Positions 1-64,000 of a DNA stretch of 64,000 nucleotides are shown here, in pieces. Numbering within the stretch: the first letter of the stretch is position 1; each line of letters begins with the position of its first letter. The translations under genes and the position numbers were made by a program. A model generated the notes under the pieces. The model had not been told where the DNA came from. It ran no database searches and saw nothing but the letters and a program-made list of their open reading frames with translations. The DNA is from Diphasiastrum complanatum (lineage: Eukaryota > Streptophyta > Lycopodiopsida > Lycopodiales > Lycopodiaceae): NCBI GenBank assembly GCA_029204225.1, contig CM055100.1, positions 49,397,083-49,461,082 on the forward strand. The letters are read 5' to 3'.

Positions 1-54
1 CTCCCTCTTAGGCTTAAATTGTTTCTTGGATTATTCTTTGTTGTCGTAGAGGGC

Positions 55-599
55 CTAGTCAGAACCATCCTTGTGATCAAGGTGTTCTCTGGCCTCGACT
101 TTCTCTCGAATCTCGACAATCGCCTTTTTGAGATTCATGGTAGAATCTTTCGCGAGCAGGGTTCTCGTTGTCTGGAACGATCTGGGTAAGGCTGTCAACA
201 GGTACGTGAGCTGCTTCTCAACTGACACTGCATTCTCTGCTCCAAAGTTATGTAGTGATAGAAACAGATCCTTCATCTTTCTTACAAAAGAAGTGAGGTC
301 TTTTCCATCCCACTGTAGATTCGTCAGTTGATCTTCCAGCATCATGATTTGACTTCTTGATTTCGTCTGAAATCTGGTGAGTAATGCATCCCACATCTCC
401 TTAGCTTTGGAGAGTGTTGCCCTCATTCGCGTAGCTCCTTCCTTGATATTATAGGCATATCTTCTATGCCATCCACCCAGGGGAAAAGTCCTTCGCCCTT
501 GAGTATCAGTGATGTCTTAACTTTCCAAGCTAGAAAGTTAGATCCTGAAGAATCAAGTACTGTGCAAATCTTGCTCTGCATGCTACTGATTGAAGCCAT
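55..599 (-). pseudogene. Copia gag (capsid) gene, frameshifted
   Basis: Gag of a Ty1/Copia retrotransposon; the family's Gag forms the particle that packages element RNA. The ATG is at 599 and the first ~58 codons contain the usual N-terminal 'NFLAWKVK' and 'LFPWVDGIED' type motifs. The reading frame then shifts near 425-430. The second part (55-426) has the UBN2-type core with 'MWDALLTRFQ', 'MMLEDQLTNLQW' and 'LTYLLTALPRSFQ'. The protein stops at 55 and pol would lie beyond the left edge. It sits just downstream of a primer-binding site and LTR (698-1774), so the element reads leftwards. The frameshift means it is not functional as read. Confidence 0.85.
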
Positions 600-697
600 T
601 GCTTCTTGGAGTCTGTTCGCTCGTTGATGGTTGTTTGTCTGAATGCTTGGCAGATCTGATAGCTTCTCGGCTATGTCAGACTATAACAAGATAGGTA

Positions 698-710
698 GGC
701 TCTGATACCA
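698..710 (-). other. Primer-binding site, initiator-Met tRNA type
   Basis: The minus strand reads TGGTATCAGAGCC, the classical plant Copia primer site. It lies ~100 bp upstream of the gag ATG and 4 bp from the proposed LTR edge at 715. Confidence 0.85.
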
Positions 711-714
711 CTAA

Positions 715-1774
715 TGAGAATCGATAAGGGTGATATGCTTTGCATTCCACTAATGAGAGAAAACGGTTTTTCGCGAAACTATCGCAAAACTGTCACGACC
801 GCGATTCTCTTGCGATTCGGATGGAGTTCAGATGTGGTCGCTGGACACTGCCAGCTGAATCACTCCTATAGTCCTCCAGAATGTAGTTAGGCACTACTGA
901 TCTACATTTATAAATTAATGCAGCATTCAACAAATCTCAACCAATGTGCGGAATTGAAATGAATGGGAAAATCAGACACACGACTAATAGTAGAAACATT
1001 TGTATTCAAGATCATACATCATAAATTGACATGTGCACAATTGCTACAGAATTATCTATTGATTTTCTCTGATTCTTCAGGCACTGCATGCAGATCCACG
1101 CAGTGCGTTGGCGTGAGAGAAATGCAGTTCTCTCACGAATGGATGTCTCACTTACTAGCAGACTTGTGGATCTTGTGGATCCTGATCACAAAACTTGTCT
1201 CGCACACAGGCAGACTTATCGTCTGTATTTTGTCTTGATTTCTTACAAGCATCAGACTACTACACTGTATGTGTGTTCTGTATTTTGTCAAGTATCATCC
1301 AATAAGTATATAGTTGATCTATGTAACTTTAAGTTTAGAGTGATTAACCATCTACAACTAATAAGGAAATTACAAGAGTGGAGGATTAGCCACGACCTAG
1401 AGTGTATCTGTTGACGTCATGCCATCAGGTTAGATATATGTACTTCTGGGTACTTGCATGATCTTGGTTGGTACTCTTTGGAGCGTGAGGGCAGAAAGTC
1501 TTTCGCGACATTTTTTGTGTCGCGTCGTTGGTTTCGTTTCCATCATCTGACTTTCTCGTGCTCGACCGCAAAAGATTCTCATTCGCGAATCTTTAACGTT
1601 CGTGTCTTCCTGTCAGGAGCTCGCGAAAATTTTGTGTTTCGTGTCTTCTTGACTTTCGCGTTCGTGAAACCTTCGTGTTTCGTGTCTCTTGACGTTCATG
1701 TTCACGAACATCTTCGTCAGGCAAAAGGCTGAAAGCTAGCAAAGCTTTGTAATTAGAAATGATTTGTTTCTTCA
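715..1774 (-). repeat. 5' LTR of the minus-strand Copia element
   Basis: The LTR is placed between the primer site (left) and the point at 1772-1775 where an unrelated Copia integrase frame is abruptly cut. The plus strand starts TG at 715 and the right edge is a CA near 1774. It holds many short words of the type TTCGCGAA and TTCGTGTTTCGTG, which give it an internally repetitive look. No second copy is in the window, so the right edge is approximate. Confidence 0.6.
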
Positions 1775-2488
1775 ATCACCATCCAAAGTAGGATCCTTTT
1801 CATCAACATCAAGAATATTAGATCCATCCACACCACCATCAATCATGCTTGAAGACACTTTTGGAATATTCCCCTCATCAAAGATGACATCTCTACTAGC
1901 AATCACTTTGTTAGTAGAAGGAATGTAAACCTTGTAGGCTTTACTCACCTCACTATATCCAACAAAAATACCTCTTCTCGAAGATGGATCCTCCTTGGTC
2001 ATATCATCAAGGGTAATGTTGACATAGCATGTGCATCCAAAGGTTCTTAGAAAGTTGACACTCGTCCTCCTCCTGAATAGCATCTCAAAAGGTGTCCTTC
2101 CATCCAAAATAGCACTCGGCCACCTATTGCACAAGAAATTGGCACACAACAAAGCTTGATCCCAAAATGGTTTGTCAAGATTAGCACTTAACCTCATAGC
2201 TTTAGCACTTTCACATAAAGTCCTATTCTTCCTTTCAGCCAGTCCATTTTGTTGTGGGGTCCTTGATGTTGTATACTCCCTCTTGATCCCATTCTCATCA
2301 CAAAAGGCCTTGAACTTGGTAGATATGTACTCACCACCACTGCCACTCCTTAAGCACTTGATCCTTGTAAAAAATTGGTTCTCCCTTGCATTCTTGAACT
2401 TGATAAAGACAACATACACTTCATCCTTGCTCTTTAGTAGATAGATCCAACAAAATGTACTATAATCATCAATGAATGTTACAAACAT
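1772..2488 (-). pseudogene. Copia integrase core fragment
   Basis: 239-codon minus-strand fragment of a Copia polyprotein. It begins inside the rve integrase core ('FIDDYSTFCWIY', first Asp context 'GGEYISTKF'), continues with 'TSRTPQQNGLAERKNRTL' (the catalytic Glu region) and ends in the C-terminal 'FVGYSEVSKAYKVY' region. The reading frame is uninterrupted, but it stops at the junction with the neighbouring LTR at 1772-1774. The first element therefore probably jumped into this one. The N-terminal gag, protease and pre-integrase parts are absent: nothing recognisable lies between 2489 and 2640. Confidence 0.85.
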
Positions 2489-2612
2489 CTTAGCTCCATT
2501 ATTGCTAATTTTGTTGCTAATTTGAACTCTTGTGAGTCAATATGAAAAGGAAAATTCGAGACAATTTAAAGAACATGTCACCAACTATAGCTAGTTCAGA
2601 AGCCTTAATTAT

Positions 2613-2684
2613 CATGCATGGCATGAATTAATATTAACCCAGGTCACAGGTGGCTCTTCCATCTTTGAAAGAGCCTTATTTAAA
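2613..2684 (+). promoter_or_regulatory. RY element and TATA-like box upstream of the small seed-maturation-like gene
   Basis: CATGCATG at 2613-2620 is a perfect RY repeat, the target of ABI3/LEC2/FUS3-type B3 regulators of seed (or desiccation) genes. TATTTAAA at 2677-2684 can serve as a TATA box about 350 bp upstream of the ATG at 3036. Spacing and order fit a promoter; function is inferred from motifs only. Confidence 0.45.
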
Positions 2685-3035
2685 GACATTTGTAAGGTCA
2701 TGTATGAGCAACGGGGCTCATTCTAACACAGACACTTGGCTTTGGCAAAACATATACGAAAATTCCGGTACTGATCCAGTTCGTCCTCATCCTGATCTGA
2801 TCCTTATTACTACTATTCCAGTGCAACAACACGTAGAATTCAAGCACCAGGCGAGCAAGTTCTGTAACCGAGTTGCATGCGGGAATCTGAGATATCTCCT
2901 GGATCGCGATTGAAGTTCTAATTCTGCACTTTGTAAGTCATACAGCTTCTGACAGACTCTTTTGGTGTTCAAGTAGATTCATACCGTGTTTTTGTGACTG
3001 GATTGAACTGGGTTCGGAAGAATTTTTTGGTGGAT

Positions 3036-3281
3036 ATGTCTGGAGCTCAGGGTGCTCAACCGCCGGGCAGCCGGACTGCTACGACTTATGAGATGAAAAA
3101 GGATGCGACACATGAAAAATTAAAGGAGGTAGTATCTGCTGCTCAGGATTCTCCCAGTGTACCCGTGGACATGAAGGCTGACAAGGTGAAGGACGCCAGT
3201 GGCAAAGGAGGACCTGTGTTTGGCAACCCAAATCAAAATGCTGATTTAGGAGTCACCGGATCAGGAGGAGGAGGAGCGTGA
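3036..3281 (+). CDS. Small seed-maturation/LEA-like stress protein
   Basis: Intact 81-aa hydrophilic protein. It starts 'MSGAQGAQPPGSRTATTYE' and ends with a 'GKGGPVFG' block, a 'DLGVTGSG' block and a short Gly run. This start and end are the signature of a small plant protein family annotated as seed maturation or ABA/desiccation-induced proteins; the middle (lysine- and aspartate-rich) is variable. It has no signal peptide or membrane segment, so a cytosolic protective role is likely by family analogy. An upstream in-frame GTG at 2994 is not a credible eukaryotic start; the ATG at 3036 gives the conserved N-terminus exactly. It is uninterrupted by introns and lies in a transposon-poor gap of about 1.7 kb. 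The RY motif at 2613 fits maturation-stage expression. Confidence 0.75.
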   Translation: MSGAQGAQPPGSRTATTYEMKKDATHEKLKEVVSAAQDSPSVPVDMKADKVKDASGKGGPVFGNPNQNADLGVTGSGGGGA

Positions 3282-3289
3282 GTTTATCA

Positions 3290-4245
3290 ATAAGAGTCGT
3301 TGATCAAGGAGCTCTCTTTTAGATCAGCTCGCTGACTGATCAACTAAATGACTGTAGGAATCAATTGTCAGAACTCGATCATTAGGCTCTAACATGTTTT
3401 AAGTTTAGAGATTGGCATTTGAGAACTAGTTTCTGGAGTATGTGATCTGAAGTTTGTACATAAACTAAGCTTTTCACCTCCTCCTCTAAGGAAGATGATT
3501 ACATCCAGTTGTGTTCTCTAGAACTTGAAGACTTTTATATGGCAATATTTTGATTCTCTATAGTTGGACTCGTAGTTCATTTGTCTTTCATAAAAAAAGA
3601 TTTTTGAAATCAACATGGAAGGTATTTTTTTGTAGGAGTGTAAGTCAATTGATGATGCTTTGACACTTTTGTTTGGAGAGGCAAAAGTTTGACAAGTCCG
3701 ATATATACTTTTCATTGTAGCATCTTTGATGTACCATCTCTATGTTTACGAATCACCTCAATTACGTGTCTCATTAACTTCTGGATTAATTTATGTCTAG
3801 GCTACTTTTTTTAAAGGATTCAAACAAGCTGTTGAATTTTGTGAAAAAACTTGGGTGAAAAACATCTTTGCTTTAAAGTTTTGGGAAGAGATTTTTACAT
3901 CTGTTTTCTATATTCGAGAGCAAAGTTAACATATTACTAGCATGAAGCCCTTACAACTACCAAAAGAATATAGTTTTTGTTACCAAGCCCATTGAGAGCT
4001 TTTTCGTTGAGATTCTTTAAAATTTGGAAGTTCCCATGTGAGTTGAACTGCCCAATGTGAGTTGCATGCGTATGTGTACAAACCTAACACTGGGCAAGAG
4101 ATCCATGGGGCTAGTACTATAACCATTAAGGCCTACATTCAGCATAGGGGTCTATTAGTGATAAGGTTCTAAGTTAGGTACTAACAAACATACAGTAGTT
4201 AGGTGTCCTTGACATTCTTTATAAGAGGAGTGTACAATGGTTGGG
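3290..4245. other. Intergenic, no gene seen
   Basis: AT-rich sequence after the small gene, with no sustained reading frame on either strand. The first ~150 bp probably include its 3' UTR. Confidence 0.6.
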
Positions 4246-4249
4246 TGGA

Positions 4250-5220
4250 TTAGACTATGCTAGCCCTATTATGATTTCTTAGTGATGGATCGAAGCTGCA
4301 AATAGGCAGCTGTGGAGATAGCCTTGCCCAAAACTTCTTTGGAAGAGCAGCATGGGCCATCATGCTTTTGGCACTTTCAATAAGTGTCCGATTCTTCCTT
4401 TCTGCTACTCCATTGGACTGAGGGGAGTAGCTCGTGGTATATTGTTGATGTATTCCGTAGGCTTTGCAAAATTTCTTGAACTTGGTGGAGATGTATTCTC
4501 CCTCTCCATCAAAACATATTGCTTTGATTGTTCTCTGGGTCTGGTTCTCTGCAGATGCCTTGAACTACTTGAAGAATTTGAAAGTATCGGATTTATTCTT
4601 CATAAAGTAAGCGGCAGTCCTTCTTGAAAAATCAATAAAAGTTAGAAAATAAAATGTTCCCCCCTGTGGAAGAAGTCTGCATTCGGCCACAAAGGTCACT
4701 ATGTACAAGATCTAGCAAATCTCTAGAAGTGTGAACAGAATCTGAAGTAAATGGACTTCTAGCATGTTTGCTGATAATGTAGCTTGCACATGGAGACTCG
4801 GATTTGCTAATAGCAGGAAGATCTTGCACAATGTTCTGACTTGACATTTGCTAGGACAATTGCGGGATACTGTTAAAGTCTAAATGGCCTAGTCTGAAAT
4901 GCCACAACAAATGATTTGATTCAGAAGTAAAAATGAGTGCTTGACTATTAGTGGAATAACAATGACTAAGCTTATAAAGATAGTCACAAAGTCTATCAAA
5001 TGCCAAAAATTTTCGAGACTTGTCAAGAATAGTGCAATCCTCTGTATCAAACTCTACTTTACGATCTGAATCAGTGATTTTGCTTATGAAAAGCATATTC
5101 TTTGTAAGATTCGGAATATACAGAACATTGGACAACAACTTAACAACACCTCTTTGAAATTCGACCCTGACTGTCCCTTCACCTTCAATGGAATTAACAC
5201 TCTCATTCACGCAAAAGTAA
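4250..5220 (-). pseudogene. Copia protease/pre-integrase/integrase fragment
   Basis: Degraded minus-strand Copia pol piece. From right to left: end of protease and GAG pre-integrase domain at 4851-5210 ('VLYIPNLTKNMLFISK', 'HLLWHFRLGHL'); the start of integrase at 4632-4847 ('DLVHSDLCG'); then integrase core readable around 4270-4620 with 'TKFKKF', 'QYTTSYSPQ' and 'VAERKNRTL'-like words broken by stops. It ends near 4250. The 4266-4440 part resembles the integrase end at 60350-60490, so the two are copies of one family. Confidence 0.75.
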
Positions 5221-5223
5221 TCA

Positions 5224-5516
5224 TTATGAGGACTTGATACATGTGTGGATAGAAAGCCTCAAGTCAATACATAATGATCATAGATCATGCAAGGATTCAT
5301 CACTCAACTCACCCTTGAATTCCAAGACTACGCAAGGTCACCCAATCTTGCTTCTCTCAAAAAGTGTATACAATAATCCACAAGAAGATCTATTATCCCT
5401 CACAAATTTGAGAATTAGAGTTTATAACAATAGACATAGACCTAACCTTGGCCTCCAATGCCTTATCCAAGCACGCGTATCCACTTGGTAGGTGGAGTTT
5501 GGTGACTCATGGGATT
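5224..5516. other. Spacer between two Copia pieces
   Basis: No recognisable feature. The last five bases before the LTR (5517-5521, GGCGG) are the proposed target-site copy of the large Copia element. Confidence 0.4.
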
Positions 5517-5521
5517 GGCGG

Positions 5522-6736
5522 TGTCGGAAATAGGTTAGATAATCGTAGCGGAAACTTCCTACTTCCAGTGCATGACTACGCCTATCAAAAATTGAACAAA
5601 GCAGTAGGGATGGGAATCACGTTCAATCTTTAGCAACTAACTTTGAAATCGCTAGATACTAAGTGATTACATAGCTAAACATGAAGTATTGAATTTTTAG
5701 ACAATTTTATCAGTTACAAAGGAAATAAGAGATGCATGCATTCAGACATATACTAAACACAATAAAAGATAGGTATTGATTCAGAAAAACAAAATCAGAT
5801 GCTAATGTGCGCAAAACATTAGCGGATAGAAACCGCGCACTCTAAGTTGTCTCTGAGGAACTGAGGATAAGTATGATAATAAGTAGCTATGTTGATAAGC
5901 AATAGCACAATAGCAACTCTAAAATATAACTCTAGAAGACTAAGCTAGAATGTTCACGAGAGTTCAAGCTTGAAAGCTTGATAGAGAGCTAACTTGCAAT
6001 TCTTGCTGATATTAAACTGTTTACATTAAAACTGTATGAATATGATCAACTTTTAATACTAAGAAATTAGGTCGTCACTTGTGATTGCCAGTTGGCTGGT
6101 ATCCGCTGACATCCATCTTGTTTCTTGTCATTGATTGCTGATAAGCGATGAAATTGGCCGTAAACGTTCTGTCTGCATAAATGAACCAAACTGTTACTTC
6201 TGCAAAAATGAACTAAAACAGCCACAGGCGACACTGTTGCAAAAGGCGACAGTATTAGGATTTTGCGAAAAACGTGACAGTGCCTTAAAATCTGATTTAG
6301 GGTTGTCTACACTTTGCTAGAGTCATTTCCTTAACTTTTGAGGCTCTTTGGAGAAAGCAAAAAGTGCGACATTTTGTCAAGTGAAAAATGTGACTCTGCG
6401 TATTTGCTCGCAAATCCTGACAGGCCAAAAATGCGAAAAGCGACACTGCATTTTTAAACAAGATTCCTGACAAGTGATAGCGTTGCCAAAAAATGAAAAA
6501 TTGAAGCGACACTAAAGTAAAACTGCGTGTATTTTCTGACAGGTGAGAAAGCCGAAGTGAGAGAAAATGTGAAATGTGACACTGTGGTAAAACTTTGTGT
6601 AATTCTGCAGATTGTGTAAAAACACTTGTAAAACTGCAGATTGTAAAAGAACGGGGAAAAAACCGCAGAACCGGATAAACAACGGATGAAGATTAAAACT
6701 GATTAGTCAATTGATAAGAAGGAGAATAATCCAACA
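5522..6736 (-). repeat. 3' LTR of the large Copia element
   Basis: 1215-bp repeat, over 90% identical by eye to 25145-26358, in the same orientation. On the minus strand it starts TGTTGGATTATTC and ends CGACA, a typical Copia TG...CA pair. A polypurine tract abuts its inner edge at 6737. It contains many words of the type GCGAAAAATGCGAC, shared with the other Copia LTRs of the window. Confidence 0.9.
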
Positions 6737-6751
6737 CTCTCCCTTAATTTG
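6737..6751 (-). other. Polypurine tract
   Basis: The minus strand reads AATTAAGGGAGAG immediately before the LTR start TGTTGG, as expected for plus-strand priming of a Copia element. Confidence 0.85.
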
Positions 6752-8845
6752 AATCCTTGAATGCCTTGACCTTCAAACTTAGTTCTACACAGAATCTTCT
6801 GTGTGTATCCAAACTTAATGCTTTGGTAAAAATATCAGTTGTCATATCTTGTGTTCTGCAGAACTGCAATCTGACCTCTTCGTTGAGAACTTTGCTTCTA
6901 ACGAAATGATACTTCAGTTCAATGTGCTTACTCCTAGAATGAAATCTAGGGTTGGCTCATAAAGCGATGGCACTTTGATTATCACAAAATAATGTCGTCG
7001 AAGCATATTGATTCAGACCGATATCTGAAAGTAAGTTTCTCAACCAAATTGCTTCATTTGTAGCTTGAGAGGCTACGATATACTCTGATTAAGTGGAAGA
7101 TAAAGCTATCGAAGATTGCTTGCGACTATTCCAGGAAATTGGACCATTGTTGAGGAAGAATGTAAATCCAGAAGTAGGAGTGTCTACATCTCCTGCCCAA
7201 CTCGCATATGTGTAACCACTGACTAAGAGAGCTGACTGCAAAAGCTATGTTTGGCCTGGTACAGATCATGGCATACATAAGAGATCCTATAATAGAATGG
7301 TAAGGATACTCATGCATCTACTACTTCTCGTGAAGTGTTTGGAGACACTAGGGTCCTTTGACAATTTGAGGCCTGGTTCCATTGGTGAGAGAGCTACTTT
7401 GCAATTGATCAGATTATATCTGACTAAAATGTTGTAGATGTACCTCTGTTGTGTGATGTAGACCAACTTTTGTTTTCTGTCTCTGTGGATTTGTATACCA
7501 AGGCAGAAATGAGCTTTGCCCAGATCGGTCATGTCGAATTCGGAGATAGCATTGTCTTGGCTTCTTTATCAGATCGGTAATGTTGCTGAAAAGGAATGTA
7601 TCATCCACATATAAAGTGAGAAAAATAAATGATTGTTGCACTGCTTTGAAGTAACGTTTGAATCTGAAGAGCTAGGTGTGTAGCCGTGATCAATAAGAGT
7701 TAAGCATTTGAAGCCATGCTCGAGCATATTGCTTCAAGCCATAAAGTGCCTTATGGATTTTGCACACATGATTGTGTTTACCCTCGATAATATAACCTTC
7801 GGGTTGCACCATGTATTGTCTTCTTCAATAACTCCATTGAAATATGTTGTCTGTACATCCATTTGATGTATTTCCAAATATGCTACAGTGGCAAATGATA
7901 GCAAAAGTCGAATAGAAGAATGCTTGACTATTGGACTGAAAGTAATCGACGTTGTATACCTGAGAAAATCCTCTGGCAACAAGTCGTTCCTTTCTTCTAT
8001 TGATGCTTCCATTTGCGTTGTACTTGACTTTGAAAATCCATTTGCAATCAACTACGTTTCTGCTAGCAAGTAATTCGACAATCGTCCATGTCTAGTTCTT
8101 GATAAGAGATGAATACTCTTTATCAATAGCTTCTTTTTAGAGATCAGAATCAGACTAACTGAGTGCCTCTTCGACAGACGTCAGTTCCTGAACAAGGTAG
8201 GCTGCAGACTCATCGATATATCGGTTGGGTGGTCTGCTGGTTCTTGAAGATCTTCTGGATAATAGAGAAAGTTGATCATTTCTATCATACTGTAGTTGTT
8301 GAACTACAACATCATCATCTTTTGACTCGTCGTTGTTCGTCGTAAGTAGAAGATCTTGGACCTTCAATGGGAATAGTCGCCTGCGAAACTGGAAAGTTCA
8401 AAGCATCAGGAGAATCTGACAGGTCGGCTACATGGGAACTGCCCTTTCCTTTGAGGTCTTGAAACTAATATTTTATGAAGATGACATCCTGGCTAGTGAA
8501 TATCTTCAACTCGATGGGATCGAACAACTTGTAGGCTTGATCTGAAGTAGTGTAGCTGATGAAAACACATTTGATACTTTGGAAGTCGAGCTTCTTCCTG
8601 AGATCACAAGGTATCTACGCAAAGGCAGTACATCCAAAAACTCGTAAGTTTGATTAAGAAGGTTTGGTAGCTGTCCAAACTTCGAATGGTGTTTTGTTTG
8701 AGAGGCCTTTAGTAGGACATCTGTTCTGAATATAGGTTGTTGTTGAAACAGCTTCAACCCAGAAGCACTTCAGAAGAGTCGCATGTGATAACATGCACTT
8801 TGCTGATTCAACTAAGGTTCTGTTGGCTGATTTTGACGGATCTCC
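6752..8845 (-). pseudogene. Copia pol: integrase end, reverse transcriptase, RNase H (decayed)
   Basis: From right to left: integrase C-terminal half at ~8506-8845 ('NRTLVESAKCM', 'CFWVEAVSTTTY'), a linker, reverse transcriptase at ~7290-8051 ('DVQTTYFNGVIEED', 'LTLYVDDTFLF', with the YVDD catalytic box), and RNase H at 6752-7317 ('YHSIIGSLMYAMICTRPNIA', 'DIFTKAL' near the end). Several frameshifts and stops break the frame, so it is inactive. The sequence switches abruptly at ~8845 inside the integrase catalytic region, where the nested stack begins. Confidence 0.85.
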
Positions 8846-10100
8846 AAGATACTCGGACAGAGCTACCCAAGAGCAACTCTCACCTTAGACCGAGGAGGTC
8901 TCTAAGAAGATGAGATGAACGAAGACTGACAGCCGAGAAATGCTAGTTAGGAATGACAAGCAAGAACTGTGTAAGCCTCATGGTGAATCCCGAAATATGG
9001 AATGACCATGTAGGAACTAGTATTTCTAGGCTAATGTAATAAATGCAAGTAGACCCCTCTTTAAGAAAGTAGAGTGAGCCACCTTTTGATGGTGACCTCT
9101 AGTGGAGAGTATTATTCCACTTGTAATATGTGTAATGTGGAAATGCCACTAGGATGCCACCTAAAGAGCTCTCTTGCTTATTTGAGAGACTCCCTCTTTG
9201 AGAAGAGGGGCTTTTTGTATATTGTATCAACTACATGCTGAAATGAGAAGAGCCTCCATGATTTAGGTGCATCCATTGAGCTCCTTGATCATGCTTGTTT
9301 CTTGAGTGAATGAATTCATGATCTTTCCCTTCCCTCTTTTGTGTGTGGTTGTGGATCGTAGAGTGGATTAGATTTCCTGCTTTTCTAGAGTGGCTTAGTT
9401 TTCATTTCTTGTTTGTGGATTCATGTAGGAATCAGCATTCAGGTAAACTAAATAGGCTAGAAATGTGGCATAAATCTTTCATATCCTCCAACATTCTAGT
9501 CCTTGATGTTCTTGGGATGTCCAAGAATAAAAAGACTGGTTGGTTTCTTGATTCTTGGACTTCTAAAATGCTGTAGATTAGTTTTTTGTTTAAGTTCTAT
9601 GGATTAATGCAGGTGTAGCTTAGTGTAGAATGTTTAGGATCTGATTTCAACTCGTTTTTAGACTAGGTAGTTGTAGAAATTGTTGAATGTTCATTTGGGC
9701 TGCATGCTGATCTGTAAATGAATGTTCATGACTTGCATCCCTACTTGAGTGTGAGTGCTTTCAAGAGAAAACGACCTTGAGTGTCCTCTGACAGACAGGA
9801 CATAAACTACAACGATAAACAGTCCGTTTATGCTTGGCCTGGGCGTTGCAACAAATAAGAAAACAGCCAATAAATGCCCAAACGAGCCTGGTAATAGGCA
9901 TAAACAGTTCTAAAACTAAGAAGAAACAAAGAACTAGTAAACAGATCCTCCCAAGCAAAGGATCAGTCAACAATTGACGTCGTTGCCGCTTGCACCACTC
10001 ACATTCTGAAATGCTACATGCTGCAACACTACCTTTGATCGGATCCATACAAGCAATTTGAAACATTTCTAGATCCGTTCATAGCTCAGAACGACCTACA
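8846..10100. other. Unassigned sequence at the left edge of the nested stack
   Basis: No credible gene. The DNA differs from the flanking Copia integrase and contains no repeat partner in this window. It may be an LTR or the 5' leader of the gag-like piece that follows, but I cannot show it. Confidence 0.35.
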
Positions 10101-10335
10101 CCCACCCTCCACATGCCTACATACATCCTCATATCCTTCTACATCCTCCTCCACCCACATTATACCCATCGTCTGCACCTCCCTCCGTCACCATCTCAGC
10201 TGACTCCTCTTTCTATCCCAACTCAGCCGAGCGCCTTCTCTCACGTCTCAGCTGAGTGCCTTTTCTCCCATCTCAGCCGAGCCTCCCTTTCTTACCATCT
10301 TGACCCACGCAGGTGCATCGTAAAAAAAAAAAAAT

Positions 10336-10500
10336 GGAGATCTCAACTGAAGCCCTTTATCAGATCTCAACCGAAGTCCTTCGTCAGATCTCAACCAAAG
10401 CCCTTCGTCGGATCTCGATCGAAGCATCACGTCAGATCTCGACCCAGGCATCGCGTTAGATCTCGACCGAGGCATCGCGTCAGATCTCGACTGCGTCTGA
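10336..10500 (+). repeat. 24-bp tandem repeat (about 6.5 units)
   Basis: Units begin CAGATCTC(A/G)ACC and follow one another every 24 bp from 10361, giving an eight-residue repeat of the type RSQPKPFV in the plus frame. As an exact multiple of three it keeps the frame open. It lies after a poly-A run at 10321-10333. Confidence 0.8.
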
Positions 10501-10656
10501 TGCCATCAAGGAAGAAGACGAAGAATCAAATGTTGACGAATCCAGAAAAAGAAAAACACCACATGCTCCTGTCCATAGTCGAAGCCAATCGAGGATACTC
10601 GAGATCAGCTTTGGATATCCCAGTTGGAGTTACTTAACAAGCAACATCAACTATAG

Positions 10657-11130
10657 ATGGAGAAACTCACCAATGAGTTTCAAACTACCATGAAGTCTAT
10701 CCAAAGAAGTATGCCTGGTCAACTAAACCCTGCACAAGTACCTTATAGACGAAAAACAATATGGTGCCCACACTGCTGGGCTACGCATCCTGCTGATGAT
10801 TGTCCTTCATATCAGCATATCCAAGCACATGCCATCTAATGATATGAAGAACAACCGTCACAATCTGGACATTCCTTGCATTATCATGAATATACACCAA
10901 AAAGTCCAGAACCACTAGCCATACAAGATGTCTATGCCATCACGCAAGGGCCATCGAACAACAGATGTTTCATCTGTGGTGAAACTGGCCACTTCATGAT
11001 TGATTGTCCAGTCAAGACAAAGTACCACGCAAAGTGTCCCGACTGTGTCAGAAAACACAGCTTCAAAGACTGTCCAAAACAACCCAATAAGATCCTACCT
11101 GCCCGCCATGCCAGTTGTGACTCCCGATAG
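10657..11130 (+). pseudogene. Gypsy-type gag tail with three zinc knuckles
   Basis: A 158-codon plus-strand frame broken by one TAA at 10837. It carries three cysteine-histidine knuckles in a row: CPHCWATHPADDC, CFICGETGHFMIDC and CPDCVRKHSFKDC. The middle one is a standard CX2CX4HX4C nucleocapsid knuckle; the outer two have the CX2CX3HX4C spacing. Such knuckles bind retroelement RNA. The frame ends only 10 bp before the LTR at 11140. No polypurine tract lies between, so this gag belongs either to a truncated relative or to the element into which the LTR element jumped. Confidence 0.7.
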
Positions 11131-11139
11131 GATCCTCAC

Positions 11140-11881
11140 TGTAGGCTAATATTCTAGGAATATTATAGCCATCCTGCGGAAAATCTTCAAAAATACAAGC
11201 AGGATAGGATTTAAACATAGAACTTGCCCAACAAGTTTAGGCTTTTACGGTATCCGTACTGGCTTAAGTTATTTAGTTCTAAGTTTAAATTGCCATGGGC
11301 ACTGCACATAGATATGTAATTTCAAGTTATGTAAAAGCTAGTCACAAAGGCCTATTGGGGGTTTGTCCCATGGCACCAGTGTCAAAGTTAAGTTAGTCTC
11401 TGTGGCTTACTTGTCCCACAGTGCATTTATGTAAGTGACCACCACTCCAAGTATAAATAGGAGTGGAAGAGTCCATTTTCGAGAAGAACCTCATTTGCAA
11501 TACATGCCTATCTTTCTCTCTGAGTGTTCTCCCTTGTGTGATTTCATGTACTGTGTTACTTCACATTGTATTGCATGTTATTCATCTGGCAACAAGTTAA
11601 GTTAATCTAGGCCCTCCATTCTCTAGTAGGGTAAGCCTTAGAGGATGAGATTTAGTTTAGGGTTTTATCATTTAGGTTAAGCCGTCATTTGTTAGAAACT
11701 AAGGAGAGAAAAGAGAGAAGAGCGGATCTTACCCATCAAAAAACTCACCACCATGCTCATGACTGTCTTTCTTGCATCCATATCCAAGCTAGTTGGAGAA
11801 GCCATAGCGTAAACTAGTTGGGAGACTGCCATGGTCATGCTAGTTGGAGCCATAGCCGGTGTGGATGCTGAAGATACAACA
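11140..11881 (+). repeat. LTR copy 1 of the pol-less Gypsy-type element
   Basis: 742-bp repeat matching 22291-23032 closely and in the same orientation, starting TGTAGGC and ending CA. A primer site follows at 11883. The matching copy has the same length. Confidence 0.85.
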
Positions 11882-11882
11882 T

Positions 11883-11896
11883 TGGCGCCGTTGCCG
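11883..11896 (+). other. Primer-binding site (TGGCGCCGTTGCCG)
   Basis: A primer site typical of plant Ty3/Gypsy elements, one base after the LTR end. The same site follows LTR copy 2 at 23034-23047. Confidence 0.85.
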
Positions 11897-12345
11897 CTCT
11901 TTTCTCGTTTTCCCTACATTCTTCAAGTTCTTTCTTGCTATATTTTTTGCTTGTTACTTTGCATCTGCTTGTTTTTTTGCATCCTACTTGCTTTTAGCAT
12001 TCTTTTTTGCTATTCGTATCTTGTTTTATCATCTTTGCTAAGTTTTTAGGGTTTTTTGTTTTTTAGCCGTCATTTTTCTCATCCTTCTTTACCCATCTTT
12101 TTTAGGCCCTTCGTGTATTTTCTCTTGCTTTCCAATAGAGTATTAAAGCTTGCAGGTGGATTGGATGCACAAAAGCTTGGAGGCACGCGTTTTTGAAGCA
12201 GTTTGAGGCACGTTTTTTTTTTTTTTTGAAAGAGAGGAGAGCATGTTCTTGTTTCTCAACTGTTTTTTCGGAGCAGAGGGTGCATCTGTCCATCGGTTTC
12301 TGGCGCATCAGATATAGACGAGATGTAGAGGAGCGTGCTTCCGTA
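11897..12345 (+). repeat. Conserved leader of the Gypsy-type element, ending in GTAAGT
   Basis: About 450 bp that match 23048-23518. It is pyrimidine-rich at first and contains a poly-T/poly-A-flanked word at ~12217-12230. Similarity between the two copies stops exactly after the word GTAAGT, which looks like a 5' splice donor. Beyond it the two copies are unrelated. Confidence 0.65.
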
Positions 12346-12537
12346 AGTTTTGACCAGGTTTTGCTTTCCACAAAGCCACCAGCCACATTCCACAAGGCCA
12401 CCAACCATGTTCCACGAGGCCATCAACATCGTCAGCCTGGCTCTTTCGAGGGGCTCTTTCCAGTGTTAGTTTTGCCTTTCCAACATCAGTTCTGCCTGGC
12501 TCTTTCCAAACTAACAAGTTCTGATCTGAGCACACCT

Positions 12538-12790
12538 TCATGTCAACGAAGTGCTACCATCCGCTGTCCACATATGAGTCCCACTGAACACACAGTCCAC
12601 CCTGCCTCCAAACAAAGGGCCTTGAGAACCTAGCCCTTTGAGAATCTCATTGTTCTCACAATGCTTAGCCAGCTTGTAGTTTTCATACTGGGGCAGTCTA
12701 GTGAATATCTTGGCAGCTACTGCACGCCGCCTGCAAAGGTAAGGAGCCTCGATCCAGAAGACATTGCTCCTTGCCAATCCAGATCACTCT
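12538..12790 (-). pseudogene. Unidentified exon-like fragment inside the Gypsy-type element
   Basis: An open minus-strand stretch of ~80 codons with ordinary protein composition ('[19 protein letters not shown]', '[20 protein letters not shown]'). I do not recognise it. It runs antisense to the retroelement, like the NBR1-like piece further on, which suggests a captured host exon. A shorter candidate (plus frame, ~13170-13341, 'VLDDVCAHLTSLEMRADL') lies next to it and is equally unassigned. Confidence 0.35.
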
Positions 12791-13352
12791 CAACGAATGA
12801 TTAAAGCTGCAATGCACAAAGAAGATCTGATTGGTGGTCTATAACATTGCTCTTTGATTCTGACAGTAGTTCTCACACGCTAAACAATGAAATTTCAACT
12901 TCCGTAGGTCCACCTGCAAATTAGCGTTGATATATATTGAGAATATTATCACCATCGCTGCTAGATGTGAAACAGGCTCCATCGTTGCTGGTTGGACCTG
13001 TAGTACATGCACATAAGCCTGCATGCCACGGGCCTCTCTCTGCTGTCCACATGCCTCTTTCTGTTGTTCACGAGCTTTTCTTGGGTAGCCTCTGTTATTC
13101 TAACATGTTTTTTTTAGCCGTTTTCAGCCGCATCCCGCCTTGGTGTCTTGGGTTCACTCCTATACCAGTTTCTGCCATCTCAGGGACGGGAACATGGGAT
13201 GTGTTAGATGATGTTTGCGCCCACTTGACATCTCTTGAGATGCGAGCTGATTTAGATAACAAAGAGACCTCTTACCTAAACTGGTGGGCTGATACTACAG
13301 GGATCAGGCAGTGGGCTACTGTAGTTGCAGTTGGTAGCTAAACAAAATTATT

Positions 13353-13752
13353 GTTGCAAGATATAGTAAAAGTGAATGTGCAAATGCTCAGACGGAGGAC
13401 ATTCTATATACGTGTGGACAGAAGCGCTCAGAAGCATTTTTTGCTTATTCCCTGCCCAGAAAGTGTTCGCACAGGTAGTAGCGAGCTCAGACAGGTTTCT
13501 AGCACCCTCCAATATGTACAAGCTGTATGTTCTGGGGCCATGGAAGCTTTCCATTGTTGCAACTTCCATATTTTTGTAAAGTTCATTCTAGGAGCAAATT
13601 CCGTTCCATCTCTCACAAATGGACAGTCTAGTTTCCCAAAAGCTATGCTTGAGAATCACTAAAGCAACTTAGGCTTACTGGATCTGTACCAAGGTCCAAA
13701 AGTCGGAACTACTCCACAACATCGTTCGCATTGGATACCGTAGTGAAACACT
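13353..13752 (-). pseudogene. NBR1-like gene fragment, part 2 (end of four-tryptophan domain)
   Basis: Continuation of the NBR1-like fragment on the far side of the LINE. 13476-13752 repeats the sequence at 18417-18693 (97% identical) and so again contains 'GTEFAPRMNFTKIWKL'. Leftwards it runs on as 'GARNLSELATTC', which matches the part of the four-tryptophan domain after the second Trp strand. The frame shifts within the domain in both copies, so the damage is older than the LINE insertion. Stops appear after ~13430. Confidence 0.55.
13476..13752. repeat. 277-bp direct repeat, left copy (long target-site duplication)
   Basis: Starts TAGTAGCGAGCTCAG and ends GTAGTGAAACACT. It differs from 18417-18693 at 8 positions by eye. 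Between the two copies lies exactly the LINE. Confidence 0.9.
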
Positions 13753-14212
13753 GGTGGGGTGGTGTCGTCAGGGTGGGTCCTGACGGCGCCTAGGGATTGC
13801 TGACCTCCTCGTGGTCCCACCGGTAACACCTCCGGGTGGCTAATAGCAATCCTCGACCCTTGGCCGGGGACAAGCTGTCACCGCTGGGTGCATATTGTCC
13901 CCTCCCTTGGGTCTTCTGTCTACTTTTGTGCACTTTTGCTTTTGGATTGTTGTTGGTTGAGCTCTTTTCTAAAGCTAGCTTGGTTGGTTTCTAACACTCG
14001 GTTGGCCCCGTACTCGATTCAGGTTAGTACCCGGTTGGGCTACTAAGGAGCGCTAAGGTGTGGGCTTGCGTTGAAAGGACCCTTGTCGTGGGTGGACCTG
14101 TGGTAAGTATATCTCGTGTGGCTAGTTTCATTTGTCTGTCAGCTATTTTATCTCACTTAGTTGGCTTCGGAACGTTAGCGTGTGAGGAGTCTCGGAGCCT
14201 CTTGTGCTCATC

Positions 14213-15307
14213 ATGGGACGGCCCCCTGCTCGCGTTTGCAAATTAGTTTCTGGGTCGGTGATTCGCCTCGGGGCAGCTAAAGCTTTCCAACATTTTGCCG
14301 GGGAACAGTTGGTTGAACCACTTCGGAGATTGGTAGTTTGGGGGGCTGGCACCTTTTCTAGAAAAGCCTTTGGCGACCTCTTGAAACAGGTTCTGCCCCT
14401 CAGCTTGTTTAGGAGTGTGGTTAAGTGGCAGGATGTTACTCAGCCTGGTGGAACTAAGTTTCGTCGGTTTGATGTCTACATTCGCGGTGATACCCATGAC
14501 TTTCTTGAGGCGATCTGTTGCTATAGGAAGCTCCGCCTATTTGCACGTGTTTATCGCAATTACCATGACCGAGGCGGACGATATCGCCCAGTTACTCCCA
14601 TGCCAAAAGTGAGACCGGAGGTGAATGGATTGATGACCCTTAACATCAATGGTATCTCTGGTAGGCGGACGGAAGTGGCTTTACTACTTAGGAGGGAGCG
14701 CCTAGCTTGCCTCGCACTACAGGAGACTCGGGCCTACGCCGGGAGTTGGCCTCTAAATTTTCATGAGTACTTTGTGGTTGAGCGCCCCGCCCGCAAGGGT
14801 GATACCGGAGAGCGGGGAGTGGCCCTAGCTATTCATAAGAGTTTGGCGGCCTTCCCGGTTGGGGTGGAGCACCCGAACTGGATCCTCGTGCAGGTATCTG
14901 GCGCGAGACTAGGAAGTAAGTCATGGATACTGGGTGGGGTATATGTACCACAAAAACAGCTAGGCCCCGCCAGGCGTAGCATGCTTTGCCAGCTCTCTAA
15001 AGCTCTTAAAGCGGCTGCTAACGGTGACCACCCGATTGCCATCATGGGAGACTGGAACATGTCTTTGAAGGCAATCAACCTATGGGTGAAGAAATTCAAT
15101 GGCCATCTGTCAATTTTTCAAGTGGCGAGCTCCCCCTCCTCGCTACACACAAAAACGGGCAAGGGACGAACGATGATAGATCACTTTGTGGTCAATTCAT
15201 CTGCCCGTGATCTCCTTTCTCGCCCTAAAGTGAACCGAAATTGTGACTTGAGTGACCACTGGCCGGTGTTGTCTCGAGTGCACTCTAGCAAATCTTTTCC
15301 TAATCCT

Positions 15308-15341
<34 letters not shown>

Positions 15342-15379
15342 CAACCCTCTCCGCCGAATTTCGACCGCTCTCGGCTTAA
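14213..15379 (+). CDS. LINE protein, N-terminal part with APE-type endonuclease
   Basis: 388-aa frame from the ATG at 14213. The first ~140 residues are basic and end in 'RNYHDRGGRYRPVTP'; I do not recognise a named domain in them. An apurinic/apyrimidinic-type endonuclease follows: 'LNINGISGRRTE' (catalytic Asn), 'LALQETR' (catalytic Glu), 'IMGDWN' (Asp/Asn pair), 'DHFVV' and finally 'LSDHWPVLSRV' (terminal Asp-His). In this family the enzyme nicks the target DNA so that reverse transcription can start from it. The frame then runs into the C run as polyproline and stops at 15379. The reverse transcriptase follows in another frame, so the two are joined only by a shift in the C run. Confidence 0.85.
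15309..15340 (+). repeat. 32-base C homopolymer between endonuclease and reverse transcriptase
   Basis: Uninterrupted run of 32 C. It codes for polyproline in both overlapping frames. The endonuclease frame and the reverse-transcriptase frame differ by one step across it. Confidence 0.95.
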
Positions 15380-16859
15380 ACTCGTGCGTAGAGAGATGTT
15401 GCTTCACCCAGGGTGGGGTGAGTTGGACCGGGTGATTTCCGATCCAATCTCTGAACTGCATATGGAAACACTCTGCGGCATGTTCCAAGAGACCTCCTTG
15501 AGAGTAGCCAAGGAATTAGGGGTCCTGACACCGCCGCTCCCTAAAAAGACGGTGGGGTTGGCCTCTAATGCCATTCGGCATGCTCTGAAGCGTCATTCTC
15601 AGGCCTGGACTCAACTTCGCTTACATGGCAGTATTGAGAGCTGGAATAAATGGCAAGAAGAAGCGGCTAGGGTGAAGCTTCTCCTTCAAGTCGCCTCGAT
15701 CAAGAACTTCGACAGAATAATTGAAAGAGGTAAAATGCTCGCGAGGTCGGGGGATTATAAGCAGTTTTGGAGATGGCTTAAAAACCTCATGGGGAGGCGG
15801 AACGGTGTTGGGAGTTGCCAACCAATGACGGATAAATCAGGACAGCTTCAAGCCTGTCCTGACCGCATCCTAAGAATTTGGCACGGGCACTACTCCTCGC
15901 TCCTGAGGGATTCTTCGGGGCACAGTTTGGACCCTGGCTTTTGGCGTAAACATTCGGTTACACATAGTAGGCATCTCCATGAGATCAACGGTGCACTCTC
16001 GTGGGATGAGGTTATTCGCTTTGTCCGCAAGGCAAAGTCAAACAAGGCACCAGGGGTTGACCTATTACCGGTGGAGTGGTTTAAGTGTATACTGGAGGAT
16101 CCAGAGGGGCCCCAAACCCCTATGACCAGAGCCCTGATGGCGTTGATGACTAGAATGTGGGAAACAGGGCGGATCCCCGAAGCACTAAATACCTCGATCT
16201 TGGTCTCGATCCCGAAAAAAGGTGATCTTTCAAGGGCGGACAACTATCGGGGCATTTCTCTGATTCCCGTTGCACTTAAAATCCTTACTTCCATATTGAT
16301 TGGTCGCTTGGCGGGATCCCTTGAGAGCGATGGGTTTTTTCTCCGAGGCCAAGCGGGATTCAGAAAACTGGAGGAGTGCGCGGGCCAAGTTGTCTCGCTT
16401 CAGGAAATCATCCTTCGACGCAGAAACATTGGCCTGCCTACTTTTGCGGCGTTCATCGATTTCCGTAAGGCTTATGACATGGTCCCTCACGGGGCTCTCC
16501 TCCACAAATTGGCAGTGGCGGGGGTATGCGGTAGGATGTTGGATTTTTTTAAGGGATTGTATGCACACTCAAGCGTGAAAGTCAGAGTTGGTAGCGGATT
16601 GTCGGAGCCAATTCCGGTGCAAAGGGGAGTTCGGCAGGGATGCCCAGCCTCACCTACCCTGTTCAACATTTTTATTAATGATATCATTGACGAAAATGTG
16701 GCGCTTGGTGTTTTGGTGCCTGGCCTTGGTAATAAGGTGCAAGCCTTACTCTACGCGGATGATGTTGTGCTTTTGGCCGACAGCCCTCAGAGGCTCCAGG
16801 AGGCACTGAATCGGATCTTTGCGTTGGCCACCAAGTGGGAGATGGGACTTCGGTTATGA
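15341..16859 (+). CDS. LINE reverse transcriptase
   Basis: Reading frame open from 15252 through the C run to 16859. After a linker it carries the non-LTR reverse transcriptase blocks in order: 'SNKAPGVDLLP', 'NTSILVSIPKKGD', 'NYRGISLIPVALKI', 'GFRKLEECAGQV', 'AAFIDFRKAYDMV' (first catalytic Asp), 'GVRQGCPASPTLFNIFIND', 'LLYADDVVLLADS' (YADD catalytic box). All catalytic aspartates are present. The frame ends with a TGA at 16857-16859 just after 'WEMG', where one extra G in GGG moves the continuation ('YDKCQVMIWS') into the next frame. This looks like a recent single-base frameshift. Confidence 0.9.
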
Positions 16860-18075
16860 CAAGTGCCAAGTTATGATCTGGAGTCCTAATAGGAACTTGG
16901 GGAGGGATTTTAGCTTTTTTCTTGGGACCACACAGTTGCAGCAGTGCCAAAGTTATAAATATTTGGGGGTCACACTGACCCCAGACTGGAATATTAGGGA
17001 GGCGATCAAAGATAGACACGCCTCTGGGTTGAAAGCACTGAATGGCATGAGACATCTCCTGGTCTCAAGAAAAGTCCTGATGAACTCAAGAATCCTTCTC
17101 ATTAAGGTGGTGTTGGTTCCGGTTCTTGCTTTCGGTGCTGAGCTCTTTGGAATGCACGATCAGAAGTCTTTGAACTCCCTCCAAGGTATCATCAATACCG
17201 CTGTAAAGTGGACATTGGGGAAGGCCGGTAAATCCACGTCTGTGTGCTCCTCAGTCATTTGTCGTGAGTTCAATATCCCCCCTCTCGCGGCGTCCTTTGC
17301 CTCGCACCGCATCCGGATTCTGAATAAGTTACCTTCGCTTCATACTTGGGCGCCACTCCTGGTGGCTAGCTCCCCAAAAGTCGCTTTTAAGTTGGGGTCC
17401 AAATGGACCTGGTTCCAACGCACTAATAATTGGGTGAACAAGTTTACCTCGAGGGGGCAAAGGGATGAAAAGGGGGTAAAAACGAGCACGTGGGACCGAT
17501 GGGACATACAACGTGGAAGCACCGGCCTCTCTAACTATACCAAACACAGTTTTTTGGCCTCTAGGAAATACCTAGCCCTAGGGGGGCTGAAGGGAAACAA
17601 AGTTAACCGCGGCCTTAGATTGCTTGCGCTTCTAAGGATGGGAGGGCTGGTACTTAATCAACGTGCCATCCGGTTCGGCATTGCTGACCCGTGCATCCGG
17701 GACACTTGTGTTATGTGCGGGGAAGATGGGAAGGGGGACAGTATAGGGCATCTGCTCTTGTCATGCCCAGCCATCTCCGAGCATAGGAAACGGCTCTTGC
17801 AACCAGCTATCAATTGGCTTAACGATCGCAATTCGGGTACCCTCGCTGTTGAGAATAAGTGGCCTGTGCTGGCTGGTGGCCACATAGGCGGAATAAGGTT
17901 ACCTATGTGGGGAGGTGTCCCGGGCAAAAACACTCCGAAGTGGGGATACGAACGGATGGCCGAATTTCTGGCTGAAGTCATTCCTCTACTAATGAAGAAA
18001 TTTGCCAATAGTCAAGTGAGAACTACCCATCCTCCGGCTGCTGGTAGTGGCACAGGGTCTGGGGGATCATTGTGA
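16860..18075 (+). CDS. LINE thumb and C-terminal zinc-knuckle region
   Basis: Frame 16819-18075, used from ~16853. It continues the reverse transcriptase with 'KCQVMIWSPNR' and 'YKYLGVTL' (the block after YADD), a long helical thumb/connection region, and near the end a CCHC knuckle 'CVMCGEDGKGDSIGHLLLSC' (17712-17771). Such a C-terminal knuckle is common in non-LTR elements and probably contacts nucleic acid. The tail is Gly/Ser-rich. It is a separate reading frame only because of the frameshift at ~16855. Confidence 0.85.
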
Positions 18076-18416
18076 GTGGTCGATTTGTACCGTATGAGGG
18101 ACGGTCCCGGTGGGTTGGCTCGGAGGCGGGATTGGCGTGTGCGACTATGGTCGCACTTTTTGCAGTCAGAGGCCCCTCTGTTCTGCATGACGGACTGAAC
18201 CGGGGCAACTCTGGGAGGTCGCGACTGTCGCCCCTGGGCAGCCGGTGGGCTCTGAGTAATCAGGCTCTTTGGGGGGACTACCTTCCCCCATTTTAGTGGG
18301 TGAGACCCCCACACGGCCTGCACCTACGTGGTGTTGGTGCCTACCACTCCGCCTGTTGGGGGCGGCCGCGGTCGAATGCGGGGGGAAAATCCGAAGGGAA
18401 GCAATTGCGGCCCAAC

Positions 18417-18693
18417 TAGTAGCGAGCTCAGACAGGTTTCTAGCACCCTCCAATATGTACAAGCTGTATGTTCTGGGGCCATGGAAGCTTTCCATTGTTG
18501 CAACTTCCATATTTTTGTAAAGTTCATTCTAGGAGCAAATTCCGTTCCATCTCTCACAAATGGATAGTCTAGTTTCCCAAAAGCGATGCTTGAGAATTGA
18601 TAAAGCAACTTAGGCTTATTGGATCTGTACCAAGGTCCAACAGTCGGAACTACTCCACAACATCGTTCGCACTGGATACCGTAGTGAAACACT
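18417..18693. repeat. 277-bp direct repeat, right copy (long target-site duplication)
   Basis: Right partner of 13476-13752, directly abutting the LINE 3' end at 18416. The uninterrupted host sequence continues at 18694 with CCATCAGTGTGG. Confidence 0.9.
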
Positions 18694-18835
18694 CCATCAG
18701 TGTGGGGCCTCCCATGTCCTTGGAAAGTCCCGTGGACAGGATTTGGTGGCATGTATTCAGTAGTCGGATCTGTAAAAGGGTCACTGCAATTCCCAGCACC
18801 GTGCACAAAGTTTGTTTGGCCAAATCTGATTGGTT
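18417..18835 (-). pseudogene. NBR1-like gene fragment, part 1 (ZZ finger plus start of four-tryptophan domain)
   Basis: An open minus-strand frame from ~18835 to 18417. It contains a ZZ-type zinc-finger piece ('FHYGIQCERCCGVVPTVGPW', near 18620-18690) and, 20 residues after it, 'VRDGTEFAPRMNFTKIWKL' (18504-18560). 'DGT..AP...FTKIWK' is the start of the four-tryptophan (FW) domain that, behind a ZZ finger, marks the selective-autophagy cargo receptor NBR1. The normal ZZ cysteines after 'PW' are lost. An AG acceptor lies near 18835. The fragment is antisense to the retroelement carrying it and is cut by the LINE. I infer a captured copy of a host NBR1 gene, not a working one. Confidence 0.6.
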
Positions 18836-19059
18836 ATAAGAAAATTTTAGTTTTCGAGGATGTTTTCACCCGAAGGAAATTCGCCACCCTCCCAACCAAT
18901 AGATCTGGAGTTGCATGAACTCCTAGGACCATGCTCGAGTATCGATTTCTATGCCATAACGAAAATTCTAAAATTTCCATCATTCTATGAAATATCAGAA
19001 TTTGCCCACTTCACTGACGATTGTGTCTGCGTTGCATACTTTAGCTATACTAGCTCTCC
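18836..19059. other. Interior of the Gypsy-type element, nothing assigned
   Basis: Short segment between the captured fragment and the repeat array; no sustained frame. Confidence 0.4.
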
Positions 19060-19520
19060 GTGCAAGTCACTTTTGAGGTGTTGTGCGAGTCACTTCTGAG
19101 TCATTACCTCTACACCTCAAGGTTTGTTGTGCGAGTCATTTTTTGTCACTTCTGAGTCATTTTTTGAGGTGAGCGAGTCATTCTGGAGGTGTGCGAGTCA
19201 TTTTTGTGCGAAATGACCACCAAATACAATTTTCTTGAATAATTGTCAAAAGTGCTTTCAAACCTACTCGCACAGCCTTATTTTGGAGGTAAAACACCTT
19301 TTTCAGCCGACAATCAAGTGTGCGAGTCATTCTTTGACGGTTTTTTGGTAAGTTCTACCATATTGACCATTTTTGCACAAATAATGTTGACCATACTCGC
19401 ACAAGCTAGTTTTGGGAAGCTAAGACCTTGTGCGAGTTGCCTACCCTTTGTGCGAGTCATTCCAAGGTAGTCCCACAACTGTGCGAGTCATTTCAAGGTA
19501 TTTTGTCTTCTTCTGATCTG
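19060..19520. repeat. Irregular array of GTGCGAGTCATT words
   Basis: The word (T)GTGCGAGTCA with a following T-run occurs about nine times at irregular 20-100 bp spacing, with variants GAGCGAGTCA and GTGCGAGTTG. The same word continues inside the inverted repeat that follows. It is not a regular tandem repeat. Confidence 0.75.
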
Positions 19521-20036
19521 TGAGCGAGGTTTGTGGTGCGAGTCTTCCCAAGAGCTATTGTGTGAGTCATTTTTGAGGTGTACGAGTCATTTTTGTCAAA
19601 TCTGAGTCATTACCTCTACCACTCTTGCACGAGTCATTTTTTTGCGAGTCATCTTCTGTACGAGCCATCTGCGAGTAGTAAATTACTCTTGCACGAGTCA
19701 TTTTCTTGTGCGAGTCATCTTGTGGGCGAGCCATTTTCATAGTGTGTGAGTAAGTTCCCACGTATGAGTCATTTTTCACCTCGAGGCATGTCTATGTGGG
19801 AACTTACTCACACACTATGAAAATGGCTCGCCCACAAGATGACTCGCACAAGAAAATGACTCGTGCAAGAGTAATTTACTACTCGCAGATGGCTCGTACA
19901 GAAGATGACTCGCAAAAAAATGACTCGTGCAAGAGTGGTAGAGGTAATGACTCAGATTTGACAAAAATGACTCGTACACCTCAAAAATGACTCACACAAC
20001 AGCTCTTGGGAAGACTCGCACCACAAACCTCGCTCA
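19521..20036. repeat. 241-bp near-perfect inverted repeat with 34-bp loop
   Basis: Left arm 19521-19761, right arm 19796-20036, one mismatch seen (CTATTG versus CTGTTG). The two arms encode the same 60-odd residue string on opposite strands, which confirms the symmetry. After the right arm the sequence CATAGTGTGTGAGTAAG (also present at the inner end of the left arm) returns and leads into unique DNA. The structure looks like a template-switch inverted duplication rather than a transposon terminus. Confidence 0.95.
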
Positions 20037-20892
20037 TAGTGTGTGAGTAAGTTCCCACGTACGAGGCATGTCTAGGTACTGCCACCCTCAAGTGGTAAAT
20101 ATGAGAACGGGAGACTCTAGTGAGGCAAATGACAGTGGCGTGTCAACAATGCCAAACATGTCAAACGAGGATCAGATTTCATTGGAATAACTCGAAAACA
20201 TTATGAGACTCTATGTTATCACCAGTGGTAAGATACAGAGCAAAAATGGCTATTTTTGCATATTTCATCATGGTAAGTATTCGCATAGATGCAAAATATC
20301 TCTAAACGATTCCTTGCGAATACTCTACTTACATCTCTTGACCAAGAATTCGAAAAAGGCCCCCTAAAATTATCAAACATGGCCTATGCAAATAGGTTCG
20401 AGGTCCTTTTGCCCTAAGGACCAGAGGTTTCAGAAACATCAGGAAGGTCTAGAGAAGGTGAGAGAAACATAGCAACCTCCTCCAAATAGTACTCGCACGG
20501 TACTCGTTTTGGCAAGCTTGGCCTTTGTGCGAACCTCTTCACTTGTGTGTGAATTCTCCAGAGCTAAAACTAGCAAAGTCATACCCCAGTACCTCTCGAA
20601 AGATCAAAACTTGAAAACTTCGCATCATCAATCCAAGCATGAAAATGAGATCTGTCACCGCCAAAAGTGAAACAGTGAGATATCTTTATACTTAGGCCTG
20701 TACATATTCACAATTACCATCAACATCTTGGTCACATATTCCTACCTCGTCTAGTTGGGAGAAGCTTTAAGTATATTCAGTAGGGATTGCCTTGGATATA
20801 ACCTTGTAGGGAGCCATAGATAAGCAAGAGTAGGATATCACACTCATCATCCACCATCCATCCCCTAAGTATTGATTTTCTGCTAGAGCACC
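20037..20892. other. Interior of the Gypsy-type element, no gene
   Basis: No sustained frame; a further GCGAG-type word occurs near 20493. It probably belongs to the untranslated leader of the gag that follows. Confidence 0.4.
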
Positions 20893-21192
20893 ATGAGTGG
20901 GAAGTCAGATCAGCCTCCTCCCAAAGTGGACAGGAGAATTCCATGGATTGATGCACCAAATCTGATGGGAAAACCAACCTCGTATAATTTCTTTAAGACT
21001 TCGAAAACACTTGTACATTCTACAGCGATACTTCTAAAGCTGAAAAGCTCAGACTATTCCCCATGATCCTACTTGGCGACACAAAGGAATGGTATGTGAA
21101 TAGTGAAAAGTCAGACACAGCCATCTGGATTGCACTCACGGCGGCCTCAGCTCCTCATCAATATAGGCCAACCAAGGCCAACCAAGGCCAAT
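20893..21192 (+). pseudogene. Gypsy-type gag (capsid) fragment, frameshifted
   Basis: The ATG at 20893 starts 'MSGKSDQPPPKVDRRIPWID'. After a one-base shift near 20993 the capsid core is readable: 'DFENTCTFYSDTSKAEKL' followed by 'LFPMILLGDTKEWYVNS', the hallmark of the Retrotrans_gag domain. The frame closes at a TAG near 21192. It is the only coding trace of the element's own structural gene within its interior. Confidence 0.7.
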
Positions 21193-22276
21193 AGGCCCAG
21201 TTTTTCATCAACCTCGATCCTCTGGTTCTATGAACCATCCTACACCACTTTTACATTCTCAACCAGAGTCTTTTTATCCACGACCGATCGCTCCCCATCC
21301 AACATAACAGTCTTTTGTAGAGAGTCAACATATTGCTACATACGACATCTGCAGCAGACCACTGATGCTGTTTAAAAGCTCCAAGGGAATAAAGCAAGAA
21401 TGATAGAGGCTCTCACCAATAAAATGCCAGTCGTGTCGCCGCAAAAGAGATCAGCTTCTTGATAACTCCAAAGCACATGACTATGTGTATGAAAAAAAGA
21501 AAAATGTCATACAGGTCTCTAGATACAATTGCTACAATTCAAAGAACTCTCAAACTGTGCAAAGAGCTCAAAGAAGTTGCAGTGGCACAACAACGTCAAA
21601 AGATGAGATCTCTGTCAACATAGTATTTTCGAAGACAATAGTTTATCAACTACAGTACCTTTGTGTTCGTGAAGCAGACAAATCTACGCCATCTACAACA
21701 TACCATTGATATAGTTTGGCGTTTGAAGCAACGAACTCAAGGGTGTTAGAGGTTTCCAACAACGATTATAAGCCATGTCTTAAGTCCAAAAAAAAAAAAA
21801 AAAAATCCAAACAGCTGCAAGAAACATCAAATGGAAAACTTTTGTTGACAAAAGTGCTTTCAAAAGACAGTAATGAGCAAAGGAATTTTGATCCATCCAG
21901 CCCCTTCCATCTATCCACCTTCACCACTTCCGAGATTACAACACCCCCTATCACACCCACTCCATCTTCACCTCACTGCCGTTTCAGTAACCCCTTGTGT
22001 GGCATTCACATCATGTCTCAAGAAATACTACGCTCGTGTACATCATCCGTTGAATCGTTTGCGCGAGCAATTGGAAGCAAGTCATCAACGAGCCAACTCC
22101 AACCTGATTCAATCCAAATCTTTTGGAGATGCTCGTACGTCTTTAAAACTTCATCTCCTACGGAGCAACACTTTACAAAAAGTTCCACATCTACAAGCTG
22201 CACCGACTTTGACTCCTCCAGCACCATAAGGAGTGGGGTCTTAACATTGCACTTGGTGTGGGACCGCCAAGTTTTT
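21193..22276 (+). pseudogene. Degraded 3' part of the gag region
   Basis: Broken plus-strand frames with a charged, helix-forming stretch at ~21485-21700 and a Pro/Ser/His-rich stretch at 21873-22229. It contains a 17-base A run at 21789-21805. No protease or pol motif is visible up to the polypurine tract. Confidence 0.45.
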
Positions 22277-22290
22277 GACAGAGGGGATAA
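22277..22290 (+). other. Polypurine tract
   Basis: GACAGAGGGGATAA directly in front of TGTAGGC of LTR copy 2. Confidence 0.85.
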
Positions 22291-23032
22291 TGTAGGCCGA
22301 TATTCCAAGGAATATTCTAGCCATCCTGTGGAATATCTTCAAAAATACAAGCATGATAGGATTTAAACGTAGAACTTGCCCAACAAGTTTAGGCTTTTAT
22401 GATATCCGTACTGGCTTAAGTTATTTAGTTCTAAGTTTAAATTGCCATGGGCATTACACATAAATATGTAATTTCAAGTTATGTAAAAGCTAGTCACAAA
22501 GGCCTATTGGGGGTTTGTCCCATGGCACCAATGTGATTCAAAGTTAAGTTAGTCTCCGTAGCTTACTTTTCCCACAGTGCATTTCTGTAAGTGACCACCA
22601 CTCCAAGTAGAAATAGGAGTGGAAGAGTCCATTTTCGAAAAGAACCTCATTTGCAATACATGCCTATCTTTCTCTCTGAGTGTTCTCCCTTGTGTGATTT
22701 CATGTACTGTGTTACTTCACATTGTATTGTATATTATTCATCTGGCAACAAGTTAAGTTAATCTAGGCCCTCCATTCTCTAGTAGGGTAAGCCTTAGAGG
22801 ATGAGATTTAGTTTAGGGTTTTATCTTTTAGGTTAAGCCATCATTTGCTAGAAACTAAGGAGAGAAAAAAGAGAAGAGAGGATCTTACCCATACTCACCA
22901 CCATGCTCATGACTGTCTTTCTTGCATCCATATCCAAGCTAGTTGGAGAAGCCATAGCGTAAACTAGTTGGGAGACTACCATAGTCATGCTAGTTGGAGC
23001 TATAGCCGGTGTGGATGCTGACTGATACAACA
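22291..23032 (+). repeat. LTR copy 2 of the Gypsy-type element
   Basis: 742 bp, matching LTR copy 1. It is preceded by a polypurine tract and followed by a primer site (23034-23047), so it joins two element copies in tandem. Confidence 0.85.
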
Positions 23033-23033
23033 T

Positions 23034-23518
23034 TGGCGCCGTTGCCGCTCTTTTCTCATTTTCCCTATGTTCTTCAAGTTCTTTCTTGCTATATTTTTTG
23101 CTTGTTGCTTTGCATCTGCTTGTTTTTTGCATCCTACTTGCTTTTAGCATCCCTTTTTGCTATTCGCATCTTCTTTTGTCATCTTTGCTAAGTTTTTAGG
23201 GTTTTTTGTTTTTTAGTCGTCGTTTTTCTCGTCACTCTTTTTAGCCGTCATTTTTTTCATCCTTCTTTAGCCATATTTCTTAGGCCCTTCTTTGTGTATT
23301 TTCTCTTGCTTTCCAATAGAGTCTTAAAGCTTGCAGGTGGATCGGATGTGGAGGCACGCATTTTTGAAGCAATTTGAGGCACGTTTTTTTTTTTTTTTTG
23401 AAAGAGAGGAGAGCATGCTTTTGTTTCTCAGCTGTTTTTTCAGAGTAGGGGGCGCATCCGTCCATCGGTTTTTGGCGCATCAAATGTAGAAGAGATGTAG
23501 AGGAGTGTGCATCTGTAA
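23034..23518 (+). repeat. Primer site and leader of the second tandem copy
   Basis: Matches 11883-12345 closely, including the T-run at ~23385. It ends at the same GTAAGT word; unrelated sequence follows. Confidence 0.7.
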
Positions 23519-23536
23519 GTCCTACAATCTGCTGCT

Positions 23537-23810
23537 CACTTGAGAAGTTTCTTGCAAACTTCTATATTACCATGCAATTCACCAGCTCTATCATGCAAAA
23601 AGACACTAATATGAAATGAGTCCTTGTCGAAAGAAAGTGAAACCGATATTCCGTCATCATGCTACAATGTCCAACCAAGAGCAACCTCCATAGGGAATTG
23701 ACAATTTTTTTCCCCTTTTACAACCTCAAATCTATTTGTCTTTCCACATGTTGATAATATTTCCAATGTGCCAATACACAATAAATCTAGGAATTGGAAA
23801 TCCAGATAGA
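23537..23810 (-). pseudogene. Unidentified exon-like fragment next to the second leader
   Basis: About 90 minus-strand codons with a single TAG and good protein character: 'LYLDFQFLDLLCIGTLEIL', 'RFEVVKGEKNCQFPMEVALG', 'FDKDSFHISVFLHDRAGEL'. I do not recognise the family. Like the NBR1-like piece it lies just past the leader and antisense to the Gypsy-type element, so it may be the captured cargo of the second tandem copy; it could also be older host DNA. Confidence 0.4.
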
Positions 23811-24393
23811 GATTCTGTTCTGAATCTCTTGCTTTGAGAGGTACTCAGGACATAGTCCCTCAACCATACCTGCATCTCAAGCTATATCTTACAACATCTA
23901 CTATCAACGATGGTAGATTCAGTATCACTATTCTTGCCGGGTTTTTGACAAGGGCTTATGAGAGTTCTTTCATTACTCTGAAAGATCAATAGAAACATGA
24001 AATTGTCCAGGTGAATTATACATGTTGATGAATACAAGTTTTGTTCAACAAGAGCTATACAGTTCTCACTCCCTGTCCCGTTTGTTTATTTTCTTGTTTC
24101 TCTTCACCTATTTTGTGTGATTGATTTTTGCATGAGAAATAGCTACTGCACGACAGTCCTCCGTAGAGCATCTCAAGAACACATGTCATTCACCTATTCA
24201 TATCTACATCACATTGTCCAGAGTTTAGGATTTTTGAGCATATTCCAAATCTGCGAAATCCATGTCAAAACATCTTCTTCTTCAATTGTGGATTCGATGA
24301 TTGTTCTTGACTTTGAGTCGGCTTCTGATTCGTTGCAGCCTTCTTGGAGCTTTTTTGCTTCTGTCGCTTAGAGCCTTTGTTGACATATAGAGT
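23811..24393 (-). pseudogene. Probable decayed gag tail of the large Copia element
   Basis: Stop-ridden continuation of the Copia gag frame, lysine-rich just after the gag core (near 24300-24380). No intact zinc knuckle or protease motif can be read. Its left boundary with the nested stack is uncertain. Confidence 0.4.
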
Positions 24394-24909
24394 CTAAGAG
24401 GAGGAAGTCGACGAAGTGTCTTGACTTCTTCGATTATCTTCTTGCCACAACATAGTGATAACTCTAGTAAGATTTAAGTCCAAGTGTGTCGATATGATCA
24501 TCACCCAGTTCTCATATGTAGAGGGCAAGCTTGAAAGCAATGTCATAATTACGTCCTGATTGTCTATGATTGATTCGACAACAACCATCTGTTGCAAGAG
24601 ATTCTTAAACTGGTTAATGTAATTCTGAAGAAAATCACAAACATACATCTTGAATGTGAAGAATTTCCTCCGTAGATGTAACTTGGTAGTTACGTCCCTC
24701 ACGTCATATAGTGAGTTCAAGATGTCCCAAACGCCTTTTGACGTTTTAGCTTCAGCTATGTGTCCAATCTGTGTATCTGATATATTGAGGATAATAAGTG
24801 CAAAAGCTTTACCGTCCTTCGATTTCCACTTTGAGTCGTCGTCTTCAGGTTTAACTTCTGTACCTGTAACAACATCCCATAATTCATTGGCGATTAACAA
24901 GATCTTCAT
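24394..24909 (-). CDS. Copia gag of the large element
   Basis: Intact 171-aa capsid protein, ATG at 24909. It carries the UBN2-type signature: 'ELWDVVTGTEVKPE', 'KGVWDILNSLYDVRD', 'LRRKFFTFKM', 'VIMTLLSSLPSTYENW'. It lies ~220 bp inside the primer site at 25133, the expected 5' position. No frameshift is seen in this part, unlike pol at the other end (6.8-8.8 kb). Confidence 0.85.
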   Translation of the reverse strand: MKILLIANELWDVVTGTEVKPEDDDSKWKSKDGKAFALIILNISDTQIGHIAEAKTSKGVWDILNSLYDVRDVTTKLHLRRKFFTFKMYVCDFLQNYINQFKNLLQQMVVVESIIDNQDVIMTLLSSLPSTYENWVMIISTHLDLNLTRVITMLWQEDNRRSQDTSSTSSS

Positions 24910-25132
24910 CTTAAATTTTCACAAATGATAATTGGATCCATTCAGCTTGTCTGTCGATTATATCGATGACGCTAAAATGTAGTAATCCCAACAATAGGAA
25001 AACAATTCTCTGATACTGAAAGGTTCAAAAGAACTGAAGAGTTTGATATCAATTTGATATCGCGAAAGATATCAAGTATTAGAGCTTTCGCTCTAATATC
25101 ATGAAGGAATCAGATAAAGAAATAGTAAAATA

Positions 25133-25144
25133 GCTCTAATACCA
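25133..25144 (-). other. Primer-binding site of the large Copia element
   Basis: The minus strand reads TGGTATTAGAGC directly after the LTR end, an initiator-Met tRNA type site with one substitution. Confidence 0.8.
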
Positions 25145-26358
25145 TGTCGAAAATAGGTTAGATAATCATAGCGCAAACTTCCTACTTCCAGTGCATGACT
25201 ACACCTATCAAAAATTGAACAAAGTAGTAGTGATGGGAATCACGTTCAATCTTTAGCAACTAACTTTGAAATCGCTATATACTAATTGATTACGTAGCCA
25301 AACATGAAGTATTGAATTCTCAGACAATTTTATCAGTTACATAGGAAATACAGAGATGCATGCATTCTGACATATACTGAACGCAATAAAAGATAGATAT
25401 TGATTCAAAAAAATAAAATCAGATGGTAATGAGCACAAAACACTAGCGGATAGAAACCGCGCACTCTAAGTTGTCTCTAAGTAACTGAGGATAAGTCTGA
25501 TAATAAGCAGCTATGCTGATAAGCAATAGTGCAATAGCGACTCTAAAATATAACTCTAAAAGACTGAGCTAGAATGCTCAAGAGAGTTCAAGTTTGAAAG
25601 CTTGATAGAGAGCTAACTTGCAATATTTGTTGATATTAAACTGCTTACATTAAAACTGTATAAATATGATCAGCCATCTATACTAAGAAATAAGGTCGTC
25701 AATTGCGATTGTCAGTTGGCTGGTATCCGCTGGCATCCATCCGGTTCCTTGTCATTGATTGCTGATAAGCGGCGAAATTGGCCGTAAACGTTCTGTCTGC
25801 ATAAATGAACCAAATTGTCACTTCTGCAAAAATGAACTAAAACAGCCACAGGCGACATTGTCGCAAAGACGACAGTATCGGAATTTTGCGAAAAAATGCG
25901 ACTACCTTAAAAACCGATTTAGTGTTGCCTACACTTTGCCAGAGTCATTTCCTTAACTTTTGAGGCTCTTTGGAGAAAGCAAAAAGTGCGACATTTTGTC
26001 AAGTGAAAAATGCGACTCTGCATATTTGCTCGCAAATCCTGACACGCGAAAAATGCGAAAAGCGACACTGCATTTTTACAGGAGATTCTTGACAGGCGAT
26101 AGCTTTGCCTAAAAATGAAAAACCGAAGTGGCACTAAGATAAAACTCCGTGTATTTCCTGACAGGTGAGAAAGCCAAAGTGAGAGAAAATGTGAAATGCG
26201 ACACTGTGGTAAAACTCCGTGTAATTCTGCAGATTGTGTAAAAACACCTGTAAAACTGCAGATTGTAAAAGAACGGGGAAAAAACTGCAGAACCGGATAA
26301 ACAACGGATAAAGATTAAAACGGATTAGTCGATTGATAAGAAGGAGAATAATCCAATA
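25145..26358 (-). repeat. 5' LTR of the large Copia element
   Basis: 1214 bp matching 5522-6736. The terminal CA of the other copy is ATA here on the plus strand (one substitution). The adjacent GGCAG (26359-26363) resembles GGCGG at 5517-5521, a likely 5-bp target-site duplication with one change. Confidence 0.9.
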
Positions 26359-26363
26359 GGCAG

Positions 26364-26640
26364 CAAATCTCACCAATCACTCCTAGATTATAGGAACTCG
26401 ACTTGCGGCTCAAGGATTGCCAATGAAACTTATCTAAAAATGATTCCTTTGACTTTTAATCCTTACCTAACTATGTACATGAAATGGTGACACTTGGTCA
26501 ACCAAGATGGTGCCATGTGGCAAGAATCTACAAGCTAGATTTTACAATTTTAACAATATTCATTATTTTTTTTTCATTTTCAAGTTTTTCTCTATTGTTT
26601 AAAGTTTTTCAAGATTTTATGTTGAAGTTTAATCAAAGTT
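26364..26640. other. AT-rich spacer
   Basis: No feature recognised between the 5' LTR and the decayed gene. Confidence 0.4.
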
Positions 26641-26659
26641 GTTCTTTCAATATAGATAT

Positions 26660-28000
26660 AGTTGACTTTCATAGATGATTGGTCATTATTAATTCAAAAT
26701 TAAAAGCCAAAACATCAACATTTTGTATATCTAAATCGTCGACTTGGTTGAGTTTTTGGCAATCGCTTCTCTTGCCCTTCGGAACTATTTGCAACATTTC
26801 AAATTTATACCTTCCCAAAAAAGCATTCGCTAAAGTGGTGCACAACCAATGGACATATAGTACTTTCGTTTGGTTACTATTTTGAATGAATCCAAGCACT
26901 TTCACAATCCAATATGGATGTCCTTCACTATTTTCTGACTTCCAATTTGAATTTCATTCAGATCACTACACCACTTCATTTTGGCAGCTTTTATAGTTTG
27001 TGTATTATTTCTTGAGCCCACATAAATTTCACGTTCCTCGCCTTGGATAAGTTGCAAACAAATATTATGACGTGGAAGATTTGGAAGGTTCAAAATTTGC
27101 AGTCGAAGCTCCCAACTTAAAAGGCCAACAAAATTCTTCAGTTAATGATGCATCTTCGCGGTTGAGCAAATTGGTTTTTTGTTCCTTGAAAAAGTCCATG
27201 CACCAATGTCGATTAAATTCATCAAAAAATTGATAAGCTGCTTGAATGCTTGATTTCAAAAAATTTTATGAGGCAATTGGATCAACCTTACAATATTTTC
27301 TTTGCACCTTTTGTTCTTCTAGCATGGACTTGAAGGGAGACAATGCAGCAAGCTTGATTTCAGTAGAAGGCATATTGAGCATAAAACGAACTCCTTTAGG
27401 TGGTAGCCATGAACATTTGAAAACTGTTTGTCCCATAATGATGTAATGCTTTTTTTATTACATTTGATCTTAAATTCATGTCGAAAGCTAATGTCATCAA
27501 TAGTAGCAACACAACTCTCTGTTTCATTGGATGCCTTAATATAATCACGAAAATCATATGTGTGTTTGAGTAACGACACAACTGGCTTTGGCACATATGA
27601 TTCTTTGACAATACTTTGAAGCACTAGGAAAAAAAATGCCTTCTTGCGTCTCAGTCTCTTGGAAAAATAACTAAACATTTGATTAATTTGATCATGGATG
27701 TAGCTCACCAAAAAATCCTTTGTTTATTTTCTTGCCAAAAACATTCTCTACTAGCCTGGACAAGTATACTTGGATAGTTTAATATTATTTTCCCTAGTAA
27801 TGTTGTCAAGCTGCAAATAAACTATTTCCGAAAGATTTTCACCAAATTCGCAGATAACTTATGCACGATGGTGATTGTCAAATTTGGATCATTTGTAATG
27901 TTGGGATAATCAAAGATACATTGGACTCCAACATGCCATTAAACACAAGTGCTCCAACTAGATGAACTTCAATGAACTCTGCCTCATTCAAATTTTTTGG
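26660..28000 (-). pseudogene. Decayed unidentified gene
   Basis: A chain of minus-strand frames with protein-like composition that only makes sense read together: 27319-27711 ('YVPKPVVSLLKHTYDFRDY', 'ITSLWDKQFSNVHG'), 27065-27350 ('FKSMLEEQKVQRKYC', 'AAYQFFDEFNRHWCMDFFKE', 'WPFKLGASTANFEP') and 26669-27093. Frameshifts and stops separate them. I do not recognise the family; aromatic-rich strings and a missing start suggest an old host or transposase gene. Confidence 0.35.
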
Positions 28001-28017
28001 CACTCTAGTAAAATGAG

Positions 28018-28020
<3 letters not shown>

Positions 28021-28111
<91 letters not shown>
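28021..28111. repeat. (AC)n followed by (AT)n microsatellite
   Basis: About 27 AC units (28021-28074) run directly into about 18 AT units (28075-28111). Confidence 0.95.
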
Positions 28112-28113
<2 letters not shown>

Positions 28114-28139
28114 AGATCCATGCTGTCAATGACAAGGCC

Positions 28140-30850
28140 GGAATATTTCTGAGGATACTCTAGACATTTGTTTCATTGTTTGGCCAGCTTTCCATTGTTT
28201 GTTGATCTCTATGCACTTATAGGGCTTTTGCAGCATCCACTAAAAAATAGTTAAATTATTTAGTAGGAATACAATGATAGAATGACATTAAATATTTTGT
28301 AATTCAACATAACAATTTTGCCGTAAAATTTTTAGGTTTAACTAAATTTTTTTGAAATTATTTGTAAATGTGTTTTGATTTTTATAAATTATGTTTGAAA
28401 TTTTTAAAATACTAATGGTAAAATAAATAATATTTCATTTTTAGAAATGTTTAAAAATGTTAAATTTATATATATGAAAATGGTGTTTTCATTTTTTAGA
28501 AATGTTTTAAAATAATAAATTTATGTATTTGAAAATGATGAGTATTATCAAAATTGATTACGCTACAACTATTTTAATTCACTTTCTTGGAAAAAAATGA
28601 TGAATATCATCAAAGTTGATTACATTATAATCATTTCAATTTCTCACAAATCATATAATTTGATTGATTGAAAGCAATTTATTTTGCAATCGCTATTTGT
28701 TTTATTAGGTTTAAATATATTTGTTTAAAATAATATTTTAAACAAGTCAACATCAAATTTTTATTTATTTTAGTGGTTGTGTAATTAATGATTTTTTTGA
28801 TTGATTTATTTTAAAAATGTGCCGATTTGAAAATCTTAATAATAATTTGTATTTTTAAATTTTTTAGCCTGATTACATTTTTGACAAAATTAGATATTTT
28901 CTTAGTATTACAATATATTTTTGTAGAGCATTTTGAATATTGGTATTTAAAATTAAATAAAAAATGGGTCTTCATGTCATTTTTCCTTTTTTGTTCACCA
29001 TGTTGCACAATGTTTTCAATGAAATACTCTGAGGATTCAAAATTTTAGAAGGTGAAAAACTCTGCATTGGTGTTAAGAATCAAAACTATCTTTAAATAAT
29101 ATGGAGCGATGTATAAAGTAATAGTATCACCAAATGTAATGGAACAAATAGATATTTTGGATAACTATACAAGTAGGAGGGATGATTCAGAAGTAGATAA
29201 ACAAGGATATGGTTGCGTAACAATTTGTCAACCCCTGTGGAATTGGACATTTTTCAAGACAAAATTGTAGACCATCAACCTCTTCTTCAAAATTACAAGG
29301 GAATTAACTTGTATATTAAGGTTTTTTAAATAAACTACAGGCTTTTTCTACCAAGTTGAATATCTCACACATACATACTTAATATTACAATATCCTAAAT
29401 ACAAGAATTTAACACAAAGTACTTCAATTTTTGAAAAAAAAAAATGTAAGTAGGGGGAATGTCATGTGCAATAAAATTAGCATTAATGCAATAATGCCTT
29501 ATAAAGCTTAATAGAGCCCAAAATGTTACATTCCTTTAATGAATGACTGTCGATCTCTCTTTAGGTCTGTATAGGCTAATGAATGGCAAACTAACATTAA
29601 GTGGCATTTACAATATAATTATATTTAGTGAACTTTTAAATTTGTCTATAAGTAGACTAATCTCATAATTTTGGAGACCTTTGGAGACCTTTTGGTCTTG
29701 GCATCTAGCATTTATGCTTCCCTCTTCTTTAATGGTGTGGATACTCCATCTTAAAGCAAGAGAATGGATTTGGTTCTCCAAATTGATGTGTAATTGTGGT
29801 AATGCAATGTTATTTTGCTTCTCTTGCTTTCAATATGAATGTAATAAGCGGTTCTTGATTAGGCTCTTCAAAGTAGTTTTGACATTGCATTGAACTTCTA
29901 TTCCTAATCTCACTATCATTCACTACAAAGCAAGCTCCTTCAAGGTTTCCACTAGAGATGAGTCTAGAAAATCTAGTCATGTGCCCAGAACTCAATACCC
30001 TCATTTGCCTCTGGTCACTTTACCATTCCTTTCAGATTGAGATAAAATTCCCAATTTTTTATGAAGATAAGCTTTATGGATTCCTACCATATGGGCTGGA
30101 AAAAAAGTGCCTGGCATGTTAAGTGTCATGTTTATGACAATCAGAACAAACACAATGCAACAAATTGAGATACACCAAGTCCAGAAATCTCCTTCTCAAA
30201 ACAAAATCTTTACTATTTGATTACATTGTTATCATAGCATGTCAAGAGATGGTGGTGAACACAGTCTAGCAACTTCTGGCAAACATTGGTGAAGGTTAGA
30301 ATTTGGCAGAAAATATGGATAGCAGGCTACTTGGATAGCTAACATATAGCTGCTTTTGCTGAATGAGATAGAACTTCCTATAGAAAGAGCAAGAGCCAAT
30401 GAAGGTAAGCCATCCTTACAAAAATTCTGAACAATGTGACAGTTTCTAAGGATTTGCCTGAGCATTTAGCAGAAGGTATGTGTACATAGAGATCAAACTT
30501 TCCCCGGATGAAGGGCGCATTGTAAACTCATTTATATGCAGAACGACTGCCTCTGGTATCTTGCTTAAAAACTGCCAACCAATAAAAATTTGAAAGTGAG
30601 AAATGTGACTCTTTTCTTTCGGGCGATTTGCTGAAGAAGAGGTTTGCTCCTAATAAGCTCTGTAATTCACAAAACGTGGTAGAATCGAATGACACGATAC
30701 ATTGCATGCTTAAAGCCTCTCAAGGTGCTACATCACGGAAATTAAGCACAAGAGCTTACATGATTTGTATCTAGTGGGAAGGTATAACTCCTGTTTTGCG
30801 ATACAGAGTTTCTGTAGTTGAGCCCAGCTGCTGCTGGACGGAGATCATCT
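28140..30850. other. AT-rich intergenic region
   Basis: No gene, RNA or transposon is recognised in 2.7 kb of very AT-rich sequence (28.3-29.1 kb especially). The right end, from ~30500, probably includes the 3' UTR of the HAT/TPR gene. Confidence 0.6.
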
Positions 30851-30862
30851 TTCATGAAAGAA

Positions 30863-32263
30863 TTACATGGCTTTAATGTTGCTGTTTGTTGCTGCTGTCT
30901 GCGGTTTTACCTTGACTAGCGCATTCACCTTCATCCGGGGTGAATTTTTCCGAGAAATAAACATTTCACGCTTGACCCTACTTTTCTGCTTGTCAGTTTT
31001 TCGGGCTAACTTGAAGAATTCCAGTGCAGCATCTTCATGACCTAAGCTTTTCTCTACTAGGGCTGCTTCCTGCAAAATAATATGTAAGCTACAGGTTATC
31101 TCATCCAAAATGGATTGCTCATAAACATATACGATGTAATTGAATAATGGAGCACTAAGAGGCAAACCATGAGCACAGCTGCATTTTCTGGCTCTATAAC
31201 AAGTGCCTTTCTTAAAAGCCTCCGCGCAGCTTGTAAGTTGCCAGACATCCTTTCTGTATAAGCATAAGCCTGTCAAGGAAATGAGATGCTTTTTCAGGTC
31301 ACGTATGCTGTATACAATATGGAAAATTTGCATCAGATTTAGCCCTAGTATGCCAACTGAGATGACAAGTTCACTATTATGGAGACTCTAGCAAATCCAT
31401 TTGAAGATACATAGTCATGCTTCATCACTAAACAAGGAAAAAGTCAAGCTAACGCATAGCTTTTGCAAAAAGGAATGCTTTAGGAGCACACTCTTTTCCA
31501 AAAGGATAGGAGTCTTGCACCTGGAGACAAGGAACACTAGATGGACTGACTGCAAGTGCCTTCTCAAAAAGACTACGTGCTTCACGAACATTTCCAGAGT
31601 CCCGCTCAAGTATTGCCCATGACTAGAACATGGACAAAAAGTTTCTAGTCAACAAGTTGAAATTAAGGTATACGCTTGAACAAGGATTTAAAAGTAGTTC
31701 TTTGAACATGTAGGTAGAATGTGTGTGAAAGAAATCAGATGATGACAAAAAGAACAGTGAGAGCCTCTAGCAGAAACAAGATTTCAACAAAAACTAATTT
31801 TCTCATATATGGGCTAATATTCTCAGAAACACCAACTAAATCTAGATAGAAATGAACACTTAACATAAAAATATCTGCTACCTGGAAAGTTAGACGAGCT
31901 TGCTTACAACATCACAAAGAACCCAAGAAAACATCAATCTGACTTCTGAATAAGCTGAAAAGTCAACTACTGCAATCTTTCACATTGTATGGTCTTTAAA
32001 ATGAGAGACGAACACCAAAGAGCAGTATGAGCATCCAACAGCAAAGGCCCAAGCATCTACAGAAAGAGTGCTTTTTGTCACCAGCCATATGGAATCCTCT
32101 CATAATTGCCAGTCTATCTATAACAGGGTTAGTCCAAATTGGAACACCTTGATGTGCAATATAAATTGGCCTTCAGGCAAACTGCAATACAGTCTACACA
32201 AAAATGGGAGCATCATTCCTCGACAACTATTTCTGGATTCATCCTCAGAAGCATGTGGTGAGA

Positions 32264-32341
<78 letters not shown>

Positions 32342-35300
32342 AGTAGCATAAAAATAGCTGACTTTCACCTGCCAAGAGAACAGATTTTTTGGATCTATTT
32401 CGGTGCATTTTTTGTAAAGATTCCTTGCAGACTCTCTTGATGTATTTGTTCCAAGAAGTGACTCTTGATGCGCCCAGGCCTGTGGAAAAATAGAACCACT
32501 TAAGTAACAGCCCTTGGAATGACACGCGCCATTTATTCCAACACTAGCTTCTGGTTCTTTTTGAAGAACAGATTTGAACATTAATGACAACGGGTAGAAA
32601 CGACAATTGAGACCAACAAAGAGAAATTGGTCTATCACAAGAAAGGAGGACAAACTCAAGGAATGAAAAAACCTCCATGAAATTTAAATAACCTGGTTAC
32701 AAATGATCCCCATCCTCCACTTCTCCTATTGATGTAAGAGATTCATCCAGAGAGAAGTGGGCAACTATCAGCAAGACTAACCTTTCGGAGCTTCTACTAA
32801 TGTTCAACCAAAGTTAAAATAGGAGATAGATGAATCTACAGTTAAAAGTCAAGATCCTACATAGATTGTAATACATGAAGCAGATTCCGCAACTTTTCTG
32901 AAATCATCAAACCTGCAGTGAGTGTAGATTCTTTGGATCAACAGAAAGAGCACGCTTAAATAACTGTCGCATTTTTCGTGGCTTTGCTTGACTCGCCTCA
33001 AATAATGCCCAAGCCTGTAAGAACCCACTAACTGTAAAACTACATAAATGGTAATGACGAGAAGCTTACTGGAGAACAACAGTATGTTTGTAATAAATAT
33101 TGAATAGGTTTTTGTATGTCCTCTTTTGTGGTGCTGACTGGGGTCAAAAACTTCTGACATCGAAGAGAGGAAAGGAGGCCTACACCAACAGGGCACTTAT
33201 TGAAGGAGAAATGGGAATTTTTTTTTTCACAAAAATGTGTTTAATTATGCAACATTCACGTATGCAAGTGTTATGCTGAAGTTCCTTAAAAAGTTTGAGA
33301 GAGTCCAGATGGAGGTTGCCCTTGCTTTTTTACTTGCCTGCCAGCATTTGACATCATCGGGTGCAGAATTCACTGCAAGTCTAAAACAACTTCTGGCAGT
33401 GGAATAATTGTGAGCACGTGCTTCGAGAAGGGCACGTGATTGATGTACAACTGCATTTCCGGGCTGAATGGTTGTTGCTCGTTCAAGTAACTCTCTAGCT
33501 TTGCTCCAGTTTCCCAACTTCTCCTCAAGCATGGCCCAAGAATGCAATCCATAGACACTGGTCACCAGAGAATTCTGAGGAGAAGGGAGCTCCATCTGTA
33601 GAACCATAGCAGTGAAGATAATAAACAGAAAAGGTTTACAAATATTACTTCTTGTTAGCAACAAGGTCTAAGAAACAGAGAACATTTATTAGTGTAAAAA
33701 ATAGCAAGACCTTTTGAGCACCATGGAACGCTTCCATAAACAGGTGCCGAGCTTTGATAAAATCCTTAGCTTTCACCTCTAACGAGCCCCAAACTTGAAG
33801 AGCACGAATGTACTCTGATGTGAAATCTCGTAATGCCCTGAAAGCCAGAACTGCATCTGAAAATAAAGCTCTTGCTGCTACCAAGCTACCTGCCACAAAA
33901 GCCCTTCAAAAGATGAAATTCGGCAGCTTCATAAATGCACAAAAAATTTGCAATTTCATTCTGTTTGCACTGTGACTTCTCTAGTCATTCTTCCAAAAAG
34001 CTTGAATTCTGACCTATGAACTTTTCAGAAATGCTCCAACTGGAATTTCTATCTACACAGGAGTTTCTCTATTTCTTGCGTCAGCAAAGGCGAAAGAATT
34101 TCTCCCTCATTTCAATATAGATAGGCACAAATATATTTGACCAAACTAGAGCACATGCAAAAAATCGGCAAACCATTATCCACAGGAGAGGTCAGCAGTC
34201 TGCAGGGACTTACATGAACTTCTAGAAGGTGTAGCATTATGAGATGGAGGAAAATCGCACATAGTTTAACGCAAGCCAAAGCTTACATATCTGACAAATT
34301 TTGCGTTAAGAAATTATTTACATAAATACGAATCTATTGTTGTTCAAAAGCCTTGTAACATGCTATATCAGATCGTACTTCAAGATTTAGTAAGCACAAA
34401 ACAACAAGAACAAGAAACAATAAACTTTGTGTAACCTCCTCTAGATAAAAGCTTTGGATGAGTGTAGAAGGTTGTCAAAACAAAGAAGTTTAGAATTTTG
34501 ACAATTATTCTCCTCAAGAGCACACCACAGATCTTTGAAAAACAAAAACTGCACGGAGCAGCCTTCACTGTAGTAGTCTGAATACACTACTTATCGCATA
34601 AGCACAAGTACCGCTAAAAACAAGTACAGCTGGTTTAACTATGAAACCAGTAAAATCTGAATTTTCAATAGAAACCTACCATATTTTCTTTCAACATGAG
34701 CATACTGGACAAGTATCCTGGGATTGCCTGGAAATCTCTCTAGCAACTGCAAAAAATGAAATGTCTGTAAATGCACATGTATTTGAAAGGTGGATGCACT
34801 AATTTAGACTTAAGAACTGAGAAATGAGAGTCAAAAGGTGCTCACCCACTCCAAGACTGATGATATTGTAGCAATCACAGATGAGAGCATTGAAAAGGAT
34901 GGCTACAAAAGAACTATGCTACTAAGGTAATGATTGGCAGAATATCCTAGTACTTAATTATTCCAGGAAAACAGAATTTTCAGGTAGTATGGATTTATCA
35001 TTTCAAATAAATAATCTTTTTACCACCGAATAAGACCTCTACCTATGCTTCACTCTCTCAAAACTGGCAATGGAACGACAAAGATAGCAAAGAGTACAAC
35101 AGATTCAAATGCTGAACTAGAGAGATTGATAATCATAGGATAAAGGTAACCAATCCTGCTACCAACAGGCAATGTACTTTCTGGAGTCCACCAGTCTGAG
35201 AGCATCCATTTCATCATGCAGAGATGGAAGCAATATTATGATGTTTAATCTGACCATTAGCTCCCAAGCGTAGGCATACATACCATGCACAGAGATTTAA

Positions 35301-38300
35301 CGCTAACTTTACTAAATTGCTGCATACATGACTTGTTGCATGTCAAGAGCATATTCAAGCATTATGAAGGTTATTTCTGGAAAGGAAAACAAAGGCATGA
35401 TGAAGGAATGTCACTATGTCAAAGTTAAACAAGTACAATGTCCGACAAGAATATCTCAGCCCCATTCCAACCCCCTGTTTAGGTTAATTTCTCAAATCAC
35501 GAGGGTGTACAGCCAAAAGACATCAACTTCAAAAATAAATATGTTATGGGACTGGCATGCAGACAAGCATCATGTCAATAAGAAAGAAGACAGGCATCTG
35601 CTCGTTCAAACAAGAATGTGAAAGTAGGCAAACTAATAACCTTAAAAACTTATGGGGAGGAATATTTCCAAAATGGATTCTACCTTACAAAGTGGATGTA
35701 ACAAAGGAAGTCCACTTATGTGCAAGAGATCACTAACTAAAGGATCACACTCAAAAAAGGGACCATATGGCATGAGAACATAGAGTTTCCCGTCAGAAAT
35801 CAATTACAGATTTATCACACCTCCATAGGAGATTATGGCTTCTATGTATGAGCCAGCGTTGCAGTGGATTGCAATCCACAGCAACAGTAATCCGGAACGA
35901 GCGTTCCAGATCACCAGCATTCTGGACAGCTTTCCATTCTCATAGACATAAAATTCCAAGTGCAACATGTAGAAGGTGAACTTTAATCTGCAAATTGCCC
36001 TTAAATTTTATGTCAATCAGAACGAAATGTTATCCACATTTCCTATTCCTTCATTCAAGACACCTACTTTTGATTTTTTTTTCCAGCCTTGGCTACAAAA
36101 CTCATGTTGGGTGAATTGTGTGGTTGATATTTGGTTCCACTGTCCTTTAAGTCTAGTTCTTAAGGCTGGTTGTTCATAATTCATTGGATCAAGCCTTGGA
36201 GCAACAAAAATCGATTGTTGAGTCAATGTAAGTTTTCCCTACTCAAATCTAAATCCATGAAGCTTGATCTATATATAGGAAGCCAATGGTGCACCATCTG
36301 ATACAATGCGTAACTGAAAATTTATTGTAGCCTCGAGCATCACATAAAAGAAAACTGCTAACTCCAGATACGAAGAGATAAGAAATGGTTTTGTGTTGAC
36401 AAACCTTAGAACAAGATCCTAGAAAGAAATTATAGATGAAGCCCCATCACTAGAAGAAACATCGATTAATCTTAATGAATATACGAGAGTTGAGAAAAAT
36501 AGTCAGCACACAAGTACCTTTGAACTTTGAAGAAATCTAGGCTGAAGATGACCTATATAAACCTGACCTTTGTATGAAGAGAACCCAGAATGGAACTTCT
36601 AACTGATTATGGGTTTTGTAACAACATCTTGTCAATCGTCTTAAAACAATATCAGTCCAGCATGTAACTTTCTGGAATTACATCAGATCATAAAGGTTTC
36701 GAATCAGAATGCATCCAAACAACTGGCTCTGATTAAACCCTGAATGGAACAGAATCCATGGAAAAGAGCTCTATATCAAAGCACGTCAACAACTAAGATG
36801 AGGTTGATTTTTCATGTGTGAAAAAAGAGTAGAAATATTTTATGATGGAGCTGATTATGTATATGCATATGTGTATACCCTTGATAGACACCTAACCTAC
36901 AAAGGTATTCAGTGCATTGGCAGATAAATCCAAACTCAAGCAAGGATCAGTGGATTGTAGAGGTTCTGTATCATGCTCCAGCTTAAGGCCTTGATGTGTT
37001 CATAAATCGATTAAATTAGTTACACAATCACCTTCAGTAAGCATAACAAATATTGATTTCCTGCTTGAACACCTAAATGCTCTGATTGATTTTCTTTTAT
37101 GTTTAAAGAAGCAAGCATGACATACTTCAGCATTATGCTCTAGTTTCTTTCAACATGATAATAAACAATGCACAGAACCAAGTTCCAGTAGTTTATCAGC
37201 AATAAGTTTTCAGAACATAGCAATGTGTAAAGTGATCAGAAGGAAGTTTCAAACCTGTTGACAGAGATTGCGAGCTTCATAGAATGATCCAGCATCAGCC
37301 ATTTGCCTGATTGTTAAAAGCTTCTGTTTTAAGGAGCTTTCTAATCTTGCTTCCTTGTCCAAAGTTGACAGGGCTTTTTCTTCATCTGAAGAATACACTA
37401 ACTCCATCGGAACACCTGTCTCCTCTTCAGGAAAAAAAACCTTCTCCCTCTTTAAGGTGGGCTTTACCATTTTCAAGGAGCTACCACCCTTCCTATAGCC
37501 ATTCAAATTGCCACCACTTGCATCAATGCTTGTGTTTGTGCCTCCTGAATCCTCAACCTGCTTTATCCACATTGAATCCCCCATGCTCTCATGAAGCTGG
37601 CTTCGAGTAGCATATTTGTTTATATCTAAGCTTTCTTGGGACAAATTGGAGACTGTATTGAAGTTACTTTCAACTCTTTGCAGGAGACTATATCCTTTAT
37701 CAAGACCTCTTCCATCCAAGTTAGCTGAAGAAGGTAAGGCATCCATGTTTTTCTCTTGAGGAGATTCAAATTCACTTTTACTAGAATTGTAGCTAAGTAA
37801 TGAACTATTTTGCTCGCTAGACTCTTTGTGAAGTTCTTTAATATTTGTCTGTTCGTCATTACTAATTTTGGCTCCCTTATATCTTGACAGATCTTGTGTC
37901 TCCAAAGAAATATCAGATTCATGAATATTCAATATTTTGGCTGTATCGCAGCAAGAACCATCATCCTGACCCTTTTCACTACTTGTGTCTGTCTGATTTT
38001 TCTTTGATGCCTTAATCAGATCAGACATGTCTTGATCTGTAGCATCACTGCAGGCTTTGATATTAATGAAGGGTGTGTGAACAGGACCAGCGATACGTTG
38101 CAGCTTGTGTGGAAAGACAAAGATCCCCAAGAGGTGATTTGTAAAAAAACGTGATACTCTAGCACTTGTATCCTCCTTGCTATGAAAAGTTATATGGTTC
38201 ATGGCATGAACGAATATGGCTGCAAATTTTAACGTCGTGTTTTCAGCATAGGTACATGAGTACTGCCAATCCCAGATAGTTAATTTCTCAAACCGCAGCT

Positions 38301-41300
38301 GTCAAAGAAGACCACACCCATCCAGTGAAATCAATACTCACGAAGGAGATGAAAGTGCTTACATCTTCTACCCCGACTGCTCTAACAACCATTATGAAGA
38401 TAAAAATAAGCAATGGACATGCCAAATTTGACTACAGACTACAACTGAAGGGAAAATACAAACTAGTTTGAGCAGAAACTCCTTTTCTGAAGAGCGCTGC
38501 CTCCTGCATAATTTGTACTATGCCATTGTCATCTCAGTGCTTGCAAAAGTTATTGGTCACCCTTCATCCAGGACACTAGTACTTCAAGATTTCAAAAAAA
38601 GACCATCTCATATACTCTAATTCATTGAACAATTTTGTCATCCTATGAAACTACTAATTTGTTTGACATGTTCCTTGCACTGTGCTAGAAGACACATGAT
38701 AATCAAAATGGGAAATGAAATTGTGCAATATTGCAAAGCTTTTAGAATGAACATGACGTATTCAGGTATCGACTCTTTGCCAAGATCTGCAAAGGGATAT
38801 GATGGCACATTGTACAGTATGACAACTTCAAATGGATGATAGTACCCATGAATTTACTGTCTCATTGATCCATTTCCATGAAAAGGCATAAGCCGAAGGC
38901 ATTTGAGTAAGGGGAAGAGAATAGCATAGAGTACTCTCAACTGCATTAACTTGGTAGCATACAGAATGGCCAAGCAATTAGATTTTGCGAACAGAAAATT
39001 TATGTGCAGCGGATTCCATAATTGAGTATGAGATCCTTGTGGTCCAACCCAACGAAAACCTTGATCTGTTATTGATTTACAGGAAAATATCTTAGACATA
39101 TGGGAAGGATTCACAGGAGGCAGCAAATATAGTCAAATTTCAAATGAGCATAATAATGAACCTAAGCAGAGTACAGACCAAGGGGAGCCATTGAAACACA
39201 CTAAACCCTAGCAGAGCTTAAGAAAGAACTAGCATTTGTCACTCCAACTTCATATACTTGTGATTATAAATGTTTGTTTGACCAAGTTGAAACGTACGTG
39301 TTGCTGTTATGAAAACATTCTGAACAGTTCTTTTTGGTGCTCAAACTCTTCACAACTGCCCAACATTTAAGTGGACTACACTAGTTTGGTGCTTGATAAA
39401 ATCCTTTCTTGATTTTCAAAAAAGTTCAGCTCCAAACTTGTGATTCTTGGGGAGGTAGATGATTTTCTCCAGTCTGCAAGATAATAATTTCTTTTTTCTT
39501 ATACTTCGTTGAGGATTAGTCTAGCCAATAGCTCTCCTTGCTCTAAGCTGCTTTTGATGAACTAATCTGAAATGAACAACATTTTCAACGTGGTTTAGCA
39601 AAAATCATAACTGAAGAAAGGGAGAAGGGAGAGCAAACATAGTGCTTGCATTGGAGAATATGCACAATCAATACAATCAGTTTCCAACTGAGAAAGATGA
39701 AGAATCACCATGGTGTCCTTCAACAATTATCTTGTGTTACTAAAGTCTTGTTATACATAGAAGGGCCAGTCCCCATTAATTACATTACTTATGGCATTCG
39801 GACCACCCTTTTAGTCATTTATCATAGGTAAGTACATTGCAAGTAAATCCAGTACACTCTGAGTACCTCATGACCAAGATAAACAGTACAAGTAATTAAT
39901 ACGTGAGCATGGCTAGTTGCTACAATGTAATGGCCTAATATTTGCTAATGTGGCATTTTGTTGACTACTCTTTTTAAGTCCTGATATTGTCCATCATAGA
40001 TGTGAACGTCAGATTTTCAAGAGAAAGATACACATTAGCTACTTCATGAGTGCAAATATTCTGTACAGTGCTTTGAGGTAGAAGAGGGAGTCATTATAGA
40101 AATCCACCAACTTTTAACAACTTCCATTTGTTAAGTCTTCTTAGTTACCAGTTTGTCACTGTATAAGATCCTCTACTGCTTAAAAGTCAAGGCTCAAGGT
40201 TAGCTCTAGAACTGTCGTGAATCAACAATTTACACTGACACAATGAATTCACAAGCATTGCAGGATCCAGGAAAACTTAGAAGATAAGGTAACCGTACAG
40301 CTGAGCTCACATATACGGCTTAGTAATAGATAAAAGGTACTAAGAGAAGAATGGTGAGATCCAAGAGCAAATGCCTCAATCTTCTGGTGTATAGTTGACT
40401 GGGACTATGATGTACTTCTATTCAAGATCAATGAGACTAGTGAAGTTAAAAGGTTACTATTATATGTAGGTTCATCTTGTACTAGCCAACATAAAAGCAT
40501 TTGATAGAGAAAACACTAGGGGAAATGAAAGGATTAGAAAGTAAATTGAGAGCTGCAGGATGAAAGGAATAATGTTAACAATCCGTGTCAAATTTTGAAA
40601 GGAATTCAAGGTGAGGTGTAGCTTGTGGATGGACACAACACCTAATACCTGGAAGGGCAAAAATCAAAGTAAAAAATTAGTTTCTTTGTGGGGTGTAACA
40701 GAAGCTAGAATGTCCTTTGAGTTGGGCAAGATATAGCAGCTTTCCATCAATATGATAAATAGCAACCTAGTGGGCTCATTTCTTTATTCTAAGGAGCTTG
40801 AAGCATCTTATTTTAGATGTTTTTGTGGTGATGTGGGTGACAATATGCTAGGTAGGGGTCTCAGATTTAACACAACACTAAAAAATGTGCTTACATGCTA
40901 GCTGGGTTTCTGCTTGGACAATACATGGAGTATAGATTAAGATCATCCAAAGGATAAGTCCAGTAGGTAGATACACTCCCTTACAAGATGAGTTTAGCGG
41001 AGGGTGGAAGAGATGTAGACTCGAGAATGGAAAATTGCTAGATTTTACTTAGAAAAAGTCATGCTTTTCAAGGCTTTCGAGAATCAATGTTTCATGGGCC
41101 AATTCAACTTTGCAGTTTGGATCGGCCAATTCATTTGATTCGAGCACGTTTGAATCATTTTGTACTTGTTCAAATCATCAAATCATTTTTGGGGGTTTTT
41201 CATTTTGATGTTGCCCTTTCGTTATAGCAGAAAACAATGCTGATTCAGAGTAACTAGGCCCTGGGGTGCCATTACAACAACAAGGCTATTATCATCTACA

Positions 41301-44300
41301 AGGTATTGGATACACCCAAACTTTTTCAGCCATTATCCACAATTGGATAGCAAGCTAACTTATAAGCGACCTCACCCATTCTTTTCAATATCATGTAAGG
41401 ACCGGAACGCCTTGGCGACAACTTAGAAAACTTACAAGTCTTTCAAGGTTTCTAAGAATTTGATAATCTTTCTCCTACCTCAAATTCAATATTCTGCACT
41501 TATGAATTCACATATTCCATGAATAGCCTCGTTAATTGGAGAATTTCACATATTTCATGGTTGGAATAAAATGAGCCATCTTGGTCTATCAGTCAATGAT
41601 CACCTACATAGAGTCATTCACCCAGTGTGCCTTGAGCAAATTCATCAAGATACTATCCAATTTATCATAATGGGATTTCAATGAACCACCTACCGTCAAA
41701 AGTGATTTTCCTCTTGCTCTGCCTAAACAAGAAGTGAACTCTTGGGCGCAACAAAAGCCCTATCATCAACCTCTTCAATGCAATTTTGGATATCTCCTCC
41801 TAGAATTTTGTATATATGTGTTTCACCCTCAACAAAAAGTATACTCTTCAGTAATTTTTCCTGAGCACCAAGTGTACTTTGGGGCACTCAATCACTCTCC
41901 ACATCTTTGAGACATGGGCTTCATGCTTACATTTCTCCCTCAACACTCTAGGGAGTTAGTACGAACTCAAGAAAGACTAAACTCATTAATCATAGGCATC
42001 TAGCTAAGGGGATTAGCAACAACACTAAACTTCCCTCTCTACCATAGTTGCCAAGGAACGGGAACAAGGGAACATAAACTCAGCCCATGGAGCTTTCAAA
42101 ATACTAAAGACTGGTCATGATCTGTTGAAATACTAAAGACTGGTCATGATCTGTCAAAACTTCAAACTTAGCACCATACAAATAGTGCTTCCAAATTTTC
42201 AAAGCTTGAACCGTGGAGATGAGTTCCTTCACTATACTTTTGTTGACATATATCTAGCATCTTGCTTTCAAGAGCAACTGATCCTACATCATGTATTGAT
42301 GTTGCTCCTCTTACAAGGTCACTAGCATCCATCTCAACCACAAACGATTAATTTGGATTTGCCACTTCAGTAACACAATCATAGTTGTAGCATGCTTTAA
42401 ATCACTAATACTTTCCTGCTCATCATTTTTCCAAGAGAAGTGCTTTATGTTCCCCTTAAGTCGGTCCTTTAATAAAAAACACTTTTGATAAAGTCTTTAA
42501 TATATTTGTGATAAAAGCCATATAAACCACAAAAAGTCTGAATACCTAACAGATTGGTAAAAGCTGGCCATTCTATAATGGCCTTCACATTTTTAGGACA
42601 CATTTGGATTCTTGAAAAATGAAACAGTGTCGCAATTTTCGCATTTTCACCAGCGTCAATTTTTGCGAAGCCCGACGTCACGGCCTCCTCACGCTCGTTC
42701 CATGCATTGTGCAATCAAATTTGACAATGACGGCAGCCACCCACGATCTCCTACAGATGGCACAACCACTTTTGTACCTTCTTCATCTGCACACCTGTAA
42801 AATTTGTGTATATAGTGAATACCTTTTTCAGTATTCATACATAGAGAACGAAGCATGATTTGTAACATGTGAGATAGACATTGTAGATGCTTTAACACAT
42901 TGATTCTCTTTCAGACAGATTGTCACTAATAGGCTCATAACCTTTACAGATTGTGATTAGCCTTGTGAAGCACGCGGTTACGTCCGCTATTGTTTTGTGC
43001 TCACCTGCATTATTGACCTGTATATTTCGTTATACTTAATCTGATTACAGCTCTGTTTGGTTCTGCGTTCAGATCTGTGTCAATACTGCAATGCTTTTCT
43101 ATGATTCTGTCTGACTATCTGATTGATTTGTTTGGTTGTCTACTCATCGCTTCCGCTACCACCGCGCAGTAAAGCTCTAATAAGTTTCAAATATGTAACT
43201 ACTTTTATAAAAAGAATTTCAAACTTTTTCACATTATTAGACTTTTTAGCACTTTTTAAGCATAATTAATGTGCTTTTAATTGTTAAGATTAATTCATGA
43301 TACATTAATAGTACCTTAGTCATTAGGATATCTTTTCTAAACAAGTAGACTTGCTCAATAGGACCATTAACAAAGTAGTACAAGTAGTGGAGGAAAAGTA
43401 GACATGATGGACAAAGTAGAACTAGTTAGAAAAATGTAATTTAACATAAAGAAAATCACAAGAATGCATTGTTCAAAGAGTGCTTGAAGTCTGCGCGAAT
43501 CAATGGAGGCTGCATTGGCAGTGGGAGCATTGGAAGCTCCAAGGAAAGTGGTGTGAAGATTTGCATGTGGTGGAGCTGCAAAGATTGGAAGCATCGTATT
43601 CTGAAAAAGCACGATTCTTTGATTGTTTGCAGGTTCACAGGCTGCATTGGGAAGCTAGGGTAATTGAGAAAACAGGAGGATTGTAAGGACAGACATTGCT
43701 GGATATTTCTGGGTATGATGGACATTGCAATGCTATATATTTCTATATTCAAGAGATGCCCTGCATGTTGCATGGTGTACCTTTGGCAGCATAGTTCCAT
43801 TGGTGTACTTTTATTCACCGACTTCTATTGATGCTTTTCGTGGCATATATTTATATCTGATTGGCATGTCCTGCTCCATTCATATAGCAGAGTGATACCA
43901 AGGAGGTAGTTTGTTCAGACATAGTTCCAACCTTCACAGATTACGTCTTTGGCATGTACATCATGCCAGCATCTATGGCATATGAAATCAGTGGTATCAT
44001 ACATACCCCTTTGCTCAGATTCTTCAGTATCTTCATTTTGTGCTCTCATGAAGATTTTTTATCACTTAGCTCTTTACACTTATTTTACTTTCTCTGTCTG
44101 CATAATTTCATAATATTCAGCTTGCAACCCCCAGCATTTCGCACTGGCATGGTTTTTCAATAAAATAAGCTTATTGAGTGTAGCAAGGGATGGAAGTGTG
44201 ACAATTTCACTCAACAACAGAGTCCCACAACAACAAGTAGCAGCAAGAAGTGTCCACATCCATTCAGCCCTTGCCTATCCTGCTCTTCCAAACTTAGACT

Positions 44301-44980
44301 CTTGAGCTTGCTGCATTTCTTGTAAATCTACATCTTACTTGATAGTGACCTGGCCTGCAACTAAATTTTCGTCCTTTGAATGTACTATTCCATCTCTTGT
44401 ACTTTGTGCCACCTCTTCCGGATGTTAAAACGAAACAATAAAATTGCAGAGAGATGAGTTCAAGGTGAGATGCTACTCTCGTATCGGCACAAGAACATGA
44501 GGATTGGAGCAACACTGAATTAAGAAAAGAGGCATAACTTCAACGCTAGCATTCCACAATGAAGAAGTTAGTTGGCTGGTTATGCACCTCTTTCAAAATA
44601 TTTCGTCTGGAGAAAAAATTGTTCAGCTGAAGTAAAACATATGCGCCAGCCAAAATCAGCGCCTGGGCATAACCTGAGCACTCACTACTCCTTTTCAAAC
44701 GCAGATCAACCATATTCTGCCAAATCCTGCTGCTACCTCCATCTGCAAATGCCATCAATTTGCCGCATTCTTCTCGCGAAACAGCAAACTTCTTCCTGGA
44801 AACCATCCATAGACCCGCAATGTTCAGCCTCTCGCAAATCCTGTAATTAAGCCAAACGTGCGATGATGGCAAGAGGGGAGCAGGAGCAACGAAAATAGCA
44901 GCAGAACAGAGCAGAGTGGCAGTGGCAGAGGCAGGGGCTGTGGGGGAGGGAGCTAATACGAGGCTGCCCACGCCGATCAT
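30863..44980 (-). CDS. HAT/TPR-repeat protein, probable chloroplast RNA-maturation factor (HCF107/Mbb1-like)
   Basis: Ten exons join in frame to 799 aa: 44674-44980, 37255-38219, 34680-34746, 33711-33889, 33338-33595, 32913-33014, 32369-32479, 31521-31622, 31168-31269, 30863-31069 (stop). Phases match at every junction; all introns are GT-AG except the one after 33338, which begins GCAAGT. Exon 1 encodes an Ala/Ser/Pro-rich, transit-peptide-like start. Exon 2 is mostly acidic, low-complexity sequence. From ~residue 400 come half-a-TPR units ('AWALFEASQ', 'SWAILERDSGNVREAR', 'AYAYTERMSGNL'), followed by a basic tail. HAT proteins of this type (HCF107, Mbb1) bind and stabilise chloroplast mRNAs such as psbH/psbB; that role is inferred. 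If exon 1 were wrong, the ATG at 38202 would give 691 aa. Confidence 0.8.
32269..32339. repeat. (AG)n microsatellite in an intron of the HAT/TPR gene
   Basis: About 35 AG units, only 30 bp past the donor of the exon 32369-32479. On the transcript it is a CU run. Confidence 0.95.
34750..37250 (-). other. Large intron of the HAT/TPR gene
   Basis: 2.5 kb between exons 37255-38219 and 34680-34746. No transposon or other gene is recognised in it. Confidence 0.6.
38220..44673 (-). other. First intron of the HAT/TPR gene, with transposon remains
   Basis: 6.4 kb without a credible gene apart from a Gypsy fragment at 41.3-42.7 kb. A short exon-like string near 39050-39090 (minus, 'KVFVGLDHKDLILNYGI') follows an AG but lacks a donor, so I do not include it. 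Confidence 0.5.
41270..42714 (-). pseudogene. Decayed Ty3/Gypsy pol fragment
   Basis: Minus-strand frame at 42469-42714 contains the end of a Gypsy reverse transcriptase and its RNase H tether: 'KNVKAIIEWPAFTNLLGIQ' followed by 'FCGLYGFYHKYIKDF'. Further along, near 41390-41420, the integrase tail can be read ('LSPRRSGPYMI'). Stops interrupt it throughout. Confidence 0.65.
44674..44980 (-). other. Proposed first exon of the HAT/TPR gene (targeting peptide)
   Basis: The ATG at 44980 starts 'MIGVGSLVLAPSPTAPASAT', rich in Ala, Ser and Pro with few acidic residues, as in plastid transit peptides. A CAG|GTTATG donor at 44673 leaves one base of a codon. The acceptor TTTGCAG before 38219 supplies the other two, keeping the frame. 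The 6.4-kb intron that results contains transposon remains. No transcript evidence is available here, and additional small exons inside the intron are possible. Confidence 0.6.
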
Positions 44981-45154
44981 CGCAAGGATCTGCAGTTTTT
45001 TTTTTGTGAGCTGCTACGCTACTAAAATCAGTAGCTGCAGCAGCATTGCATCACCTTGAGACGCATCACATCGCACCTCCAGACGATTTGTGAACGGGGA
45101 GGAGGAGGAGGAGGAGGAGGAGGAGAGCTCCACGCAGCCGATGTAGCGTCCATC

Positions 45155-45199
<45 letters not shown>

Positions 45200-45260
45200 T
45201 CTCTCTCTTTCCTCGTGGAAGGAAAGGGAAGGGAATAAGAGGAGGATCTCTTATCCACTT
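44981..45260 (-). promoter_or_regulatory. Presumed 5' UTR/promoter of the HAT/TPR gene with GGA and CT repeats
   Basis: Upstream of the proposed ATG (minus strand) lie a TCC run (45097-45125) and a GA run (45159-45208 with a CG core at 45189-45199). CT/GA and TCC runs are frequent in plant 5' UTRs and core promoters. No clear TATA box is seen. Confidence 0.45.
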
Positions 45261-46500
45261 CTTTTTATGTGGATCAAGTGATTGGTGCTCTTGAAAACAA
45301 CATTGCATTATCTACAGTATTCATTCTATACTCTACACAAGAGTTGGAGCCTCTTATTTTGCACTTGGAATGCTTCTTATTAGGAGCACTTTCCATGCTC
45401 ACCCCGTCACCGCCGCTGCACATCAGCCTACGTCAATTCTGCACCGGAGAGAACAGGTCTAGGAGCTAATTTCTAGAAAATTTGCAAACCTCTTCACCCG
45501 TTGAGCAACTTGTGTTGTTGCTTGATGCCAATTTGACCGGGTGAGGGGGGAATATGGAAAGGTCTTATTCTCCGATTGTGAATGGCTTGTCACTAGCAAA
45601 GGTCGCTTGTCAATCTTGGTGCTCGCTTGTCACGAATGCTTGTGTCGCTCAAGATGCTCGTTTCTTGTCAATCATGGTGGGGTTGCCTCCACCACCATTC
45701 GATTAGGAGGGGCTCAAAACTACCATCACAGTCATGTTGCAAAATATGTTTGCTCACTACAAGTTACAAATCGTAGCTCGTTGTTGTAAACAAGGTGGAA
45801 CCAAACTGATAAATAAATAGTGCATATTCTTTGTATTGCACATTCTATTTTGCTTTGTCACCTTTAGTTATTCATAATGTAGCATATGGATATAATTGGA
45901 TCTTGGATGTTATATAAGAAGAATTATATCTAGAATTACTAGTTTTCTTGATGTTTGGCTTGCAATAATAACTTGAGCTTCATTGTTCTTAGATTTTCAA
46001 ACAATGCATATACCACATTCAAAGCTTCTTACAAACTGAAAATTTTCTTGAATATTCCAAGGCAAAAGAAAATTACAATTTTTGCATCTACTTAGAAACA
46101 AGAAGAATCAAATCCTTTCTCTATTGCCACTCACTCCACTCCAAAATTTTGTAAGAAATTATGTATTGCAACACCTCTCACCAATCAAGTAAAAACTAGT
46201 TTGGGAGCTCCTTCACCAAATACAATCATAACCACTTTTGTAAATGACATGAACTTTTTATGGCAAGTTAGCATCATCATTTTTGTTGACCTTATTATAA
46301 AAAACAAAAAACAAAAGGATTAGCCTGGGACCACTGTGAACTTACTAAGGGTCTAGTGCAATAGTAGTAGTATGCATATCACAACCACAATCACTGTAGC
46401 TCAAGCACTACAAGCTCTCAAAGATGGCACAACAAAAGTTAAATGTATTACAAAGAAAATTGTACATATAGGAAACACACAAACTACATGTCCCTAACAG
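45261..46500. other. Intergenic, nothing recognised
   Basis: 1.2 kb with no sustained frame and no repeat partner in the window. Confidence 0.5.
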
Positions 46501-46501
46501 G

Positions 46502-46810
46502 TGTCCTATATGGATGAGGATAACATGGGATATGTGACCTATGTTTAGATGGTTGGACTGCATGGAAGATTGCATGGGCGCATGCATAGGCATCCTAACC
46601 CTATGTATATGGGTAGGGACACACCCTCCTCCATTCTAAGCTTTTGGCTCTAGATTGTTGGTTTCTCTCCTCTCTTTAGGCATTCACTTGTCATGGCTCA
46701 AGGGCGAGGTGTTTGGATACATCTCAGTTGGATGGGTGATTTGGCTCCCACTAGTCTCTATGTGTGTTGATCCTATCATCATCTTAGTAGTCCTCATGAT
46801 GGTCTTTACA
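46502..46810 (+). repeat. Short LTR with adjacent primer site
   Basis: 309 bp starting TGTCC and ending TTACA, followed by TGGTATCAAAGC (46812-46823), a Met-tRNA type primer site. A short frame from 46824 ('MAKMRSRMGLKTSSTSDWKL', 62 aa) follows, but no gag motif is seen. It may be a TRIM-like small element. The first ~130 bp recur inverted at 47866-47990. Confidence 0.5.
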
Positions 46811-46823
46811 TTGGTATCAAAGC

Positions 46824-47865
46824 ATGGCTAAGATGCGGTCTCGGATGGGATTGAAGACAAGCTCTACATCAGATTGGAAGTTGGAAGCACTTGGATTTGC
46901 ATCTCGTGCTAATTTTCTCAAGAGAAGTTCCAATGTGGATTCACTAGTTCTTGTTTGCGTGCTTTTCAAAACTAGTTGTAGAGTGCTCTTCTACATGTAC
47001 GATTATTGGTAAAGATGTTGAGAATTAGTGTGAATTCATTTCATGTTTTCTTAAGAAAACTTTCAAATGATCTACATGTATAGATCTTGTTGCTTGTCTA
47101 ATAGCTTGATTTTGCTTGATTAAATATTATGATAACATGCACGACTCCATAATGTTTTGAGTCATGTGTTCTAGCTTCATTTACAGATTGAATGCAAATC
47201 AATTTATTCCATCTGGTATGAATTGTATGCAAGTGGAAGCATGATTATAGGAATTGCATGCTGAGGATTAGAAATACACAAATCCACCTGTGAACCTGCA
47301 TGTGGTGGAACATAGATTGGAGTTGCAGTTATACTAGTTCCTCAATGTTGAGTGGGCTAAGACTGGGTAGAGACCTCCCCAGAGGAATCATTCACCTGCT
47401 AAAAGTGATACTTGATCTTCTTTCCACTTTTGTTAACTTGTAGCTTTATAAGCATGAGGTAAAATCGAGATGGAAGCTTGTAGGAAGCAATGAAGGTAAC
47501 ATGTCAATGAATGGGTAGAATAAAGTTTTTGCACTTGCAGTACTTTTTTCCTCCCCGATTACAGTTCCCTCGCAACAGCACAAGATTGAAGTATATAACA
47601 ATCTTCTAAAGTTGTTGCAGAGGTAACTAAAAGTGGAAACACTGTTACTGCTCATACAAGGATGGATGATGCGATCTTTGGTGGCAGTAGAGGCAACTGT
47701 GGGAGGAGAGGCATGAGTAGCAGTTGTAAACTTTTTTTTGTTTTTTGCAGCAATGGAGGAGCTCGAGTTGCGCTCATGGTTGTAGTGGCTGCGAGGGATG
47801 AGTGCATGGCTTAGCCTTATTTGCTTTGCCTCTTGTTTTTTTTATTAGGGGTAGTGGTTAAGGTA
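46824..47865. other. Sequence between the short LTR and its inverted copy
   Basis: About 1 kb without a recognised gene or motif. Confidence 0.4.
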
Positions 47866-47990
47866 GAATGGAGGAGGTCATGTCCCTACCCATATACATA
47901 GGGATAGGAAGCCTATGCATGCACCCATGCAACTTCCCATGCAGTCCATTTAAACATAGGTCACATATCCCATGCTATCCTCATGCATAC
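47866..47990 (-). repeat. Inverted partial copy of the short LTR
   Basis: Reverse complement of 46508-46636 with scattered mismatches, including the words CCATATACATAGGG and TAAACATAGGTCACAT. It may be a second, oppositely oriented insertion or the right arm of a foldback element. Confidence 0.75.
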
Positions 47991-48825
47991 AACCTTCACA
48001 TGCCATGCACTGCTCCACATATCTCAATAAGAGTGTTCTGGTCCTCTCAATGTTATTAGTTACAAATTGGCCCTGACATAGAATTAAATCGAGGCATAAC
48101 CAACAATTTTGAATACCAAAGGGCCAGTCTACCATATTAGGACTATTCCAATGGCCATAACATTCATCTATGAGTGCTTGATTAGGTTCTGGGGTCGTAC
48201 TTAGGATGGTGATTTATGTGAAAGAGTTGAAAGCATAAAGAAGAAATTTCCTAATTTCCACTTATGAGTATAGAAGCAGTTCAAGGGGGGAAGAATAATG
48301 CAACTAGGAATCCCCCTGACAATGGCGACTCAGAGGTAGTGCCACCAATTATCCAATATCATATCAGTGTATTCAATATTTGATTGAATAGCTTTCAATG
48401 ATCTTTCAAACACTATAATGATCTACAACTCAAGCTGCTACGACCATTTTCAAATGGTTGTTAGTTTCTAGGACACCTTGTTTCAACATAATCAGCAGCA
48501 AGGTGCAAACCAACTATCCACTAAAAAGACAGCTAGATTTCTGAAGTTCAAAAATCATCATTCCATTCAATAGTGGGAGGACAGTAAATCGAGACAGAAT
48601 CAAATTACAAAAGGTTCTCATAGATGGGTTACCTCGAAGGAAACCAAGATGCTCTATCCAATTCCAGATTGTTATGACTAATTCTCTTTATTTCATTGTG
48701 TTTTAAAAGCCTAACAAAAACAGCGACGTTTCATAACCAATCCATTAACAGGAAATAGATGGTTCATGAGGAGGGTTGAGTCTTAGCTTCAAAAACTACT
48801 TATTAGAAGAGTCTATTCCATATGC
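47991..48825. other. Intergenic, nothing recognised
   Basis: No sustained frame or repeat partner. Confidence 0.5.
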
Positions 48826-49058
48826 AAGGACACCTATGGAGAAAAAGCACCCAACCAATAGGAAACGACAAGTCAAGTCCCTAACTGCTTCACCCCTGAG
48901 CCACGATTATAGAGTGCAAAAGAGGAGAGGATCCTGGCTCTTGAATTCAGGATCCTCTCCTCTCTTGCACTCAGTCACTGTGGCTTGGGAGTGAAGTAGT
49001 TAGGGACTTGACTTGTCATTTTCTATTGGTTGGGTGGTTTTGCTCCACAGGTGTCCTT
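48826..49058. mobile_element. Foldback MITE (about 230 bp)
   Basis: Almost the whole unit is a palindrome: AAGGACACCTATGG at the left pairs with AGGTGTCCTT at the right. The inner parts (AGTCAAGTCCCTAACT / AGTTAGGGACTTGACT, and AGGATCCTG / CAGGATCCT) also pair. The loop is GCTCTTGAATT. It contains no coding capacity. The target duplication could not be fixed. Confidence 0.8.
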
Positions 49059-49059
49059 T

Positions 49060-49341
49060 TGGTTGCATGCGATAGATCTACACTTGGCGACCGTTATAGT
49101 GATTTCACTGATCAACCTACTGTACACCCAGTACCATGTATTTGGACATGCAAATTGATCCAAAAAAACATTTTTAATACTAGGAATGCACTCTATTGCT
49201 TCACACGCATGCATGCAATTTGAACATTGTAGAAAATTTTCAAATTTTACTCTAAAAACTACCAAACTTCCAACAACCATTCATGCTCAAAACAACACCA
49301 AAAGAAACACTATTTTTTGACTTTTTTGAGACTCTTAATAG
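49060..49341. other. Spacer between the MITE and the Copia LTR
   Basis: No feature recognised. Confidence 0.4.
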
Positions 49342-50173
49342 TGTCCGATCCCACATCTGTGATCTGATCAGAGTAACTGAACAAATGCTAAGAGTCTTAT
49401 AATCAAATCACAACATCATACATCTACATTAAACACAGACGATGGAACATGTTGTTTCTATATTACAATGAAAGCTTGAACAACACTGAGTATGTTACAA
49501 CCATGAATGGAGGTGTAACTTGGACACTCGATATCATTCGCTCTGTTGGTAGAGCATCACATAGAGTGCCTGATGAAGACTTATTTATACACTACATTAC
49601 AATAAATGCTTGTCATCAGTGCCTTGGCGGTTTCTTGCGGTGCCTTGGTAGTAGTGTTAGTCAAACAGCTCGAAGTCGTCAGAATGGATAGGTTGTCGCA
49701 TTTTTCGCATTTTGAAAAAATGCGACAATGAGCTTAAAAATTTTATTTCGTCGAAGTAGACGAGACTTCGCATATTTCGCCTTTCGGAAAAAATGCGAAC
49801 TGTGCAAAAAACAGTTCAATTCAGTAGACTATTGCAAAGATAGTGTATTTCTGTAGACTTGTTCAAAATGGAAATTTGTTAAAGATGGCCAGTTCTTCAA
49901 TGTCCTTCAAATAACTTGACTTAACGTCCGAATGTGAAAAAGAAAATAGGATTGGTTATCCTTTAGTCTTTAATCCGTGGATGAAGATCAGCCGGAAGCC
50001 CAATGCAGTCGTTCTTCGAATAGTTCGGTTGTCTGAGTTTTGTTATTCCTGTGAGCGGACATAGAACCAAAGTAGGTTGCATCTGACCCTAGATCAGTGA
50101 TCATAAAAGTGCAGGAAGAATATTGAAATAGAAATTATCGCCAAGGAATTAATTGTGGACTTAATTTTCAACA
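49342..50173 (-). repeat. 3' LTR of a minus-strand Copia element
   Basis: The inner edge is fixed by the polypurine tract at 50174-50186. On the minus strand it starts TGTTGAAAATTAAG; the outer edge at TGTCCGAT (49342) is a best guess. The first half resembles 60503-61611 in sequence order (AAATTAAG, GGCTGATCT, TTGAAGGAC and AACAAGTCT words), so the two are related LTRs. Confidence 0.7.
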
Positions 50174-50186
50174 GTTTCCCTTTAGG
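50174..50186 (-). other. Polypurine tract
   Basis: The minus strand reads CCTAAAGGGAAAC immediately before TGTTGAAAA of the LTR. Confidence 0.75.
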
Positions 50187-50215
50187 TCACGGTTGCCTTG
50201 GTGTCTTTGTTAGGT

Positions 50216-50932
50216 TCAGCATACTGAAAAACTTCTGATGCTTGATCCTAGGAAGCGCTCTATGAAGATGTCCGCAACCAATTCTGTTGTGGAGTAGTAT
50301 TGAAGAATCATTTGCCCTAATAAAACTTTTTCCCGAATGAAGTGATATTGGATTTCTATGTGCTTAGACTTGCCATGAAATCTGGGATTCGGCGACAATG
50401 AAATACAACTCAAATTGTCACACAGAATGGTGGTAGCATTGAATTGAGTGTGATGCAAATCGTGAAGTAATAACTTGATCCATATGGCTTCTTTTGAAGC
50501 TTGGCATGCTGCGATGTACTCTGCTTTGGTTGAAAAAAGCGTTGATTTTTTCTTTCTTGAGTTCCACGAAATCGGTTTCCCCGACAAAAAGAAATAAAGC
50601 CTGGAAGTGGATTTTCTAGTTGAGGCATTTCCTTCCCAATATGAGTCAGAGTAGCCTCGCAGGACGAGTGGGTTGATAGCATTTCCATCATAACATAAAA
50701 TGTGATCTAAACTTCCTTGAATATATTTCATCACTCTCTTTAGTACTTTCCAATGAGAGATCCTAGGGTTAGACATGAATTGACTTAACATGCTAACAGT
50801 GTATGCTAGATCTAGTCTAGTGCATAACATGGCATACATCAAAGATCTGATCAGTGAATGAAAAGGGTACTTCGCTAAGTCGAGTACTTCACTTTTGGAA
50901 TCAGTCGAGTACTTCACTTTTAGAATCAGCAC
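50216..50932 (-). CDS. Copia RNase H domain
   Basis: 238-aa open frame covering the end of pol: 'YPFHSLIRSLMYAMLCTRLD' at the start, 'RGYSDSYWEGNASTRKSTS' (RNase H Asp), 'STKAEYIAACQASKEAIW' (catalytic Glu block), 'KSKHIEIQYHFIREKV' and a degraded 'ELVADIFIERFL' at the end. No stop inside this part, although pol upstream is broken. Confidence 0.85.
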   Translation of the reverse strand: MLILKVKYSTDSKSEVLDLAKYPFHSLIRSLMYAMLCTRLDLAYTVSMLSQFMSNPRISHWKVLKRVMKYIQGSLDHILCYDGNAINPLVLRGYSDSYWEGNASTRKSTSRLYFFLSGKPISWNSRKKKSTLFSTKAEYIAACQASKEAIWIKLLLHDLHHTQFNATTILCDNLSCISLSPNPRFHGKSKHIEIQYHFIREKVLLGQMILQYYSTTELVADIFIERFLGSSIRSFSVC

Positions 50933-52900
50933 AAAAAGATTTAGTCAATACTATACTTGGATCCATTGGTGTGTCAACCGGTTTGCAATCAGACATATGA
51001 AATTTTTCTAGATATTTCTACTGGCTAAGATAGATATTCTTTTGAAGTCTATTTTGAGTAATGTGAATTCCTAATAAAGAATGAACAGCGCCTAGATCAG
51101 TCATGTCAAATTCCTTTGATAGATCACTCTTAGTAGTATGTAGTAGGACTTGTGTAGTAGGACTGTGTCGTTAGACAAAATAAATGCATCATCTACATAA
51201 AGAGCTATGTGAACTAAACTGGCACCTATATGTTTGGAATAAATATTATAGTCAGCTAAATTGTTGACAAAACCCAATTGAATAAGATAAGAGTTTATTC
51301 TTTCAAACCATGCGCTTGCGACCTGTTTCAGACCATAGATTGCTTTGTGCAGCTTGCACACTTTGTGCTCTTGACCTTTGACTTCGAATTCTTTCAGTTG
51401 GAAGTATACAGCTCCTCTTTGATGTGGTCGTTGAGAAATGTTGTCTTGACATCCATTTGATGCATCTCGAGGTCTTCCGTGACTGCTAATGCAACCAGAG
51501 TCCTAATTGGCTGCATTTTGACAACAGGGCTAAAAATCCCTTGATAATCCACTCCTTGGACTTGAGTGAATCATTTGGCCACCAACCGTGCTTTCCATTT
51601 TGCGATGGAACTATCAGAGTTGATCTTCTTCTTGAAGATCCACTTGTTGTTGATAACTCTCTTGTGATGGGTCCAGGTCTGGTTCATCAAAAGTGAGTTG
51701 TACTCGTTTTGCATAGCTTCTTGCCACTTAATAGCATCCTTGGAGTTAATTACTTCGGCTAGGATCTCTGGTTCTTTATGACGAAGTCCAGAAACATTGA
51801 TATATATACCTCTTAAAAACTGTTTGAGTCCGTGAGGATCTGCGAACATTTGGTTGACCATAATGCACTAGTGCTTCTTCTTGAATTTGTCCAGATCTGC
51901 TCAAGCTAGCTTGGTCTAGTCTGGTGACAGGTACTGTCAGCTGCTCGGCTTCTGTAGTTGTAGCTACAGGATCTGTAGAAAAAGCATCATGATTGGAAGA
52001 TTCTATGCTGCATAAAATAGGATGAAATGACACATCATCATTTATCTGTGGTTGTTAAAAGTCGTAGAAAGTACCTTTTTTGAAGAAAATGTCCCTAGAA
52101 ACGAATGCTACATTGATGGATGGATCAAAGACTTTTTAACCTTTATGTTCATCAAGATAGCCAATGAAGATGCATTTATTAGTCCTATGATCCGGTTTTT
52201 TCCTAAGATGTTTAGGAACATGAACAAACCACACACAACCAAATATTTTCAAATGGCTGACACTAGGCTTGTCTCCATGCCATACTTCATAAGGAGGTTT
52301 GTTGTTGACGGCTTTAGTGTTGGATTTGTTCTGCACAAAACAAGCTGTGGCAGTAGCTTCTGCCCAAAACTTCATAGGTAGGTGTGCTTGATGTAGCATA
52401 GATCTGGCTGAGCTGAGAAGCGTTCGATTCTTCCTTTCTACAATCCCATTTTTGCTTTGTAAATTGTCTTCGAATGTCGTATTCAGCTAGGTAGTCAAAA
52501 ATCTCATTGGAGACGTATTCACCGCCACCATCATTTTAGAGTGCTTTCACCTTGTAAAATGTTTGGGTCTCAGCCATGGCCTTGAATCTCTTGAAGCATT
52601 CAAAGCTTCTGATTTATATTTTATGAACATGACTATAGACCATCTATGAAGGTGATAAAATAGAGTGCATCTCCTAACTATGAAGTTGGCATTGGACCAC
52701 AAAGATCACTACACAAGATCTAATACGTGCTTTGTTTTGATGGAACGTGTTTTGGAAAATTTGCTCCTAGAGTGTCTGACGTAGATGCAAGATTCACAGA
52801 AAAATGATTTTCTATCTAATGAAAGAGAGAAATATAATCCATCAACTGGATTATTAAAACACATGTAAGTAGTCCTCCTGGTGGTCTTTACACATGCAGT
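50933..52900 (-). pseudogene. Copia integrase and reverse transcriptase, decayed
   Basis: From right to left: zinc-binding pre-integrase remnants near 52740-52880, integrase core at ~52400-52700 (broken), integrase C-terminal part at 52136-52399 ('FWAEATATACFVQNKSNTKA', 'VWHGDKPSVSHLKIFGC'), spacer, and reverse transcriptase at ~51090-51861 ('INSKDAIKWQEAMQNEYNS', 'LHKAIYGLKQVASAWFERI', 'ALYVDDAFIL' with YVDD). Several frameshifts. The element is cut at ~52900, before protease and gag. Confidence 0.8.
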
Positions 52901-52919
52901 CCTTATGATTTGAAGCCTT

Positions 52920-53463
52920 TTAACTTCATCAATTTTTGCAAGTCACTACTCGTAAACAACTATTAAGAAACTCATAAGGCTTCCTATTAAGAGTCATAAT
53001 GATCGCTACAAGTTCCCAAAAGAATAAAGATTCCACAAAAAACTCGTAACACATCCATAAGGAACGCTGTTATGAGGCATTAAGACATTACCCGTAGCAA
53101 GTAAGTAAAGCTGTTACAAGGCATATGATCATCATTCGTAACAAGCACGTAAGGAAAGCTGTTACAGGACATAATGACATTGCTCATAACAAGCCCGTAA
53201 GGAAAGCTGTTACGAGGCAATACGAAGAGGAAATGAAGACTTACGAGCAACGACGTAAGATGACATCTCTAATGAAGGTCCTACGAGCAATTTTGGTAGA
53301 CAATGATGCGCAACCACCATGAAGCTCACAACTGACATTATGGATTAATTTATTTATTTTTTTATTACTTATAGTTAAATTGTACAGATAGAAATTGTGA
53401 AAAATAGTCAACAATCTATCTTGGTGATTTTATGATTTTATGTTTGTGAGTACATTTCACAAG
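52920..53463. other. Intergenic, short degenerate repeat
   Basis: The word CGTAAGGAAAGCTGTTAC recurs twice about 54 bp apart (53148, 53199), with weaker copies before. No gene. Confidence 0.5.
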
Positions 53464-54205
53464 TGTGGAGCATGTTCCCATGTGTGTAAAATAGTTAGAA
53501 TTAGTTTATATTGTTGACTTTAGGGGTGTCATAAAGATTGCTAGCCAAGCATCTTGGTGTCACTAGGTGATAGGGCCAATTTTGGCTATAGAAGTCAAAT
53601 AGTCAAATACACATGTTTTGTCATGATTAGGCCAAAAGTCAATTGTGATGTACCTTGATCTAGTTAGGTTGCTTACAAGTGTCCAAGTTATCTATGATGA
53701 GTGATCAAGTCAAAGTGTTGGCAAAAGTCAAAGAGTCCAATCATAAGTGAGAGATTTGTTGGAAGGGTCCAATCAAAAGTAAGGGATGTTGCATCACTCA
53801 TCCAATAGGGTTAGAGAGGCTATGTTTAAGGGGTCCAATAGGATTGAAGCATGGATCTCCACGAGTTCTATATGTACTTTGATTTTCTATCATAATCTTA
53901 TGTGAGTTTTTGAGTCAATTTGGAGATCTCTCAATTTTGTGTGTATTTTCTCTCTCTATACCAAAGAGCAAAATTGGTCTATTCTCTCTCTACTTGAGGA
54001 GAGGAGCTTAATTTGCCTTATTTTTTTCATGATGAGCCTCCACATGTGTGAAACACTTCTGGTAATGAATGTATGCATGTAGATTTGCCTCTTTGCCTTA
54101 GATTTTGACATAGATCTTGGATTTAATCTAGAGTTGATCTAAAGTGCAAAAGCATTGCTTAAGAGATCACATATTAGGGCATTCCCACACATGTGAATTT
54201 TCACA
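53464..54205 (+). repeat. LTR with adjacent primer site
   Basis: Starts TGTGGAGCATG and ends TTTTCACA, directly before TGGTATCAGAACC (54206-54218), a Met-tRNA type primer site. The two ends share inverted words (CATGTGTG near the start, CACACATG near the end). It contains repeated (A/G)GTCCAATAGG-type words also seen at 63770-63905. No second LTR or gag could be read. Confidence 0.6.
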
Positions 54206-54218
54206 TGGTATCAGAACC
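54206..54218 (+). other. Primer-binding site
   Basis: TGGTATCAGAACC at the LTR edge; one change from the usual TGGTATCAGAGCC. Confidence 0.7.
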
Positions 54219-54960
54219 TACCTAAGCTTTTGATGCATCTATCATCCATAGTTATAAAATCATCATGAAAATCAAGATCTAGAGTGTGTTGACTGCATCT
54301 CCCATGCTATCTTAGTGATTTTCGGACAATAGGGTTAATCATATGGATTGGACCAGATCTGGTACTGTACAAAAATAAGTGCTCAAACACATGTGAACGA
54401 CATCCAAATTCATTTGGTGGCTCTCTTCCAAGTTAGATCCAAATTTGGTGCTAGATAGCTTGCTTGAAATCTAGATTTGTCTACTTTTTGTGGCAATTTA
54501 ATTTAATCCATTTGGTGGAGCCTATAAAAAGTTATAATCTTTCGAAGAGGGTTAGGTAGGGCACCTAGACTTGTGTGGACACTTTGGTTTGACCCATATC
54601 TTGCTAGTTTGACCAAAAAATTCAAGAAGAGGCTTGCCAATTCCATCTATTTGAGATCTAGTCATCATTTTGAGGTCATAGCTTACAATTTCATTGTATA
54701 AGAATGATTTGTGGATTCTTTGAGTGTTTCACAAGTGCCAAAGATAGTTTGACCAAAACTTTGCCTATACTCCATCAATTAATGAGAGGTTGATCTAGTT
54801 GAGAGAGATTAGTAGAGCTAGTCAGATCCATCTCACATTTTGAGCTGACCATTAACAACCCTCGAAGGAATTTATTCCCTACATATTCTTCCACTCAAAA
54901 ATACCCATCTCAGTTGGTATGGGTTTTAATGTGTGTGGTGGCAACAAATTTTTTTTTTTT
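54219..54960. other. Possible decayed interior of the LTR element
   Basis: No gag or pol motif and no sustained frame. It ends in a T/A-rich run at ~54950-54965 that abuts the next gene. Confidence 0.4.
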
Positions 54961-54961
54961 T

Positions 54962-56882
54962 AAAAATTTTGAGGCTCCGTTAGTTGGTTGGCCCTTTATT
55001 TCAAAATTTTTCCATTTGTCAAAACTTTTATCTACAAGAGCCCACACTTGAAAAAATAACATTATAAAAACAAAATTTCATTTATTAATTTTAAAAACTT
55101 TTAAACCAAACATTGCATGTTAAGCATTGTAAATCAATTACCTGAAATAAATACTTTTAAAACAAACATTCTATGCTTAACATAGTAAAGTAATCACCTG
55201 GCCACTACGAAATGCAAGCTGATAAAAATTATCATATTTAATAAGGCTCTGCGTTGGATTTTTAGAATCAAATGGCAGGCCTATTTCTTGGGCACAAAGT
55301 GCTTTAAGCTCCAACTGGTTAAAATCTCCAACTTTGAAAACTCTGACAAATTCTTTGTAAAAAAATATGATCCTATGGATGATCATCATTTTCATCTTGT
55401 AGTCTTGGTCAATGTTATGGTTCCAGGCAAGAAGTTTAGTTTCTTCCATTGTCAACCTAGCAAAAGCAATGACACTAACAATTCGGAAATAAGGTACATG
55501 AGGGTACTCTTGGGACAATTGTTTTCTGGCTTGTAAACTATGAATGCCTTCCAAAACAAAAATGATAAGAACCTGAAGAAAAAAAATCAAATTTGAAAAC
55601 ATATCTACATTCAACCGGATCTACCAAAACAACAAAAGGTGTCACAATTACTTGCGTATGATCTTTAAATTTAATTTTTAAATTATGTACATGTGTGTCG
55701 TTAGGTCTTGAACCTCCATTGGTCGATCTCCAGTGGCTGGATCAATGGTAGATCGATCACACTAGTCTATATCCAGAATTAATGAAGTTTCTCTAATTTT
55801 TTTTGTTTTATGAATTTGATCGCTAATTTTAGAGATCTCAAATAAATCCTTCAACGGTTGGATAGTGGCTCCAGGAAAAACTAAAGTGGTCACTTCTGAC
55901 TTTTTTCTACTTTCTTCAGAAGGAACTACTTTTGGTCGCTTGGCCATGGATTTATTTTTGGACTTTGATTTTTCGGTTGCGGATTCAATATGTACAGCAG
56001 CCTTAGATCTCTTTTTTTTTGGGGAAAGGGGGCTGATTCGGAGGGTGCATACTTACCAGTAGCATCTATGTGGGATGGGACAATGGAAGAAGCTATATTG
56101 CCACGTGCCACTGCCACTGACTTTGTACTACGAGAAGAAAAGACTGGATCCTTTCTTAAACATTGTTTGAGGCTCTACATGAAAGAAAACAAAAGAATAA
56201 TGTTAGAGAACTTCGAGTATTCATAAAGTAATCTATGCTCAGCATAGATCGGATTTATTATAATACCAGATAATATAAAATCTAATCCATTGCAAATAAT
56301 ATAATTTATTCTTTTTAATGTGTTCATACCAATGTCACAAGAGCTTTGTCAAAATACACTTTAATGGCATCGTCTTTTCAAAGTCGAATCTTAAACATTC
56401 TCTCATCCAAAATGAATATCGAACGACTTTTGTCAAGTTCTTTCACAAGAACATTGACCAAGCTCTCTTGCTCCACATCATCATCGGACTGATCAGCAAG
56501 GACTCTACTTTGCACTTGAAATGGACATTCACCTCTTTTGCTCTTCTCAAATTAAGAGAATATCTTATGCTGAGCATACTTTAAGATTGAAGAGGTGTTA
56601 TGCTTAGCATAAGACATGGGAGCGAGGAACAAATGTTTCTATGCTGAGCATACCCAATAGTTGCAAAATAAAAAAGAAATTGTACATTTCTTTTAAGAAT
56701 ATGACGGCACAATACTATGATGAGCATAAAGAAAAACTTTTAAAGTTTAAAAAATTACAAATATTACCTAGACAAGAAGTGGATTGCTGATAGCTATGCG
56801 CAAGATTATAGAAGGTCATCGAATGAATGATTCTATCGTTCTGACGACAACCTTGAACACAAATTCGCAAATGAGGTGCCAT
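54962..56882 (-). pseudogene. Intron-containing ParB-fold-like gene, decayed
   Basis: Exon model (minus): 56768-56882 (ATG, 'MAPHLRICVQGC'), 56330-56532, 55761-56174, 55199-55572 and perhaps 54962-55046. The first two junctions match in phase. Exon 3 carries a basic nuclear-localisation-like tract ('KRSKAAVHIES', 'KSKSKNKSMAKRPK'). Exon 4 has 'VLEGIHSLQARKQLSQE' and, 30 residues later, 'LTMEETKLLAWNHNID'. That pairing of a G-x-H-x4-A motif with E-x2-LLA-x3-N resembles the ParB/sulfiredoxin-type nucleotide-binding fold. Damage: TGA in exon 2, a one-base shift in an A run and a TAG in exon 3. Fold assignment is from memory of motifs, so tentative. It faces the plus-strand gene at 57320. Confidence 0.45.
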
Positions 56883-57298
56883 GTCTTACTCTTGGGGTCC
56901 TTAAGTAAAAAAAATTTGACCTTCAAACTTTAATGGGCTCCCATTTTACTTCGCGACCAACTTTTTTCTTCACGATCAACTTGTTCAACCACCAACCATT
57001 AAAACAAACCCGTGTCAAGTATACCAACCCTAACCCTACTGTTAGAACGAAGACCTAACCCTAACCTTAACTTTTTAACATTTAGGCGTGATATTTTGTA
57101 GTTGGAAATTATCTTTGTTATTGTTGATTTTATGTTAAATGCACTCTTTGCGAATTTCAGTGTGTAGTTCTATTGATGTTGGCATAGTCTGTTTAACTCT
57201 TTCTATGACTAGTATTGCAAAATGTAACATTTTTGTTTGTTGGGTTATTTTTACGTTTATATTTTTATTTTTGTTTATGCTTGGCATAGGACTAAAGT
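55171..57298. promoter_or_regulatory. Dispersed palindrome family TATGCTnAGCATA
   Basis: Sites: 55171-55185 (CTATGCTTAACATAG), 56231-56249 (ATCTATGCTCAGCATAGAT, perfect around the centre), 56566-56578, 56598-56612 (TTATGCTTAGCATAA), 56640-56652, 56716-56728 (one mismatch), 57286-57298 (one mismatch). Four lie in intron 1 of the ParB-like gene, one in intron 2 and one in intron 4. The last is 22 bp in front of the ATG of the divergent gene. None falls in an exon. I noticed no further copy elsewhere in the window. Confidence 0.8.
57025..57069. promoter_or_regulatory. Telomere-like CCCTAA words between the divergent genes
   Basis: CCAACCCTAACCCTA at 57025-57039 and CCTAACCCTAACC at 57053-57065. 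Such telo-box words are known promoter elements in plants; here they sit between the two divergent starts. Confidence 0.5.
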
Positions 57299-57319
57299 CA
57301 AAAAAATTTAATTTCTGCA

Positions 57320-58601
57320 ATGGCAAGTAGTTCTTCTTCTTCTATTCCTATAGTTGTAACTCAGTACGTAGCCACATCTGAGTCATCCTCCTCTGATATT
57401 CCTAATGAAAGTTACTATTATAAAGTCACTCCTTCAAGTTCTCATCCTAATACCCTTTGTGTTTTCCCATCAACAATAACATCTAAAATTTCTCATTTAA
57501 CTACTTTTCAGGAAATGACACCTTTAACACAACTTGTTACAAATTTGTGTTCTTCATCTTCAGATTCAGATATTAGAGAAACAACATTGCAAGATCATTT
57601 TGATGAATCAGAAGAGTTAGTTAGTGATGATTCATATGATTCAATTCACTCAGTCATGGATTCAAGTAAATCTACGGATCCCCGTCAATCAATTCATGTT
57701 CGACGTGTTCACATATTCGAAGAAAGTCCACTTCTCAAATCCAGAATCCAGTCAAATCCAAAGAGCTATATTTGTTGAGAATCTTTATTTTTCTGATACT
57801 GTTAAACCAATAGAGGCAAACCAACAACAACCTGATGTTCAAGCAGATAGTCCCACACCTTCTGGACCTATTCACACAACTACAGATGTCATGGGGTCAA
57901 TATACAAATATGATTTCAAAATAAAGGAAAGATATAAGAGAAACTTGAAATCTTCACCTATTTTGACAAAACGTCAAAAACAATTGATTACAAGAGAAGA
58001 GATTCGAAAGGTACAATGCATTATTTGTTGTTCATCTTATTGCTTAAAGAAATTAAACAACAAAGAGATCAAAGAGTTGAGATCCAATTCTTTTTTTGCG
58101 AAATAAAGATGAAAAGAATTACTATTTGTGTGCCACAGTGAGACCCAACAAAAACTCGTATACATATTTTTTAAATACAACGGAGGTTTGTCGAAAAGCC
58201 TACAAACTTGTTCATGCAATTAGAAATTCACGCCTTCAAAGAATGCACGCACGACTTCAAAAAGATCCAACATTGTGAGGAACACTGTAGGGTAGAACTG
58301 TGCCGGATGCTTTGAATGCTACGGTTGGCTAAAACATTTTGTAGATGTGCATGGAGAAAAATTATCAAATTCATTATATTTTCACCTGCCAGATAATTTT
58401 ACAAAATTGGAGATATTTTTTATGTACAAGGCGTTCGCGAAGACAAAAAATGTTGCCTATTTAAGTTACTCGTATTTTTTTAGGATTTGGAAGAGAGATT
58501 TTGGTTTGGTGAAGATTCCAAAAAAATCACGAATGACAGTTTGTTCGACATGCAAGTTGTTAAAGTCTGCCAAACAACTAGCAAAGACCAATGATGAGAA
58601 A
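57320..58601 (+). pseudogene. Gene fragment resembling the N-terminal part of DUF7869 transposase-like proteins
   Basis: The ATG at 57320 opens a Ser-rich, acidic 150-residue start. After a frame change near 57765 comes a basic, cysteine-containing region: 'VQCIICCSSYCLKKLNNKEI', 'FLNTTEVCRKAYKLVHAI', 'GWLKHFVDVHGEKLSNSLY', 'HLPDNFTKLEIFFMYKAF', 'YFFRIWKRDFGLVKIPKK' and 'VCSTCKLLKSAK'. This order of motifs is what I recall from proteins of animals, algae and early plants that continue into a DUF7869 (transposase-like) domain. A GTAACA donor at 58601 follows; the next exon is lost where a Copia element begins (~58740). Frameshifts at T- and other runs (57765, ~58095, ~58320) and stops show it is dead. 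Confidence 0.4.
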
Positions 58602-58739
58602 GGTAACAATTAATTAACTTTCAGTACTTTAAAAACTTTATTTTTTTTGTTGATTTTTTAGTTTTCAAATTATTAATGTTATGATATTAAAAAGTAATAG
58701 CATGTGTTTGATGTCCATCGCTGGACAGTAAGCCATTGA

Positions 58740-60495
58740 TTCCTTGGTTAGCATTCGTGGCAGCTATGTATTTTGATTCGGTCGATGATAATGCTACTGA
58801 GGTCTACTTTCAGATGTTCCAAGATATTGGGCCTTGATTGTATAAAAATACAAATCCAGAAGTCGATCTTCTGGTGTCGATATCTCCTGCCCAATCTGCA
58901 TTTGTGTATCCTTAAAAAATATGGGTAGATTGGCTACCTCCATAACAGATGCTAATATGTTTGGTTGCTTAGATATACTTCATGGCCTTCATGAGAGCTT
59001 TCCAATGAGTTGGCCCTGGACGGCGATAGGAATTGGCTGAGAGAGCTGATGGAGTATGCCAAGTTGGGTTGAGTGTAGAGCATAGCATACATGAGTGACC
59101 CGATGATGGAGTGAAACATATATTGTTTTATTTCATCCTTCTCTGCCTCGGATCGTGGACACTGCTCCTTTGACAGCTTCAGACCAATCAGGTTGAGTGG
59201 GTAGCTCAATTTGCAATTGTTCATTCCATATTTTTTCAGCACATTAGTGAGATATCGTTGTTGATTGATGAAAATCTATTTGTTGGGTCGATCTCGATAG
59301 ATCTGGATTCTGCTACAATAGTGGGCTGGACCCATATCAATCATTTTGTACTCTTGTGCTAGCATGCATTTTGTATCCTTCAATAAACTCAAATTTTTAC
59401 TAAATAGTAACGTATCATCGACATAAAGAGCGATGATAATGAAGGAACTAAAAACAGACTTGAAATAAACATTTGAGTCTACCAAGTTTGGAATAAAACC
59501 ATTCTCGATTAGAAATACGTTGATCTTTTGAAACCAGGCTCTTGGTGATTGTTTCAAACTATAGAGAGCCTTGTGAATTTTGCACACTAGGTGCTTCTTA
59601 CCCTTCAACTTGTATCCCTCTAGTTGCGACATATAGATTTTCTCTTCTATAGTCTCGTTGAGAAAGGCAGTTTGGACATCTATTTGATGGACTTCAAGAT
59701 CTGCTGCAACTGCATAGGAGAGTAGAAGTCGAATCGAAGTATGCTTGATGATAGGATTGAAGGTCTCTGAATAATCCAGATCTGGAATCTGGGAGAAGCC
59801 TTTGGCGACAAGCTTTACCTTGTATCGATTTAATCTACCTTCAACATCATACTCCACTTTGAATATCTTGCATTGAATCGGGTTTTGATCCTTTGGCAGA
59901 TCAGTGACAGTCCGTGTTTGATTCTCAATAAGAGAATCGAATTCAGTGTCCATTGCAGCTTTCCACTGGTCAACATCAGGTTCCACTTGTCGAGGTTCAG
60001 ACTCATTGTTGGAGTCGGTGCCGAGCTTGTGATCAGTTTCAAGTTCGAAGTTGTCTACTCTGGAATTTGAAGTCGATGGAGCTTTTCTCTTGTGGTCGAA
60101 GAATTTGTCTTCCACAAAAATGACATCTCTACTGGTGAATGATTATTGACTGTCCAAGTTGTAGAGCTTGTATGCCTTGTGATCTCGAGAATAGCCGATG
60201 AAGATTGATTTTCTGTTGGTGTTGTCCAGCTTCTTTCTTAGATCTTCGGGGATCTGAGAGTAAGCTATGCATCCAAACACTCGAATATGCTTGAGTGATG
60301 GCTTTGATCCTATCCACACCTCATAAGGTGTTTTGCCATTCATGGCCTTAGTGATGGATCGATTTTGTAGATAGGCAGCTATAGTAATAGCTTCTGCCCA
60401 AAATTTCTTTGGAAGAGAAGCATGGGCTGGCATGCTCTTGGCACTTTCGATGAGTGTCTGATTCTTCCTCTCAGTTATACCATTGGACTGAGGTG
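58740..60495 (-). pseudogene. Copia pol: integrase end, reverse transcriptase, RNase H start
   Basis: Best preserved reverse transcriptase of the window: 59276-60115 is open for 279 aa with 'DVDQWKAAMDTEFDSLIENQ', 'DVQTAFLNETIEEKIYM', 'HKALYSLKQSPRAWFQKI' and 'ALYVDDTLLF' (YVDD). Integrase C-terminal part at 60129-60490 ('FWAEAITIAAYLQNRSITKA', 'VWIGSKPSLKHIRVFGC'). RNase H begins at ~59170 ('FHSIIGSLMYAMLYTQPNLA') and breaks off near 58740. The right edge at 60495 is cut by the LTR starting at 60503. Confidence 0.85.
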
Positions 60496-60502
60496 AGTAG
60501 TG

Positions 60503-61611
60503 TTGGAAATTAAGCCCATAGTTGCATCCTTGGAATCATAACTTAGACAACCAATTTATTTGAAGGACGTCTACAATGGACTTTCGGCTGATCTCCAACA
60601 AAGGGTAACCAACCCCATCATAATTTCAAGTTTAGATGTGAAGTTTACTAGCTTGAAGTCATTGAAGACTTGGCCATCTTCATGGACTTCCACAAACTTG
60701 CATTTGGAACAAGTCTGTAGATTTACATTACTTTTTGAATAGTATGTAGAAATATACTAAGTGTCACAGTTCACATTTTTTGCACTTTTCAAAAACTGCA
60801 ACACTTACCTTCGACTTCTTTTGTTCAATTATTTTTTTGAAGAAGTCAACTTGTTTACAGTTCAACAGTTTAATTTTTCAATAGCTTCACCTTTTTTCGC
60901 ATTTTCTTGAAAAATGCAAAGAGAGAGAAAATTACAGAAGGTCCTCTATTTTTAGGGGTTAAACTGTTAAAGACACCTTTGCCAACTTTTTGAGGGCAGC
61001 TTAAACTTGTTTTAAGAGCACCTTCGGTTCTTTCATTTTTTTTGAAAAGTGTGAGAAAGTTGAACTGCTAAGTCTATCTTCGCCTTTTGAGGGCACCTTC
61101 AACTTTCTAAGGGCACCTTAAAACTTGTTTAAAGGCACCTTCGACTTTTTTGCAAAAACCCAAAAGGAGAGAAAATGCTGAAGGTTGTCTGTTTTGAACG
61201 AGGAACGTTCCCAGCCACTTCCTAAAATTTGCGACGTTCTTGTCCGCATCAACGATCCTAACATGTTGGTCGTATATATACTATGTATAGTTGTCACAAA
61301 AGACATATACTTCCAAGTACAACGGCTTTCTTGATTAGGTGACAAACATTCAATGTAATTAATACACAGATGAAATCTAGAAATAGATCATCCAAGCACA
61401 GATTACAAGTTGCTCCATCCATGAGTTGTATTATTTGAGCCTCCCAATTACGTCGTCAATTTTTGGTTGTAATTGCTATTTGTATTATGCTTTAGTGTAA
61501 TATAGTAGTAGCAGCTTTTCTATCTGTGTATAATGTAGATGAATGCTTGTTGTGATTGAATAAACTTTATCGATGTTTGATCGTGCTTGTTTACTCACTC
61601 TGATCAGAACA
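60503..61611 (+). repeat. Copia-type LTR, plus orientation
   Basis: Begins TGTTGGAAATTAAGC directly after the broken integrase and ends near CAGAACA at 61611. It is related to the LTR at 49342-50173 read in the opposite direction, including the end words TCTGTGTATAATGTAGATG and CTCTGATCAGA. Neither a primer site nor a polypurine tract adjoins it, so it may be a solo LTR. Confidence 0.6.
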
Positions 61612-61809
61612 CGAACGTCTATGACTCCTTAGTTTTTGATTAGATGATGGTTGTCTTCGATGCCTGAGGAACTCGTGATATCATATTGCTCTTTCAGAAC
61701 CAAACTTCACATTAAATCTGACTTCCAGTAATACCACACACAAACCATTTCTAATCTCTTTGGTGGACTGTACTCTTGTTTTGAGAGTATATATTAATTT
61801 TTAAGATCC
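61612..61809. other. Spacer
   Basis: No feature recognised. Confidence 0.3.
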
Positions 61810-61967
61810 TGTTGGGCAATTAGAGCACTTAATGCTGCAATTATATTCAGCATAAACTTTCTATTAGACTATTTTTGCATCTAGAAGTTGATTGTAACAG
61901 GAGAGCTATTCCGCAATATCCCTGCTCTCTTCTTCGTTCGCATTCTTCTATCTCCCTTGCCCCATCA
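61810..61967 (+). repeat. Short (158-bp) 5' LTR of a Copia element
   Basis: TGTTGGGCAATTAG to CCCCATCA, followed by a degraded primer site TAGTATTAGAGC at 61972. Gag follows 55 bp further on. The length is short for a Copia LTR but within the known range. Confidence 0.65.
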
Positions 61968-62036
61968 GATTAGTATTAGAGCATAGCTCAAATAAATCGA
62001 GAGATTAAGTTTGTTCCATTTATATTACTATTATCA

Positions 62037-62802
62037 TGTCTCAACTTGGTAGCTCTTCGTCATTATTCAACGAGGCTAGAATCATTGACAAGTTCAATGG
62101 TTCTAACTTCTACATCTAGAAGTTAAAACTCCGGATGATGTTGATAAATAGAGATCTTTGAGATATAGTAGAAGGTGCTGACCTGAAACCAGAAGATGGT
62201 GATCAAGCTGGAAGATCAAAGATTAGAAGGCCTTAGTATGTATCACACTCAATCTGGCCGACTCCCAAATATTCCACGTTACCACATGCAAAACCTCTAA
62301 GGATGCATTAGATTTGTTATCAAATCTCAATGAGACTCATGATGTAACCACTAGATCACATCTTAGAAGGAAGTTCTTTGCTCTTAGCATGTCTGATTCT
62401 ACTGCCATCACTTCTCACATCAATAGCTTCAAGTCTTTATTGGATCAATTATCAACTGTAGGATGTTCTATTCAAGATGATAATGCCATCATGACCTTGC
62501 TTTCTTCTCTTCCAAAATCGTATGAACACTTTGTGGTGATGATCTCCACACAACCCGACCTCACTCTTCAAAAGGTGATCGGTCATCTTCTTCAAGAAGA
62601 AATGCGGAGAAAGACTAGCAGCCTATCCATCAAAGACAAATCCATGGCTCAAGAAGAAAGACTATTCCAAGGGCAAGAATCAAGTGTAGCAGCAACAACG
62701 GAAGCTGATGGTGGCGATGAATACATCTCTAACGAGATGTCCGACTACCTGGCTGAACATGGTATTAAAAGACAGTTCACCACTTCCTATTCACCTCAAT
62801 AG
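62037..62802 (+). pseudogene. Copia gag joined in frame to a piece of integrase
   Basis: The ATG at 62037 starts 'MSQLGSSSSLFNEARIIDKF' and the usual gag N-terminus with stops near 62118. From 62314 to 62802 a clean 162-aa frame carries gag ('HLRRKFFALSMSD', 'AIMTLLSSLPKSYEHFVVMI', 'LLQEEMRRK'). Then, after 'ATTEAD', it jumps straight to the integrase block 'GGDEYISNEMSDYL' and 'FTTSYSPQ'. The zinc knuckle, protease and front of integrase are missing, so an internal deletion has fused gag to integrase without loss of frame. It ends at a TAG and nothing of pol follows. Confidence 0.75.
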
Positions 62803-63207
62803 AATAATATTTCAGATCAATGATAATCCAATCCATCATTAAGTCCCTTTTTGAGCTCAAAAAGGGCCTCTTCCTTGACTAAACAAGTTTCTTAATCATA
62901 ATTAGTGTAATACTAATCCATCCTACATGGCACCTTTACCATGGGTTACCACATAGAGTGAGCATGAGTTAAGAGCTATCTCTAAGATCTATTTTCATAG
63001 ACTTTAGTAGGTTTGTTACATAGACTATACTAGGGTAACCTTAGAGTAGGACAAAGCCTATCATTGAATGCCATCCCAAAAGTACAACACATAGGACCTA
63101 GGCATGACACAATACTCCATGTCTAGCTCATTTCAAATGCATACTTCAAACTAACATTATGCCAAATTCATTTTTGAAGATTTTCTTGGACCTTGGACTT
63201 TTTCAAG
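62803..63207. other. Intergenic, nothing recognised
   Basis: No sustained frame. Confidence 0.4.
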
Positions 63208-63558
63208 ATGGGAACAAAATGTCACTTGCATGTGAACTTAGAGAAGGAGTATTTCACAACCAAAGCTGCATGGGGTGTTAACCTGAACTCATACGAAATG
63301 CATTGTTGGAGGTTAAAAGGAATGAAAAATATCTATCTATGGGTAAAAGGTGATTTGTATCCACCTAATCCATTGACCAATATTTCTCCTCAATTTTGTG
63401 ATGTACATAGTTTGTTAAGGTTCGTTGGTGATGGTGCCAACAGACTTCCTGGCTACTGTCAAGTTATGGATTCTCGAAGAATCCAAGATGAAATGCTAGC
63501 GAATAGTGCAAACATTCATATTACATACATGAATGAGCAATTAAATGTGAAGAATTGA
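63208..63558 (+). CDS. Unidentified 116-aa ORF, possibly an exon
   Basis: The ATG at 63208 follows a TTTCAAG that could also be a splice acceptor. The frame is open for 116 residues with good protein character: 'EKEYFTTKAAWGVNL', 'MKNIYLWVKGDLYPPNP', 'FCDVHSLLRFVGDGANRLPG', 'SRRIQDEMLANSANIHITYM'. I do not recognise the family. No stop or frameshift interrupts it, unlike most nearby sequence. It may be an exon of a gene extending upstream or a remnant of an unclassified transposon. Confidence 0.4.
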   Translation: MGTKCHLHVNLEKEYFTTKAAWGVNLNSYEMHCWRLKGMKNIYLWVKGDLYPPNPLTNISPQFCDVHSLLRFVGDGANRLPGYCQVMDSRRIQDEMLANSANIHITYMNEQLNVKN

Positions 63559-64000
63559 AAAAGATTATTTATGTTAGATATAGGAGTCTTATGTTTTTTA
63601 CATCAAGCATCTAGGTGTAGGATGTTGATAGGAATAAATTTGGCATAGATGGCAAATTATGCATTTCCACTTGTAATGCCACTATTGAGCCAAAATAGAG
63701 TAAGAGGCTAAACACGTGCCAATCAGAGTGTAGACAAGTGTAAATCTTTTGTTTGATGAATTCCAAGAGGTCCAATAGGATTTAGAGGTGGAACCTTGTG
63801 AAGTCCAATAGGAAATTGAGGTGGGCTTGAATATAGTCCAATAGAATTAAGAGGTGCATGGATCAATGGTCCAATAGGATCAAGAGGTGACAAAGTATGG
63901 TCCAATCATAGTTAAGCATAGTGGTAGCTCGTGGATCTACTAGTATCATTGTACTCCTCATTTTGGATCCAATTTATTTGGTGATTTCATGGATTTTGTG
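63559..64000. repeat. Region with dispersed GTCCAATAGG(A)TT-AGAGGTG words
   Basis: Five imperfect units, 30-40 bp apart, between ~63770 and 63905. The same words occur in the LTR at 53464-54205, so this may be part of a related LTR running off the window edge. No gene. Confidence 0.5.

Follow-up and report, generated by a model that had tools for sequence, protein, structure and literature searches.

The window, that is, the whole stretch of 64,000 nucleotides of Diphasiastrum complanatum DNA that was analyzed, contains a pair of divergent genes belonging to a broken transposon copy. The part homologous to other copies extends from about position 54861 to about position 58689. The accessory gene is on the minus strand and consists of the 3′ part of exon 1 (56381-56551), a remnant of a lysine- and serine-rich exon 2 in two frames (55765-56174), a ParB-like part in two frames (55198-55741) and, downstream of the latter, an exon remnant at 54882-55077, which was detected as two ORF pieces with an HMM of the family itself (E=1.8e-15 and 1.6e-10). 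The 5′ part of exon 1 is unaligned, and the copy aligns as though this part had been deleted. On the plus strand, the exon 1 region of the transposase gene (57320-57778) encodes a serine-rich N-terminus, and its open frame reaches the stop at the end of this interval. Further transposase coding pieces (58081-58610, plus strand) encode sequence on the N-terminal side of the catalytic region, and no DUF7869 part was detected among them. Minus-strand Copia-like ORFs start within about 270 bp of the right edge of the copy. These Copia-type retrotransposon ORFs occupy 58952-60535, shortly past the end of the transposase homology, and the insertion probably truncated the window copy. In addition, the window holds a deleted second copy of the family on the minus strand at 26905-29004, with a left-type terminus (28966-29004) and DUF7869-type transposase pieces. 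In this second copy, neither the palindrome described below, at up to two mismatches, nor any accessory-gene match was detected.

A motif scan of the window detected four exact copies of TATGCTNAGCATA and three copies with one mismatch, all at 55172-57288 (no strand assigned). The exact copies start at 56234, 56566, 56599 and 56640, and the one-mismatch copies at 55172, 56716 and 57276. No further site with zero or one mismatch was found elsewhere in the 64 kb, as the preliminary description had stated for its seven palindromes within 2.1 kb. Four additional matches outside the cluster have two mismatches each. The resulting total of 11 sites at up to two mismatches compares with 3.5 expected, and the largest count in 100 shuffles was 10. 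Palindrome 1 (55172-55184, TATGCTTAACATA, one mismatch) lies in the intron that follows the ParB-like exon, and a homologous site is present in copies A and B (position 4437 of locus L001, which is copy A). At 55092-55200, a 53-bp direct duplication (79%) spans the exon end and palindrome 1, and the palindrome position in its other half is degraded. Palindrome 2 (56234-56246, exact, centre C) lies in the intron separating exons 1 and 2 of the accessory gene, inside ATCTATGCTCAGCATAGAT, which reads as a perfect 19-bp palindrome at 56231-56249, as had been described. It is shared with copies A and B, with a core conservation of 12/12 against 0.73-0.74 in the flank.

Palindromes 3 (56566-56578), 4 (56599-56611) and 5 (56640-56652, 41 bp from palindrome 4) are exact, and palindrome 6 (56716-56728, TATGATGAGCATA) has one mismatch. 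These four had been assigned to intron 1. However, the arrays of the fuller copies L001, L002 and L062 sit upstream of accessory exon 1. Thus, the four sites at 56566-56716 probably form an array in the divergent promoter, outside any intron. Palindrome 7 (57276-57288, TATGCTTGGCATA, one mismatch) lies in the transposase leader, at a position conserved in other copies; 31 bp, and not the 22 bp first given, separate it from the ATG at 57320. A degenerate dyad further upstream in this leader (57204-57216, TATGACTAGTATT) stands opposite TATGACCAGCATA of other copies in the leader alignment. Telomere-like ACCCTAA repeats were also observed at 57027-57065 (plus strand), between the array and the transposase gene. 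Other copies carry them as well: they are found likewise in the promoter between array and transposase at 7047-7096 of L001 and at 5359-5389 of L062. At least one match was present in 21 of the 27 sources scanned whole, and none in L005, L023, L030, L031, L033 and L035. We take these repeats to resemble the telo-box promoter elements of plants.

Genome-wide, 6330 exact TATGCTNAGCATA sites were counted in 1.74 Gb. In the same genome, the reversed motif was found 13 times, a second palindrome of the same composition 70 times and its reverse 540 times, so that the motif outnumbers these controls by factors of about 490, 90 and 12. The second palindrome was added because the reversed-motif control contains CpG and flatters the enrichment. 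Pairs of sites 29-59 bp apart numbered 1786 for TATGCTNAGCATA and 0 for the reversed pattern. Some small contigs duplicate chromosome stretches, and these genome-wide counts may be inflated to that extent. The palindrome is a genome-wide, clustered feature. It is far denser than the control patterns, and further copies of the pair that were read carry it as well, so that neither refuting check of the preliminary description goes against it.

The palindromes belong to a high-copy DNA transposon with inverted ends, target duplications and two divergent genes. Twelve loci of 8-10 kb were fetched, centred on site clusters in the early part of contig C1, and nine of them match the genes of the window pair; in the remaining three (L004, L006 and L011) no element gene was found. 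The element is about 9 kb long, with inverted ends of about 13 bp (AACAYGRTGAC...) that match one another and 4-bp target duplications. The left terminus, AACATGRTGAC..., was found at six copies and gave 110 + 87 pattern matches; the right terminus, AACAYGATGACATTTG... read inwards, gave 131 + 131. Among ten correctly oriented end pairs chosen from the two terminus lists, eight have a perfect 4-bp duplication (ATAG, GACA, CCTT, ATAT, TATA, TGTC, TATA and GATA, mostly, not all, AT-rich), two of these eight looking like one duplicated insertion. The two pairs without a duplication are L062 and L063. In L062 both ends are present, about 9.0 kb apart, and its own flanks mismatch. By eye, copies B and D have TATT on either side.

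The transposase matches DUF7869 (PF25273, E=9.6e-49), and its GMDQ, LDN and GHTHDQID blocks look like the catalytic set of a DDE-type enzyme. No paper on DUF7869 turned up in the literature search. A first look gave 2543 candidates for the transposase query exon and 1817 for the ParB-like part, of which 150 each were scored. In these scored lists, both genes were seen by eye, divergent and about 2.6-3.5 kb apart, at at least 13 places including the window, some of which may be duplicate contigs; at C1:36.03M both genes are on one strand. In L001, an ORF at 8915-9538 sits where the transposase gene should continue; we take it to be a Pif1-type helicase, probably of a Helitron. A search for viral relatives, made with the ParB-like part and with the transposase, confirmed none.

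Within the element, the sites lie in non-coding DNA. In the twelve cluster loci, 0 of 106 sites with zero or one mismatch fall inside 14,195 bases of coding matches. L001 has 19 sites, of which 12 form a promoter array (6222-6701), one lies in the transposase leader and six lie in accessory-gene introns. L062 has an array of 11 sites between the genes, one leader site and one intron site. For the leader, 22 loci were entered, four of which gave no start match. Of the 18 remaining rows, several of which are near-identical copies, 16 have a dyad 25-34 bp ahead of the transposase start; in the other two, which lack a site, the start is unaligned. In a leader alignment of 13 rows, to which the window was added and from which 6 of the 18 rows were omitted as near-duplicates or for an unaligned start, conservation is highest, among all 13-column windows, at this dyad (0.97, against 0.72 and 0.68 on its two sides), and it exceeds that of the coding columns. 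For intron and leader dyads together, 14 of 17 pairwise rows retain 10-12 of the 12 core bases, with flanks at 0.46-0.90; in L012, for example, a core retains 11/12 with flanks of 0.46 and 0.55. Site 3096 is absent in copy D and in L012, and site 4437 is degenerate (9/12) in L012. In three close pairs, with copy B at 3770, 3820 and 4437, the core is conserved about equally to the flank. Thus, most of the dyads are better conserved than their surroundings.

The arrays differ from copy to copy in number and spacers, and some spacers are reverse complements of one another, as would be expected of a functionless tandem repeat or a MITE-like parasite spreading inside the element. We regard this as the least probable account of the sites, since the spacers of L001-L003 are little alike (0.35-0.40 in direct comparison, 0.32-0.33 when shuffled) and yet the dyad is kept, and since the isolated dyads of leader and introns are mostly more conserved than their flanks. 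In L004, two spacers only gave 0.59 against 0.36 shuffled. Among the first 50 listed pairs of the 29-59 bp range that was searched, 32 have a spacing of 40-43 bp and 11 one of 52-55 bp; in L004 and L006, a 28-bp spacing is frequent. Helical phasing with a period of 10.5 bp was considered and rejected, because this was not the best period (R 0.65, compared with 0.79 at 13 bp), and only preferred spacing classes are left. In L001 and L002 the whole array is an inverted repeat (6198-6631, 436 bp at 97%, and 3280-3796, 517 bp at 81%, respectively). Self-complementarity is shorter or weaker in the arrays of L003, L062, L008, L005 and L010, and the window array contains no long inverted repeat. The inverted-repeat arrays hint at growth by inverted duplication.

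The site itself is an odd dyad, 13-19 bp long, whose centre base is free. Among 68 exact sites, A makes up.24, C.26, G.26 and T.24 of the centre bases; only C or T occurs at position -7, G or A predominates at position +7, and positions ±8 lean to C/G. The preliminary description had also proposed RNA hairpins acting in introns. Hairpins, or a long hairpin transcript of the arrays, could give rise to small RNAs or control splicing, and the inverted-repeat arrays of L001 and L002 and the intron location of some sites are in line with this. However, changes that restore base pairing were found in 0 of 18 two-mismatch sites near exact sites, and the pair-preserving double change TATGTTNAACATA gave 364 matches, below its reversed control of 609. 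Furthermore, solitary dyads occur in the leader and introns, and the window array has no long inverted repeat. Since the sequence is kept and pairing changes are not enriched, these results suggest recognition as DNA by a symmetric protein, and a role of the dyads in RNA pairing is very unlikely.

The one-mismatch sites show a particular pattern of decay. Among 47 one-mismatch neighbours, most changes are C-to-T at position -2 (centre G in 10/11) or G-to-A at position +2 (centre C in 15/17). Single changes of these two kinds were found at 1718 + 1777 sites genome-wide, compared with 60 and 71 for the reversed pattern; counted by eye, the centre is other than G in 23 of about 100 listed rows. 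These changes fall in the CHG context, so that the copies probably underwent methylation of the plant type and decayed. The CHG-context decay, the introns, the Copia-type ORFs and an ORF in L004 that resembles a carotenoid dioxygenase together point to a plant host. This ORF (1866-3957), presumably carotenoid-cleavage-dioxygenase-like, lies upstream of the L004 array.

The same decay bears on the idea that the dyads bind a host factor, such as a transcription factor, an insulator or a silencing factor, which the element exploits or which is used against it. The decay suggests host methylation at the sites, the promoter and leader placement would suit such a factor, and 3 of the 12 cluster loci lack an element gene. 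Dense arrays rich in 28-bp spacing are found at 4857-5345 of L004 and at 4315-5132 of L006, the latter within tandem units of about 190 bp, and no element gene was found at either locus. L004, L006 and L011, two of them with dense arrays, speak against a strict tie of the array to the genes. On the other hand, a 13-bp motif at about 490, 90 and 12 times its controls occurs so far mainly with this transposon (9/12 loci), and we consider binding by a host factor unlikely.

Among the products of the element, the accessory protein is encoded divergently from the transposase and carries a C-terminal N6/N4 DNA-methyltransferase domain. The exon with motif I matches the C-terminal part of PF01555 (E=1.7e-11 and 4.3e-9; 44.9 and 37.1 bits, with a cut-off of 26.7), and the exon with motif IV gave no Pfam match. 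Weak PDB matches of the methyltransferase part were to RsrI, DpnA, MboIIA and CcrM (E 1e-4 to 0.025). In the downstream exons the motif IV region precedes the motif I region, which is the order of beta-class methyltransferases. The canonical motif IV is (D/N/S)PP(Y/F/W), for example DPPY; the copies read, which are broken and decayed, have NIPY, NIPH or DILY instead. Thus, methyltransferase activity of the protein is uncertain.

The ParB-fold label of the preliminary description fared less well, and every profile comparison came out without a match. PF02195 (ParB_N) gave 0 matches genome-wide at E<=10, the ParB-like part has no ParB match in Pfam, PDB profiles, PHROGs or NCBIfam, and hhalign against one ParB, N15 SopB, returned a probability of 0.2%. 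The part shows GxHS, at a position where the ParB motif has Arg. The label, which draws on resemblance and on the published parallel in Ectocarpus, is unproven. Phage methyltransferases were matched weakly by the methyltransferase part (167 records with a match), and phage fusions of a ParB fold with an N6_N4 methyltransferase exist according to the available text of PMC12704722. A relative among such fusions was rejected in the three regions opened of the 167, where the matching gene or ORF measures 717-741 bp, too little for an additional ParB part.

Transposon proteins can bind repeated internal motifs. The dyads might thus bind the transposase of the element, in the manner of the TnpA sites of Spm, for promoter repression or end assembly. 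The preliminary description had mentioned transposase-binding sites, and this alternative is a live one, though less probable than binding by the accessory protein. It agrees with the dyad 25-34 bp before the transposase start in 16/18 rows, and it would account for the promoter sites too. Against it, the sites are concentrated in the middle of the element and in the introns of the accessory gene, and none comes closer to the left end than 1.5 kb (in L001) or 2.1 kb (in L062). Moreover, two short copies of 1.5 and 2.8 kb with both termini (L063 and L064) carry no dyads, and the 2.8-kb copy has a perfect 4-bp duplication. If these copies moved in their short form, they lean against a need for the dyads in transposition. 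For Spm, TnpA activates and demethylates the element (work cited in PMC10398659, as far as its available text goes).

We favour the reading that the dyads are cis recognition sites of a Sola-like transposon, bound by its own ParB-like/methyltransferase accessory protein, and give it a probability of roughly 0.5. The accessory protein is favoured because the sites are scattered through the introns of its gene and through the promoter common to both genes, a long way from the left end, an arrangement like that of VANC21/VANDAL21. According to this reading, a protein encoded by the element, most likely the accessory protein, would bind the dyads as DNA. The protein would find copies of the element by means of the dyads, a form of self-recognition, and would modify or open these copies against host silencing. 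It may also autoregulate the transposase. The CHG-context decay suggests that any protection has failed for the copies concerned. The operator part of the earlier operator/parS proposal agrees with the odd dyad, the promoter and leader placement and a motif conserved mostly above its flanks. In a more specific version, which we hold to be rather doubtful, a ParB-like module would load at parS-like arrays, and the fused bacterial-type methyltransferase would mark the DNA of the element alone (6mA or 4mC), which would thereby escape silencing by host CHG methylation and RdDM. If so, the dyad would supply the cis component so far missing from the ParB-methyltransferase accessory systems of algae.

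Bacterial ParB-parS shares with the present element the clustered palindromic sites near a ParB-looking gene. It differs in that the element protein has no ParB profile match, and we take the TATGCTNAGCATA dyad to be unrelated in sequence to parS. VANDAL elements are Mutator-type elements with a 9-bp TSD, whereas the D. complanatum element has a DUF7869 transposase, a 4-bp TSD and an accessory protein that bears a methyltransferase domain. In its ends and duplications the element resembles Sola2, with 12-13-bp inverted ends and AT-rich 4-bp duplications (available text of PMC3627910). It is Sola-like by these two features, and its transposase match itself is DUF7869.

The closest parallel in the placement of the motif is VANDAL21 of Arabidopsis. 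In the available parts of PMC5735166 and PMC10398659, VANDAL21/VANC21 shares with the present element an accessory gene, a short motif in non-coding DNA including introns and the upstream region, fast-changing arrays and a high motif density particular to the family. The sites that VANC21 binds are found in introns and upstream regions (PMC5735166), the same non-coding parts of VANDAL21 at which RdDM is directed (PMC10398659). As described there, the VANC motif is 9 bp long (YAGTATTAY) and has a single orientation, whereas the D. complanatum site is an odd dyad of 13-19 bp. Anti-silencing has been shown for VANDAL21, whereas for the present element we infer it.

The closest parallel in the accessory gene is Sola1-1_Ec32 of Ectocarpus (available text of PMC12477816), in which this gene is on the strand opposite to the transposase and encodes a ParB-like part and an N6A/N4C DNA methyltransferase in one protein. 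ParB-like-methyltransferase accessory genes are thus already known in algal transposons, and the same paper suggests that their proteins bind and modify the element that encodes them. Sola1-1_Ec32 is 21.5 kb long compared with 9 kb here, where the host genome also has plant-like features, and the available text mentions no repeated palindrome for it; a palindrome array of this kind was not found in the published literature searched. That text names no target site for the algal proteins, and the D. complanatum element offers a candidate: one dyad in thousands of copies, arranged in arrays with preferred spacings and present, at a fixed place ahead of the transposase, as an operator-like site. 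Such a concrete dyad makes binding and modification directly testable. If the favoured reading is true, a system unrelated to VANC would have evolved the same private address code for anti-silencing, using a DNA-modifying enzyme of bacterial type.
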